Below the pieces are notes generated by a model. The model saw only the letters and a program-made list of their open reading frames with translations, was not told the origin of the DNA and made no database searches. The translations under genes were made by a program, and so were the position numbers. DNA of 48,079 nt from assembly GCA_903915225.1 (NCBI GenBank), contig CAIWSB010000082.1, positions 1-48,079 of the forward strand, in the 5' to 3' direction. Every line of letters starts with the position of its first letter. Position 1 is the stretch's first letter. Positions 1-48,079 of this stretch are shown piece by piece. This stretch comes from an uncultured Candidatus Woesearchaeota archaeon. Its GTDB lineage: Archaea; Nanobdellota; Nanobdellia; Woesearchaeales; B29-G15.

Positions 1-1
1 C

Positions 2-739
2 ACTTTAATCATGATTATATTATCCATCTCAGGGGTTTATGTGGCATTTAAATCCACCCTTATAGAAGGGGATTTCGTAATTGCACTTGACGCATCAAGC
101 AGTATGCTGGCCAATGACTATGACCCAGACAGGTTTACTGCTGCCAAGGATGCAATTACTCTTTTTATTAAAGAGTTGAGAGGAGATATCTCAGCGGGTT
201 TGGTGTCATTCGCGGGGGAGCCATATATAGAATTGGCACTTACCAAGGATAAGTCTGTCCTATTAGATGCTCTTCAAAAAATTAATTTAAAGAGGAGTGG
301 GGGTACTGACATAACAGGGGCATTGATTGCAGCAGTGAATCTGCTGCAGGATTCCAAAGGGCAGAAAACAATAATCCTGTTAACTGATGGCCAGAGCACA
401 GTGGGCACAGATGTGACTGAGGCAATTACATATGCAAAATCCAAGGGTGTCAATGTCCACACTGTGGGTATTGCCACCAAATCGGGGGGCAAGTTCCTCA
501 ACATTGAGTCCCTTTCAACGCTTGATGAGCCCACTCTTATCCGGATAGCAAACATGACAGGCGGGCATTACATCCATCCTGAAACAGCCAAAGAACTGGC
601 CGGTAAGATGAGCTCTTTGCTAGTCTCTGGTGAAGGACTGAAGCGTGTTGAGCTATCTTGGCAATTTATGGTTCTTGGGGTTTTCCTGTTGATGTTCGAG
701 TGGGTGTTGTCAAACACCAAATATCGGTCTATCCCTTAG
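2..739 (+). CDS. VWA-domain membrane protein (BatA-like), 5' end cut by the window
   Basis: Von Willebrand A domain protein. The MIDAS metal site is visible as DASSS right after an N-terminal hydrophobic segment, followed by the conserved threonine in SGGTDITGA and the aspartate in LLTDGQS. A second hydrophobic helix (LSWQFMVLGVFLLMFEWVL) lies near the C-terminus, so the VWA domain faces one side of the membrane between two helices. This is the usual layout of BatA/BatB proteins that work with MoxR-type AAA ATPases. The frame is open to the window edge and the first helix is too short if Met at 11 is the start, so the gene very likely begins upstream. The partner ATPase, if any, lies outside the window. 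Function beyond metal-dependent protein binding is not shown. Confidence 0.85.
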   Translation, partial: TLIMIILSISGVYVAFKSTLIEGDFVIALDASSSMLANDYDPDRFTAAKDAITLFIKELRGDISAGLVSFAGEPYIELALTKDKSVLLDALQKINLKRSGGTDITGALIAAVNLLQDSKGQKTIILLTDGQSTVGTDVTEAITYAKSKGVNVHTVGIATKSGGKFLNIESLSTLDEPTLIRIANMTGGHYIHPETAKELAGKMSSLLVSGEGLKRVELSWQFMVLGVFLLMFEWVLSNTKYRSIP

Positions 740-783
740 AATATCGGAAATTTTAAAAAGTTGAGTTAAATACACAACTTAAA

Positions 784-1047
784 ATGTTAATCGCACCAAT
801 TGGCCAGGAGTTCAGGTTCTGCAATGGCAGAGCCTCAGGGAACCTTATGGATTTCCTGAGCGTCCTTAAGACCCTATCGTTAGGGGATTTTTCATACCAT
901 GTGAACAGCGAGAAGAATGATTTCTTCAATTGGATATTCTACTCGCTGAATGAGCGTGGACTTGCCGGAAAAATAAAGAACCTAAAAACCAACGCAGCCT
1001 TTATCCGCAGCATAGGCACGTTCTTAAAAAAAAAGCCTAAGGCTTGA
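784..1047 (+). CDS. small DUF5752-like protein
   Basis: An 87-residue soluble protein. The pattern FxFCNGRASxNLxxFLxxLKxxSxxxFxYHVNxEKNDFxNWI followed by LAxKIKxxKTxxxFIxxI matches what I know of the archaeal DUF5752 family, whose function is unknown. The family assignment is by recalled pattern only. A TATA box (TTTAAAAA, 752-759) lies about 28 bases before the ATG, so the mRNA should be leaderless and the gene is independent of the VWA gene 44 bases upstream. The last 11 bases overlap the 3' end of the opposing acetyltransferase gene. Confidence 0.75.
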   Translation: MLIAPIGQEFRFCNGRASGNLMDFLSVLKTLSLGDFSYHVNSEKNDFFNWIFYSLNERGLAGKIKNLKTNAAFIRSIGTFLKKKPKA

Positions 1048-1693
1048 GCTCCTTGGTGAAAACCAGAATCTTGTAGTCTAGGAAAGTGAACTCTTTAGGG
1101 CTCTTGGAATACCCGTGTTTCTCGAAAAAGGCCACACTCCTAGCGTTGGGCGAAGATATCAGCGCGCCTATTTGGTGGATTCCCCATTGCTGAGCCTGGG
1201 TTTCCAGTTCAGAGAGGAGTTTTGAGCCGATTCCAAGGTTAGTGAACTGCTCAAGCACGCCGATAGATACCTCTGCAAACCCCTGGGGAACATGTGGGAT
1301 GCCATCTCGCATGGTTTTCTTTGCCTTGAGCCCGGAATTCAGAATTCTTATGGGGCTGCCATACTGCCATGAAATGAATCTGGTGGCAATCCCCGACTTA
1401 ACCAATGGCCAGATAACCTGGCTTGGTCTGGGGTCTAGCATGGCATAGCCAACTGCTCCGTCTGGCTCATTGTGGGCCATTAATATTATACCATTCTGTT
1501 TACGGATGAACTTTGCGACCTCGGAATCAGTGAAGAGCTCGCCTGAGCTCATGATGTCTTCCATTCTCCTTATCTTTGGTCCTTTCAAATCATAGGGTGC
1601 ATTTATTGAGAAGCGGACTGAATCAGAAAGAAGCTGCTTAAGGCGTGAGATTTCCCCCTTTTCGAGTTTCCGGATAATTATTTGGGGGCACAT
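1037..1693 (-). CDS. GNAT family N-acetyltransferase
   Basis: Predicted acetyl-CoA-dependent N-acetyltransferase, 219 residues. Motif A is visible in the C-terminal third (VSIGVLEQFTNLGIGSKLL, with the pyrophosphate-binding turn LGIG) and motif B as SSPNARSVAFFEKHGY. The substrate cannot be told. The N-terminal half carries no motif I recognise. The frame extends to a GTG at 1717, but a TATA box (GATTTATAAG on the minus strand, 1717-1726) overlaps that codon. The ATG at 1691-1693 is 28 bases from the box centre and is the better, leaderless start. The gene is monocistronic and ends convergently on the DUF5752-like gene. Confidence 0.85.
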   Translation of the reverse strand: MCPQIIIRKLEKGEISRLKQLLSDSVRFSINAPYDLKGPKIRRMEDIMSSGELFTDSEVAKFIRKQNGIILMAHNEPDGAVGYAMLDPRPSQVIWPLVKSGIATRFISWQYGSPIRILNSGLKAKKTMRDGIPHVPQGFAEVSIGVLEQFTNLGIGSKLLSELETQAQQWGIHQIGALISSPNARSVAFFEKHGYSKSPKEFTFLDYKILVFTKELKP

Positions 1694-1747
1694 AAAATTC
1701 CGAAAATACGGTGTCACTTATAAATCTTTCATTTTAACTACTTGTAA

Positions 1748-1827
1748 GAAGTAAACACCATCCTTTGCATTTTCGCTGCACCGAGCGACAGCTGCCAGAG
1801 GTGTTGATGCAATTTGCACTTTTTTTT
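1748..1827 (+). ncRNA. candidate small RNA, related to 35055-35175
   Basis: Intergenic stretch with no credible reading frame. It contains the 14-mer GCGACAGCTGCCAG at 1785-1798, followed by a block that matches the 35141-35169 locus at 25 of 29 positions. Possible pairings are AACACC 1754-1759 with GGTGTT 1800-1805, TTGCAT 1765-1770 with ATGCAA 1807-1812 (crossing, so a pseudoknot or alternatives), and CGCT/AGCG around 1774-1787. A run of eight T at 1820-1827 looks like an archaeal terminator. The TATA at 1717-1726 is near-symmetric and could also fire rightward, placing a start near 1748. Expression is inferred; no known RNA family is recognised. Confidence 0.4.
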
Positions 1828-1890
1828 AACTTGAGATAGAGTCAGCGTCAACAAAACCTTTATATATAGATTCTCATATTTGAGCTTTAG

Positions 1891-3087
1891 ATGGGAAAAA
1901 GAGCTCAGGGTGCTAGCCACGCTGCCACATTGATTATCTTTGTGGGCATGATGATTGTCATATACATCTTAATGTTATCCCCGGAAGACCGAGCGGACCT
2001 TCTCAATGATACAAATTCCTCAAATGGCGGCAGCACCGGCCCAGGTGGGGAGGATAATATCACAATTCTGCTGGATGAGTCCCCTGGTTCACTTTTCCCA
2101 ACCGAACAGACCAGCTTTGATCATCCGCTCAGTCAGCTAATACTATCTGCAGCATCTGAGGATAATCTCCTCCTATCGCAGCCTTCTCTCTATATAATGA
2201 CTTCAAAGATGAATAAGAAGACAGAACCGCTGCAATTCAAGTTTGACCAAAACAAGCAGAAAATTAACGGGCTGCTCCTTTCTTTTAATGTAGAATCTGC
2301 CTCCGGAAGGCTGCTAATAGACCTTAATGGAAATGAGATTTTCAATGGTGAGCTCGAATCAGGCTCACAGCAGCCAATCCAGATTAATCCAACCTTTGTA
2401 AAGGATAGCAACACTCTAACATTTTCAGTATCAGAAGTGCCCTGGTACAGGTTCTGGAGCAGAAACCAATATGAGTTGCGTGAACTTAAGCTAATTTCCA
2501 GCACCCAGGACCTGGAAGGAATGCAATCAACCACAACATTCAGGCTCTCAGACCAGGAGGTTGATGAGTTTAAGTCCGGCTATGTGAGGTTTACTGTAGA
2601 ATGCGGTGGGGATAAGCAGAGCGGCAGGCTGCGCGTGCGCCTAAATGACAATCTGATAAGCTCATCTGTGCCAGACTGCCTTGCTGTTGAAAAGATTGAT
2701 ATCACCAAGGAAGATTTGACTGCTGGCAAGAACGACCTCTCCTTTGAGCTAAGCGAAGGCACTTTATACTTAACAAACTTGGCAGCCCACATTGAGATAA
2801 ATGCCCCCAGATGGCCCATATATTACTTTGACATAAATAGCACAGTATGGAATAGGATTTCCAGAAGCCACCTCGATGTGCCCATGAGAGTGGACTTTGT
2901 TGAGGACAGCAAGGAGAAGGACATTGAGGTTACAATCAACAGCAGAAAATTCTACATTGAGACCAAGGAGAACTCATACACCAAGAAAATCCAGAGCTAC
3001 CTTAAGGAGGACAACAACTATGTACGGATTGTCCCCCAGAGCGAACTCAACATAGCCAACCTCAAGATTTACGCGGTCGAGGACTGA
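1891..3087 (+). CDS. membrane-anchored exterior protein, first gene of an envelope operon
   Basis: A 398-residue protein with a short basic N-terminus (MGKRAQG) and one transmembrane helix at about residues 12-29, then LSPEDRADLL. That N-terminal pattern is common in DPANN membrane proteins and recalls archaeal pilin-like leaders, but I see no certain pilin peptidase site. The rest should lie outside the cell: a Gly/Ser linker to about residue 45, then beta-rich sequence with few Cys and no catalytic motif I know. The ATG is about 27 bases after a TATA box (TTTATATATAG, about 1859-1869), so it is leaderless. The polytopic gene follows after 10 bases. Function unknown; operon position suggests an envelope complex with the next two to three products. 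Confidence 0.8.
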   Translation: MGKRAQGASHAATLIIFVGMMIVIYILMLSPEDRADLLNDTNSSNGGSTGPGGEDNITILLDESPGSLFPTEQTSFDHPLSQLILSAASEDNLLLSQPSLYIMTSKMNKKTEPLQFKFDQNKQKINGLLLSFNVESASGRLLIDLNGNEIFNGELESGSQQPIQINPTFVKDSNTLTFSVSEVPWYRFWSRNQYELRELKLISSTQDLEGMQSTTTFRLSDQEVDEFKSGYVRFTVECGGDKQSGRLRVRLNDNLISSSVPDCLAVEKIDITKEDLTAGKNDLSFELSEGTLYLTNLAAHIEINAPRWPIYYFDINSTVWNRISRSHLDVPMRVDFVEDSKEKDIEVTINSRKFYIETKENSYTKKIQSYLKEDNNYVRIVPQSELNIANLKIYAVED

Positions 3088-3097
3088 TTTCTGGAAA

Positions 3098-5089
3098 ATG
3101 CCACCACTACCCAGACTGGGGAGAGGAAAAGGCAAGGCAGTAACCCCCGGAAGCGGAAAGAATGTTGCTGTGCCGGAAGCGCAGGAGCCGATTGATGTTG
3201 ATTATAGGGTATTAGGGAATGCTGAAGCCCCAGCTGGCAATACAGGGCAGCTTGGCAAACGTAGGTTAGGATTAAGGATAAACGATTGGTTTTACGACAG
3301 GAAAGAGAATGTAAAGAAAGGTTTTTCAAAGGCCAAGCAGGCTGCAGGGAAAGTCACATCTAGCATAAGCTCAGTTGTTTCTGATTGGCGGGAGAGCCGT
3401 GCTGAGGCCAAGGCCCAAGGAGGGGGTATATTCAAAAAGGTGGGTAAGGGCGCAATTGTTGGTGCTGCCCTGGTTGGAGCTGGGATTTTGACAGTTGGGT
3501 CACTGATAGGCCGAGGTTTTAGCTGGCTTAACAGGAGAAGGGAAGGCGAACAAAACTATAGTGCGTTTATAGTGGTTGGGCTTATAGTCTGGTTGATCCA
3601 AGTGAGGATGTTCAATTGGGGGGCCGCGCCATTAACCAACTGGACCTGGTATTATATCAATCTAGGGGCAATGCTTGTATGTGGCTTGCTCACCCCTGTG
3701 GATTATAGGGCATTGATGGTTATCACTGTTTTTGAGGCGGGCTTGCCCTGGGGGCTGCCTTATCTGAACCAAGTGGCTTTAGGTTTCCTCCATGCCAACC
3801 CGAACAAAGCGATACAGATGGGTATCACCCTATTCACCCTGCCAGCTGTTTACCCCATATGGCTTATTTACGGACTCAAGCACTCAAGGAGCAGATGGGC
3901 AAGATGGCTAATGAATGGTTACATAGTTTTGTTGGCTATTCTAGGACTTTATGCAACTGCTGAATATACATACAATGCCTCCATTATGCCTACCAGCCCA
4001 GGGATGACCTTTGATCCCCAGACCCTGTGGGGATTAGTAGTGGATACTGCAAAAAACCTTGGTAAGGGGTTTACCAGCTTCTGGACTGGAACCCAGTACT
4101 GGGTGCTCAACGAAGCCACTGGAGGGCTTTATGAGGCGCAGGTTGAGAAGGGGCAAAAGGAGCCGCTTGGGGTTACAATTGAAGATGTCGTAGTCGCCAG
4201 CCCCTCCTACTATTATTCAGAGCCTGTAATTGTTTGGGCCACTATCCACGGGAGAACAGTTACTGATCCAATACCCGTACACCTAAGCTGCTGGGTTGGA
4301 GAGGGGGATAAGAGGGTTGACGGTACGATACTCCACAACGACTTCTTGCTTAACAAGGATGAGGTGAAGGACTTTGACTGCAGGTTTGAAGGGGGCATGC
4401 TAAGGGTTGGCCAAAATATAGTGTATGTGGCAGTTGAATACAAATTTACCACGATGTCATACCTAAAGGCATATTTCATGGACCAGGAGCGTATGCGCTC
4501 CATGAAGAAAGAGGAAGTGGAGAATTACATTAACATAAAGGATACAAACCCTAAGGCAATATACACCAACGGCCCTGTTGAGCTTTCATTGGGCACGACA
4601 ATGGCTTTAATGCCTGTTTCAGATGATCCAAACAGCAATGTGCCACCAAAGCTAAGCATGATGGTAAGGAGCAGGTGGGATGGCGAGCTGAAGAGCATTG
4701 ACAAGTTCAATTTAAGCTTACCAAATACAATAACTGCAACAATGTGCTACCCTGACTTTATTGGCCCCACAGAAAAAGAGGATAGGAATGTTTATGATAT
4801 GGCACTGGACAAACCCCTGACTGACCATCTGGACCAGCCGCGAGTGTTCAAGTGCGACTTGGAGGTCACTAAACCAATAACAAAACTGTTCGGTGATGCC
4901 CCCCTCAGCATGGTTTACTTCAGGGTGACTGCTGTTTACCATTACCAAATTAAAGGCTCTGCAACGGTGAAAGTGCTTGAAGACCTATCAACTGGGGATG
5001 GTAGTGCTATACCTACCCTTGTAACTAGCACAACTACAACTACCATTTACAATTCTAATCCCACGGATTCAGGAGGCACACCTCCATAG
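3098..5089 (+). CDS. polytopic membrane protein with large exterior C-terminal domain
   Basis: 663 residues. The first 110 are hydrophilic and basic with Pro/Gly-rich sequence (cytoplasmic). Then come about six hydrophobic stretches: roughly 117-138, 154-172, 188-199, 203-220, 243-265 and 278-297. The remaining 350 or so residues form a hydrophilic beta-rich exterior domain with sparse Cys, ending in a Thr-rich tail (STTTTT) and Gly-Gly-Thr-Pro-Pro. No enzyme motif is recognised. It sits between the membrane-anchored protein and a lipoprotein gene that starts 7 bases after its stop, so the three are almost certainly one transcript. I infer a membrane scaffold on which the exterior partners assemble; nothing in the sequence proves it. 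Confidence 0.8.
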   Translation: MPPLPRLGRGKGKAVTPGSGKNVAVPEAQEPIDVDYRVLGNAEAPAGNTGQLGKRRLGLRINDWFYDRKENVKKGFSKAKQAAGKVTSSISSVVSDWRESRAEAKAQGGGIFKKVGKGAIVGAALVGAGILTVGSLIGRGFSWLNRRREGEQNYSAFIVVGLIVWLIQVRMFNWGAAPLTNWTWYYINLGAMLVCGLLTPVDYRALMVITVFEAGLPWGLPYLNQVALGFLHANPNKAIQMGITLFTLPAVYPIWLIYGLKHSRSRWARWLMNGYIVLLAILGLYATAEYTYNASIMPTSPGMTFDPQTLWGLVVDTAKNLGKGFTSFWTGTQYWVLNEATGGLYEAQVEKGQKEPLGVTIEDVVVASPSYYYSEPVIVWATIHGRTVTDPIPVHLSCWVGEGDKRVDGTILHNDFLLNKDEVKDFDCRFEGGMLRVGQNIVYVAVEYKFTTMSYLKAYFMDQERMRSMKKEEVENYINIKDTNPKAIYTNGPVELSLGTTMALMPVSDDPNSNVPPKLSMMVRSRWDGELKSIDKFNLSLPNTITATMCYPDFIGPTEKEDRNVYDMALDKPLTDHLDQPRVFKCDLEVTKPITKLFGDAPLSMVYFRVTAVYHYQIKGSATVKVLEDLSTGDGSAIPTLVTSTTTTTIYNSNPTDSGGTPP

Positions 5090-5096
5090 GTGAAAA

Positions 5097-6041
5097 ATGA
5101 AACTTACTTTAATTGCATTGCTGGTTGTGCTGGTGGCAGCTCTAGCCTCCTGCACTGACAATAATAGTGGCGTAATTAACATAGACTACGAGAAAATCCA
5201 CACAGGCACAGAAGGGCTTGTGCTCAGCACAGTTAGTGGCGCGCCACCGCCAGAAGTGCTCACAGAGCAAGATTTCTCAATGGTGGTGAAGCTTGAAAAC
5301 CAAGGGGCTACGAACATCAAAGGAGGGAAACTTAAGCTGATTATGAATCAGGATTACTTAGATCCTCATGGTGTCGTTAGTGCAGATTTTGATTTGGAGG
5401 GCAAATCTTTAGTGAATCCCGTGGGAGGTGTTGACTTCGTAACCTTCCTCATGACCTCAAAAGTCCTTAAGGAGACGATGAGCACTTACCATGATTCTGA
5501 ACTTATCCTACTTGCTTGTTATGCATATTCCTCATCAATGCGCAAGGAGGTCTGCGTTGATACTGACCTCTTCAACCTAAACGCGGAGAACAAGGAAAAG
5601 GTGTGCCAACAGTCAGCGTTTGACCCTGGAACCCAGGGTGGCCCTGTTGTAATATACAAGGTCGAGCCCAAATACACGGGCAAGGACAAGGAGATTTATC
5701 CCCAATATGTAATCTATGTAAAGAATGCCGGCAGGGGCCAGATAATAGACAATACTAAAGTTGAAACTGCCTGCGGCACAGCCACCACGGGGGAGGATTT
5801 CTGGAATATCGTGAAGGTCAGTGCGAAGCTTGGGAATCAAACGCTGGATTGCGAACCTAAGCTAGAGGGCAGCACCGAGGCAGGCATAAGGCTCCGTGAA
5901 GGGCTTGATTTTTTCAAGTGCAGGGCCACAACCTTCATTCCTCCAGGTACCCCCTCCTATGTGGGAGTGCTCCAGGTGAATGTTACATATGGATATACAG
6001 AAAGCATTTCCAGAACCGTAAAAATCCGAAGATTACTGTGA
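5097..6041 (+). CDS. lipoprotein, paralogue of the next gene
   Basis: Secreted lipoprotein of 314 residues: hydrophobic signal LIALLVVLVAALASC with a lipobox (LASC) and Cys at about position 19. The mature part begins with Asp/Asn-rich sequence and contains the segment GAPPPEVLTEQDFSMVVKLE, shared with the next gene (NAPPPELFDMDDFVVGLEV), so the two are paralogues despite low overall identity. Paired cysteines in CYAYSS...CVD and near QQSAFD suggest disulphides. A GGTGA ribosome-binding site lies just before the ATG, so it is translated from the operon mRNA of the upstream polytopic gene. Function unknown; the family seems to be an exterior beta-sandwich subunit. Confidence 0.8.
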   Translation: MKLTLIALLVVLVAALASCTDNNSGVINIDYEKIHTGTEGLVLSTVSGAPPPEVLTEQDFSMVVKLENQGATNIKGGKLKLIMNQDYLDPHGVVSADFDLEGKSLVNPVGGVDFVTFLMTSKVLKETMSTYHDSELILLACYAYSSSMRKEVCVDTDLFNLNAENKEKVCQQSAFDPGTQGGPVVIYKVEPKYTGKDKEIYPQYVIYVKNAGRGQIIDNTKVETACGTATTGEDFWNIVKVSAKLGNQTLDCEPKLEGSTEAGIRLREGLDFFKCRATTFIPPGTPSYVGVLQVNVTYGYTESISRTVKIRRLL

Positions 6042-6085
6042 ATATAACAAAAAATATAAATGGGTACCCTATTGAGTAAAATAAA

Positions 6086-7075
6086 ATGAAAAGAGTGACT
6101 GTGTTGCTGTTAATTCTCACAATTGCCCTATATGGCTGCACCACTGGTGGAGGAGGGGTCAGCAAAATAGGCAAGGATTACAGGAAAGGCACCCAAGCCC
6201 TCCAGCTGAATTTCCTGCCAAACGCGCCCCCGCCAGAACTATTCGATATGGATGATTTCGTTGTTGGTCTGGAAGTGAGGAATAAGGGGGCATCAACAGT
6301 TGGGAGTGGCACTATTTATTTGAGCGGATATGACCCGGCCACATTCCCCAGCGGGCTAACTGGAGAAGGCATTACTAACAATCAAATATCCATTACCAAT
6401 CTCGAAGGGCTATCAATGTACAACCCTGAGGGAGGCTATGCCGCATATTCGCTTTCAGGTACAATCGCCTCTTTGAAGGTCAACAGCTATACACCAACAA
6501 TCATGGCAACAGCCTGCTATGTATACACCACCCAAGCCAGTACCGACATATGCATTGACCCTGACCCTTACTCCACAAAAATTAAGGAGAAGGCTTGTAC
6601 CACCTCAAATGTTGCCCTGAGTGGAGGCCAGGGTGCACCTATTGAGGTAACCGGTGTGCAGCTTGACCCCACATCCAAGGATATTAGGATTACGTTCCAG
6701 ATAAAGAACTCTGGCGGGGGATTGGTTTTTGACAAGGGAAAGATTGTTGATTGTTCTCCATTCTCTATAGCGGGAATAGGCCTGGATGCAAAGAACAAGA
6801 TTAGCGTGGATTCTGTTGTTCTGAGCATTGGCACTGAAATCAAGGCGACATGCCAACCCAAAGGTGACCTGAAGCTCTTTGATGGCCAGGCCACATTGAT
6901 GTGCCAATATACCATACCAAATACGCAGGCGGCTTACAAGACACCTCTAACAATTACGCTCTCATACGGCTACCGCTCATCAACAGCCCGGAGCGTTAAG
7001 ATAGTGAAGACACCCTCATCTGACTCTTCGCCTGCAACTGCGCGGTCTACTCCCACGACTCAGCGTATTTTATAG
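6086..7075 (+). CDS. lipoprotein, paralogue of the previous gene
   Basis: Secreted lipoprotein of 329 residues with lipobox ALYGC after a 17-residue hydrophobic signal, then a Gly linker. It shares with the preceding gene the APPPE segment, the CYVYTT...CIDPDPY region (CYAYSS...CVDTDLF there), GGQGAPIEV versus GTQGGPVVIYKVEP, and the C-terminal YGYxxSxxRxVKI. It has its own TATA box (AAATATAAA, about 6052-6061) some 28-30 bases before the ATG, so it can be made without the upstream operon. The tail is Ser/Thr/Pro-rich. Its last 29 bases overlap the end of the opposing PLD gene, so that Ser/Thr-rich tail is under double coding constraint. Function unknown. Confidence 0.8.
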   Translation: MKRVTVLLLILTIALYGCTTGGGGVSKIGKDYRKGTQALQLNFLPNAPPPELFDMDDFVVGLEVRNKGASTVGSGTIYLSGYDPATFPSGLTGEGITNNQISITNLEGLSMYNPEGGYAAYSLSGTIASLKVNSYTPTIMATACYVYTTQASTDICIDPDPYSTKIKEKACTTSNVALSGGQGAPIEVTGVQLDPTSKDIRITFQIKNSGGGLVFDKGKIVDCSPFSIAGIGLDAKNKISVDSVVLSIGTEIKATCQPKGDLKLFDGQATLMCQYTIPNTQAAYKTPLTITLSYGYRSSTARSVKIVKTPSSDSSPATARSTPTTQRIL

Positions 7076-7961
7076 CCAAATTAGGGTTCCTTATTATTAA
7101 GAGGTTTTCGTCATTTCTTAGCTGGGCGTTTTGGGTTGGGTTGAATGAGCCGATTAGAATGGTTGTGTTGTCAATAACCATGAGCTTATGATGTAAAATT
7201 ACCGATGAGTTCTCTGTCACAACATCCAGGCCCTGGTAACGAAGAAGCCAATACATAGAGTAATTTGATAGCTGCGTTTCCTCAAAAATCCCCTTGACTT
7301 CGACGCCTGCATTGTGCATTGCCAGGAGTGCCAACCCCGCTTCCCCAAGTGTAAAGGAATAGTATAGGAAGCTTATCTCATGCTTGGCTTTCAAGATTTC
7401 ACTAACCATCCTGGCTGCGCAATCGTCTTCTGGGCAGAAGTAAGCTTTGACATTCTTTAAAGGCCCCCCATTTGAGGCTGGGCCTGCGCCAAAAATGCCT
7501 GCCCAGAGCTCTTCAAACTCAGATGTGAACAATTTTGCCAGCTCCGGGCTTTGAATCACCACAATGCTGTTCATCTCGTTGCTATCGCCTGGATTAAAAG
7601 AGCCCGATAGAATGGATTTTCCATCAAAAATGCAGAACTTATTATGCATGAGCGCACTGGTTTTGGCTGTTTTAGAATAGGGCTTAGATATGGGATTATT
7701 AGTTACGACGCGCATATTTATTCTTCCGTTTGCCTTATCCAATGCTCCCAACACCTCTTTGGAATTGATGGAGTATAATGCGCAGTCAACTCCAATTGAG
7801 GCTTTGTCGATAAGCCCGGCAATCACCCTGTTGCAGAGGGTGTGGTTGCAGAGATAGCCTTTGATGCTCACATCTTCCGCAGGTGAACAACCGGTCAAAA
7901 GGAATGCCAGAGCAATAAGAAAAATGATAATGAAAAAATTGGAGAATGTGTTGCTAGTCAT
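7047..7961 (-). CDS. phospholipase D-fold lipoprotein
   Basis: 304 residues with a signal sequence and lipobox LLTGC, so it is anchored outside the cytoplasmic membrane. Two HKD motifs are intact: HNKFCIFD with downstream GSFNPGDSNE, and HHKLMVID with GSFNPTQNA. Each half therefore provides His, Lys and Asp/Asn for the two-histidine active site of the PLD superfamily. Members hydrolyse or transfer phosphodiesters in lipids or nucleic acids; the exterior location favours a lipid or an extracellular nucleic acid (a Nuc/EndA-like enzyme), which the sequence cannot decide. A T-rich box near 7985 lies 24 bases before the ATG. The 3' end overlaps the convergent lipoprotein gene by 29 bases. Confidence 0.88.
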   Translation of the reverse strand: MTSNTFSNFFIIIFLIALAFLLTGCSPAEDVSIKGYLCNHTLCNRVIAGLIDKASIGVDCALYSINSKEVLGALDKANGRINMRVVTNNPISKPYSKTAKTSALMHNKFCIFDGKSILSGSFNPGDSNEMNSIVVIQSPELAKLFTSEFEELWAGIFGAGPASNGGPLKNVKAYFCPEDDCAARMVSEILKAKHEISFLYYSFTLGEAGLALLAMHNAGVEVKGIFEETQLSNYSMYWLLRYQGLDVVTENSSVILHHKLMVIDNTTILIGSFNPTQNAQLRNDENLLIIRNPNLAIKYAESWE

Positions 7962-8018
7962 GTAACACCGTAGAGGCCTTTTCTAAAAAAACCTAGCGCT
8001 TAGAAACCTGAAGGATTT

Positions 8019-8762
8019 TCAGCTGCTGGAACGGAAATAAATAACTCCCGATTCCTTCCTTCTCAAACCTTTGGCTAGCAGAGCCATTCCCTTGGGATTG
8101 TCAGCCAGTTCCCCTGAACGATAACCCTTGGCATGCCTCAATGCACGATTCAAGTAGGTTGTGACATATTCCCTGGCAACATTTGACATCTGACCAAGCT
8201 CGGCGTGTGTAATTGGGATGGCAACATGCTGCCCGTCAGTTTCCCTTAACTTAACTGCTAATAGGTTGAGTGCATAGTACATTCTTTCTGGCGCATTCTT
8301 GCCATTGATGAGCTCCTTGAGCCTGCCTGTTATCCAGTTCCTGCGCTCTTGTGAATACTTTTTCAGGCAATCTTTTATTTCATCAGCCCACTCTTCCAGG
8401 TTCTCTAAGGAAATTTCGCGGGGTATCATTTCCTTGACTTTCTCAGGGAGAATTAAAATGCTTGACTGCTCCCTGGCAACATACTTAATAGAATCCAGAG
8501 AATCATTGTCCACAGGCATTGGTATTCCAACATGCTCCCAGGGGAACATTATGTCTAAAACAATGGGCTTTTCACCCTCCCTTTCAAGAACTTCCATCAC
8601 CGAACCAGTGAGAACAAGGCCAATGAATGGTTTTCCGGGACTCTCGATACTGGAGCCTTGGGCATATTCTTTCCTATAGTCATTCTCGTGGCCTGTTTTT
8701 CCGATAAGAATCCTATCTAACAGGGCTAAATCGCCTTCCATTATCTGCTCAAGCGGCAACAT
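8019..8762 (-). CDS. CRP/FNR-type transcription regulator
   Basis: 247 residues with the layout of a CRP/FNR protein. The N-terminal half reads as a cyclic-nucleotide-binding beta-roll (GLVLTGSVMEVLEREGEKPIVLDIMFPWEHVG), followed by a long helix rich in charged residues (about 115-150). The C-terminal HTH is ITHAELGQMSNVAREYVTTYLNRA. The family usually acts as a homodimer binding an effector; no cyclic-nucleotide-type RxS motif is clear and no FNR-like Cys cluster is present, so the ligand is unknown. The gene is monocistronic with a TATA box (CTTTTAAATT on the minus strand, about 8782-8792) about 25 bases before the ATG. CRP-type regulators are uncommon in archaea, so acquisition from bacteria is plausible. 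Confidence 0.85.
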   Translation of the reverse strand: MLPLEQIMEGDLALLDRILIGKTGHENDYRKEYAQGSSIESPGKPFIGLVLTGSVMEVLEREGEKPIVLDIMFPWEHVGIPMPVDNDSLDSIKYVAREQSSILILPEKVKEMIPREISLENLEEWADEIKDCLKKYSQERRNWITGRLKELINGKNAPERMYYALNLLAVKLRETDGQHVAIPITHAELGQMSNVAREYVTTYLNRALRHAKGYRSGELADNPKGMALLAKGLRRKESGVIYFRSSS

Positions 8763-8814
8763 TGTCCTTTGAAAGATAATGAAATTTAAAAGCCTTGTTG
8801 TTATTTGCCCTTTA

Positions 8815-9366
8815 TTAGGGGTTAATCTCCGAGAGGAAATTGAGGATTGAGAATTTTATATCCGGATGCTTCTCCTCCATCTTGTTCAACCCCTCCAGAA
8901 CCTTTTTTCCCCGGATGCTTAACCTTTTTCCTGCAGGACCTTTAATCCCCTTTATTTTTGAAAATATGCGGATTTCATCTGGATGAATCACGGAGAGTGG
9001 AGCCAGAGGCATTTTAAAGGCTGTCTTAAAGACAACACTCTCAACAAAGGAGGCTGCTGAATCGTCCAAGTTCCAGGGAACTGCAACCTTGCCTTTGCAA
9101 GGAGCGGACTTTACGATTCGGAGCTTGAAAGGGAAATCCTTCTGGAGGTTTTCCATGGCAAAAATGAGCACTTTAGCGTCCAGGCTATTGTCATCTAGGA
9201 TTGTAAGGGTATCCTCTTTTTTGAATGGGTATTTTAGACGTATATACCTCCTAATCCTCTTTTCAACAGTCCTGCAAAAGCATTTACCGCACAGCGATCT
9301 TGGCATAAAACCCAGCTTTACCTCAACCACTCGCTTCCGACAGCCTAGACAGGTTTTGTCGCCCAT
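8815..9366 (-). CDS. degenerate PP-loop (NcsA/Ctu2-like) zinc protein
   Basis: 184 residues. The N-terminal zinc ribbon (CLGC, then LCGKCF) and the helix VEKRIRRYIR match the start of NcsA/TtuA-type tRNA 2-thiolation enzymes. Where those have SGGKDS this protein has LDDNSLDA, so the ATP-pyrophosphatase P-loop is gone. The later GHNTDD motif appears as PWNLDDS, with the two Asp kept. The C-terminal zinc site is missing. The pattern is like eukaryotic Ctu2/Ncs2, the non-catalytic partner of Ctu1/Ncs6; the active paralogue is at 18757-19650. The partnership is inference. A longer GTG start at 9378 exists, but GGTGA just before the ATG at 9366 and a TATA at 9401-9410 favour the ATG. Confidence 0.75.
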   Translation of the reverse strand: MGDKTCLGCRKRVVEVKLGFMPRSLCGKCFCRTVEKRIRRYIRLKYPFKKEDTLTILDDNSLDAKVLIFAMENLQKDFPFKLRIVKSAPCKGKVAVPWNLDDSAASFVESVVFKTAFKMPLAPLSVIHPDEIRIFSKIKGIKGPAGKRLSIRGKKVLEGLNKMEEKHPDIKFSILNFLSEINP

Positions 9367-9443
9367 ATTTTTCACCACTTAAAAATGCATACAACCGAAA
9401 GGTTTAAATATTAGTATATTTTTACTATTCAATAACAAACACA

Positions 9444-9467
9444 AACAACCATTATAAAGTGGTTGTT
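9444..9467 (-). terminator. hairpin after the secreted Lon-type protease gene
   Basis: Perfect 8-bp inverted repeat AACAACCA / TGGTTGTT with an 8-base AT spacer, five bases beyond the protease stop codon. On the minus strand it is followed by a T-rich stretch. It also separates that gene from the promoter of the next minus-strand gene at 9401-9410. Read as a terminator or 3'-end stabilising hairpin. Confidence 0.5.
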
Positions 9468-9472
9468 GATTA

Positions 9473-11221
9473 TCACCTCTTTTTCCCGCTCCTGGTGCCT
9501 CGTGCACCAGGGTGGGTTTTAATACTCATTCTAATTAACCCGAATCCAATAGCCAGTCCTAGAACGAGTCCTATTCCAAATGCGAGTATCTCTCTGGGCT
9601 CATACATTGTTAGCTTTGTCCCCTCTTTCTTTGGGAAATACATATCTAAGTTGCTCAGCTCAAGCGCATATTCAGCATAGACAAAGGCAGAGACGATATT
9701 GTTGTTCTTGAGGGAGTTTGCATACTCAAAGTAGCTGTATCCCACAATAGGGAAGCTGCCCTGCTTTGTTTGTTTAACTATGCCATTGCGTATGTACTTT
9801 AGCATATCCTCAAGCACTTTTTTCAGTCCCTCTTTTGAAGTGCCAACTGAATTCAGCACCGCATCCACCTGGGCCTTCAATAGGGAGGCCCTGAAAATGC
9901 AGAGCTCGAAATCACCTGAGGCAAAGTTTGCCCTCGCTAGCACTAGGTCTTTATCCATATCCACCAACAAGTCAGGTGAAATATAGACCTTGAGATAGTC
10001 CAGCCGTTCATTGGCTTCAGAGAGTTTCTGCAGGCAGGGCTTTGACATTTCCTTCAGGTCAAGCACCTGTTGTGATGATGTTCCAAAGAAGTTTGCCCAG
10101 GATTGTGCGCTGTAGAACCGTTCCATGGCGTACCCCAAGTCAAAGGCAGCTTCCTTGGATTTGTTGTCAACAAGGGCTTTGAAGCTCCGGTTGACATAAT
10201 CGAGTGAATCAGTGAGCCGCTCGATAACTACAGTGTATGTCTCAAGGTCAGTGAGGGTTTTATAGCTAGGCAGCTTTGAGCGCTGCATAAGGACTTGGTG
10301 CTTGAGCGTGGCCGATTCAAGGGCAAGCCCGCTTCTATTATATGCCTTCCAGGCATATAGCTGGCTCAGCTTGGCATTTGCGCCAAAGCAGTATGAGGCC
10401 CGGGAATAAAGCCCGCCCGAGATTTTCTCATACTCAGCCCGCCTTGTCAAATTTGTGACAGGCTCTAGCATAGAGCTGTTGAAATGGAACGGGCTCACTT
10501 TTACCATTAATTGTTTGGTTCTGTTGCAAAGGATGTCGCCAAGCCGCGTCATGGTCTGGCTGTAGCTGGGGTCAATATTAAGTGATTCGTTGAGTGTTGG
10601 CCGGGGCTCGCCCTTGAACAATGCAAGGGCCTCATCGATATGTGATACTTCCACAATTTTAATTCCCAGCTCCTTGGCGCGCGCACTGAGGTTTATTGTG
10701 CGGTTGGACTCATTGACAATCAAAGAGCCAGGCGGTATAAGGACTTCCTGAATTCCACTGCTTTTTGCAGCCTCAAGCTTTTCTGGAAGCCCGCTCACCG
10801 GGCCAATAAAACCTCCTGAGTTGATTGTGCCTGTGATGGCCATCTTATCATCAATCCTTTCGTTGCTGAGAAGCGAAATTGCGAGCACAGCCAATGCAGC
10901 CCCTGCGCTGGGGCCCCCGACAATTGATGAGCTTGACCTAATCACATAAAAGAAATCAAGATTGGTGCAGTCCACGTTGAGGTATGAGCAGGCCAATTCC
11001 GTGGCAAACCTGGTGGATATTTGGGTGTCAATTTTTGTTAGGGGGAATGAGTCAATAAAAACGCGGCCAGAACCCTGCCGTATTTCTAGCTCAAGGTTTG
11101 CAGTGCTGCCAATCATGCCTCCCGGCGTTTCAGCCACAGCAAGAAGCTTCATCTCCCCTTTGACAGCCCCTGCAAGGGGGAGCATTAGCAGCAGCAATAT
11201 TATTGGAATCCAAGGCCTCAT
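9473..11221 (-). CDS. secreted, membrane-anchored Lon-type (S16) serine protease without AAA domain
   Basis: 583 residues. A signal peptide (IPIILLLLMLPLAGAV) is followed by an S16 protease domain with catalytic Ser105 in GGPSAGAAL and Lys148 in GLPEKLEAA. The 43-residue gap equals that of E. coli Lon (S679/K722). No Walker motifs exist, so it is not an ATP-driven Lon. Residues about 190-540 are alpha-helical with no known motif, and a C-terminal helix (LAFGIGLVLGLAIGFGLI) with a basic tail anchors it, leaving the protease outside. Likely role is processing or quality control of exterior proteins. A TTG four codons earlier is too close to the TATA (about 11243-11253); the ATG at 11221 is about 26 bases from it. 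Confidence 0.87.
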   Translation of the reverse strand: MRPWIPIILLLLMLPLAGAVKGEMKLLAVAETPGGMIGSTANLELEIRQGSGRVFIDSFPLTKIDTQISTRFATELACSYLNVDCTNLDFFYVIRSSSSIVGGPSAGAALAVLAISLLSNERIDDKMAITGTINSGGFIGPVSGLPEKLEAAKSSGIQEVLIPPGSLIVNESNRTINLSARAKELGIKIVEVSHIDEALALFKGEPRPTLNESLNIDPSYSQTMTRLGDILCNRTKQLMVKVSPFHFNSSMLEPVTNLTRRAEYEKISGGLYSRASYCFGANAKLSQLYAWKAYNRSGLALESATLKHQVLMQRSKLPSYKTLTDLETYTVVIERLTDSLDYVNRSFKALVDNKSKEAAFDLGYAMERFYSAQSWANFFGTSSQQVLDLKEMSKPCLQKLSEANERLDYLKVYISPDLLVDMDKDLVLARANFASGDFELCIFRASLLKAQVDAVLNSVGTSKEGLKKVLEDMLKYIRNGIVKQTKQGSFPIVGYSYFEYANSLKNNNIVSAFVYAEYALELSNLDMYFPKKEGTKLTMYEPREILAFGIGLVLGLAIGFGLIRMSIKTHPGARGTRSGKKR

Positions 11222-11275
11222 TTTGCAGCACAATGTGTTCTAATATTTAAATTTAGATGGAACTTTATCCAGAAT

Positions 11276-13441
11276 TCACTTCAGCTTCTCAGTGTGCTTG
11301 CAGTTGGGGTACTTGTCGCAGGCCATGAATTTGCCAAAGCGTGAAGTACGAACAACAAGCTTACCTTCTTTACATTTAGGGCACGGCTGGTTTTCCTTTT
11401 CGCTCCTGTTGGTGGTGCAAGCTTGGTTGATGCAGAGCGTGGTTGTGCGCTTGTGCTCCGGTGAATAAACTCTAACCGTAGGATAATTGCACTCCTTGCA
11501 AGGCTTTTCGGTCTTGTAAACCCTGCCAGCCTGCGGGATTGGGAATGTGGTTGAGCAGTCTGGATACCTGTCACATGCTAGGAAACGTTTCCTTTGCTTC
11601 GAAAATTTGATTATCAGGTTTCCTTTTTTACAGGCAGGACATTGCCCCAGCGAGGTGGCCTCGTTTGTGTTCTCATGGGCTGTCTTCAGGTCCTCGCCAA
11701 TGCTCTCTTCCTTCTTTTTGAATTCCCCAAGTATCTGGATGAGAATTTTTTTTGCTTTCTCCACAACTGTTTCCTCTTTGAGAGTCCCCTCACGTATCTT
11801 TTCCATATCCTCCTCAAAGCTCCTGGTGAGCTCCTCATCAATAATCTTGGGGACTTGCTTCTCTAGTACTGTGATTACCTGCATGCCAAGCTCTGTTGGC
11901 TTAATCTCCCTCCCTAAAAGATAGCCACGCTTGAACAAAGTATCAACAATCTGGGCGCGAGTGCCTTTTGTCCCGAGATTGCGGTTTGAGAGCTCCTTAA
12001 CCAATGAGGCCTGCGAGAATCTTTTCGGAGGCTGTGTTGTGTCCTCGTTCATCTCAAGATTCTTGAATTTCACTTGGTCTCCTTGCTTGGCCTTTGGCAG
12101 CTCCTTTTCATTGAGGTGCAGGTATGGGCCATAGAAAACATGCCAACCTGGCTTGACCGTTACGATTCCCTCAGACAGGAAGTCTTCTCCCTCAACTTTG
12201 AATATTATCTTTCGTGCAAGGCGCTCTGCAGGGTCTCCGAAGCACGCCAAAAAGCGCCTGACAATAAGGTCGTAAATCTGTTCAGGGGCTTTAGTGAGTT
12301 TTTTTGGAATATTCCCTGTTGGATATATTGCAGGGTGAGCAGGGTCATCCCCCTTGCCCTGCCTTGGCCTCAGCTTGTCTTTGGCAAGGAGGGCACTGCA
12401 CAGCTCTGAGTATTTTTCAATCCCACTAAGTGACTTGAGAATTTTTGCAAACCCCAATTGATATGGTAATTTTTGGGATGATGTTCTAGGGTAAGAGATG
12501 TATCCGCCGAGATACAAGGCTTGGGCGTTGTTGAGTGTCTCCTGGGGGTTTATGCCAAAAGCACGATAAGCCTCAATCTGCAGGCTGGTTAAGTCGAAGG
12601 GCGGCGGTGGAAATTGACTGTAATCGCTGTCTTCACAGGATTCAACCTTGCCGTCCTTACCATTGCATTTTTTGAATATGGTCTGGGCTTTTTTCTTCTC
12701 CCAGAACTTGCCCTCAACATGCTGGCCGCTAAGCGCTCCCTTCTTTAGGTTGCCACTGTACTTCAGCTCCCAATAGGGCTTTGTAACAAAGGCCAGTATC
12801 TCACGCTCGCGGTCAACAAGGATTTTTAGTGCAGGCCCCTGAATACGTCCAGAACTCAGCACCTTGAATGTGCCGCTGCTGCGTATTGCCTTTGTCAAGG
12901 CCCTTGAAACATTGACACCGTAATACCAGTCAAGTATGTGCCGAGTCTCCCCGGCCAGGGCTTGATGAAGGTTCACAGAAGGCGATTTGTTCTTGTATGC
13001 CTCCTGAAGGTCAGGAACAGTAAGGGTTGAGAACTTCATCCTGCCGCCATCCTTTGCCTTGCAGATGAAACGGAGCACATTGTAGCCAATAAGCTCCCCC
13101 TCAACATCATAATCGCATGAAACCGTAAACTCTGTTGCTTCACCAGCCAATTTGGCAAGAACATTGAAATAACCTTTTGCAAATTTCGCTTTTGGATTCA
13201 CATCAAAAATTGGAGTCCATTTAACATCAAAGACAGGGTACTCCCATTGTTTGCTCTCAGTTTCCTTCAGCCCGAAAAGATGGCCCACTGCAGCAGCAAC
13301 AATTATCCTCTTCCCATGATAGGTGGTTTCATAATAGCTAACACTCCCCATCCTCTTAATCTGGGGCTTGGTGTCCGAGAGAGCATAGGCAATTTTGAAT
13401 GCCTGCTTGGGCTTTTCTGAGATTATCAGCTCGTAGGCCAT
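11276..13441 (-). CDS. topA: DNA topoisomerase I (type IA)
   Basis: Relaxes negatively supercoiled DNA through a 5'-phosphotyrosine intermediate. 722 residues. TOPRIM residues are ISEKPKQA near the N-terminus and DYDVEGE; the catalytic Tyr lies in GYISYPRTSSQ. The C-terminus carries three zinc-binding modules: CPACKKG...CDRYPDC, CKECNYP...CINQAC and CPKCKEG...CDKYPNC. These bind single-stranded DNA in the family. The longest frame starts at 13582, but a TATA box (TTTTTATAGGAA on the minus strand, 13461-13472) lies inside that extension and 27 bases before the ATG at 13441, where homology also begins (MAYELIISEKP). I therefore start it there, leaderless. Confidence 0.95.
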   Translation of the reverse strand: MAYELIISEKPKQAFKIAYALSDTKPQIKRMGSVSYYETTYHGKRIIVAAAVGHLFGLKETESKQWEYPVFDVKWTPIFDVNPKAKFAKGYFNVLAKLAGEATEFTVSCDYDVEGELIGYNVLRFICKAKDGGRMKFSTLTVPDLQEAYKNKSPSVNLHQALAGETRHILDWYYGVNVSRALTKAIRSSGTFKVLSSGRIQGPALKILVDREREILAFVTKPYWELKYSGNLKKGALSGQHVEGKFWEKKKAQTIFKKCNGKDGKVESCEDSDYSQFPPPPFDLTSLQIEAYRAFGINPQETLNNAQALYLGGYISYPRTSSQKLPYQLGFAKILKSLSGIEKYSELCSALLAKDKLRPRQGKGDDPAHPAIYPTGNIPKKLTKAPEQIYDLIVRRFLACFGDPAERLARKIIFKVEGEDFLSEGIVTVKPGWHVFYGPYLHLNEKELPKAKQGDQVKFKNLEMNEDTTQPPKRFSQASLVKELSNRNLGTKGTRAQIVDTLFKRGYLLGREIKPTELGMQVITVLEKQVPKIIDEELTRSFEEDMEKIREGTLKEETVVEKAKKILIQILGEFKKKEESIGEDLKTAHENTNEATSLGQCPACKKGNLIIKFSKQRKRFLACDRYPDCSTTFPIPQAGRVYKTEKPCKECNYPTVRVYSPEHKRTTTLCINQACTTNRSEKENQPCPKCKEGKLVVRTSRFGKFMACDKYPNCKHTEKLK

Positions 13442-13602
13442 GTGTTCAGTAGGATTGGCTTTCCTATAAAAATGTTTGGATACAGTTCGCGTGGAGAGAA
13501 ATCCCATTTTTTGGCTTAGTAAATGACGTTTGTTATTTGTTAATAGTATAATAATGTGCCATATCCCTCCAGCAGGCTCCAACAGTTAGGTTTATAAATA
13601 GT

Positions 13603-13620
13603 AACCACTTCGGAGTGGTT
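13603..13620. promoter_or_regulatory. 18-bp palindrome between TATA box and start of the signal-peptidase-like gene
   Basis: AACCACT, a 4-base TCGG centre, then AGTGGTT: a perfect 7-bp inverted repeat. It fills the space between the TATA box (TTTATAAATA, 13591-13600) and the ATG at 13621. If transcription starts at or near the ATG, the repeat is DNA, not RNA, and sits where a repressor would block polymerase. Alternatively, if transcription starts a few bases upstream, it would make a 5' hairpin. Confidence 0.5.
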
Positions 13621-14163
13621 ATGAAATTATGGGGCATTCTCCTCTTGGTATTGGTGGGCTTCTTTTTTGGATATTTTGCACACTCTGCAGCCTCTTTAGG
13701 ATACCTCACGTTCACAAGTGAGGATGCTCCAGGTAATATTCCGCTAGTTGATTCTCCAAACAATCTCGCAGATGCGCTCACTCTATCAAGATCTTCAGAG
13801 AGAATCTCACCTTATGATTGGATATCTCAGAATTCGATACACGTATTTAATAACCAGGTTATTCTAGATATTAATAATCCTGAATGGGCAAGCTTTACAG
13901 ACACTAATTCAATGGACCCGGTTATTGATGACACGGCCCATGCAATTGAGATTGTGCCTAAGACTTCGGATGATATCCACCTGGGCGATATAGTTTCCTA
14001 CAAGGCAGATAGTGGGGATGTCATAATCCACAGAGTTATAGGCAAGGGAGAGGATGACCAGGGAACGTTCTTCATTTTCAAAGGAGACAATAACCCTGCA
14101 AGGGACCCTGGAAAAATCCGCTGGGAGCAGATACAGAGGGTTGTTGTGGCAATAATCTATTAG
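13621..14163 (+). CDS. S26-family signal peptidase-like protein
   Basis: 180 residues with one N-terminal helix (WGILLLVLVGFFFGYFAHSAASL). The S26 boxes are present: Ser97 in TNSMDP, then GDIVSYKADSGDVIIHRVIG with His137, and KGDNNPARDPG with Asp156 and Asp162. Archaeal and ER signal peptidases use His where bacteria use Lys, and this one has the His in the right place, so it should be active. The 50-residue insert between the helix and box B is unusual, so it may process special substrates, or the main signal peptidase may be elsewhere. A GTG two codons upstream falls in the palindrome; the ATG is 25 bases from the TATA. Confidence 0.85.
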   Translation: MKLWGILLLVLVGFFFGYFAHSAASLGYLTFTSEDAPGNIPLVDSPNNLADALTLSRSSERISPYDWISQNSIHVFNNQVILDINNPEWASFTDTNSMDPVIDDTAHAIEIVPKTSDDIHLGDIVSYKADSGDVIIHRVIGKGEDDQGTFFIFKGDNNPARDPGKIRWEQIQRVVVAIIY

Positions 14164-14174
14164 ATATCCTTTTA

Positions 14175-15053
14175 TTAACTGTGCGCCAAAGTACCGCCTA
14201 CAACGTGGAACAAGGCGGGTGTAACAAAGACTTCTATGAGACATGCAACAAATAGTGTGACTATGGCCAATACAACCAGGTCAAGAGAATCTGCGAGGAT
14301 GTGGTTGAATTCCTTTGTGCCAAAGTCATGCCTTATGACTGCAACCGAAATTATGCCGCCGGCAAGTCCACCTATGAAGTATCCAAGAATCTCAAATATT
14401 CCATGGGGCAAATATCTGATAAGGCTCAGGCTTATTACATGGAGATAGTTGCTGGCAGCCAGGAAGCCCATTTTTGAGAAAAGTTCTGCTAACTTAGTCC
14501 TAATTAGGTTGCCAATTGCCGCCCCAATTACAGATGCATTCCAGGTGAGTATGAAAATGGCTCCTGCGCCATAGAAAAATGCAAAGAAAATACAGAAGAA
14601 CATTACTCTTATGTTGTTAGAAAATATGTTCATAAAGGTGCCGAATGAGGCCGTCTGGCCTGTCATGCGGTTGTTAATTGCGTTTATCGTCTCCATCTGC
14701 GACCTAAAGGTGGTGGTTACAGTGGGCTCTGGCAGGATTGCATAAAGGATTGAGAAAGCCACCACAAAGCCCAAGAAGAGCATCATTAGGTATAGCAGCA
14801 CCTTGCCATGCTCTTTCATGAGGAGCTTTTCGTCATGGATTAGCTTGTCCATTGTTTCCTCATGCTTGAATGTATTGTAAACCAGAGGCAGGCTTGCTAT
14901 CACAGTGAGGAACACCATCACCATGCTGGCATATCCAGTGAAGAGCCAAAGTGCCAGCAGCAAACCTAGTGTGGCATAAAGCAAACCAAGGAGGAACATC
15001 CTCAAGGGATGCCTCTCAGCCATCTTGGGATTTACGATTGCTTCAAGAACCAT
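14175..15053 (-). CDS. SpoIIM-family (DUF95) integral membrane protein
   Basis: 292 residues with about six to seven hydrophobic helices: two near the N-terminus, one about residues 85-110, then FFCIFFAFFYGAGAIFILTWNASVIGAAIG, IFEILGYFIGGLAGGIISVAVI and the C-terminal LVVLAIVTLFVACLIEVFVTPALF. NNIRVMFF and LPHGIFEI match conserved points of the SpoIIM/DUF95 family. In sporulating bacteria SpoIIM takes part in septal wall remodelling. Archaeal members have no assigned role; the family has been proposed to be linked to membrane or vesicle functions. A TATA (TTTATATAAC on the minus strand, near 15082-15092) lies about 34 bases before the ATG, so a very short leader is likely. Confidence 0.85.
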   Translation of the reverse strand: MVLEAIVNPKMAERHPLRMFLLGLLYATLGLLLALWLFTGYASMVMVFLTVIASLPLVYNTFKHEETMDKLIHDEKLLMKEHGKVLLYLMMLFLGFVVAFSILYAILPEPTVTTTFRSQMETINAINNRMTGQTASFGTFMNIFSNNIRVMFFCIFFAFFYGAGAIFILTWNASVIGAAIGNLIRTKLAELFSKMGFLAASNYLHVISLSLIRYLPHGIFEILGYFIGGLAGGIISVAVIRHDFGTKEFNHILADSLDLVVLAIVTLFVACLIEVFVTPALFHVVGGTLAHS

Positions 15054-15104
15054 TTTTGTATATTAGTATATCCAATAGGTTATATAAATAGTTTTTGATG
15101 ACGA

Positions 15105-16391
15105 CTAGAACAGGTTTCTTTCCTTAAAGTATCCCTGTATCTTTGCCAAGGCCTTGAACTCGTCAAGAATGAGCAGCCTCCTGTTCTCCATGAGCACCTT
15201 TCCATTGACAATTGTATCAGTCACATCAGAACCAGAGACTGAATAAATGATGTGAGAAACCACATTGCTAGGAGATAACGGCAGTAATTTTGGGTTATTT
15301 GTGCTTAGGGTGATTATGTCGGCAAAGTAACCAGGGGCTATTGTGCCAATCTTTAAGCCAAGTATTGAGGCAGGATTTATGGTGGCCAGGTCAAGGATAA
15401 CCTGCCCGGGCATTGCAGTTGGGTCATTAAGGGAATATTTGTGCAAAAGCCCCACCTGTTTCATTTCCTCAAAAATGTCTAGGTTGTTGTTTGAGGCAAC
15501 CGAGTCTGTGCCCAGCCCGACCCGAACCGTGAGTTCGAGCATCTTATCCAAAGGCATCCTTGAGCCAGAGGCAAGCTTCATGTTGCTCACGGGGCAATGC
15601 ACGCCAGCTGAATTGTGCTTGGCCATCAGTTTAACGCCATGCTCATCCAGCCAGCAGAGATGCACACCCACAGTTCTCTCATCCAGGAATCCTATCTTTT
15701 CTAGGTATTCCATTACGCCCAAGCCCGTTTTCTGCCTCACCACACTTATCTCTGCCTCAGTCTCAAGAATGTGGGTCTGGTTAATCAGGTTGTATTCCTT
15801 AGCCAGGGCCACAGCTGCCTTCAGCAGATATTCAGAGCAGGTATTTGGGGCATGGGCTGAGATTGTTGGCGTGATGAGAGGATCACCTGAAATTCCCTCA
15901 ACAAATTTCCTTGTCTCCAAAATCTTGGCATCAGCATCCTCTTTTTTGAATAGATCAATCATGCAACGCCCCAGGAATGCACGAATACCTGTTTCCCTTA
16001 CAGCTTTGATGATGTTCTCCATCTGGGTGCTCATGTCCATCATGCATGTAGTGCCGTTCTTTATGCTTTCAATGCATGTGAGCAGGCTCCCAAAATAAAT
16101 GCTGTCTATCTTAGCCTCAGCAGGCCAAACCTTCTTCTCAAGCCAGTCCTGAAGCCTTAAATCATCAGAAACACCGCGCAGCATGTTGGTGATGGTGTGA
16201 GTATGGAGATTCACAAGCCCGGGCATCACAACCTTATCGCTGCAGTCAATTGATGGGCAGCTGTCTTTTATCTTGCCTATCTTTGATATCTTGCTGTCTT
16301 CAATGAGGATATCCTCATTCTCAAGAATCCGACGCCTTTCATCCTGTGTGACAATAAGCCTGCAACTCTTTAGCAGAAGTTTGTTTGCCAT
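15105..16391 (-). CDS. MtaD/SAH deaminase-like amidohydrolase
   Basis: Amidohydrolase-superfamily deaminase of 428 residues, closest by motif to 5-methylthioadenosine/S-adenosylhomocysteine (or 5'-deoxyadenosine) deaminases. Metal ligands are visible: VNLHTHT (two His), QTHILETEAE, HCPVSNMKLASG and LGTDSVASNNN with the catalytic Asp. It would remove the 6-amino group of an adenosine product of SAM metabolism, giving the inosine form. The radical SAM protein and methyltransferases in this window would create such by-products, which is context only. An extended frame reaches 16637, but the TATA (TTTTAAATAT on the minus strand, near 16417) is 26 bases before the ATG at 16391. Confidence 0.88.
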   Translation of the reverse strand: MANKLLLKSCRLIVTQDERRRILENEDILIEDSKISKIGKIKDSCPSIDCSDKVVMPGLVNLHTHTITNMLRGVSDDLRLQDWLEKKVWPAEAKIDSIYFGSLLTCIESIKNGTTCMMDMSTQMENIIKAVRETGIRAFLGRCMIDLFKKEDADAKILETRKFVEGISGDPLITPTISAHAPNTCSEYLLKAAVALAKEYNLINQTHILETEAEISVVRQKTGLGVMEYLEKIGFLDERTVGVHLCWLDEHGVKLMAKHNSAGVHCPVSNMKLASGSRMPLDKMLELTVRVGLGTDSVASNNNLDIFEEMKQVGLLHKYSLNDPTAMPGQVILDLATINPASILGLKIGTIAPGYFADIITLSTNNPKLLPLSPSNVVSHIIYSVSGSDVTDTIVNGKVLMENRRLLILDEFKALAKIQGYFKERNLF

Positions 16392-16449
16392 GCCTGCGGG
16401 AAGGGCTGCAGGATATTTAAAACTTCGCAAAAAACAAAAAAGAGAGGGC

Positions 16450-16818
16450 TTACCTATGGCCCCCTGCGTAGAAGAATTTCTCAATTGAAACATCCTCAGG
16501 CTTCCATTCCCCAACCCTTTGGCTGTAGGGCTTTTCCTTGGGCGGAGCCTGCTGGAATGTGGTCTGCACAGGCGGTGCGCGCGGGGCCTCATGCCTGGGG
16601 GCCTCCTGTTGAACAACCGGTTCCCTCTCCTGCACAATCTGCACCGGCGGATCGGGGGCAGGAGTGCCTCTGACCATTGGGGCAGGTGTGTTTTGCAAGT
16701 TTTCCACCATTTGCCTCACTTCTTGGATCTCCTTAAAGAGCCTCTTGAAGTTCATTTCCATGAGAACAGCCACTCGCTGTTGTTCGCCGTAATCATTCAT
16801 CTGTTGTGGCCCTTGCAT
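16450..16818 (-). CDS. small coiled-coil, Pro/Gln-rich protein in the ftsZ operon
   Basis: About 122 residues. The first 45 are Gln-rich and then form a likely coiled coil (VAVLMEMNFKRLFKEIQEVRQMVENL). Residues about 48-95 are Pro-rich and disordered (APDPPVQ, EAPRHEAPRAPP). The last 25 form a short charged end (SQRVGEWKPEDVSIEKFFYAGGHR). No known domain. It is the last gene of ftsZ, TPR, this: an AGGTGA overlapping the TPR stop is spaced for the ATG at 16818, and an ATG at 16824 overlapping the stop is the alternative. The coil plus linker plus terminal motif layout suits an adaptor or tether, and its operon suggests a role at the division site. That role is inference. Confidence 0.75.
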   Translation of the reverse strand: MQGPQQMNDYGEQQRVAVLMEMNFKRLFKEIQEVRQMVENLQNTPAPMVRGTPAPDPPVQIVQEREPVVQQEAPRHEAPRAPPVQTTFQQAPPKEKPYSQRVGEWKPEDVSIEKFFYAGGHR

Positions 16819-16823
16819 TACCA

Positions 16824-17558
16824 TCACCTATTGGCAAAATTCATTTTGATAAATTCAACCATCACATTATTGCCAGCCTTTCCGTAACAATTGAAGGCTT
16901 GCCCGATGTGGCCCTGCTTGAGGCAGATGTCTCCTAGAGTGCTGAGCAGTTGTGGGTCTTTTGCCATCTCAAAGGCTTTCTCGGCGAGTTTGTACTCAAG
17001 CTCCTTGACACAGAGTTCTCCTACCTTGATTATCCATTCCTTGTCGTCAAGCTCATTGAAGACCTCTAGGGCAGTGTCCCACTTACCCCTCTGTAGGCAA
17101 ATCTCTCCAACATGGCGCAGCTTGTCCTTGTCGCCAAGCATTGTGTAGGCTTTCCTTGCTGAGTCAAACCTGCCATCAGCCAGGCATCTGTCGGCCAGCG
17201 AGCGAAGCCTGCCCATGTCGTTTGCTAGGCGGTACGCTTCTATGGCCTTGTCATGCTCCTGCAGGATTTCATAGCTTTGCCCGACACTCACAATCTTGTC
17301 AGGGAGCTGTGCAATCAGGAAGGCCTTGACAGCATTTGGAAGATTTCCGCGCCTCACATACTCGTCGCCAAGGGCCTCGAGAAGGCACGCTCGCGTCTCA
17401 GGCGAAAACATGCTCAAGTCTAGGTCTTCCAAACTCTTGGTAACCAAGGCCGGGACAATCTTCTTGAACGGGTTGTTGCTCCTATCTGCTGCAATGAATT
17501 CCTTGTTGTTTTCAACTATTTCCGATACAGTTTTTTTCACATAGTAGTCTTCTTCCAT
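16824..17558 (-). CDS. TPR-repeat protein co-transcribed with ftsZ
   Basis: 244 residues. From about residue 55 to the end it consists of short helix-turn-helix repeats of TPR or SEL1 type, for example GDEYVRRGNLPNAVKAFLIA, GEICLQRGKWDTALEVFNEL, GELCVKELEYKLAEKAFEMA and GDICLKQGHIGQAFNCYGKA. The family mediates protein-protein contacts. No membrane segment or enzyme motif is seen, so it is a cytoplasmic scaffold. The ATG at 17558 follows the ftsZ stop by one base, indicating translational coupling; an in-frame start at 17576 would overlap ftsZ and is less likely. By context it is a candidate FtsZ partner. No homologous named division protein is recognised. Confidence 0.88.
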   Translation of the reverse strand: MEEDYYVKKTVSEIVENNKEFIAADRSNNPFKKIVPALVTKSLEDLDLSMFSPETRACLLEALGDEYVRRGNLPNAVKAFLIAQLPDKIVSVGQSYEILQEHDKAIEAYRLANDMGRLRSLADRCLADGRFDSARKAYTMLGDKDKLRHVGEICLQRGKWDTALEVFNELDDKEWIIKVGELCVKELEYKLAEKAFEMAKDPQLLSTLGDICLKQGHIGQAFNCYGKAGNNVMVEFIKMNFANR

Positions 17559-17559
17559 T

Positions 17560-18594
17560 TTAGACCAAGTCCTCAACTTTTCTTATCGCGGTTTTAACTG
17601 GGGCCCGGGCCTTGCTGTCTGATTTGCCCAATATCCACGGCGAGTTGACGCCGGTCATTATTGTCATAACTACTAGTCTGTTTTTCATCTCTTCCTTGAT
17701 TCTTGCTCCCCAAATGACGTTGGCATCTGGGTCCATCTCTGCTGTTACCAGCTCACCGACTTGTGACACCTCGTCCAGTGTCAGGTCAGGACCGCCCTCA
17801 ATGTGAATCAGGGCACCTGCTGCACCTTTGTAGCTAATGTCCAGGAGTGGGTTACTCAATGCTTGGTTCACAGCCATCTTTACCTTGGATGAGCCATCTG
17901 CAACTCCAACACCAATTGCGGCAACGCCACCGTTTGTCATAATTGCCTTAACATCTGCAAAGTCCAGGTTGACAAGGCTGGGGACAGAGATTGTCTCGAC
18001 AATCCCTTTTATCATAGTGGAAATCAGCTCGTTTGCAACAGCAAATGCCTGCTGCACTGGCAGACTACCTGCAATCTTCACCAGCCTGTTGTTGTCGATA
18101 ACTATGACTGTGTCGCAGTGAGAGCGGAGCTCTTTGAGGCCATACTCTGCCTTCTCAATCCTTGCCCTCTCTATGTCAAATGGCATTGTGACTGTGCCAA
18201 TAACAATGGCCCCCATCTCAGCAGCCAGCCTGGCAATTGAGGGTGAGGCTCCAGTACCGGTACCTCCGCCCATTCCTGCACAGAGGAATACCATATCAGA
18301 ACCCTTCAAACTCTCCCTGAGTTGCTGTGTAGATTCTTCAGCAGCTCGGGCACCAACCATAGGATAACCGCCGCAGCCCAATCCATGGGTTGTGGACTTT
18401 CCTATGAGGAATTTCTTGTCTGATTCAGTTATGTTTAGGTGCTGAACGTCTGTGTTACATGCAATTATTTCAGCTCCCCTGATGCCTTTTTTATAAAGCC
18501 AGGAAACCATGTTATTGCCCGCACCGCCCACGCCGATAACTTTTATGTTGGCCTGACCCACTTCTGTGGTCCTGTTGTCTTCTTGATATGACAT
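17560..18594 (-). CDS. ftsZ: cell division protein FtsZ, paralogue A
   Basis: Tubulin-like GTPase, 344 residues. The N-terminal nucleotide site starts IKVIGVGGAGNN; the tubulin signature GMGGGTGTGASP is intact; the T7 loop is NLDFADVKAIM with the catalytic Asp residues. It should polymerise with GTP at the division plane. It is about 70% like the second FtsZ at 37269 by eye. The C-terminal tail is short and basic (APVKTAIRKVEDLV), unlike the acidic tail of the other copy. The longest frame adds 40 AT-encoded residues; instead the ATG at 18594 has a GGGGG Shine-Dalgarno-like run before it and a TATA (ATTTATAAAC, 18651-18660) giving a leader of about 35 bases. First gene of a three-gene operon. 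Confidence 0.95.
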   Translation of the reverse strand: MSYQEDNRTTEVGQANIKVIGVGGAGNNMVSWLYKKGIRGAEIIACNTDVQHLNITESDKKFLIGKSTTHGLGCGGYPMVGARAAEESTQQLRESLKGSDMVFLCAGMGGGTGTGASPSIARLAAEMGAIVIGTVTMPFDIERARIEKAEYGLKELRSHCDTVIVIDNNRLVKIAGSLPVQQAFAVANELISTMIKGIVETISVPSLVNLDFADVKAIMTNGGVAAIGVGVADGSSKVKMAVNQALSNPLLDISYKGAAGALIHIEGGPDLTLDEVSQVGELVTAEMDPDANVIWGARIKEEMKNRLVVMTIMTGVNSPWILGKSDSKARAPVKTAIRKVEDLV

Positions 18595-18756
18595 TTTTGT
18601 TTTTTCCCCCTTTTTAGTCGAAATTGAGTAGAATTTCCAAATCACAACTTGTTTATAAATGTTACGTTTTTGTATACTGGTATATTTAACAACCTTACGG
18701 GGTGTTTTAATCAATAAATGGGAAATTTTTTATAACCCACTGAATCTCTGATGGTT

Positions 18757-19650
18757 ATGCACCGTTGTTGTGGCAGAAAGTCAGAGATAAATATCCAGGG
18801 AATGAAGTACTGCAAGGAGCATTTTTTGGCTCATTGCCTTGAAAAGGCCGGAAAGGTGGTAAGAAAGGCCAGGGGCAAGAAACTCTTAGTGGCACTCTCA
18901 GGAGGAAAGGACAGCATGGCTGCCTTGAGCCTCCTACTGAAACTGAGGGATGAATTCCATCTTAAGGTGTCCGGGGTATATATTGACCTAGGAATGAAGG
19001 CTGTTGCAGACGCCCGCGAAATTATTGAGTCTTTCTGTAAAAAAGAGGGAGTTGAACTAGTGGTAATTAATATGCGTAATGAGACGGGCTTTACGATTGA
19101 CGAGCTCGCCTGCAAAAAACTAAAGAGGCCTGTGTGCAGCTCCTGCGGCTTGATTAAGAGATATATACTCAACAAATTCGCCGTTGAGCATGGTGCTGAT
19201 TTTCTTGTGACTGGCCACAACACAGATGATGAGGTAACATTCATAATGCTCAACCTCACTGCGCAAAATCTTGAGCAGCTTTCCCGTGGAGGCCCTATTA
19301 CATTGACCAAGCCCGATATGAAACTTGTAGGGAGGCTAAAGGTTGTTTATTATCTCACCGAGGCTGAAACCAGGGCATACTGCGAGATAATGGGGATAAA
19401 ATACCATGACGCAAAATGCCCTTATACTACTGGTGCATCACAGAAAAGAATGAAATACTATGTGAATATGATAGATAAGGAATTCTCCAACTTCAAGAAC
19501 GGGGTTTTGAAATCCTTCAGAGAGCTGCTCCCCGCCTTAGAAAGCTTTAATAGTGGGGACGCAGTAAAGCATTGCACTGCCTGCGGTTATCCCACAACCA
19601 GTGGAGTCTGCTCGTACTGCAGGATTATTAAACATGGCAAGGAAAATTAA
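18757..19650 (+). CDS. ncsA: tRNA 2-thiolation enzyme, NcsA/TtuA type
   Basis: ATP-dependent sulfur transferase for thiolation of uridine in tRNA, 297 residues. PP-loop SGGKDSMAA activates the base by adenylation; CSSCG and the later GHNTDDE supply conserved Cys and Asp. Zinc ribbons are present at the N-terminus (CCGRKSE...YCKEHF) and the C-terminus (CTACGYP...GVCSYC). Archaeal members take sulfur from ubiquitin-like SAMP proteins; whether this one acts at U34 (NcsA) or U54 (TtuA) is not decidable by eye. ATGs lie at 18751 and 18757; the TATA (TTTTTTATA, 18726-18734) is 26 bases before the second. TrmI overlaps its end. A degenerate paralogue is at 8815. Confidence 0.9.
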   Translation: MHRCCGRKSEINIQGMKYCKEHFLAHCLEKAGKVVRKARGKKLLVALSGGKDSMAALSLLLKLRDEFHLKVSGVYIDLGMKAVADAREIIESFCKKEGVELVVINMRNETGFTIDELACKKLKRPVCSSCGLIKRYILNKFAVEHGADFLVTGHNTDDEVTFIMLNLTAQNLEQLSRGGPITLTKPDMKLVGRLKVVYYLTEAETRAYCEIMGIKYHDAKCPYTTGASQKRMKYYVNMIDKEFSNFKNGVLKSFRELLPALESFNSGDAVKHCTACGYPTTSGVCSYCRIIKHGKEN

Positions 19651-20392
19651 GGCTGGAGAGACTGTTCTTTTGCTTGGCGATGAAGCCACCTACATGGTGA
19701 AAGCAGCAAAACGGGGATTTAATGTTGATGGTGGATTGATTGAGCTTGATACTCTCATAGGGAAAACTTTCGGCTCTGTGATTAAGACACATAAGGGTCG
19801 TGAATTCATTGCTGTTGAGCCCAATACAAATGACCTTTTGGCTAAAAGGATGAGGCGCTTGCCGCAAGTAATCACACCAAAAGATATGGGACTAATTGTT
19901 GGTATGACTGGAATACAGTGTGATGCCAAGGTTGTTGAAGCAGGCACAGGCTCCGGGCATGGGACGTTATTCCTATCCCGATATTGCTCAAAAGGGAAAA
20001 TCTATACCTATGAACTCAGAAGGGATTTCTTTGAAAACGTGAAGCACAACCTTGAGGAGGTTGGAGTTAAAAACGTGAAAATGACAAATGCAGACATAAG
20101 GCTTGGTTTCAAGGAGAAAGATGTTGACCTTGTCATGCTGGATATGATAGGGGCAGAGGATGTCATTGAGCAGGCATTCATGGCACTGAAACCCGGTGCG
20201 TTCCTGGTTGTGTATTCTCCATACATTGAGCAGGTCAAGGCTGTTGTTGACAACATCAAGAAATTCAGGTTCACAAACTGTTACACCGTTGAAAATATGC
20301 TCCGGCATTGGGATGTGCGCGACCACACGCTGCCGCAGCGCTTTGGCACAATGCACACCGGATTTATGACGTTTGCAAGGAAGCTCGTGTAA
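19634..20392 (+). CDS. trmI: tRNA (adenine-N1) methyltransferase TrmI
   Basis: SAM-dependent tRNA m1A methyltransferase, 252 residues. The N-terminal small beta domain (KAGETVLLLGD...) is typical of TrmI, followed by LMGLIV-type linker and motif I EAGTGSGHGTLFLS, an acidic motif II YELRRDFFENVKHNL and motif IV LVMLDMIGAED. Archaeal TrmI methylates A57/A58 in the T-loop and stabilises tRNA. The start at 19634 overlaps the ncsA stop by 17 bases in another frame, so the two tRNA-modification genes form one operon. A longer frame to 19601 runs further into ncsA and lacks homology. Confidence 0.93.
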   Translation: MARKIKAGETVLLLGDEATYMVKAAKRGFNVDGGLIELDTLIGKTFGSVIKTHKGREFIAVEPNTNDLLAKRMRRLPQVITPKDMGLIVGMTGIQCDAKVVEAGTGSGHGTLFLSRYCSKGKIYTYELRRDFFENVKHNLEEVGVKNVKMTNADIRLGFKEKDVDLVMLDMIGAEDVIEQAFMALKPGAFLVVYSPYIEQVKAVVDNIKKFRFTNCYTVENMLRHWDVRDHTLPQRFGTMHTGFMTFARKLV

Positions 20393-20439
20393 GTTCTCTG
20401 AACCTTTAGGTTTAAAAATTGGTTTTCATTGACTTCTTT

Positions 20440-21114
20440 GTGGAAAGCAAAGTCATCTGCTGGGATATGGATTGGACACTTGGGTATTTTGAACCGCTTT
20501 TCTACAGGGATTCCGAGGACTTGCCTCCGATTAATTTGCCACTCTCATTAAGACCGGGTATCAAGGAAAGCCTGGCGCAGCTCTCTGACGCTGGCTTTCA
20601 TCATGCGGTCACGACAGTTGCTGATAAGGACAAGGCTGAAATTGCGCTCAATGGCACTGGGCTTCTGAAATATTTTGAAGCGATTTTTGGATATGAAACG
20701 AACAAATGGATATTTGGAAAAACATACAGCCCAGTGGCTGATTATTTCGGGATACAATATTCAGATGCGCCCAGATTAATGGTTGTGACAGGGGATTCAA
20801 AAAGCGATATCCCGCTTGACCTCAGGGTTGTATTTATCGAGCACCGCAAGGGCGCGTATTGTGATGCGACATTAATTGAAGATATGCTTGAAATCCTTGG
20901 GAAAAAGGGAGAAGGAAATTTCTTAAGAGGATTTGAAGAGCTTTTACTCACAGCAACAGAAAAGGATAATTCTGAAAAAGTTGTGGTGCTGAACGAGCGA
21001 GCTTCGGCTGTTTTGGAATACAGGAAACCATCAATTGCCGGGGATATCACTATTCCTGTGGTAAAAATCATCGATCCCACTGGCTATGAGCGAGGTCTTC
21101 AGCCTGTTAGGTAG
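20440..21114 (+). CDS. HAD-superfamily phosphatase-like protein
   Basis: 224 residues. The nucleophile motif is CWDMDWTLGYF (DxDxT), motif III is the Lys region around NKWIFGKTY, and motif IV is VTGDSKSDIPLD, so all catalytic points of a HAD phosphohydrolase are kept. Substrate unknown. The last 60 residues (after GEGNFLRGFEEL) lie outside the HAD core and are not recognised. The reading frame opens at a TTG (20419) inside the TATA box (GTTTAAAAA, about 20410-20419); a GTG at 20440 is 26 bases further and gives a leaderless start that still keeps motif I. The 3' end overlaps the opposing gene by 8 bases. Confidence 0.8.
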   Translation: MESKVICWDMDWTLGYFEPLFYRDSEDLPPINLPLSLRPGIKESLAQLSDAGFHHAVTTVADKDKAEIALNGTGLLKYFEAIFGYETNKWIFGKTYSPVADYFGIQYSDAPRLMVVTGDSKSDIPLDLRVVFIEHRKGAYCDATLIEDMLEILGKKGEGNFLRGFEELLLTATEKDNSEKVVVLNERASAVLEYRKPSIAGDITIPVVKIIDPTGYERGLQPVR

Positions 21115-21904
21115 ACGCAGGGTTACTCTTGTCATCCCAAAGCCATTTGCCTGGTACAGAGCAAAGAATTCTCCCAATCTCCAATTCCCCGTTACCAGTA
21201 CACAACCCCTCATCAAGCCGATCAATAATCTTAAGGGTTAGCCCATTCTCATCGCAAACTCGTTCGCTGCCTATCTGAAGCATGAGTTCATCCTCTCCTG
21301 GAATGGTATATGCTGTTTTCCACAAACTTATCTCCTCGGCTTGCCAAGGGGGCAGCAAAACTGAGGCATCAACTGTGCTCCCCGACAATTTTTTAACATT
21401 CTCAAAATAGTCTCTCACTGCAGCATTATCCTGAAGCAACCTCCTTATGTCCGGCGTCATATCCTTGTGGCGAGAGAACAGAGCATAATAATCCAGGGAG
21501 GAAATCCGTTTTTTGATTCTCCTGAATGGGTTAGGGTCAAAGGTCACTTCATTCCCAAAAAGTGGCTCGGCAACAGCTTTCAGAACGGCAGACACCAATC
21601 CATCCTTTGATCCTTGCTCCTTGGGTTTAAGGAGAGGGCGAAAGTAGATGTAACCCTGGAAGGCATAGCTTTCCTCTTCAGGGTGATTCTGAAAGAAGCC
21701 CTTTACATCCTCTGGCAGAACAGGGCCTTGCCACGCGCAGGAGCCTTTTTTGTAAGAAAGTGGAATCCGGGCTCCAACCGCATTTGCAAGGTACTCCTCC
21801 CCACTGTGGCGCAGCAATGGCTCAAGCTTATCTAATGGGATAAGCTCTAAACCCTGCACATACAATGATTGCTGGTCCCTTAAGCGTTCAGAGGTGTTAA
21901 GCAT
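21107..21904 (-). CDS. hypothetical protein
   Basis: 265 residues, soluble, no signal or membrane segment and no motif I recognise. Features: LIPLDKLEPLLRHSGEEYLANAVGARIPLSY near the N-terminus, LPEDVKGFF, an aromatic stretch YAFQGYIYFRPLL, a basic patch FRRIKKR, and an acidic C-terminus. The frame is open to 22003, but a TATA (CTTAAATAAG on the minus strand, 21923-21932) lies in the extension, 24 bases before the ATG at 21904. The upstream region also holds the divergent pelA promoter. The shared intergenic space means the two genes may be co-regulated. Confidence 0.7.
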   Translation of the reverse strand: MLNTSERLRDQQSLYVQGLELIPLDKLEPLLRHSGEEYLANAVGARIPLSYKKGSCAWQGPVLPEDVKGFFQNHPEEESYAFQGYIYFRPLLKPKEQGSKDGLVSAVLKAVAEPLFGNEVTFDPNPFRRIKKRISSLDYYALFSRHKDMTPDIRRLLQDNAAVRDYFENVKKLSGSTVDASVLLPPWQAEEISLWKTAYTIPGEDELMLQIGSERVCDENGLTLKIIDRLDEGLCTGNGELEIGRILCSVPGKWLWDDKSNPAST

Positions 21905-22006
21905 ACCACTTTTGAATGAATACTTATTTAAGAATTTATGGGGTTCACTTTTTTCATTCTCCACAACATGGCAATCTTTAAATATTCCCCATGACTTGGG
22001 CAAGCT

Positions 22007-23056
22007 ATGATAGTTATCGGCTCAAAGCAGAATGAGAAAAGGTTGAAGATTGACAACCTCAATGACCTGTGGTATCTATCGCAGATAATTGAGCCCGGGG
22101 ATACAGTGAAGGCAAGAACTGAGCGCAAGGTCACCATTGGCAGCAAAGAGGAAAAATCTGCTGTTAAGAAAGTTAACGTTACCTTGGCAATTGAGGTTGA
22201 GAAGATTGAGTTCCATAAGTATTCTGATGCTCTGCGTGTTTCCGGAAAAATTGTCGAAGGTCCTGAGGATATTCCGCACGGACAATATCACACAATCGCA
22301 ATTGAGCCAAAACTTATTGTTTCGGTAACAAAGCCAGAATGGCTCGGCTTCCAGATGGGCTACATACGTGAATCCCAGCAAAAGAGCGCAGAAATCTTGC
22401 TGCTGCTGCTTGAGAGGGATGAGGCATGCTTCGCCCTGCTCACAGCTCAAGGATACAGGATTCTTTCTGAGATAAAAGGAGAGGTTGAAAATAAGAGCTA
22501 CAAAGACAAGAAGGTTTTTGTTTTCTATGACGACGTCCTGAAAAAGCTTGAGGATTATGTTGCCCGCCACAACCCAAAAAAGATAGTTGTTGCGTCACCT
22601 GCATTCTATAAGGAGGATTTTGCAAAGTTGATTAAAAATCAGGAGTTAAAATCAAAGATAATCCAGGCAACGTGCAACCAGTCTGGCGAGCAGGGGATTG
22701 TGGAGCTGCTCAAGCGAGATGAGCTTCACCAGGCGCTTAAGGAAGATAGGGTTTCCCGCGAATTGGTTCTTGTGGAGCAGCTGCTGAGAGAAATTTCCAT
22801 TGACGGCAACTATGCCTATGGCAAGGCTGAGGTGAAGGCAGCTTCAGAGGCAGGGGCAGTGGCAAAGCTGATTGTGGCAGATGGATTGATAAGGGAGACA
22901 AGGCAGGCAGGCACGTATGCAGAGGTTGCGGCCATAATGAAGCTGGTGCAGCACAATGGCGGTGAGCTTGAGATTATTGAATCTGAAAACCCAGGCGGGA
23001 GAAAGCTTGACGGGCTTGGCGGCATCGGTGCGCTCTTGAGGTACAAGATCAGATGA
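22007..23056 (+). CDS. pelA: ribosome rescue factor Pelota
   Basis: 349 residues, the normal length for archaeal Pelota. With aIF/EF1A-type GTPase it recognises stalled ribosomes with empty or mRNA-filled A sites and, with ABCE1, splits them. The N-terminal Sm-like domain reads DLWYLSQIIEPGDTVKARTERK; the central domain includes GYRILSEIKGE; the C-terminal domain ends with GAVAKLIVADGLIRE, GGELEIIESENPGGRKLDGLGGIGALLRY. It lacks the GGQ motif, as expected. TATA (CTTTAAATATT, about 21975-21985) is 27 bases before the ATG, so leaderless. It overlaps the transporter gene by 4 bases. Confidence 0.95.
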   Translation: MIVIGSKQNEKRLKIDNLNDLWYLSQIIEPGDTVKARTERKVTIGSKEEKSAVKKVNVTLAIEVEKIEFHKYSDALRVSGKIVEGPEDIPHGQYHTIAIEPKLIVSVTKPEWLGFQMGYIRESQQKSAEILLLLLERDEACFALLTAQGYRILSEIKGEVENKSYKDKKVFVFYDDVLKKLEDYVARHNPKKIVVASPAFYKEDFAKLIKNQELKSKIIQATCNQSGEQGIVELLKRDELHQALKEDRVSRELVLVEQLLREISIDGNYAYGKAEVKAASEAGAVAKLIVADGLIRETRQAGTYAEVAAIMKLVQHNGGELEIIESENPGGRKLDGLGGIGALLRYKIR

Positions 23057-23937
23057 GTTGGGTTCTTTTTTCGGTATTGGCCGCTGCTATTTTCGCACTC
23101 TGCGTCATGGTTGACAAGTTCATGCTCACTAAATGGGTTAGGAACCCGCTTGTTGCTTCTGTTGTGTTCCAAGTGATTGCTGTGCTAAGCGGTTTTGGAA
23201 TCTGGTGGGCTCGAGGCTTTCCTGTAATGTCCTTCGCGGACATGCTGCTAGCGGTTTTGGGTGGCACCAGTTTGGTCTTCATGGTTGTGCTATATTTTAT
23301 GGCATTAAAGCTAGGAGAGGCATCAAGTGTAATCCCATTGTTCTGGACAAATGTCCCCATTACCGCCCTACTGGGCTGGATATTTCTTGGAGAGAATTTC
23401 TCACCATGTGTTTACGTAGGGGTTGTTTTGGTCACAGCAGGGGCTATGCTGATATCATCCCATGGCATTTCGTTCCATTCAAAAAAGGCAATAACTTTTA
23501 TTTTCCTTTCAGGATTGTGCAATGCATTCAGCGTGGTGATTACTAAATACCTCTCAAATCGCCTCAATGATTTCTGGAGTGCTTTTGCCCTGACCCGCTT
23601 GGGGATGGCATTTGCTTCAATCCCATTTATTATTATCCTCTTCCCTGGTCTGATGCAATTGGTGAGAGAGAGGGGCAAGAGGGTCATTGTGCTGATGGTA
23701 TGGAATGAGAGTATGAATCTGGTTGCAGTGGTGCTAAGCTATATTGCCCTTGTGATAGGTTATGCTTCCCTTGTGAATGCCCTCACTGCGCTCCAGCCTT
23801 TATTCGTGTTCATGTTTGCTGTGCTGGCAAGCGTGTTCATTCCGAAGATACTCAAAGAAGAGATAAGCGGCTCATCTCTTCTCCTCAAATTTATTGCTAT
23901 CTCCCTAATGTTCGGGGGGGTTTTATTTATAACTTAA
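23053..23937 (+). CDS. EamA (DMT) family transporter
   Basis: 294 residues with about ten hydrophobic helices arranged as two EamA repeats. Each repeat has the typical helix ending in a Pro/Glu/Arg region: SVIPLFWTNVPITALLGWIFLGENF in the first, LVNALTALQPLFVFMFAVLAS in the second. The family exports or imports small metabolites such as amino acids, nucleotide sugars or polyamines; the substrate is not visible. ATGA overlap with pelA couples translation, though a functional link to ribosome rescue is not suggested by any known case. A second EamA gene follows with its own promoter. Confidence 0.87.
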   Translation: MSWVLFSVLAAAIFALCVMVDKFMLTKWVRNPLVASVVFQVIAVLSGFGIWWARGFPVMSFADMLLAVLGGTSLVFMVVLYFMALKLGEASSVIPLFWTNVPITALLGWIFLGENFSPCVYVGVVLVTAGAMLISSHGISFHSKKAITFIFLSGLCNAFSVVITKYLSNRLNDFWSAFALTRLGMAFASIPFIIILFPGLMQLVRERGKRVIVLMVWNESMNLVAVVLSYIALVIGYASLVNALTALQPLFVFMFAVLASVFIPKILKEEISGSSLLLKFIAISLMFGGVLFIT

Positions 23938-23976
23938 CCAGAAAGGCTTATATACATATCCAGGAGAACTGATGGA

Positions 23977-24837
23977 ATGCTCTGGTGGCTGCTCGCGCTC
24001 ATCGCGGCGTTTCTGGACGCTGTATATTTTGGGATAATCAAGAAATACATTAACAAGGTTGATGTGTTCACCCTCGCTAGCGGTATATTCCTCACAACTG
24101 GAGTGATTATGTTCTGTGTGTCAGCTGTGAAGGGGTTTCCAAGCCTTCAGCCTGGTTTCCTGCTTGCTTTGCTAATCACTTCGCTCTGCAATTTGGTTGC
24201 AAACTATTTTGTTTTCAATGGGCTGAAAACAGCCGACATGTCTCTTTGCGTTCCGATGCTCTCATTCACACCATTATTCCAGATTTTCACTTCATCTGTA
24301 TTGATGGGGGAATCTCCACCCTTGATAGGGCTCTTGGGCATAATCCTTATCGTGCTGGGTTCTTACATCCTTAACACAAAGAAAGGCTCGAAGCTATTTG
24401 ATCCCCTACGCTCGATTTTAAGAAACAGGGGTGTGCTCCTGTTCTTTTTCACAGCAGTCATATGGAGTGTGTCGACAAACTTTGATAAGATGGTTGTGCT
24501 GCGCTCAGACTGGGTTTTTGGCCTGAGCCTGTTTTATCTCTTTTTGGGAATTAGTTTCCTAATAATGGGAACAATTGCCAAGAAACACCCAATACGTGGC
24601 TGGGGGCTTCACTTTGGAAAATTGCTATTCCCGGCACTTGTCATTTCCGTTTCTGGCATTTTCATAAATCTCGCGCTCACAATGCAGATTGTGCCCTTTG
24701 TTTATTCAATCAAGCGGCTCAGCGTGGTATTCAGCGTGCTCTATGGCACTCTGTTGCTCAGGGAGAAGGGTATAGCTAGGAGGCTGCCAGGGGCATTAAT
24801 CATGCTCAGTGGTGTCCTGCTAATCCTGCTTGGCTAG
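23977..24837 (+). CDS. EamA (DMT) family transporter
   Basis: 286 residues with about ten helices in two repeats. Diagnostic stretches are MSLCVPMLSFTPLFQIFTSSVLMGESP and the C-terminal FVYSIKRLSVVFSVLYGTLLLREKG. It resembles the preceding transporter in layout more than in sequence, so it is an older paralogue rather than a recent duplicate. TATA (GCTTATATAC, near 23946-23955) is about 27 bases before the ATG, so it is expressed independently. Its last 4 bases overlap the end of the opposing lactonase gene. Substrate unknown. Confidence 0.87.
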   Translation: MLWWLLALIAAFLDAVYFGIIKKYINKVDVFTLASGIFLTTGVIMFCVSAVKGFPSLQPGFLLALLITSLCNLVANYFVFNGLKTADMSLCVPMLSFTPLFQIFTSSVLMGESPPLIGLLGIILIVLGSYILNTKKGSKLFDPLRSILRNRGVLLFFFTAVIWSVSTNFDKMVVLRSDWVFGLSLFYLFLGISFLIMGTIAKKHPIRGWGLHFGKLLFPALVISVSGIFINLALTMQIVPFVYSIKRLSVVFSVLYGTLLLREKGIARRLPGALIMLSGVLLILLG

Positions 24838-25535
24838 AGTTGAATGTTAGTCAGCACGTATGACTCCTCAATTCCCTTGGCAAGCTTTGCAGGGCAGGCC
24901 TCGAACGAGGTTTTTGAATCCAGGAACATCTTGAGTGCGTCTTTCTTGATGTCATCATAGAACAAAATCAGTGCCACCTTTGAGCGCAGCAGGAGTTTCC
25001 TTGAGGAGCTCATCCTCTCATTTGGAGCTTTTACACCGTCATCCATGGCAATAAAATAAGGCGATGTGTCACGGATTGAATGATGGTTCGGGTAGAGCGC
25101 GCCGATATGGCCATCTTCACCGCTGCTTAGCAGAACGATGTCAAATGAGCCACCCCATTGCTCAAGTTGCTTTCGGTAATTTGCTAACCCTAAGTCTGGG
25201 GACGTAGGATCATGAATAAAGGGGTGGACGTTCCCCTTTGGGAGCCTTCTCTCCTCAATAAGATTCCCAAGGAAACTCTCTTTGGCAAGCCTGAAATTGC
25301 TCTCTTCGTGCTCTAGGGGCACGAGCTTTTCGTCAACAATAAAGATATGAACCGCCTCCCAAGGGATATCCTGCTTGATGAGTGAGTTGAAAACTCCTCC
25401 CACACTTCGCCCCCCGGCCACTGCCAGCACCACAAACAGCTTTTTTTTCAGCATCCCATTTATTGTATCTGTGATTATTCTCGCTGCAGTCTCATCAAGC
25501 TTAGATTTATCCGGGTCATATATCCTCTTTTCCAT
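24834..25535 (-). CDS. 6-phosphogluconolactonase family protein
   Basis: 233 residues of the sugar-phosphate isomerase/lactonase fold. AVAGGRSVGGVFNSL is the phosphate-binding start, IFIVDEKLVPLEHEESNFRLAKESFL the central motif, and SSGEDGHIGALYPN the catalytic loop with the His typical of 6-phosphogluconolactonase (GMGxDGHxASLFP). It would hydrolyse 6-phosphogluconolactone in the oxidative pentose phosphate pathway. A glucosamine-6-phosphate deaminase activity is the alternative, but the C-terminus fits Pgl better. No glucose-6-phosphate dehydrogenase is in the window. The ATG at 25535 has no clear TATA at 25-30 bases, so the promoter is not assigned. Confidence 0.82.
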   Translation of the reverse strand: MEKRIYDPDKSKLDETAARIITDTINGMLKKKLFVVLAVAGGRSVGGVFNSLIKQDIPWEAVHIFIVDEKLVPLEHEESNFRLAKESFLGNLIEERRLPKGNVHPFIHDPTSPDLGLANYRKQLEQWGGSFDIVLLSSGEDGHIGALYPNHHSIRDTSPYFIAMDDGVKAPNERMSSSRKLLLRSKVALILFYDDIKKDALKMFLDSKTSFEACPAKLAKGIEESYVLTNIQL

Positions 25536-25593
25536 AATTTATCTCTAATGGCTCTCGAGTTTTAATAATTTTCTAAACCGAAAGGTTTTTATA

Positions 25594-25625
25594 GTAAAGC
25601 GTACTTTACGTTAAGTAGACTTTAC
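25594..25625. promoter_or_regulatory. tandem operator-like palindromes at the XRE regulator promoter
   Basis: Two abutting 16-bp elements. 25594-25609 is GTAAAG-CGTA-CTTTAC, a perfect palindrome; 25610-25625 is GTTAAG-TAGA-CTTTAC, the same with one mismatch. They begin where the TATA (GGTTTTTATAG, about 25584-25594) ends and stop two bases before the ATG. A dimeric HTH protein on each would cover the transcription start, so negative autoregulation by the product of the next gene is the simplest reading. Confidence 0.75.
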
Positions 25626-25627
25626 AA

Positions 25628-25822
25628 ATGGCATTAAACAAGAATTTGCTCAGGGAGCTAAGGACGGGGGCAGGGCTAAGCCAGGAAAAACTGGCTGCTG
25701 CAGTGGGAGTTAGCAGGCAGACAATTATTTCAATTGAGACCGCTCGTTATGTCCCATCGCTGGAGCTTGCCCTAAAATTTGCAGTTATGTTCAAGTGCCA
25801 TATCGAGGATATTTTCGGGTGA
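25628..25822 (+). CDS. XRE-family HTH regulator
   Basis: 64 residues, a bare HTH_3 domain: LRELRTGAGLSQEKLAAAVGVSRQTIISIETARYVPSLELALKFAVMF followed by IEDIFG. This is the compact archaeal/bacterial type that binds DNA as a dimer. The gene sits directly behind two operator palindromes, and its stop is followed within 6 bases by the membrane-protein gene, so both form one operon. Such XRE plus small membrane protein pairs recur in archaea; the membrane partner may sense or counteract the repressor. Autoregulation is inferred from the operator position. Confidence 0.92.
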   Translation: MALNKNLLRELRTGAGLSQEKLAAAVGVSRQTIISIETARYVPSLELALKFAVMFKCHIEDIFG

Positions 25823-25827
25823 TTGAA

Positions 25828-26256
25828 ATGATTGGAAAGCCAGAATGGTTCACATACAGGGTTTTTGGATGGGGCACTCGCCCAAAGACATGGCAAGGCT
25901 GGGTGTACATTGCAGTCTGGCTAGCCATTTGGGCCATTATTGCAGTTTTACCTATCCCTAACCCTATCAAGGCATGGATCCTTGGAATAGTAATTGGCAT
26001 TGGGGTTCTGGATACTCTCCATATCATGACTAAACTGAATAAGGTGCATGATGAGCGTGAAAACCTGCATCAGCTGATTATTGAACGGAACTGTTCATTT
26101 GCAGCCATAGCTGCGCTGGTTGTTGTGGCAATCTTCCAAACAATAAGCAATCCCAGTGTAGTTGGCATCCCCTTTGACACTTCTATAATTGTTGTGCTGG
26201 CAGCAATGCTCGTGGCTAAGGTGGGTACAACTGCCTACGTAAAGATGAGGCTTTAA
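25828..26256 (+). CDS. small membrane protein paired with the XRE regulator (DUF2178-like)
   Basis: 142 residues with about four hydrophobic helices: WVYIAVWLAIWAIIAVL, AWILGIVIGIGVLDTL, CSFAAIAALVVVAIF and TSIIVVLAAMLVAKVG. The loop NKVHDERENLHQLIIERN between helices two and three resembles the DERE...ER motif of DUF2178 proteins, which are often encoded beside XRE regulators; that assignment is tentative. A longer frame starts at 25795 inside the regulator; GGGTGA, which includes the regulator's stop, is placed for the ATG at 25828. Function unknown; it is the probable regulated target of the operator. Confidence 0.82.
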   Translation: MIGKPEWFTYRVFGWGTRPKTWQGWVYIAVWLAIWAIIAVLPIPNPIKAWILGIVIGIGVLDTLHIMTKLNKVHDERENLHQLIIERNCSFAAIAALVVVAIFQTISNPSVVGIPFDTSIIVVLAAMLVAKVGTTAYVKMRL

Positions 26257-26296
26257 CTCAGAAAAATATATAAAGCAGGCTCGCCGCGGTAGCCCC

Positions 26297-27034
26297 ATGC
26301 CTGAAGCAATCCCGGAGCTGGCTGCGCGAGCCAAAGCCCATTTCGGGTTCTCAAAAGAGGAGCGTAGGGACTTTATCATAGCCATCCTGCTGGTGGGCAT
26401 AATCCTGGGCTTTGATGACGGGCAACCCACCTTTGAACTGATCCACTGGATTGTTAACCTCTTGGCTTGCCTCCTTATTGCCGCTTTTGTAATCTTCATA
26501 AATCTCGGTGCACAACGACTCTTGGCGCTGGCCAAAGGCTATGTGTTAACCCACAAGATGTTCGTGTTCGGCACACTTGGCGGCACGATTATTGGATTGG
26601 CATCAATTGGGAAGCTTGTGCTATTTGCCCCGTTTGAACTTGTCTTTAACCAACACGAGGGTTTGAGGCTAGGGCGTTTTAGATACGGATTAAATTATTA
26701 TGAGATGGCTGTGACCGCCATGATGGGGCCATTGGCAAACCTCCTGGCAGCAATAATATTCAAATTCATTTACCTGGCTATCCCCTCTTTTTTCATTTTA
26801 AATATTGTTAAGTTAAATGTGTTCATGGCCGTTGCAACGATGCTCCCCATCCCAAAGCTCGCAGGGAGTTATGTTTTCATGGGAAACCCATTCCTATTCA
26901 TTCTGGTGCTGTCACTCTCTGTGGTTATGGGGCTCCTCCTGTTTTTACTGCCACCTGGTTGGGCAATAGTTGCAGGTGGCGTATTGTCACTCATACTAGC
27001 AACAGTATACTTTTTCAAATTGGACTATAAATAG
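26297..27034 (+). CDS. site-2 protease (M50)-like membrane protein lacking catalytic residues
   Basis: 245 residues with about six helices. MMGPLANLLAAIIF and LPIPKLAGSYVF sit where M50 proteases have the glycine-rich helix and the LxPIPPLDG motif, so the fold looks like a site-2 protease. But the zinc-binding HExxH is missing: the matching helix reads FINLGAQRLLALAKGYV, and the third ligand Asp is replaced by Ala (KLAG). It is therefore likely a pseudoenzyme, possibly a membrane chaperone or regulator. TATA (AAATATATAAAG, about 26262-26273) is about 29 bases before the ATG. Alternative: an unrelated membrane protein with chance similarity. Confidence 0.75.
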   Translation: MPEAIPELAARAKAHFGFSKEERRDFIIAILLVGIILGFDDGQPTFELIHWIVNLLACLLIAAFVIFINLGAQRLLALAKGYVLTHKMFVFGTLGGTIIGLASIGKLVLFAPFELVFNQHEGLRLGRFRYGLNYYEMAVTAMMGPLANLLAAIIFKFIYLAIPSFFILNIVKLNVFMAVATMLPIPKLAGSYVFMGNPFLFILVLSLSVVMGLLLFLLPPGWAIVAGGVLSLILATVYFFKLDYK

Positions 27035-27037
27035 AAA

Positions 27038-27358
27038 ATGGATAAAATTGGTAAGCGCGGATACGTGCATTGGCTTCTCCCAGTATTTATCCTAATTTTC
27101 ATAGTGGGTTTCTTTGCAGCTAGGATGATGAGAACCACGTTCTTGAGTGTGATTTGCCTTATCATCGTGGGGCTAGGTTGCGGGCACATTGTCTACAACA
27201 GGCAGAAGATAAGTTTTTTTTCATCTGCCATTCTGCTGTTTGCATTTGTTGTGGGCTATACCCTCAATCAGGAGCTTTTGAGAGCAAAGACAGTTGTGGT
27301 GGTTTTCCTGCTCTCATGCATCGCCTCCTATGTCTTTGAAGGGTATTTGGATAAATGA
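27038..27358 (+). CDS. small membrane protein
   Basis: 106 residues with about four hydrophobic helices (LLPVFILIFIVGFFAA, FLSVICLIIVGLGCGHIVY, FFSSAILLFAFVVGYTL, VVVVFLLSCIASYVF) joined by short basic loops. No motif identifies a family. It starts 3 bases after the M50-like gene and overlaps the MBL gene by 4 bases (ATGA), so it belongs to the same transcript; a function with the M50-like protein is possible. Nothing else can be said from sequence. Confidence 0.75.
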   Translation: MDKIGKRGYVHWLLPVFILIFIVGFFAARMMRTTFLSVICLIIVGLGCGHIVYNRQKISFFSSAILLFAFVVGYTLNQELLRAKTVVVVFLLSCIASYVFEGYLDK

Positions 27359-27936
27359 TAGAAAAGTTGGCTGAAGGGGTTTGGAAGCTTAAGCTTTCCT
27401 CACTTTGGAGAGGAGCAATATCTTCTAATGTTTATTACGTAGACCTGGGCAAAAAGATATTAATTGACACAGGTTCGCGCTCTGAGAGGAAGAAACTGCT
27501 CAAGGACTTGAAGGATATTGTCGAGCCGGAGCAGGTTGAGGCGCTTGTATTTACGCACCTCCATTTTGATCATACGGGGAATTACGATTTGTTTCCCAAT
27601 GCAAAACTCTATGCCTCAAAAGAGGAGATTGAGGATTTCAATCAAGACCCTGATGGGGCTGTGCTGGAATATGAAATTGCTGAGGGACTCAAAGGCAAGC
27701 TCAATCCTGTAGAAAATCTTGAACTAAATGGAATTGAAATTATTAAGACACCAGGGCATACTCGAGGGAGCATCTCTCTCTGGTACCTTAAGGAAGGAAT
27801 TTTGTTCACAGGCGATACCCTCTTCCAAAGGGGCTATGGAAGGGTTGATTTGCCCACTTCTGTGCCTTCAATGCTGAAGCGCTCCCTGGAAAAATTAGGT
27901 GGTTACAAAAGGACAATCCTCGCTCCAGGACATTAA
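27355..27936 (+). CDS. MBL-fold metallo-hydrolase
   Basis: 193 residues of the metallo-beta-lactamase superfamily. Zinc ligands: THLHFDHTGN (HxHxDH), GHTRGS, TGDTLF (Asp) and the final His in APGH. The last His is the very last residue, so the usual C-terminal helices are absent. The active site is nevertheless complete. Family members include glyoxalase II-like thioesterases and other small-molecule hydrolases; substrate unknown. It overlaps the upstream small membrane gene by ATGA, and Ogg starts two bases after its last codon's stop, so it is inside a tight operon. Confidence 0.88.
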   Translation: MIEKLAEGVWKLKLSSLWRGAISSNVYYVDLGKKILIDTGSRSERKKLLKDLKDIVEPEQVEALVFTHLHFDHTGNYDLFPNAKLYASKEEIEDFNQDPDGAVLEYEIAEGLKGKLNPVENLELNGIEIIKTPGHTRGSISLWYLKEGILFTGDTLFQRGYGRVDLPTSVPSMLKRSLEKLGGYKRTILAPGH

Positions 27937-27937
27937 A

Positions 27938-28741
27938 ATGAAAATTTCTGTTAAAGATTTCAACCTTGAGCATACACTGCTGTGCGGGCAGTTCTTCCAG
28001 TTTGTTCGTGAAGGAGCGGGCTTCGTAGTATGGAGTTCAGATGATACCTTTTGGGTAAGCCAATCTGGCAGCTCGGTCCAATTTGAGGGAATAACCGAGG
28101 CCCGGTTCAGGCATATCTTTTCGCTTGATATTGATTATGATAAAATTATGAGGAGTATTGGCCGCGATAAGCGCCTAACTAAAGCCCTTAAAGAATATCC
28201 CGGAATGCGCATAATGCGCCAAGATTTTTTTGAGTGCCTAATTGCTTACGTGTGCTCAGCCAACTCTAACATACCCAAGATAACAAAGAATGTCCATCTC
28301 CTATCCCAATTTTTCGGAAAGCCTGTTAAACTTAGAGGCAAGACTTATTACATGTTCCCAAAGCCCGGGCAGATATGCGTGCCTGAGAAGGTTGTTGAAG
28401 CCAAAACCGGGTTTAGGGCAAGGTTCATATGTGAAATTAATGGCATTGTTGACCAGAAATATATCAAAAACATTAAGGAGCTCTCTCTGGAACATGCCCG
28501 TGAGAAGCTGGAAGAGCTCCCTGGTGTTGGACCCAAGGTCGCAGACTGCGTGCTCCTTTTTAGCCTTGACCGCCTCGATTCATTCCCAATTGATGTTTGG
28601 ATAAGAAGAATTATGCACAGGCTTTATTTCAAAGGAAAAGAGAAGAAGGACCGTGAACTGCAGGAATTTGCCAGAAAGCATTTTGGGGAATTCTGCGGCT
28701 ACGCCAACCAGTTCTTATTCTATGCAGCTCGGACAGAGTGA
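27938..28741 (+). CDS. ogg: 8-oxoguanine DNA glycosylase/AP lyase (Ogg)
   Basis: 267 residues of the HhH-GPD superfamily, OGG1 type. It excises 8-oxoguanine and nicks the abasic strand. The N-terminal domain reads KISVKDFNLEHTLLCGQFFQF, as in archaeal and eukaryotic OGG1. The hairpin-helix-hairpin is LEELPGVGPKVADCVLLF with the catalytic Lys, and the catalytic Asp is in FPIDVW. A frame to 27899 overlaps the MBL gene; the ATG at 27938 begins where homology does. The next gene's TATA box lies at its end, so the nop5 transcript starts within this stop region. Confidence 0.92.
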   Translation: MKISVKDFNLEHTLLCGQFFQFVREGAGFVVWSSDDTFWVSQSGSSVQFEGITEARFRHIFSLDIDYDKIMRSIGRDKRLTKALKEYPGMRIMRQDFFECLIAYVCSANSNIPKITKNVHLLSQFFGKPVKLRGKTYYMFPKPGQICVPEKVVEAKTGFRARFICEINGIVDQKYIKNIKELSLEHAREKLEELPGVGPKVADCVLLFSLDRLDSFPIDVWIRRIMHRLYFKGKEKKDRELQEFARKHFGEFCGYANQFLFYAARTE

Positions 28742-28779
28742 ACAAAAGCTTTATAACGAGCTTAGGTATTCTGCCAGCT

Positions 28780-29736
28780 ATGGGATATGTGCTGTACACA
28801 AATACTCTTGGAGTTTTTCTCTATAATGATAAAGGAGAGCTCGCAGCCTCAAGGGGCTTCAGTGATAAGGAGAGGCAGGAATACGAGCCCTTGCTAAGGC
28901 GAGGGGAGTGGATAAAGCCTGAGGAGGAGCTTCTCAAGGGCACCGATGGTAGGGTCATTTTCCTTGGTTTCAAGAAAGCTAAACGAGAGAATATAGTCCT
29001 TTCACAGGATGTGGACAAACTTGCCCGGTTTACAGCGGTTCGCGACAGAGAAAAATTCAGGGCGGCAAACCAGGCAATAAGTGCAAATGACGTTAGGCTT
29101 AGCTTCTCAGAAGATATAGTTGTAATGCACACTATTCGCACAATAGATGAGCTTGAGCATGTCACAAATGCAATGCTCATGAGGGTGATGGATTTTGTTA
29201 AACTTTACGCTCCGGAGGCTGTTTCATATCTTGATGAACCAAGTGCAGTGCTGGGCATTCTTGAAAAAGGTGCAGCCAGTACAATTGGCTACCCAATCTC
29301 TGAAGAGCACAAGCGTGTTTTCCAGGAGCTTGCCCGTGGCCTAGCAGCCCTTAACAGGGAAAAGGAAAAGCTAGAGAAGCATGTGGAAGCCACAATGAAG
29401 AGAATATGCCCCAACCTGTTGGGTGTTGCAGGGGCTCTGCTGGGGGCAAGGCTAATTGCACTTGCTGGCTCGCTCAAGCAGCTGGCCACGATGCCCTACA
29501 CAACAGTGCAATTGCTTGGTGCTGAACAGGCTTTGTTCAGGCATATAAAGAAAGGCAGCAAGTGCCCCAAGCATGGAATAATTTTGGCGCATCCATTTGT
29601 TCAGACAGCAAAAAGTAGGGGAAAGGCTGCACGCCTGCTGGCAGAAAAGCTTTCCCATGCAGCCAGGCTGGATTATTTCAAGGGCCCTGATATGTCCGAG
29701 AAACTATTAAGGGATATGGAGGCGAGGCTAAAGTGA
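28780..29736 (+). CDS. nop5: C/D box sRNP core protein Nop5 (Nop56/58)
   Basis: 318 residues. Scaffold of the archaeal box C/D RNP: it binds L7Ae-bound guide RNA with its C-terminal Nop domain and fibrillarin with its N-terminal domain. Visible landmarks are the central coiled coil (around LAALNREKEKLEKHVEATM) and the Nop domain NLLGVAGALLGARLIALAGSLKQLATMP...LLGAEQALFRHIKKGSKCPKHG. A GTG at 28738 overlapping ogg extends the frame by 14 codons. The TATA (GCTTTATAAC, about 28748-28757) is 28 bases before the ATG at 28780, so I start there. Fibrillarin follows with a 4-base overlap. Confidence 0.94.
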   Translation: MGYVLYTNTLGVFLYNDKGELAASRGFSDKERQEYEPLLRRGEWIKPEEELLKGTDGRVIFLGFKKAKRENIVLSQDVDKLARFTAVRDREKFRAANQAISANDVRLSFSEDIVVMHTIRTIDELEHVTNAMLMRVMDFVKLYAPEAVSYLDEPSAVLGILEKGAASTIGYPISEEHKRVFQELARGLAALNREKEKLEKHVEATMKRICPNLLGVAGALLGARLIALAGSLKQLATMPYTTVQLLGAEQALFRHIKKGSKCPKHGIILAHPFVQTAKSRGKAARLLAEKLSHAARLDYFKGPDMSEKLLRDMEARLK

Positions 29737-30395
29737 AGGCCGGAAGACATCCAGGGGTTTTTGAAGACAACAGGCGACTTTATACACAAAACCTTGCTCC
29801 AGGCATTGCTGTTTATGGAGAGCCACTTGTTAAGGAAGGTGGAAAAGAATTCAGAGAGTGGAACCCGTTCCGCAGCAAACTGGCAAGCTCAATCCTCAAG
29901 GGAATTCCGCCTGTGGGGATTAACAGGGATAGCATTGTGCTATATCTGGGAGCAGCAACCGGAACGACTGTGAGCCACGTCTCCGACATATGTTCAGAAG
30001 GAATTGTTTTTGCTGTTGAGTTCTCTCCCGAGGTTTTCACAGAGCTTTTCCTGCTGGCAAAAAGGAGGCCAAATATTGTGCCAATATTGGCAGATGCAGC
30101 CCACCCCGAGGCGTACTATCACCGGGTTGCTGCGGCAGATGTCGTCTACCAGGACATTGCCCAAAGGAACCAGGTGGAGATTTTTGTCAAGAATGCAACA
30201 CTTTTCCTTAAGAGGCGTGGAAAAGCAATTCTCTGCGTCAAATCCAGAAGCATTGATGTTGCCCAGCAGCCAGCAAAAGTCTTTGGAGAGGTAAGGGAAG
30301 CACTAACCAGCAATTTCAGACTTCTGGATTATAAGACCCTTGCGCCATTCCAAAAAGACCATGCTGTCTTCCTGGTTGAGAACAGAAAACTATAA
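29733..30395 (+). CDS. flpA: fibrillarin-like rRNA/tRNA 2'-O-methyltransferase
   Basis: 220 residues, the catalytic subunit of box C/D RNPs, methylating ribose 2'-OH of rRNA and tRNA at guide-selected sites with SAM. Motifs: VLYLGAATGTTVSHVSD (SAM site), FAVEFSPEVFTEL, DVVYQDIAQRNQ with the catalytic Asp, and LCVKSRSID with the Lys. It starts with GTG at 29733, which overlaps the nop5 stop (GTGA), the normal nop5-flpA operon order in archaea. The tRNA-Ser promoter TATA overlaps its last codons. Confidence 0.95.
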   Translation: MKAGRHPGVFEDNRRLYTQNLAPGIAVYGEPLVKEGGKEFREWNPFRSKLASSILKGIPPVGINRDSIVLYLGAATGTTVSHVSDICSEGIVFAVEFSPEVFTELFLLAKRRPNIVPILADAAHPEAYYHRVAAADVVYQDIAQRNQVEIFVKNATLFLKRRGKAILCVKSRSIDVAQQPAKVFGEVREALTSNFRLLDYKTLAPFQKDHAVFLVENRKL

Positions 30396-30427
30396 AAACC
30401 TACGATTAACCTTCTCTAGTTCATCAC

Positions 30428-30551
30428 GCCGAGGTCGCATAGTGGCTATTGCGGAGGATTGCTATGAGCTGTGGCTCATCAGAATACCTGGCATGGCCCT
30501 CAAAAATCCTCTGTCCGAGAGGACACAGGGGTTCGAGTCCCCTCCTCGGCG
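30428..30551 (+). tRNA. tRNA-Ser (GCT), with an intron at position 37/38
   Basis: Type II tRNA. The acceptor GCCGAGG pairs fully with CCTCGGC (30544-30550); the discriminator is G, as in archaeal tRNA-Ser. The D-arm is GCA/TGC around TAGTGGCTAT; the anticodon stem is GAGGA/TCCTC; the anticodon GCT is at 30461-30463. The variable arm has stem TGTCC/GGACA with loop GAGA; the T-arm is AGGGG/CCCCT with TTCGAGT. Removing 30465-30505 (41 bases) gives an 83-base mature tRNA. The intron starts with a 5-bp hairpin (TGAGC/GCTCA). CCA is not encoded. The TATA (CTATAAAAAC, near 30390-30399) overlaps the end of flpA; TTTTT follows the tRNA. Exact splice points rest on the canonical position. Confidence 0.93.
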
Positions 30552-30563
30552 CTTTTTAAAAAA

Positions 30564-32567
30564 ATGAAAAGAGGCGTAACATTTTTACTATTGCTGTTTC
30601 TTTTACTCCCATTTGCATCTGCCTCAGAAGCATGGATTCTAAATGCGAGGGAAGTCCAGCTCACAACTGAGATACACCAGAAAATTGATTTCATAAAAAA
30701 TGAAATGTCTAGGGTGGGTTTAGTCCGAGTCAACACCACTCTTTTTCCAAAGATTTCATCCAGGCAGAGGATTCCAGTGCAGTTTGCCTATCCCAACACG
30801 ACAAGAAAAAATGACAGGTATGTTTTCGAATGGCGCCTCCCGCCAGGGGACATTAACTATTCTGTTTACGCTTCCATCTCAAATCAATTCATTATTAAGG
30901 AGGTAACCAAGAAAGTGGCTTTCCCTCTCAAAGAAGTGCCCAGAGGGTATGAGGATTATGTTCAAGAGACCCAATTGGTAGACTTCTCAAACTCACAAAT
31001 TAAGGAGCTTGCATCTGAGCTCGCTGAGGGTGAGGATGACCTCTACGAACTGTTGTTCAAAATAGGAGTATGGGTGCATCGAAACATAGATTATTCATTT
31101 GAGCCAGAGGTGAGAGATACCAAGAAGAGCGCCAGCTGGGTGCTCGCAAACCATCGTGGCGCATGTGATGAATTCTCAGCCCTTTTCATGGCCCTGGCCA
31201 GGGCATTGAACATTCCAGTGAGATATGTAACAGGGCAGGCTTTTTCAAATGATGAGGAAGAGCCGTGGCAGCTCCACGGGTGGGTTGAGGCTTACTTCCC
31301 TGTCTACGGCTGGATTCCCTTTGACCCAACATTTGGCCAGCTGGGTTTCATTGACAACTCGCATATAGAATATATGTATTCAGTTGATGTTGGCAAATCC
31401 CCTGCTTCGTTGACCTATGATGCAGTTGATACGAATTTCAGCATTGAGCCGCCTGTAATAATTACTGAGGTAATTGGCTCAACAGATTCTGCCCCAAGGC
31501 TTTTGGACATGAAGGTGGAGCCATTTAAATCCACGGTAGGGCTCAAATCGTACAATCTCATCACAGTGGTGCTTAACAACACCAAGAACTTTTATGTGCC
31601 TGTTGAGCTTACTCTGGGAATGACAGAAGGGCTTACGTATATGGATTCGAGGGATAGGCTACTGCTTTTAAGGCCAAAAGAGGCGGCAAAAGAGTTCTTC
31701 GTATTGGCCACAAATGCAACCCTTTCTGATAGGTATGCATACACATTCCCAGTGAGGGTTTACACTGCAACCAACCAGAGTGCCAGCTCATCATTTGAGA
31801 GCAAGAGGGATTTCGAAGAACTCTCTTATGATAGGGTGAATGCATTGGTGGAACAGCTGCAAAAGGAACAGACAGTTGTCAACAAAACCCAGATAAAGGA
31901 TATCTCCCTGGAATGCGCTTTCATAGGCAACCAATCCTACCAAGGTGACAGGCTGCCTTTTAACTGCACTGTGCACAACATGGGAAATACCGCTTTGAAG
32001 GACATCCAAATATGCAGCAAGAGTGGTTGTGCGCCGTTCAGCCTAGGAATTCAAGAGAGAAAGTATTTTAGATTTGAGGAAAAATATGATGAAGCCGGGG
32101 ATTATGATTCAATCTTTTCGGTTGAAGGCCCCCAAATATCAAAATCAGCTATTCTGAGTATTAGTGTTCTCCCGCTGCCCTCAATAGGAATCTCCTCTTT
32201 GGACATTCCCGAGTCTGTGCGCTTCAAGGATAAGTTCAAGATAGTGTTCCTGCTGGAAAACACAGTCAATTCACCTGTTAGAGATGTAGTTGTTAACCTA
32301 AGTAGCACCTTTTTGCACACGAGCCTGCCACTGCAGGACTTCCAAATCAAGAAGCTCATCTCTATTGAATCCCGAGGACGTGACCTGCAGGACGGAAACA
32401 ACACATTCAAACTACGGGTGAGTTACAAGGATCTCGATAAGCGTGTTTACCGCACTGAAAAAGAATTCAAAATATTCTTGGAGAAACCGAACTTTGTGCA
32501 AAGGATACCCATCTGGATAAGGGAGTTTTTCAATTGGCTTGATGGTCTATTTGAGAAGAAGAGCTAG
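30564..32567 (+). CDS. secreted transglutaminase-like protein
   Basis: 667 residues with a signal peptide (KRGVTFLLLLFLLLPFASAS). The transglutaminase/protease-like core is complete: Cys in HRGACDEFSALFMALAR, His in LHGWVEAYFPVYGW, Asp in FDPTFGQ. Members either cross-link or hydrolyse peptide amides; archaeal secreted ones are uncharacterised. Residues about 340-640 look like two beta-sandwich repeats (CARDB-like: NNTKNFYVPVELTLG, NTVNSPVRDVVVNLS). The C-terminus WIREFFNWLDGLF is amphipathic, perhaps membrane-associating. A longer frame from 30471 runs through the tRNA; the ATG at 30564 starts the signal peptide. No separate TATA is evident between tRNA and ATG. Confidence 0.9.
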   Translation: MKRGVTFLLLLFLLLPFASASEAWILNAREVQLTTEIHQKIDFIKNEMSRVGLVRVNTTLFPKISSRQRIPVQFAYPNTTRKNDRYVFEWRLPPGDINYSVYASISNQFIIKEVTKKVAFPLKEVPRGYEDYVQETQLVDFSNSQIKELASELAEGEDDLYELLFKIGVWVHRNIDYSFEPEVRDTKKSASWVLANHRGACDEFSALFMALARALNIPVRYVTGQAFSNDEEEPWQLHGWVEAYFPVYGWIPFDPTFGQLGFIDNSHIEYMYSVDVGKSPASLTYDAVDTNFSIEPPVIITEVIGSTDSAPRLLDMKVEPFKSTVGLKSYNLITVVLNNTKNFYVPVELTLGMTEGLTYMDSRDRLLLLRPKEAAKEFFVLATNATLSDRYAYTFPVRVYTATNQSASSSFESKRDFEELSYDRVNALVEQLQKEQTVVNKTQIKDISLECAFIGNQSYQGDRLPFNCTVHNMGNTALKDIQICSKSGCAPFSLGIQERKYFRFEEKYDEAGDYDSIFSVEGPQISKSAILSISVLPLPSIGISSLDIPESVRFKDKFKIVFLLENTVNSPVRDVVVNLSSTFLHTSLPLQDFQIKKLISIESRGRDLQDGNNTFKLRVSYKDLDKRVYRTEKEFKIFLEKPNFVQRIPIWIREFFNWLDGLFEKKS

Positions 32568-34059
32568 TCAATGGCTCTGCCACCAAGCTTCGAAGCATAT
32601 GCCCCACCACGCGCACATCGAAAAACTCCCTCAATGGGAGCCTCTGCTTGACTCCAACGATAAGGGGGTATGAGCCAAACTGCCTTCCGAAAGTGTGCTT
32701 ACCGTCGTAAAGCTCCATGAAAACATCCTTTAGTATTGTACCAACGGGCGTGATCCGCTTGAGCATCTCATGGTCAATATCTTCCCGGACAGACCGCCTG
32801 AATTTGTAGTAGTGTCTTTTGTTTTTCTTGAGATACTTCAGGCCACCCTGGCGTGAAATTTCTGTGTCCGGAAAGACCTCGACCTGCCGGATGTTTATTC
32901 TACGCAACATGTAGCCCTCATTAAGTATTCTCTTTAGGTATTGGAGATTGATTTCAAGGGTGTCTTTGGTTTCTCCAATCAAGCCCAGAATGATATTGAT
33001 GCCAGGGAGATACTTGGGCATTCCATTATCACCACGTTCTGACCCACATTGGTTTATTGAGGCAATTGCCTTCATAACCTGCTCTGGAGTGGAGTTAATG
33101 TTATTGGCTTCAATGACACTCTGGTCGAAACTTTCCACTCCCATGGCAGCCACGTTTCCTGGCGTGCAGTAATTTACAATAAGCCTGGTGATTGCTTCTC
33201 CTTGTTCAGTTGCGGCCAGGGCAGGGTTGACGTTATCGATGTGAAGGGTCTTGTGGCTGACTGATGCAGCCCCTTTCAGGAGTTGCTCAATTTCAGCTGG
33301 TTTTCCACCTTTGAATGCATAGAAATCAGACTGCTTGCCCAGCCTGAAGTGCTCAACACCCTCATGTGCTAGGCTTGCCATTTCTTCTTTCACATCATTC
33401 TGCTCCCTCCATTCGGGCTTGTTTTTCAGGGGTTCAAGGCAAAAGCTGCACCCGATTTTGCGGGGGCAACCTCTTCCCGTCTCAATCTCAGCAATTATTG
33501 GAAGTTGAATCTGGCGAACAATCTCCGAGCCTTTGACTGCAAATTCCCTAAGGCGGGAGTAGCCGCCAGATATTTCCTTACTGGTGAGGTATTGCTCCAG
33601 CCAGAGCCAGGCATCACCTTCAATAACCAAATCATATCCTGAGTTTTGTACACGATGCACTATTCTGCCACCTGTCTGCCCGGTACCCAGGAATGCAGCA
33701 GGTCCGGTAAGGATTTTCTTCCCTCTATAGCCTTGAAGGAGGCGAATTGCCTCTGAGGGCGTTCCTGGAACAGCTGCCAGATACTTGCCCGGAGTGTGCA
33801 TGCCTGATATTACTATAATTATATGTGATCCCTCAAGAATTCGGGTTGCGTTATTGGCATTTAGAGTGGAATTCATGGTTAGGGTGGAATTCCCTCTCTT
33901 CTCGGGTCTGAGGTCATCAATTCTCAGGTAAAAGCACTGATGGCTATGGCTAAATGCAACTCCTGCAATATACCTGGGGTAAACCCCCAAATAGGGGGGA
34001 ACTCCAAGGCCAGCTGGCTCATCTGTGTAGCAATCAACTATGCTGATTATCATGGGCAT
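32530..34059 (-). CDS. radical SAM Fe-S protein (COG1031 type)
   Basis: 509 residues. The Fe-S motif is GCPRKIGCSFCLEP, i.e. CX5CX2C rather than CX3CX2C, which is the spacing I recall for the archaeal COG1031 family of uncharacterised radical SAM proteins. Downstream FRLGKQSDFYAF and VAAMGVESFD fit the partial TIM barrel, and INIILGLIGET the SAM-binding strand. The first 170 residues resemble a cobalamin-binding-type Rossmann domain but without a clear DxHxxG. Substrate unknown. It starts in a TAATG overlap with the winged-helix gene, so the two are translationally coupled. Its last 38 bases are antisense to the end of the transglutaminase gene. Confidence 0.85.
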   Translation of the reverse strand: MPMIISIVDCYTDEPAGLGVPPYLGVYPRYIAGVAFSHSHQCFYLRIDDLRPEKRGNSTLTMNSTLNANNATRILEGSHIIIVISGMHTPGKYLAAVPGTPSEAIRLLQGYRGKKILTGPAAFLGTGQTGGRIVHRVQNSGYDLVIEGDAWLWLEQYLTSKEISGGYSRLREFAVKGSEIVRQIQLPIIAEIETGRGCPRKIGCSFCLEPLKNKPEWREQNDVKEEMASLAHEGVEHFRLGKQSDFYAFKGGKPAEIEQLLKGAASVSHKTLHIDNVNPALAATEQGEAITRLIVNYCTPGNVAAMGVESFDQSVIEANNINSTPEQVMKAIASINQCGSERGDNGMPKYLPGINIILGLIGETKDTLEINLQYLKRILNEGYMLRRINIRQVEVFPDTEISRQGGLKYLKKNKRHYYKFRRSVREDIDHEMLKRITPVGTILKDVFMELYDGKHTFGRQFGSYPLIVGVKQRLPLREFFDVRVVGHMLRSLVAEPLTSSSSQIDHQAN

Positions 34060-34979
34060 TATTCCTTAAACTCAACATCATCAATTATCCCGTCAGAATC
34101 CCGGTCAAGCCCTTCCACAACCCGAGCCATTACCTCGGGCTTAAAGCGGTTGCCTTGTGCAACCTCATCAAAATGCTTTATCATGGCGATGATTGCAGCA
34201 CGAGTTCCGGAGTGGCGCTTGCCTGCAACAACAAGAATGCTGGAGTCTTGATTGAACGGATTTTTTGCCTTTTCAACTACCCCCATCTCATCTTCTGGGT
34301 AGCTCTTGCCAGTTATGCTGGATTTTATTGAGAGTGTTTCTCCACGTTCAAATTGGATTTTGAGGGCACTGTTGACCTTTTCAGTCACCTTATTGACAAT
34401 AGGGCCACCAATGCAAATCAGGTTTTTTGTTAAATCTGTCTCGGTTACCTCTGTGTCCAGCTTCACGTTTGGCTTTGGGACGTAGTTGAGGAACGTGCCT
34501 ATCAGTAGCCCAAGGTCAATTCCGTAATAGCCGTCCCTGCTCCTGGCTTTGTCAGGACCGTGTGGGTCTGGAGAGCCTGTAATAATAATGGCATTTAACA
34601 CACCGTTGTCTACAAAAGGTGTGAAGAAATTGCTTGGCTCTTTTAGGTCTAGCATTCTGGGTGAAACCTCGTAGTCGCAGAACCTGAAAAAGAAGGCTTT
34701 CTTGGAGAGCCGGTAGTATTTTGCATAGGAGCCAAGTATCTTTTCAGTGCGGGATTGGACAATAATCCCCAGCTTCTCCATGTGCCGGATGTGGTAATAG
34801 ATTTTCTGCTCATGCTGCTTCAAAAGGTGTCCAATTTGCTTTGGGTAGAGCTCCTTGTCCTTGAGCAGTTCAGCTATCCTAAAGACAAGCTCAGAGTTGA
34901 GATGACGTAGCTCCCTTGGCGAGACCTCTTCAGCGGGGAGTGTCAAAACCTGGTTACGGTCTTTTTGGATTAGTTGCAT
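34059..34979 (-). CDS. winged-helix protein with S-layer-like domain and terminal Ca-binding motif
   Basis: 306 residues. Residues about 20-85 form a winged helix (LYPKQIGHLLKQHEQKIYYHIRHMEKLGIIVQS). The middle (NAIIITGSPDPHGPDKARSRDGYYGIDLGLLIG, ICIGGPIVNKVTEKVN) resembles the S-layer-associated domain seen in archaeal S-layer proteins and in some predicted regulators; there is no signal or membrane helix, so it is cytoplasmic. The C-terminus DRDSDGIIDDVEF is an EF-hand/dockerin-type loop. It shares a transcript with the radical SAM gene. A TTG at 35012 could extend it, but GGTGGG before the ATG and the TATA (CTTTTTATTAC, 35022-35034) favour 34979. Confidence 0.8.
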   Translation of the reverse strand: MQLIQKDRNQVLTLPAEEVSPRELRHLNSELVFRIAELLKDKELYPKQIGHLLKQHEQKIYYHIRHMEKLGIIVQSRTEKILGSYAKYYRLSKKAFFFRFCDYEVSPRMLDLKEPSNFFTPFVDNGVLNAIIITGSPDPHGPDKARSRDGYYGIDLGLLIGTFLNYVPKPNVKLDTEVTETDLTKNLICIGGPIVNKVTEKVNSALKIQFERGETLSIKSSITGKSYPEDEMGVVEKAKNPFNQDSSILVVAGKRHSGTRAAIIAMIKHFDEVAQGNRFKPEVMARVVEGLDRDSDGIIDDVEFKE

Positions 34980-35054
34980 AGCCCACCAAAATCTTTTTGT
35001 AGCAGTATTCAAACCCGAATTGTAATAAAAAGGTTTCTATCTTACGAGTTCCAA

Positions 35055-35175
35055 TCGGAGTTAATATAGCTGCAATACTGGCGCTGGCCGGCCGGGTGGC
35101 GCCCCCTACGGGGTGGCCGGCGAGCCCGGTGGAACAACGGGCGACAGCTGCCAGTAGTATTGCTGCAATCACAAT
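35055..35175 (+). ncRNA. candidate structured small RNA, related to 1748-1827
   Basis: GC-rich intergenic island in AT-rich surroundings. An outer stem can form between GCAATAC 35072-35078 and GTATTGC 35157-35163 (or TACTGGC 35076-35082 with GCCAGTA 35150-35156). Inside, GCCGGCC 35087-35093 pairs with GGCCGGC 35115-35121, capped by CCCC-TAC-GGGG 35103-35113. GCGACAGCTGCCAG at 35141-35154 and the following 15 bases match the 1785-1813 locus at 25 of 29 positions. The TATA-like AATAAAAAGG (35024-35033) also serves the leftward gene. No RNA family is recognised; transcription is inferred. Confidence 0.45.
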
Positions 35176-35254
35176 TGTGGATAGAATTTAAGAAAAAGTT
35201 TAAATTTTATTGAAAAAGAAATTCCTATCACTATGGAAAAGAAAGCCGGAGGAT

Positions 35255-35530
35255 TTACAGCTGATCAGCAATCTGGGAGATGTGCTCAGCCACTTTTTCC
35301 CCTTTCTTTGTCAGCTTGAGCAGCTTAATCCTTCCCTGCTTTGCGAACTCAATCAACCCTGCCTTATTCATCTGTTGGAGAATCTTCACAACATGCGAAT
35401 AGGTGCAGTTGATCTCTTTGGCTAGTGAAGAAGCGTAGACCTCTTGCTTGTTCTCAAGAAGTCCCAGAAGCATCAGTGCTGGCTTCCTTCTAAAGAACAC
35501 ATTAAATATCTTTTTCTCTCGACCAAGCAT
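35255..35530 (-). CDS. small winged-helix (MarR-like) regulator
   Basis: 91 residues, a single winged helix: ALMLLGLLENKQEVYASSLAKEINCTYSHVVKILQQMNKAGLIEFAKQGRIKLLKLTKKGEKVAEHI. DNA recognition helix is TYSHVVKILQQM. No ligand domain. A TATA (GTATATAAAG on the minus strand, 35579-35588) gives a leader of about 25 bases that contains GGGGGGG just before the ATG, so it is one of the few genes here with a strong ribosome-binding site. The TATA lies at the end of the next upstream winged-helix gene. Target unknown. Confidence 0.88.
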   Translation of the reverse strand: MLGREKKIFNVFFRRKPALMLLGLLENKQEVYASSLAKEINCTYSHVVKILQQMNKAGLIEFAKQGRIKLLKLTKKGEKVAEHISQIADQL

Positions 35531-35577
35531 CCTAAACCCCCCCTCTAAATTACTAGCGTTTGGAAGTATCTATTCCT

Positions 35578-36105
35578 TTATATACTTTTCCATAGCACCT
35601 TTTTGCGCTGAGGGTAGAGCCCCATGGCAGACATCTGGTCAAATTGCTCAAGGGAGAAAGAGAGATGGCGTACTGAGAATCCAAACTCTGATTTCACCCT
35701 CTCAGCAGCACGGTGAACTTCATCCCTGTTGGCCTCACCGATTATAATTATATTGGCATATTCTGGCTGGCGATCGCCATAGAGCAGCATTGTCTTGATG
35801 CCAGATATGTCCTTAATTAATGACACAAATCTCTCTATGGGGTCTTTTGAGGTTAGGTTCTCAAGGAGTTTCACCCGTTCGTTATCAGAAAGCTGGTAAA
35901 ACTTGAAGCGGTTGATTGTATTTACATTTAGGATACCCAATTGAACTAACCGGTTAATAATCCGGTAGGTCGTGGTTGGGCTGACCTGGCATTTTGAGGC
36001 CACTTCCCTTAGATAAAACTGGGTGCTCTTGTTTTCCAGGAAGAGGGAAATGATAGCCATGAGCTTTTTATCAAAAAGCTCGCCAAGGAATTTGGAGTCT
36101 TCCAT
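35578..36105 (-). CDS. winged-helix regulator with nucleotidyltransferase-like C-terminal domain
   Basis: 175 residues. Residues 1-80 are a winged helix (STQFYLREVASKCQVSPTTTYRIINRLVQLGILNVN). Residues 90-150 (VSLIKDISGIKTMLLYGDRQPEYANIIIIGEANRDEVHRAAERVKSEF) resemble the MNT-type nucleotidyltransferase fold often fused to archaeal winged helices, but the catalytic GS...DxD is reduced to YGDRQPEYANI, so it is unlikely to transfer nucleotides and may sense a ligand. The TATA (GTATAAATAC on the minus strand, 36128-36137) is 27 bases before the ATG, and a 27-bp palindrome adjoins it, suggesting that this protein or a neighbour regulates the gene. Confidence 0.82.
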   Translation of the reverse strand: MEDSKFLGELFDKKLMAIISLFLENKSTQFYLREVASKCQVSPTTTYRIINRLVQLGILNVNTINRFKFYQLSDNERVKLLENLTSKDPIERFVSLIKDISGIKTMLLYGDRQPEYANIIIIGEANRDEVHRAAERVKSEFGFSVRHLSFSLEQFDQMSAMGLYPQRKKVLWKSI

Positions 36106-36142
36106 TGGATTTTGGAAGAATTAGGTGGTATTTATACTTTTT

Positions 36143-36169
36143 CATTTTTGGAACATTGTTTCAAAAATG
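36143..36169. promoter_or_regulatory. 27-bp near-perfect palindrome next to the TATA of the winged-helix gene
   Basis: Arms CATTTTTG (36143-36150) and CAAAAATG (36162-36169) are perfect; the inner GAACA/TGTTT continues the symmetry, leaving only one mismatched symmetric pair plus the central base out of 27. Its inner edge is 5 bases upstream of the TATA at 36128-36137, touching the BRE position. Likely binding site of a dimeric regulator, probably the winged-helix product itself. Confidence 0.7.
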
Positions 36170-36207
36170 GAATATCTATCTAACAAAAGAATATCTGAGT
36201 TGCAGAA

Positions 36208-36954
36208 TCAGGCGAAGCTGTTCAATGTCTCTTCTTCCATAAAGTGCAGCTTTCCCGGGATAATCAAGCAATGGGGCTGCTCAGAAAACTTGGCAGTTAA
36301 CAGTGCGCTAGGGGTTGCGTATCTTATCACAGCGTCGGGAAGTCCCAGGCTGCTGCAGCCCACCCATTTTTCAGTCTTTGATAGGTCATTGCCTTTGAAC
36401 TCCTGCTCCATTTTGAGGAGGAGCTCAACAGCCTCTTTAACGGTCATGAGTCCCTTGCCCTCCTGGTAAACATCGAGGAGAATGAGGGTATGCAGCCCGA
36501 TTTCCCGGTTATGTTTGATGCCCTCGTAGACTGACTTTGCAGGGTTCCCGCGAGGGAGGCTGACTGTGCGCCCGAACTTATATCCCTGGAGCCCCGTGTC
36601 TAGGATAGCATTCAAAACAGAGGCATTGTGAAGCACCCTAAATTTAACATTTGCTGCACGCATCCTCTGCAAAAGCTCGATATGGGTTGTCGCGAATAGG
36701 GGATCACCCAAAACAAGGAGTGCGATATTGGTTTTCTTTGCTTCCTTGACTAACTTCTCAGACTCCTCCAGCTCTGTTCTGGTGATTGGTATTATTCTTT
36801 TCTTGAGGAAGTCACCGAGCTCATCCACGCTAAGTTGCAAACGATTTGTATATACTTCAATATATACATTCTTGGCTCCGTGGATGCACTCAAGCCCCGC
36901 AAGCGTGATGTCTTTGGGCGGGTTGAGTCCGATGCCAACGAGGGAGAATGCCAT
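36208..36954 (-). CDS. dphB: diphthine synthase
   Basis: SAM-dependent methyltransferase that forms diphthine on the His of elongation factor 2, second step of diphthamide synthesis; 248 residues, normal for archaea. Motifs: SLVGIGLNPPKDITLAGLE at the N-terminus, LVLGDPLFATTHIEL, VLHNASVLNAILDTGLQGYKFGRTVSLPR and the C-terminal HCLIIPGKLHFMEEETL. These are hallmarks of the DphB/tetrapyrrole-methylase fold. TATA (TTTTTTATATTC on the minus strand, 36977-36988) is 27 bases before the ATG, so leaderless. Dph2 and Dph6 are not in the window. Confidence 0.95.
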   Translation of the reverse strand: MAFSLVGIGLNPPKDITLAGLECIHGAKNVYIEVYTNRLQLSVDELGDFLKKRIIPITRTELEESEKLVKEAKKTNIALLVLGDPLFATTHIELLQRMRAANVKFRVLHNASVLNAILDTGLQGYKFGRTVSLPRGNPAKSVYEGIKHNREIGLHTLILLDVYQEGKGLMTVKEAVELLLKMEQEFKGNDLSKTEKWVGCSSLGLPDAVIRYATPSALLTAKFSEQPHCLIIPGKLHFMEEETLNSFA

Positions 36955-37268
36955 TTGATGAAATAAAAATTAAGAATATAAAAAACTTGTTGTTAGAGGT
37001 GCAACTGGCAAAATTCGAAAAATTTAAATATAAGTTGCACTATAGTACTTTTTGGGTTTTGGAAAAAATTTTTAAGCTAAGAAAAATTGTTCTGATTTAA
37101 CCTTGGAAGGGTTAAATCAATTGGGTTTTTGGGTTATTTGGAAAAGGTTGAATTGTTCTAAAGGAAAGAGTTACAAACCGCTTATTTAATTATTTTGGTT
37201 CTGTAAAATATACTTTCCAAACTATATATTACGATAAAAAATATAACTGCAAAAAGGGGGTAAAGAAA
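36955..37268. promoter_or_regulatory. intergenic control region between dphB and ftsZ
   Basis: 314 bases without a gene, AT-rich. It holds: the leftward dphB TATA (36977-36988); an 8-bp inverted repeat GTGCAACT 36999-37006 / AGTTGCAC 37033-37040 enclosing a rightward TATA-like AATTTAAATATA; a 10-bp hairpin TGATTTAACC 37093-37102 / GGTTAAATCA 37110-37119; near-identical direct repeats at 37049-37066 and 37126-37145, both starting TTTTTGGGTT and ending GGAAAA, that flank the hairpin; a second TATA (ACTATATATTA, 37221-37231); and GGGGG at 37256-37260, placed as ribosome-binding site for ftsZ. The second TATA fits a leader of about 20 bases. Confidence 0.6.
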
Positions 37269-38333
37269 ATGGATTTTGTGGTGGGGAACAAAAATTACGA
37301 AAACAAATTTGAAGAAATGGATATAGGACAGGCAAACATCAAGGTCATTGGCTGCGGCGGTGCAGGCAACAACATGGTGTCCTGGCTCTACAAGAAGGGA
37401 ATAAAGGGAGCTGAGATTATTGCCTGTAACACAGACCAGCAGCATCTCAACATAAGTGAGTCTGATAAAAAATTCCTGCTGGGCAGGGATTGCACAAAAG
37501 GCCTTGGATGCGGTGGCTTCCCTGAGCGAGGTGCTGAGGCGACCAAAGAGTCACTGCAGGAAGTCAAGGACTCCCTTAAGGGGGCAGACATGGTTTTTGT
37601 CTGCGCAGGCATGGGAGGCGGAACAGGAACAGGTGGAGCACCTGTTATTGCCAAGCTTGCTAAGGAATCAAATGCCATCGTGATTGGCACAGTGACCATG
37701 CCTTTCAAGATTGAAAGGGCAAGGGTTGACAAGGCGGAATACGGGCTGCAGCAGCTGAGGCAGGTTTCAGACACTGTTATTGTAATAGACAACAACCGCC
37801 TTGTCCAGATTGCAGGTAATTTGCCAGTCCAGCAAGCCTTTGCTGTGGCCAACGAACTGATTGCCACCATGATTAAGGGAATTGTTGAGACAATTGCAAT
37901 CCCAAGCCTGGTGAACCTGGATTATGCAGATGTAAAGGCAATTATGACCAACGGCGGTGTTGCTGCCATTGGTGTGGGCTCATCAGACACCAACAACAGG
38001 GTTGAGGAGGCTGTTCACAGTGCACTCTCAAACCCACTCCTGGACATTGATTACAGGGGGGCAACTGGGGCTTTAATCCACGTTTGCGGAGGCCCGGACA
38101 TGACGCTCGATGAAATCAACAGGATTGGTGAGCTAGTCACAAACTCCCTGGATGAGGACGCCAACGTTATATGGGGCGCCAGAATCAGGGAGGACATGAA
38201 AGGAAAGATAACTGTCATGACTATCATGACAGGTGTCAAATCACCATGGATCCTGGGCAGGTCCCAGACGCCAGTGGCCCGAGTTGAATCAAGGGAACTG
38301 GACGATGACCTGGGAATAGAGATCCTGAAGTAG
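37269..38333 (+). CDS. ftsZ: cell division protein FtsZ, paralogue B
   Basis: 354 residues. GTP site IKVIGCGGAGNN, tubulin signature GMGGGTGTGGAPVIA, T7 loop NLDYADVKAIM. It polymerises with GTP at the division plane. Compared with the copy at 17560 it has a 15-residue N-terminal extension and an acidic C-terminal end (ELDDDLGIEILK) after a short linker; such a conserved hydrophobic-acidic tail is where membrane tethers such as SepF bind in archaea, so this copy is the better candidate for anchoring. Assignment to FtsZ1 or FtsZ2 needs a tree. Monocistronic, with a GGGGG leader like the other copy and a strong terminator structure after it. Confidence 0.95.
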   Translation: MDFVVGNKNYENKFEEMDIGQANIKVIGCGGAGNNMVSWLYKKGIKGAEIIACNTDQQHLNISESDKKFLLGRDCTKGLGCGGFPERGAEATKESLQEVKDSLKGADMVFVCAGMGGGTGTGGAPVIAKLAKESNAIVIGTVTMPFKIERARVDKAEYGLQQLRQVSDTVIVIDNNRLVQIAGNLPVQQAFAVANELIATMIKGIVETIAIPSLVNLDYADVKAIMTNGGVAAIGVGSSDTNNRVEEAVHSALSNPLLDIDYRGATGALIHVCGGPDMTLDEINRIGELVTNSLDEDANVIWGARIREDMKGKITVMTIMTGVKSPWILGRSQTPVARVESRELDDDLGIEILK

Positions 38334-38349
38334 AGGCATATTCGTTCTC

Positions 38350-38437
38350 TGCCTTCATTGACCAACCACCCCCAACCAACACTTGAGTTCAAATGAAGGC
38401 AATTAATTTGTCTTCATTGCCGGGAAAACCGGCAATG
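38350..38437 (+). terminator. terminator hairpin with alternative upstream stems after ftsZ
   Basis: Hairpin CATTGCCGG 38415-38423, loop GAAAA, CCGGCAATG 38429-38437, followed by T-tracts at 38442-38448 and 38450-38457: a clear intrinsic-type terminator for ftsZ. Upstream, TGCCTTCATT 38350-38359 pairs with AATGAAGGCA 38392-38401, and AATGAAG 38392-38398 can pair instead with CTTCATT 38412-38418, which would break both neighbours. Confidence 0.75.
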
Positions 38438-38474
38438 GAGATTTTTTTATTTTTTTTAGAATATGTGCGGGAGT

Positions 38475-39185
38475 TTAACTCTTAATGAATTTTAATATGT
38501 CTTCTTTGCTGGTCTTAACGCCATACTGCCAGAAATCCAGCGCTATATTCTTGGCATCCCGCTCCAGGAGTTCATTGAACAAGGGGTTTGTGTTCATGGT
38601 GGCATGGGAGAAATCTATCAAAACAGGGCGTTCCCGGTGGTTGAGGATGTTGAACCGGGACAGGTCGCCATGGGTGTAACCCTTTTGGAACAGCGCTTTC
38701 ATGTTCTCAATGGTCTTCTGAAAAAAGGCTTCCGGATTCTTTGGCGGGGCGTCCTTTAGCATTGGCGCGGGCTCATCTTTCCCACCAATATAGCTCATTA
38801 CCAGAATATTGGAGAGAAACTTAATTGGCTTTGGTGCAGACATTTTTGCATCAGCAGCTATGAGAAGGTTCCTAAACTCACGCTGAACCCAGGCGAAAAT
38901 GACCTTACGGCGGCGATGCAGAACACCTATGAATCTTGGGTCTGACCTGATGTATTCGTACATACGATTGAAGTTGGCAGTCTCTAGCCTGTAAACCTTA
39001 AGGCAGACCCGTTCACCTTGCTCGTTCTCTGCAAAGAAGATATTTGCCTCCTTACCAATCTTGCCAGTGCTAAGTGTTCCCTCCAGAAAGCATCCCTTCT
39101 GTGAAAGGCTCACCAGGTTGGCGAGGGTGAAATTGTCAAACACATCGCCAAAAGTCTTGAACTTCTCCTTGCCGATCTTGCCCAT
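38475..39185 (-). CDS. rio1: RIO1-type atypical protein kinase
   Basis: 236 residues. RIO kinases act late in small ribosomal subunit maturation. The P-loop is STGKIGKEANIFFA (RIO1 has STGKEANVY; here two residues are inserted), followed by CLKVYRLETANFNRMYEYIRSDPRF. The catalytic loop is THGDLSRFNIL and the metal loop LIDFSHAT. No N-terminal winged helix, so RIO1 rather than RIO2. The insertion in the P-loop is unusual and could reflect alignment or a lineage trait. TATA (GTTTTATAAAGC on the minus strand, 39206-39217) is 26 bases before the ATG. Converges on the ftsZ terminator. Confidence 0.9.
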   Translation of the reverse strand: MGKIGKEKFKTFGDVFDNFTLANLVSLSQKGCFLEGTLSTGKIGKEANIFFAENEQGERVCLKVYRLETANFNRMYEYIRSDPRFIGVLHRRRKVIFAWVQREFRNLLIAADAKMSAPKPIKFLSNILVMSYIGGKDEPAPMLKDAPPKNPEAFFQKTIENMKALFQKGYTHGDLSRFNILNHRERPVLIDFSHATMNTNPLFNELLERDAKNIALDFWQYGVKTSKEDILKFIKS

Positions 39186-39209
39186 GGGGATATTAAACCC
39201 ACGGTTGCT

Positions 39210-39797
39210 TTATAAAACTTTTTCCAAGAACTTTTTTACTCGGTCGCTAAGGCTGCTTCCTGAAGAGCTTTGGAGATTTATTCCAAACATCTCCAGGGTA
39301 TTTCTGTACATTTGCTCATCAACAAAGAACATGAAACCATTGTCCAATTCCAGCCAGCCACGAATTCGATTGAAATACTCTTTCCCCTCTAAAGATTCCC
39401 TTAACCCGCAGAATTCTTTAAGGTTGAATTCCCTCTCGTTCTCAGCCAGCTGTGTAATCACCTGTTGAACCGACTGTTCAAGCCCTTTTTCGCACACATA
39501 GTAAACATGTTTAGGAGGCTGATAAGCATCCCCCACTCCAGGGACAATGCCCGTGCTGGCTCTGTTTGCCATGCTGTATGCCCTTATTTTTTCCAAAGCC
39601 GCTGGGACTGCACCCCACTCAAACTCGGCAGACCCCATGTAGTCAAAATCCCAAATCTTGGACAGCAACTCAGCGGCGTTCCTATTCAATCCTCCATGTG
39701 CATATCCGCCACCAAAAGAAAATGGATTTGGAGATCCTATTGGCTTATTCAGCCTTTGAATCAGATGGGTTCTATTTTGCAGCGTTTTTTGTTTCAT
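39210..39797 (-). CDS. hypothetical protein with DYMGSAEFEWGA motif
   Basis: 195 residues, soluble. The stretch FSFGGGYAHGGLNRNAAELLSKIWDFDYMGSAEFEWGAVPAAL is striking and matches a motif I have seen in hypothetical proteins of phages and diverse microbes, but I cannot name a family. The middle has YYVCEKG and a long helix around LAENEREFNLKEFCGLRESLEGKEYF; the C-terminus is basic and helical. TATA (TCTTTTAAGC on the minus strand, near 39820-39829) is 27 bases before the ATG. Stop and the next gene's TATA region are adjacent (rio1 downstream). Possible mobile-element origin is inference only. Confidence 0.7.
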   Translation of the reverse strand: MKQKTLQNRTHLIQRLNKPIGSPNPFSFGGGYAHGGLNRNAAELLSKIWDFDYMGSAEFEWGAVPAALEKIRAYSMANRASTGIVPGVGDAYQPPKHVYYVCEKGLEQSVQQVITQLAENEREFNLKEFCGLRESLEGKEYFNRIRGWLELDNGFMFFVDEQMYRNTLEMFGINLQSSSGSSLSDRVKKFLEKVL

Positions 39798-39909
39798 CGC
39801 TAGAAGAAATGTAAGGCTTGCTTAAAAGATTTATTTAATTCGCCCACTTTGTAGTTTATAAATAACTTTTGTGGATTAAGGTAAAGAATAAATCTTTCCT
39901 CGATGATCC

Positions 39910-40308
39910 TCAATCTTTTTTGGGAATTTCCTCTAGGATATATTGCGGCTCCCTCTTGATTAAGTCATCAAGGCTAAGTTCAGATGGCCACTCAATTTTT
40001 GATTCCTCTCCTTTATTATAGGCGAGAATCCCATAAAATCGGGAAAACAGGGCTGCCCCATATAGATACGACTTGTCACTTGGAAGCTTGCCACAATTCA
40101 TGCAACCATCAATTATTCTCTTGTTTAAATTCAGAAGCTCAGGGCGAATTGAGCCTTGTTTTCCTGCCAGCTGGGAAACAACAAAGCTTGGCAAGTCAGT
40201 TCCAAATGAGATTCTTAGGCGTTTGTCCTCTTTATTTGCAGCTTGGTGCTTCTCAACTATTGTGTCCAAAAATGCGCAATATTCCCCATAGGTTTTTCTA
40301 GAGTCCAT
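39910..40308 (-). CDS. hypothetical protein
   Basis: 132 residues, soluble, no recognised family. Features: SRKTYGEYCAFLDTIVEKHQAANKEDKRLRISFGTDLPSFVVSQLAG, then a CMNCGKLPSDKSYLYGAALFSRFYG region with one CxxC, and an acidic C-terminus. The frame extends to 40395, but GGGGGG lies 5 bases before the ATG at 40308 and the extension is hydrophobic and AT-encoded without homology, so I start at 40308. About 110 bases separate it from the next gene; a symmetric TATA (GTTTATAAATAAC) there has no assigned gene. Confidence 0.65.
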   Translation of the reverse strand: MDSRKTYGEYCAFLDTIVEKHQAANKEDKRLRISFGTDLPSFVVSQLAGKQGSIRPELLNLNKRIIDGCMNCGKLPSDKSYLYGAALFSRFYGILAYNKGEESKIEWPSELSLDDLIKREPQYILEEIPKKD

Positions 40309-40424
40309 ATTAATCCCCCCCAAGTTAGTAATTGCCCGAAAAATAAAAACCTGCCGGATTACCGTCCAAAAAACCCCCAAAATTAGACCATCCAAAAACT
40401 ATTTAAACAGCCAATCATTTATGA

Positions 40425-40512
40425 GAAATGGCCCGACACAAGAGAGTGTCTAAGGGAGCTTACGAGCTAATCAAGCCATGAGCTTAGAGGTTAGTGGTGC
40501 GGGCTTCATTTC
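40425..40512 (+). ncRNA. candidate structured RNA in the dnaG leader
   Basis: A closed fold: GAAATGGCCCG (40425-40435) pairs with CGGGC (40500-40504), a TT bulge, then CATTTC (40507-40512), an 11-bp base stem. Inside are ACAC/GTGT around AAGAGA, and CTAAG/CTTAG enclosing AGCT-TACG-AGCT. A TATA (CTATTTAAAC, 40399-40408) puts the transcript start at about 40425-40429, exactly where the stem begins. dnaG starts 117 bases further on, with a strong GGAGGT. It is either a separate small RNA of about 90 bases or a 5'-leader element. Not a tRNA, 5S, SRP or RNase P RNA by eye. Confidence 0.5.
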
Positions 40513-40628
40513 ATATTCACTAGGCAAGCATCATGATCACACAATTCATTATCCATTTTTGGAAATCACCTGAGTAAATTTGCTTGTTCTTCGCGGATAT
40601 GAAACAAACGAGATGGAGGTAGATTCCG

Positions 40629-41912
40629 ATGGGAAAAATATCCCCGGTATCAGCGAAATATATCATTCATGCATCAATCAACATCAGTGGCGTTGTTGAT
40701 CGCCCAGATGTTATCGGAGCCATTTTCGGCCAGACAGAAGGGCTTCTCGGCGCTGAGATGGAGCTTAGGGAGCTTCAGCGCTCCGGCCGCATAGGCAGGA
40801 TTGAGGTAAATGTAGAAACCAGCTCCGGAAAAACCAATGGCAGCATAGAAATACCTTCTAGCCTGGACAAGTCAGAAACCTCAATTGTTGGGGCAGCTCT
40901 GGAAGTTATTGACAGGATTGGCCCCTGCGAGGCTAAGATTAGGGTTCACTCAATAGAGGATGTGCGAGTCTCCAAGAGGGAGTATGTCATAACCAGGGCA
41001 AAAGAGCTGCTCAGGGAGCTTCTCGACAAGTCATTGCCAGACAGCCAAGAGATAGCTGACGAAGTCGCCCAGTCTGTGCGTGTTATGGAGCTCACCAATT
41101 ATGGGCGTGAGAGGCTACCCGCTGGACCCAATCTGGATGATTGCGATGAAATCATCATTGTAGAGGGTAGGGCAGATGTTATCAACCTCCTGAAGCATGG
41201 CATAAAGAATTCAATTGCCATGAACGGCACAAATGTCCCTGAGACAATAAAGGAGCTTTCCAAGGGCAAGATAGTAACTGCCTTTGTTGATGGAGACAGA
41301 GGCGGAGACTTGATAATCCAGGAGCTCATGGAAGTAGCTGAAATAGATTACGTGTCAAAAGCTCCAGATGGCAAGGAAGTTGAGGAGATGGCCAAGAAAG
41401 AGATACACAAGGCACTCCGCAGCAGGGTCACAATTGACCAGTACAGGCTTGACAAAGGGTTGTCAAAGCCAGCACTCAGCAGCAGCCCAGAAGAATCTGA
41501 GAAGCCAAAGCCAAAGCTTGTCAAAGCAGCACCATCTGTTGCTGTGAAGGAGGAAAAACCAATAAAGAGGGAAGAGGAAAAGGACATCAGCGTGCCTGTT
41601 GGGGAAACATTCTTCCTTTCAGACGTGGACAGGACCAGGTTCAAGGAGATGGCAGACCAGCTTATTGGCAGCCGAGGGGCATTCCTGCTTGATGAGAAAC
41701 TGAAGGTCATGGGAAAAGTGCCACTGTCAGAGCTTTCTGCCTCGCTTAAAGACCTTGAATCAAAGGTGTTTGCCATTGTCATGGATGGGCCAATCGACAA
41801 GGATTCTGCAATGCTGGCCAGAAAAGCCAATGTTAAATGCGTCGTTGGACGCGAACTCAAGGCCGATGTTGGCAAGAGCAGAGTTGCATTATATGTGGCA
41901 GATGAACTCTGA
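40629..41912 (+). CDS. dnaG: archaeal DnaG primase-like protein
   Basis: 427 residues. In archaea DnaG associates with the RNA exosome and can synthesise short primers. The N-terminal domain ([32 protein letters not shown]) is the archaeal signature. [24 protein letters not shown] and [11 protein letters not shown] carry the Glu and Asp metal ligands. Residues about 280-330 form a Lys/Glu/Pro linker, followed by a C-terminal domain that in archaea contacts the exosome. Unlike most genes here it has a long leader of about 200 bases and a clear GGAGGT at 40616-40621. A GC hairpin terminates it. Confidence 0.94.
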
Positions 41913-41941
41913 GAAGAAAATCATTTTTTAATAATTTTATA

Positions 41942-41959
41942 GGGGGGCAAAAGCCCCCA
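41942..41959. terminator. GC hairpin between convergent dnaG and zinc-finger gene
   Basis: GGGGGC (41943-41948), loop AAAA, GCCCCC (41953-41958): perfect 6-bp G/C stem in AT-rich surroundings, 30 bases after the dnaG stop and 17 before the end of the opposing gene. T- and A-rich runs lie on both sides, so it can serve both transcripts. Confidence 0.7.
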
Positions 41960-41975
41960 TTAATTCTAAAAAAAT

Positions 41976-43268
41976 TTATCCGCAGGCTCCGCTACTGCTG
42001 GCTGTGGTTGGGCTGGCGGCATATCCAAAGCCGGGCGATGGAGCAGCAGATGAGAGTTGCTGCGAGCACTCAGCTGGTGCCACTGCAAAGGCCTGGCAAA
42101 TCATCTTCAGCAATGAGGCAGCGTCACGGTTGAACACATTAACTGGAGCCTCATTAATAGCTAGCCCTGGCGAGCCGTGGATGCCGTATTTGTCATCTAG
42201 TGCCTTGTCAATAAACACTCGAGGGAACTGGGGTTTACCTTGGTTGTCTTTGGTCCAGAGGCTTTGGTTGTTCCAGTTCTCCAGAATCTTGAATTCTGTG
42301 TCAGCTGCGGTCTTGCAAGTTCCTAGCCTAGTTGTGTCTATGCCAGCCTTTGTGAGGCAGCCTGCGCCGTCACCTGCTTCCATGAAGCAAACAAGGTAAT
42401 CATAATACTTATCAGATTGCTCCTTCTGGATGCAGTACTGGGCCCATTCTTCCATTACTTCTTTCTCCATGTGCATGGAATAGTCAATGAACCTAACCTT
42501 CCAGTCGATCTTGTTACCAAGCAGCTTAAGCACAGGGAGCAAACCCTTTTCAGTTTGCGTTCCAAATGGGCAGTGGCTCATGACAAAGACTTCAACAAGA
42601 GGCTTGGCGCGCTTATTGTTTAGTATAGTGCAAGTATATTGCGTTGTGCACTTTGCATCTGCACAGTCAACCAGGCCGTTTCCGTTGTCGTCTTTGCCGT
42701 TGTCACAGATTTCAGGATTTGGGTCATAGGCAGCGCCTATCCTCAAATTCAGATACTTTCCAGCAGGTTCCAGGTAATTCTGAATCTTGCTGAAATTAGC
42801 GTTGGTCTTTACGTCGTCAGTAAACATTATTGCTGGCAGGTACGTAATATTGATGTCTTTGTAGAGTTTTAGACCAGCAGCGTCATTGTAATCCAGCTGC
42901 TTTACAGTAAGCTTCGGGAAAATCCCTTGGAGTTGGCTTAAAATGTTTGTAACTGAGCAGCTTGTGCAGCGCTTGTCGTTTAGCACAATCATAGCATTAG
43001 TTGCAGGCAAATCACCGCCAGATGAAGGGATTGTGGTTGTTGTTGGGGTTACTGGGCCAACTCCCCTCATTGCTAGGAATATGACAAAGGCAATTACTCC
43101 AAGCAGCACAACGCCAATTGCCCACATGGCTGGTTTTGGCATTCCTTTCTTCTTGGCAGCCTTCGGCTTTTCTTCTGCAGTCCCGTGTGCTTTCCTCACA
43201 TGGTTATGCAGGGCACTTTTTGTTGGGAATTCTTTATCACATTTATCGCATTTGTAGCCATTTTCCAT
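41976..43268 (-). CDS. C2H2 zinc finger - TM - exterior thioredoxin-fold protein
   Basis: 430 residues. Residues 5-30 are a C2H2 finger (YKCDKCDKEFPTKSALHNH...H), then a Lys-rich segment, one TM helix (MWAIGVVLLGVIAFVIFLAM, about 48-68), so the finger faces the cytoplasm. Outside: a thioredoxin-like domain with DKRCTSC, a Ca-binding-type motif CDNGKDDNGNGLVDCADAKC, and a DsbA/GILT-like domain with SHCPFGTQTEKGLLPVL (one Cys in the active-site position) and cis-Pro loop HGSPGLAI. It ends in GACG. Likely a thiol oxidoreductase or isomerase for secreted proteins. It follows the parvulin gene by 13 bases and has GAGAGG before the ATG. A longer start at 43307 is unsupported. Confidence 0.85.
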   Translation of the reverse strand: MENGYKCDKCDKEFPTKSALHNHVRKAHGTAEEKPKAAKKKGMPKPAMWAIGVVLLGVIAFVIFLAMRGVGPVTPTTTTIPSSGGDLPATNAMIVLNDKRCTSCSVTNILSQLQGIFPKLTVKQLDYNDAAGLKLYKDINITYLPAIMFTDDVKTNANFSKIQNYLEPAGKYLNLRIGAAYDPNPEICDNGKDDNGNGLVDCADAKCTTQYTCTILNNKRAKPLVEVFVMSHCPFGTQTEKGLLPVLKLLGNKIDWKVRFIDYSMHMEKEVMEEWAQYCIQKEQSDKYYDYLVCFMEAGDGAGCLTKAGIDTTRLGTCKTAADTEFKILENWNNQSLWTKDNQGKPQFPRVFIDKALDDKYGIHGSPGLAINEAPVNVFNRDAASLLKMICQAFAVAPAECSQQLSSAAPSPGFGYAASPTTASSSGACG

Positions 43269-43281
43269 TTTTATTTCCTCT

Positions 43282-44658
43282 CTATGATTGGGCCAAGAGG
43301 GCATCAATCACCTCTTTGAAATCTGCTTTTTCCTTGGCAATATCGTTCTGGCCCTCGTAGAAGTTGCCAATTCGGACATATCTGCATCCAAAAACAAATG
43401 TTGGAACACCGCGCCCAGGGTTGACCTTGGTGAAAAGGTCTTTCTCGGTAGTTGGGACTGCGGTTTCAACAATTGGAGTCAGGAGATCATCCCCCGTATC
43501 CAGCTGCCAGTGGTAAGCGGCAATCTTGCCCTTATCCACATAGTCCTTGACGACACTATCAAACCCATCCTTAACCCAAAGGCAATGCGGGCAGGTGGAT
43601 GTGGTGAAGAGCCTTATTATTGGTTTGCCGTTCTCCTTGCAGATATCGCCACCTTTGTCGTCAAATGAGGCGAGTTTTGTTGTAGTTGCTGCCGGTTTAG
43701 CCACCAGCATTGTTTTGATAGTGGCTTTGGCCTTTAAGTCCGCAAGGTCCTTTAGGAGCAGTGTGTTCTGCTGCTGGAGCCTTAGCTGGCTTTCAATATC
43801 TGCTTTGGCTTCATCAAAGGTCATATCCCTGGGGAGGCTCCTGTCCAGTAGCTTGATAATGTGGTAACCATATTGTGTCTTTACAACCCCTGAAATCTTT
43901 CCCACATCAAGAGCAGATGCTGCCTGATAGAATGTGGCATCCAAATCGCCCTCTTGGAACCAGCCGAGGTCTCCCCCATTTGGTGCAGAGGAATCGAAAG
44001 AGTATTTCTTAGCAAGCACAGAGAAGTTGCCCCCAGCTTTTAGTTCAGCCAGGATGGTTTGAGCCTTTTCGCTGGAGTTTACGATAATATGGGCCGCGTG
44101 TATCTTTGCAGGGACCTTGAAGCTGGCTTTGTTTGCATCAAAATACGCCCTGAGCTTTGCCTCAGAAAGGTCAATCTGAGGAGTAAGGGTAACGTTGAGG
44201 TATTTCAATATGAGGAGTCTCTCCATCATGTCCTTCTTGAATGCGTCAAATGAGACATTCTGCTGCTCCAGAAGTTTTTTGAAGTCCGCTTCAGTGGTTT
44301 GTGTCTGGGTGAAGTATGCAGTCATGGTGTCGGTGTATTCCTTCTCACCTACACTCAATCCCTTCGCCTTGGCTGCCTGCTGAAGGACCCTATTGTTAAT
44401 CAGTTGATCTAGAATTACAGAATCATTTGGAATCTGACCACTTACAGGTGATTTTGATATTAGATCCTTAATCTGTTGAATCTCTGAATAGTAGATTGGC
44501 TCGCCATTGACTGTGGCAACAATCTCACTCTGAGTCCCTTTTGGCAAGTAATGCCTCACCAGAATGAAAGCAACTCCCAGTAGGACAACAATAGCCAGTC
44601 CAATCAAAGCCATGAAGACCGGTTTCCGAATGATACTCTTCTTACTCTTCTTCTTAGC
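43282..44658 (-). CDS. parvulin foldase (SurA/PrsA-like) fused to a thioredoxin domain
   Basis: 459 residues. A signal anchor (about residues 14-35) follows a basic N-terminus. Then comes a SurA_N-like region (ATVNGEPIYYSEIQQIKDLI...LDQLINNRVLQQAAKAKGL), a complete rotamase domain (HAAHIIVNSSEKAQTILAEL, FSFDSSAPNGGDLGWFQEG, YGYHIIKLLDR) and a C-terminal thioredoxin-like domain with FTTSTCPHCLWVKDGFDS (CPHC, the DsbA active-site sequence). It would isomerise prolines and exchange disulphides outside the cell. GGTGG lies 5 bases before the ATG at 44658. It sits between the secreted Cys-rich genes and the thioredoxin/zinc-finger gene. Parvulins are rare in archaea. Confidence 0.9.
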   Translation of the reverse strand, partial: AKKKSKKSIIRKPVFMALIGLAIVVLLGVAFILVRHYLPKGTQSEIVATVNGEPIYYSEIQQIKDLISKSPVSGQIPNDSVILDQLINNRVLQQAAKAKGLSVGEKEYTDTMTAYFTQTQTTEADFKKLLEQQNVSFDAFKKDMMERLLILKYLNVTLTPQIDLSEAKLRAYFDANKASFKVPAKIHAAHIIVNSSEKAQTILAELKAGGNFSVLAKKYSFDSSAPNGGDLGWFQEGDLDATFYQAASALDVGKISGVVKTQYGYHIIKLLDRSLPRDMTFDEAKADIESQLRLQQQNTLLLKDLADLKAKATIKTMLVAKPAATTTKLASFDDKGGDICKENGKPIIRLFTTSTCPHCLWVKDGFDSVVKDYVDKGKIAAYHWQLDTGDDLLTPIVETAVPTTEKDLFTKVNPGRGVPTFVFGCRYVRIGNFYEGQNDIAKEKADFKEVIDALLAQS

Positions 44659-44722
44659 CATAAACACCACCCATTAAATGATTCTCCTTTGGAATCCCCC
44701 GATATACTTAAAGCTTGTGGTA

Positions 44723-46135
44723 CTAACCGAGGAGGTCTCCTCGGTATCTCCTGTAGACCGTGATGAATTGGATATTCCCGCCAGCGCTGGGCGGGTAAAC
44801 CCATGTCCATGGGGTATAGTGCCATAAAGCGTAAGTGGCAGCGTTTCTTGGGTATACATCAAAACTGGTGACTGCTGGCTTGTTCTCAGATACAGTGACT
44901 GCAGGTATGCTTTTTCCGATAATCTCATAGATATAGCCTTCCTCAAACAATCGCCTTAGGTCCCAGGCTGCGCACCTCAACTGATTTTCTGAGCCCGCCC
45001 AGCTTGGGTCGTCTTCCTTGCATCCCAACAGATTTACCATTTGTGCTTCTGTGAGGGGCTGAGCTAATGCACTATTCTCGCTCTGTATCTTGGCTAGCAG
45101 CAGCAGTGGGTTTATCCTTTGGGCCTGTGCCAGATTGACAATTGTGTCACTTAAGCGGGCTCCGCTGGGTAAGGTATGGTCTTTCCACCAATAACCTTTG
45201 TTTACTATATAATTCTCTATTTGATTTGCGTTTATTGAAAGATAATTGAGGAACTCCTCATTGCTCATCAAATAATTCTGGCTGAATACCGGGGCTTGCC
45301 TAGCATTTATGCTTGAGGGATTGAGGGAATCCGCCAGCATGCTCACCTCGCGCGTGACATCAATCTTTGGTATCTTCAGTTTAGCCCCTGCGATGATAAC
45401 CGAGTTTTGAAGATTGTTATATGCCATCAGCAGCTCAACTGTGATTGGTTCAAAGACTCCGCCTTGTGCTTGGAAATATAGGGCAATCTTGGAGAGTGTG
45501 TCCCCCGGCTGAATAACATAGTAAATAAATTCCTGGCTCGTGCTCTGCTCACCTTGGCTGGTCAATGCTGTTGAGTAAATCTTGGTGAGCCCATCGTAGA
45601 TGGTTATGGTGTATTGGCCAGCTGCAAGTTCTGGTGTAACCCCCACATACTTGCTTCCGCTGGGGCCAGTGGCCACTTGGACTTTTGAGCCTGCCCCCAC
45701 TACAATTATCACGACTTCCTTATTGTACTCGACGCTCACCCTGTATTGGGAGCCTGCGAGTTGCTCTATTTGCACATTAATTTGCTTAAGATTCTCCCTT
45801 AGGCAGGCCTCAACGTCATAGCAATTCCCTTGATGGTAAGTATCAAAAAAACCCTGATCGCAACCACCAGTGGTGAGATAGCATCCGCTCATGAAAGACC
45901 ACCAGTGGTGTTGGCAGCAGCCGCTCTGTAGCTCCTCTTCGCATGTGGCAACCCCTGTTCTTGTGGTGCACCCTGAGCTGCACTCTTTGAAGAACGGAGC
46001 CCATACGCCATTGAAGCAGAGTTGAATATACTTGCCATCAGAAGAGCACTGGGTCTGTCCGGTTTCGCAGGCTGCAAATACAATACCCATGCCCAATGTT
46101 AGGGCTATGATTAAGCTAATTACTGCTTTTTTCAT
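44723..46135 (-). CDS. secreted LysM plus lysozyme-like protein
   Basis: 471 residues. Signal peptide (VISLIIALTLGMGIVFAA), a Cys-rich module (about 20-120: CETGQTQCSSDGKYIQLC, CCQHHWW...GCYL), a beta domain with GAGSKVQVATGPSGSKYVGV, and a LysM domain (YYVIQPGDTLSKIALYFQ...LMAYNNLQN...AKLKIP). The C-terminus INPLLLLAKIQSENSAL ... NAATYALWHYTPWTWV resembles lysozyme-fold transglycosylase relatives, with Glu in QSENS as the possible acid. Such proteins bind and cut GlcNAc-containing glycans, but archaea lack peptidoglycan, so the substrate may be another cell's wall or an S-layer glycan. ATGA overlap couples it to the upstream gene. Confidence 0.83.
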   Translation of the reverse strand: MKKAVISLIIALTLGMGIVFAACETGQTQCSSDGKYIQLCFNGVWAPFFKECSSGCTTRTGVATCEEELQSGCCQHHWWSFMSGCYLTTGGCDQGFFDTYHQGNCYDVEACLRENLKQINVQIEQLAGSQYRVSVEYNKEVVIIVVGAGSKVQVATGPSGSKYVGVTPELAAGQYTITIYDGLTKIYSTALTSQGEQSTSQEFIYYVIQPGDTLSKIALYFQAQGGVFEPITVELLMAYNNLQNSVIIAGAKLKIPKIDVTREVSMLADSLNPSSINARQAPVFSQNYLMSNEEFLNYLSINANQIENYIVNKGYWWKDHTLPSGARLSDTIVNLAQAQRINPLLLLAKIQSENSALAQPLTEAQMVNLLGCKEDDPSWAGSENQLRCAAWDLRRLFEEGYIYEIIGKSIPAVTVSENKPAVTSFDVYPRNAATYALWHYTPWTWVYPPSAGGNIQFITVYRRYRGDLLG

Positions 46136-47955
46136 TCTCCCAGTTGGTTGAATCCTGTTTTGAAACTTTCTGAGCATTTACTTATATCAGTAAGTAAGTA
46201 TAGGCAGCTGGTGCCTTCAAGTCCAAGCTCGTCCTTCACTGGCTCCAGCTCTATGTTTATGTTGAAAAAGTTTGCCTGCACTGCAGCATCTTCACTTTGG
46301 CAGTAGGACAGGCATTTGTCGGTCGCGTCGTTAAGTAAGGCTTGGTTGTTTCCTCCAGTATCTGGTGAGTTTTCAATGTTATCATTATCCGGATTACCCT
46401 CTTTATTATCGCAATTCCAGATGCATTGGTTTTCTTGGCAAGAGAAAAAGCCACCTTTGCAATTGTTCACTGGCTGCTGTTCAGCACAATCAGAATCAGT
46501 GTCACAAATATTAGGGCAATCCCAAACACAGGAATCAAAGCTGCAGGACCAGTCGCCGCCTGCACATTCAACATCATGTGACTTGCCTTCGCAATCCGAG
46601 CTATGGATGCACTCAACAGACGAATAGATGCTTCCAGTGGATTCACTGAATTGGTTTTCTGTTCTGCACGAATACTTGATATCTGCTTCAATGGTGAGTG
46701 CTTCTGCATACTCATGTTCCAGGGAATGGATTTGGCCTTGTGGGGGGGTTGGAACAGATTCTGTATTCCCGTCTCCCCAATCGATTGAGCACTCAATTAT
46801 TGGCTCATCAGATGCCTCACCAACGTAGGCAGAGAGTGGAAACCCATGCACAAACTCTTCTAGAATTATATCTGTGCCAAGGCCTTTTCCGCTTGAAGTC
46901 CCAAAGACAAGGTCAAAGTTCACCCTGCTGTTCCAGCAAAACAAAAACTGAGTCAAAAAAAAGTTGCCTTCAATTATGGCAAAAACCTTATCTCCGTTTT
47001 TGACGCTTATCTGGTTTGAATCCTCTCCCTGGTCCAAGGCTGCAATTGGAACTGAGTTCAAGTAAACCCTTGAGTTTCCCTTTTTGATAGGAAACCAGCA
47101 ATCCAGTATATTCGTTGTGTAAAATAAGGTCCCATCCTGAGGTACGTCAAATGTGATGGCTTTGGTTGAACTTCCTGTGAATATCTGAGAGAGTGTTAAT
47201 TGATAGGAGGTATCTGAAAAGGACATTGGTTTAAGGGGTTCAGATGGCGCAGGTTGGCAGCATGCCTTGAGCCCGCCGCACTGATTACCAATCCGGTTCT
47301 CGCCCTCATCGCACCAGGGCACAAGCCCAATTGCAGCAAGGATCCCTCCGCGCAGGAAACCCCGCCTGCAAATTCCACCCTGCCTGGCGCATTTGTCGTC
47401 TGGATATTTTGATGTGTCAGCTGGGTTTAGTACCTGAGTAAGTTCCCCAATGGATGTTGCCGTAGTTGATTCTTCGGAGGTTGGTTCTTCATCACTAAGG
47501 GTTGTTGTGGTTTTCTTTTTATCAAAATCACTCGCTTTAGCTATGACTCCAAACTTGGACTCGCAGAATGCCTTGTCGCAGCTTCGGAAATCCCTTTCCC
47601 AGTAAAAGCCAGGACCTTGGCATTCAACGTTGTGTGATTGCTTTGCGGTCACAATATCTGCACCCTCATTTACCCGGCTGTGCATGCAGCAGCACCCCTG
47701 CTGACACTTCTCAGCACGGCCGTCATTTGGCAGCAGCGCGCAGGCTGCGTCATCATCGCTCTTGTAGAAATATGAGCTTAGGCATTCTCCCTGTGATTCC
47801 GGAATGCTCCCTGGCTCGTACGTTGCTGGGCAGCAGCTCTCAGAATCCATCTGCTTGCATGCCCCCTGCTGAGGATTTATGCAACAGCCCATGTAAGCGT
47901 TTGATTGAGAAATAAAAAGTAAGAATAGGAGGCAGATGAGCAATGCTCGGTTCAT
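46132..47955 (-). CDS. secreted Cys-rich protein with PKD domain and tandem Cys repeats
   Basis: 607 residues with a signal peptide (LLICLLFLLFISQSNA) and about 40 Cys in the mature chain, many as CC or CCC pairs (GCCIN, SCCPA, QGCCCMH). A Ser/Thr/Lys-rich linker lies at about 145-170. A beta domain with TIECSIDWGDGN-type sequence is PKD-like. Then two tandem repeats of the pattern C-x(2)-(S/D)SDC-x(8)-C-x-GG-(W/F)-xC-x(4)-C-(V/I)-W-(D/N)-C. The C-terminus has three more Cys pairs. It probably forms a rigid disulphide-bonded exterior protein. TATA (CTTTTTATATTA on the minus strand, 47976-47987) is 26 bases before the ATG. First gene of the cluster. Confidence 0.85.
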   Translation of the reverse strand: MNRALLICLLFLLFISQSNAYMGCCINPQQGACKQMDSESCCPATYEPGSIPESQGECLSSYFYKSDDDAACALLPNDGRAEKCQQGCCCMHSRVNEGADIVTAKQSHNVECQGPGFYWERDFRSCDKAFCESKFGVIAKASDFDKKKTTTTLSDEEPTSEESTTATSIGELTQVLNPADTSKYPDDKCARQGGICRRGFLRGGILAAIGLVPWCDEGENRIGNQCGGLKACCQPAPSEPLKPMSFSDTSYQLTLSQIFTGSSTKAITFDVPQDGTLFYTTNILDCWFPIKKGNSRVYLNSVPIAALDQGEDSNQISVKNGDKVFAIIEGNFFLTQFLFCWNSRVNFDLVFGTSSGKGLGTDIILEEFVHGFPLSAYVGEASDEPIIECSIDWGDGNTESVPTPPQGQIHSLEHEYAEALTIEADIKYSCRTENQFSESTGSIYSSVECIHSSDCEGKSHDVECAGGDWSCSFDSCVWDCPNICDTDSDCAEQQPVNNCKGGFFSCQENQCIWNCDNKEGNPDNDNIENSPDTGGNNQALLNDATDKCLSYCQSEDAAVQANFFNINIELEPVKDELGLEGTSCLYLLTDISKCSESFKTGFNQLGE

Positions 47956-47991
47956 GCCTCGCTATTCTAATTATTTAATATAAAAAGGTTT

Positions 47992-48079
47992 CTAAGCAGT
48001 GGGTGTAGAGCTGGTTACTTGTGGCTGTTTGTAGCTTGCAACTATTACATCCCGCATCTTTTGCTTGAATTCTGTTCCA
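47992..48079 (-). CDS. C-terminal end of an upstream gene (partial)
   Basis: Reading leftward from the window edge, one frame stays open for 28 codons and ends in a TAG at 47992: it ends MRDVIVASYKQPQVTSSTPTA. The Ser/Thr/Pro end is like the tails of the secreted proteins nearby. It stops just upstream of the TATA of the Cys-rich gene. Too little to assign a function; a chance open frame is possible. Confidence 0.5.
   Translation of the reverse strand, partial: GTEFKQKMRDVIVASYKQPQVTSSTPTA

Follow-up and report, generated by a model that had tools for sequence, protein, structure and literature searches.

A predicted box H/ACA guide RNA for 23S rRNA helix 69, conserved upstream of dnaG in an archaeal class

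Just upstream of the dnaG-type primase gene in the window (the whole stretch of DNA analysed here, 48,079 nt from an uncultured Woesearchaeota archaeon) lies a short element that can be folded into a compact RNA. The question raised by this locus is whether such an RNA controls the gene behind it or acts on its own, and a first-pass annotation had left the choice between a riboregulator in the leader and an RNA that stands alone. The second of these proposals is borne out by an H/ACA anatomy, covariation with helix 69, a promoter position of its own and copies found away from dnaG in two loci (L083 and L117), while a dnaG riboregulator is unsupported for this element. We consider it highly probable that the product of positions 40430–40508 is an archaeal guide RNA of the box H/ACA type that acts in trans on helix 69 of 23S rRNA. 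The predicted guide is an RNA of a known kind, a member new to the catalogues and almost universal in this archaeal lineage; what is new about it is its conservation across the class, its near-fixed place before dnaG and the conserved leader behind it.

Fold and conservation of the RNA

BLASTN searches with the leader recovered its core from further families within the order. A covariance model built from a seven-sequence alignment (R1; 76 positions, 20 pairs) matched 293 of the order's 353 genomes, in almost every case with a single copy, and also matched many genomes in other orders of the class. Across 82 aligned homologues, 93.4% of cells are paired, compared with at most 43% in slid controls. 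Compensatory changes, which the first-pass annotation had suggested looking for in relatives, were found, with double changes in 15 of the 20 pairs, and none of 500 shuffles reached the observed covariation on any measure.

Rfam, the other resource suggested at the outset, yielded no relevant family for either the window (up to E 10) or its relatives (up to E 1–5). A tRNA/tmRNA search of the element found none, and among riboswitch families and self-cleaving ribozymes we know of none that matches. Together with a single-sequence folding score that is modest and only suggestive (88 nt; z = −2.15, with 8 of 200 shuffles as good), the empty Rfam result could be read as the mark of a chance fold in an AT-rich intergenic stretch. 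However, hundreds of homologues and strong covariation stand against this reading, which the covariation test refutes and to which we assign a negligible probability.

The supported fold is a single rod, about 76 nt long in relatives, in which the lower stem leads through an internal pocket to the upper stem, followed by a canonical kink-turn and an apical hairpin, with an ANA/NCA box at the 3′ end. The consensus of the 82 homologues reads AGCCCG-N-CAC, GAGARUA, CUCAA-UGGA-GCUUACGnnnnnCAAGC-NAU-GA-nCUUGG, RGUUA, GUG-NNN-CGGGC-NACA. Because these parts match the published anatomy of archaeal guide RNAs (PMC4652768, PMC7991803, PMC2584109), the element is identified as a probable box H/ACA RNA. 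Its features in the window are as follows.

40430–40508, + strand: predicted box H/ACA guide RNA (model R1 match 40430–40507, 89 bits, E 5e-20, plus the last base of the 3′ box)
40431–40439, + strand: lower stem, 5′ strand (GCCCG 40431–40435, CAC 40437–40439), paired in 99.6–99.8% of cells
40442–40447, + strand: left (5′) guide strand GAGAGU, predicted to pair with ACUCUC of helix 69 (target scan, rRNA covariation)
40449–40454, + strand: upper stem, 5′ strand UCUAAG, pairing with 40483–40488; five of six pairs change on both sides
40455–40482, + strand: kink-turn and apical hairpin (consensus GGAGC...GC-NAU-GA in the alignment), with GA at 40456–40457, stem GC at 40458–40459 / 40475–40476, bulge CAU at 40477–40479 and GA at 40480–40481
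40483–40488, + strand: upper stem, 3′ strand CUUAGA (covariation in the alignment)
40489–40493, + strand: right (3′) guide strand GGUUA, predicted to pair with UAACU of helix 69 (target scan)
40494–40504, + strand: lower stem, 3′ strand (GUG 40494–40496 and CGGGC 40500–40504, with a 3-nt internal loop between them)
40506–40508, + strand: ACA-box position, UCA in the window (box counts over 82 homologues)

The lower stem consists of five plus three conserved pairs around a 1x3 internal loop, in keeping with the roughly 7–9 bp expected of an archaeal H/ACA RNA, and six of these eight pairs show double changes. An 11-bp base stem had been described at this place. Its inner part, GCCCG/CGGGC (40431–40435 / 40500–40504), is paired in 81–82 of the 82 homologues, but the outer 6 bp, GAAAUG/CAUUUC, are unseen even in the two congeners and, if formed, would mask the 3′ box. 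A multi-branch architecture with inner hairpins, proposed along with it, did not survive the comparison either, since two of the four pairs of the first such hairpin (ACAC/GUGU) could form in no more than 4 and 5 of the 82 relatives. In the alignment, the kink-turn has NAU as its three-base bulge, after which both strands carry tandem G.A, and the GA stem counts nine layers, or ten with the purine mismatch at the pocket, within the 8–11 of the H/ACA criterion.

The 3′ box is ACA in 48 homologues, UCA in 15, AUA in 12, AAA in 3, CCA in 3 and GCA in 1, such that 63 of 82 carry ANA and the others NCA. The window's UCA lies 17 nt from the upper stem, where 14–16 nt is canonical; the distance is 14–15 nt in relatives with a shorter internal loop (L104, L112). 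Genes for Cbf5 and Nop10 are present in the window's genome.

The predicted target in helix 69

Helix 69 in the 23S rRNA of the same genome reads 5′-GGAG-UAACU-AUA-ACUCUC-UUAAGG-3′, and the two pocket strands pair with it as GAGAGU:ACUCUC and RGUUA:UAACU (6 + 5 bp), lengths that suit the 5–8 nt and 5–6 nt usual for the 5′ and 3′ guide strands of such RNAs. When these strands were scanned against the 16S and 23S rRNA of this genome with a strict two-base gap, helix 69 was among the candidates but was outscored by several of the rest. Once the gap may span two to four bases, it ranks first across both rRNAs, and none of 300 letter-shuffled pockets equals its score anywhere in them. The main argument for this target is covariation rather than score.

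Guide and target were first compared in 14 genomes that have both; seven of these join GAGAAU guides to AUUCUC, and the other seven, all from the order, join ACUCUC to GAGAGU, save for one (G097) whose guide reads AAGAGU. In later samples GAGAGU and ACUCUC occur together in 24 order genomes, and matched guide–target changes extend to further genomes of the class. Because the GAGAGU/GAGAAU switch coincides with the split between order and class, it supplies few independent guide–target events; the changes in f94 and f119 are events separate from it. Two genomes (G358, G372) have a helix 69 of GAUUCUC, with G1918, and a guide GAGAAUCA that places a C where the rRNA has G1918, while a third of the same family (G414) has AAUUCUC, with A1918, and the guide GAGAAUA. 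The same GAUUCUC helix accompanies the guide AGAAUCA in G461, a weak model match (E 0.85) that nevertheless lies upstream of dnaG. In family f95, G442 carries ACUCUC in helix 69, and sister guides read GAGAGAUA in place of the class GAGAAUA. Weaker left guides also occur in some relatives (G411, G361 and genus g37). The left guide of genus g37 has diverged to UGCGUUA (G291, G038, G292; loci L158, L156, L162), and against it the helix 69 of G291 reads ACCCUC, which leaves a short pairing.

The pairing geometry is imperfectly canonical. With RGUUA and GAGAGU fully paired, three target bases (AUA) rather than two stay unpaired, or else a bulged target A is needed, and three unpaired bases are unfavourable in Pyrococcus (PMC4652768). 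For the Haloferax helix-69 guide, published models likewise leave a third base unpaired and invoke alternative registers for two pseudouridines (PMC4652768, PMC2584109). The window-type guide is one U shorter than that of G281, whose guide GAGAGUUA is the exact complement of the order-common U1917–C1924 and leaves U1915–A1916 unpaired, as a canonical pocket does. This irregularity might be taken to mean that the H/ACA RNA serves a site other than helix 69 or is an orphan guide. We judge that very unlikely, given that shuffled pockets find no equal site, that several guide and target changes match, and that other archaea use H/ACA guides for helix 69, as do eukaryotes (PMC2584109, PMC4652768). 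The predicted target is very probably Ψ1915 and/or Ψ1917 (E. coli numbering), with U1915, U1917 or both as the possible modified base.

The fold, its conservation, the guide–target pairing with its covariation and the presence of cbf5 and nop10 were computed here, and from them a mechanism can be sketched. L7Ae would bind the kink-turn, and Cbf5-Nop10-Gar1 would bind the lower stem and 3′ box. GAGAGU and RGUUA would then pair with both sides of the helix-69 loop (5′-UAACU-AUA-ACUCUC-3′), and the paired pocket would present U1915 and/or U1917 to Cbf5, which would turn the base into pseudouridine.

Another H/ACA-like hairpin, built in the same way (model R2), abuts the 5′ side of the guide RNA in 31 of 74 loci searched (L037 1424–1501, L050 1424–1501 and 29 further loci); a search of the window's own genome and genus found none. 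Its pocket, AAUGGGU / ACACUC, fits the 23S A-loop GGGUGU-UC-ACCCAUU in G009, G014 and G100, which carry the hairpin beside the guide RNA, whereas G000 and G002, which are without it, read ACCGAUU. The predicted target of this upstream hairpin is U2554/U2555 in the A-loop.

Position upstream of dnaG and the leader in between

The elements that link the RNA to dnaG in the window are the following.

40400–40407, + strand: TATA-like promoter element TATTTAAA (sequence; TATA peak in relatives)
40523–40590, + strand: dnaG leader hairpin A (GGCAAGCA 40523–40530 / UGCUUGUUCU 40581–40590), separate from the guide RNA, a possible cis element
40615–40620, + strand: Shine-Dalgarno GGAGGT of dnaG (sequence)
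40629–41912, + strand: dnaG-type primase gene (427 aa), found next to the RNA in 80 of the 82 aligned loci

A TATA box had been noted upstream, positioned to put the 5′ end of the transcript at the stem. This agrees with the element at 40400–40407 and with the conservation of a TATA box some 28 nt ahead of the RNA: in the 55 relatives that lack an abutting hairpin on the upstream side, TATA-like boxes peak at 27–32 nt from it. Together these place the 5′ end about there. The long dnaG leader with its GGAGGT is likewise present as described. The RNA would be made from the promoter just upstream, probably either sharing a transcript with the dnaG leader or being released from it by cleavage. We infer co-transcription with dnaG from position and from the absence of a terminator-like site between the two in a scan for simple consensus sites. 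Beyond dnaG, two neighbouring genes on the minus strand (41976–43307 and 43282–44670) encode, judging from their translations, membrane-anchored proteins with thioredoxin-like cysteine motifs, one beginning with a C2H2 zinc finger and the other with a parvulin-like domain; they look like an exported thiol/foldase pair.

In 80 of the 82 aligned loci, dnaG lies downstream on the same strand, at a distance of 114–569 nt (median 201). In the dnaG loci of Bathyarchaeota, Aenigmatarchaeota, Methanospirillum and other archaeal groups, R1 found no match, so that within the groups sampled the link to dnaG is confined to this class. Such synteny, and a kink-turn that L7Ae could bind, would also suit a cis-acting riboregulator of dnaG, be it a riboswitch or an element bound by L7Ae or another protein, with no guide function. 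We see only a slim chance of this. The spacing to dnaG is variable, and the most conserved unpaired bases are the complement of helix 69 and change along with it. Moreover, an obligate cis position fails in the two relocated copies, one of which precedes a histidine-phosphatase-type gene away from dnaG (L083) while the other lies between other genes with no dnaG (L117), both with fold and pocket intact. Because it is freestanding in these two loci, the RNA very probably acts in trans.

The guide RNA's sole tie to dnaG control is its very constant upstream position, and the stretch behind it, 40513–40628, is a better candidate for such control. A conserved hairpin, UAGRRCAAG...CUUGUUCUA, lies between guide RNA and dnaG there and in the leaders of L037–L124; when its arms are anchored solely by their sequence motifs, 27 of 33 loci can still make the adjoining inner pair (C-G, U-A, A-U or U-G). 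UUCAY/AUCAY motifs, which the loop of hairpin A carries, number 346 in 80 leaders, where shuffles give 129 (sd 8) and the opposite strand has 66, and with either strand considered their density in the window is highest in 40513–40628. Folding of this stretch in the window was no better than chance. The region may be a control region of dnaG.

Several further observations concern the same leader. A second, similar hairpin, GAAGGAG...AUCAUGUUCAY...CUCCUUCUA, follows hairpin A, ahead of the dnaG Shine-Dalgarno, in many members of the order (among them L038, L040 and L068); in some it holds a short ORF, preceded by a GGAG and opening with ATG TTC, and may also be a leader peptide. The window itself has a possible 14-codon ORF (ATG ATC ACA ... 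TAA) at 40533–40577, in the loop of the leader hairpin. A box C/D RNA on the reverse strand of the leader was considered and dropped, as no box D was seen.

A further reading gives the rRNA guide a second role in setting dnaG expression, as an RNP or through its processing from the dnaG transcript, which would add to the guide reading rather than replace it. The extreme synteny across the whole class favours this, as do the hairpin A and UUCAY/AUCAY repeats conserved between RNA and dnaG and the fact that DnaG is an RNA-binding subunit of the archaeal exosome (PMC7667871). On the other hand, synteny by itself is no proof of regulation, and the two relocated copies suggest guiding that is independent of dnaG; we hold the dual role to be possible but doubtful. 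More speculative still is a composite dnaG leader, in which one H/ACA guide, sometimes two, would be cut from the 5′ end of the transcript and the remainder, with its UAGRRCAAG/CUUGUUCUA hairpin and UUCAY/AUCAY clusters, would bind a protein such as an exosome or H/ACA component, coupling the level of DnaG or the exosome to ribosome maturation.

Significance and comparison with known guides

The pseudouridines of helix 69 are phylogenetically conserved, and ribosome function is affected by them (PMC3973299). The trans-acting guide proposed here is catalogue-ready for a very large, mostly uncultured archaeal lineage, in which R1 would annotate hundreds of genomes, and it indicates that RNA-guided rRNA modification is kept in the lineage's reduced genomes. 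Its class-wide link to dnaG, an exosome subunit, and the conserved leader raise the question of a coupling between RNA decay and ribosome making. Among the papers listed in our literature search, none dealt with H/ACA RNAs in Woesearchaeota.

Elsewhere, yeast snR191 and human U19 provide one H/ACA RNA for two helix-69 pseudouridines (PMC2584109), but these are eukaryotic snoRNAs and, unlike the present RNA, lack a kink-turn (PMC7991803). The 159-nt H/ACA sRNA of Nanoarchaeum equitans, between NEQ389 and NEQ392, resembles it in its DPANN origin and its kink-turns; it has two hairpins, lies at a different location and is the only H/ACA RNA reported there (PMC3491384). Among archaea, the known guides for the helix-69 site are Pf7/Pab40 (HgcG), Afu4 and the Haloferax HP2 hairpin. 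Hvo2/HP2 of Haloferax volcanii, the proposed guide of Ψ1956 and Ψ1958, shares the helix-69 target (PMC2584109, PMC4652768) and, like the present RNA, needs a third unpaired target base or alternative registers; it differs in being haloarchaeal, and was compared by its published description. Closest in kind are Pf7.3/Pab40.3 (Pab40 being HgcG, Rfam RF00064), Af4.3 and the Methanocaldococcus jannaschii motif, which likewise join an H/ACA hairpin and a kink-turn to the same rRNA site and guide pseudouridine L2016 in helix 69 of P. abyssi or the equivalent position elsewhere (PMC4652768, PMC2584109). The HgcG covariance model matches neither the window nor its relatives, so that the present RNA is not filed as a member of that family, although it would work like its third hairpin. 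Pf7 and Pab40 are tandem H/ACA hairpins, whereas the present RNA, next to dnaG, has one hairpin in the window and two in many relatives; Pf7.3/Pab40.3 and the present RNA are alike in that each may occupy the final place in a tandem array of H/ACA hairpins.
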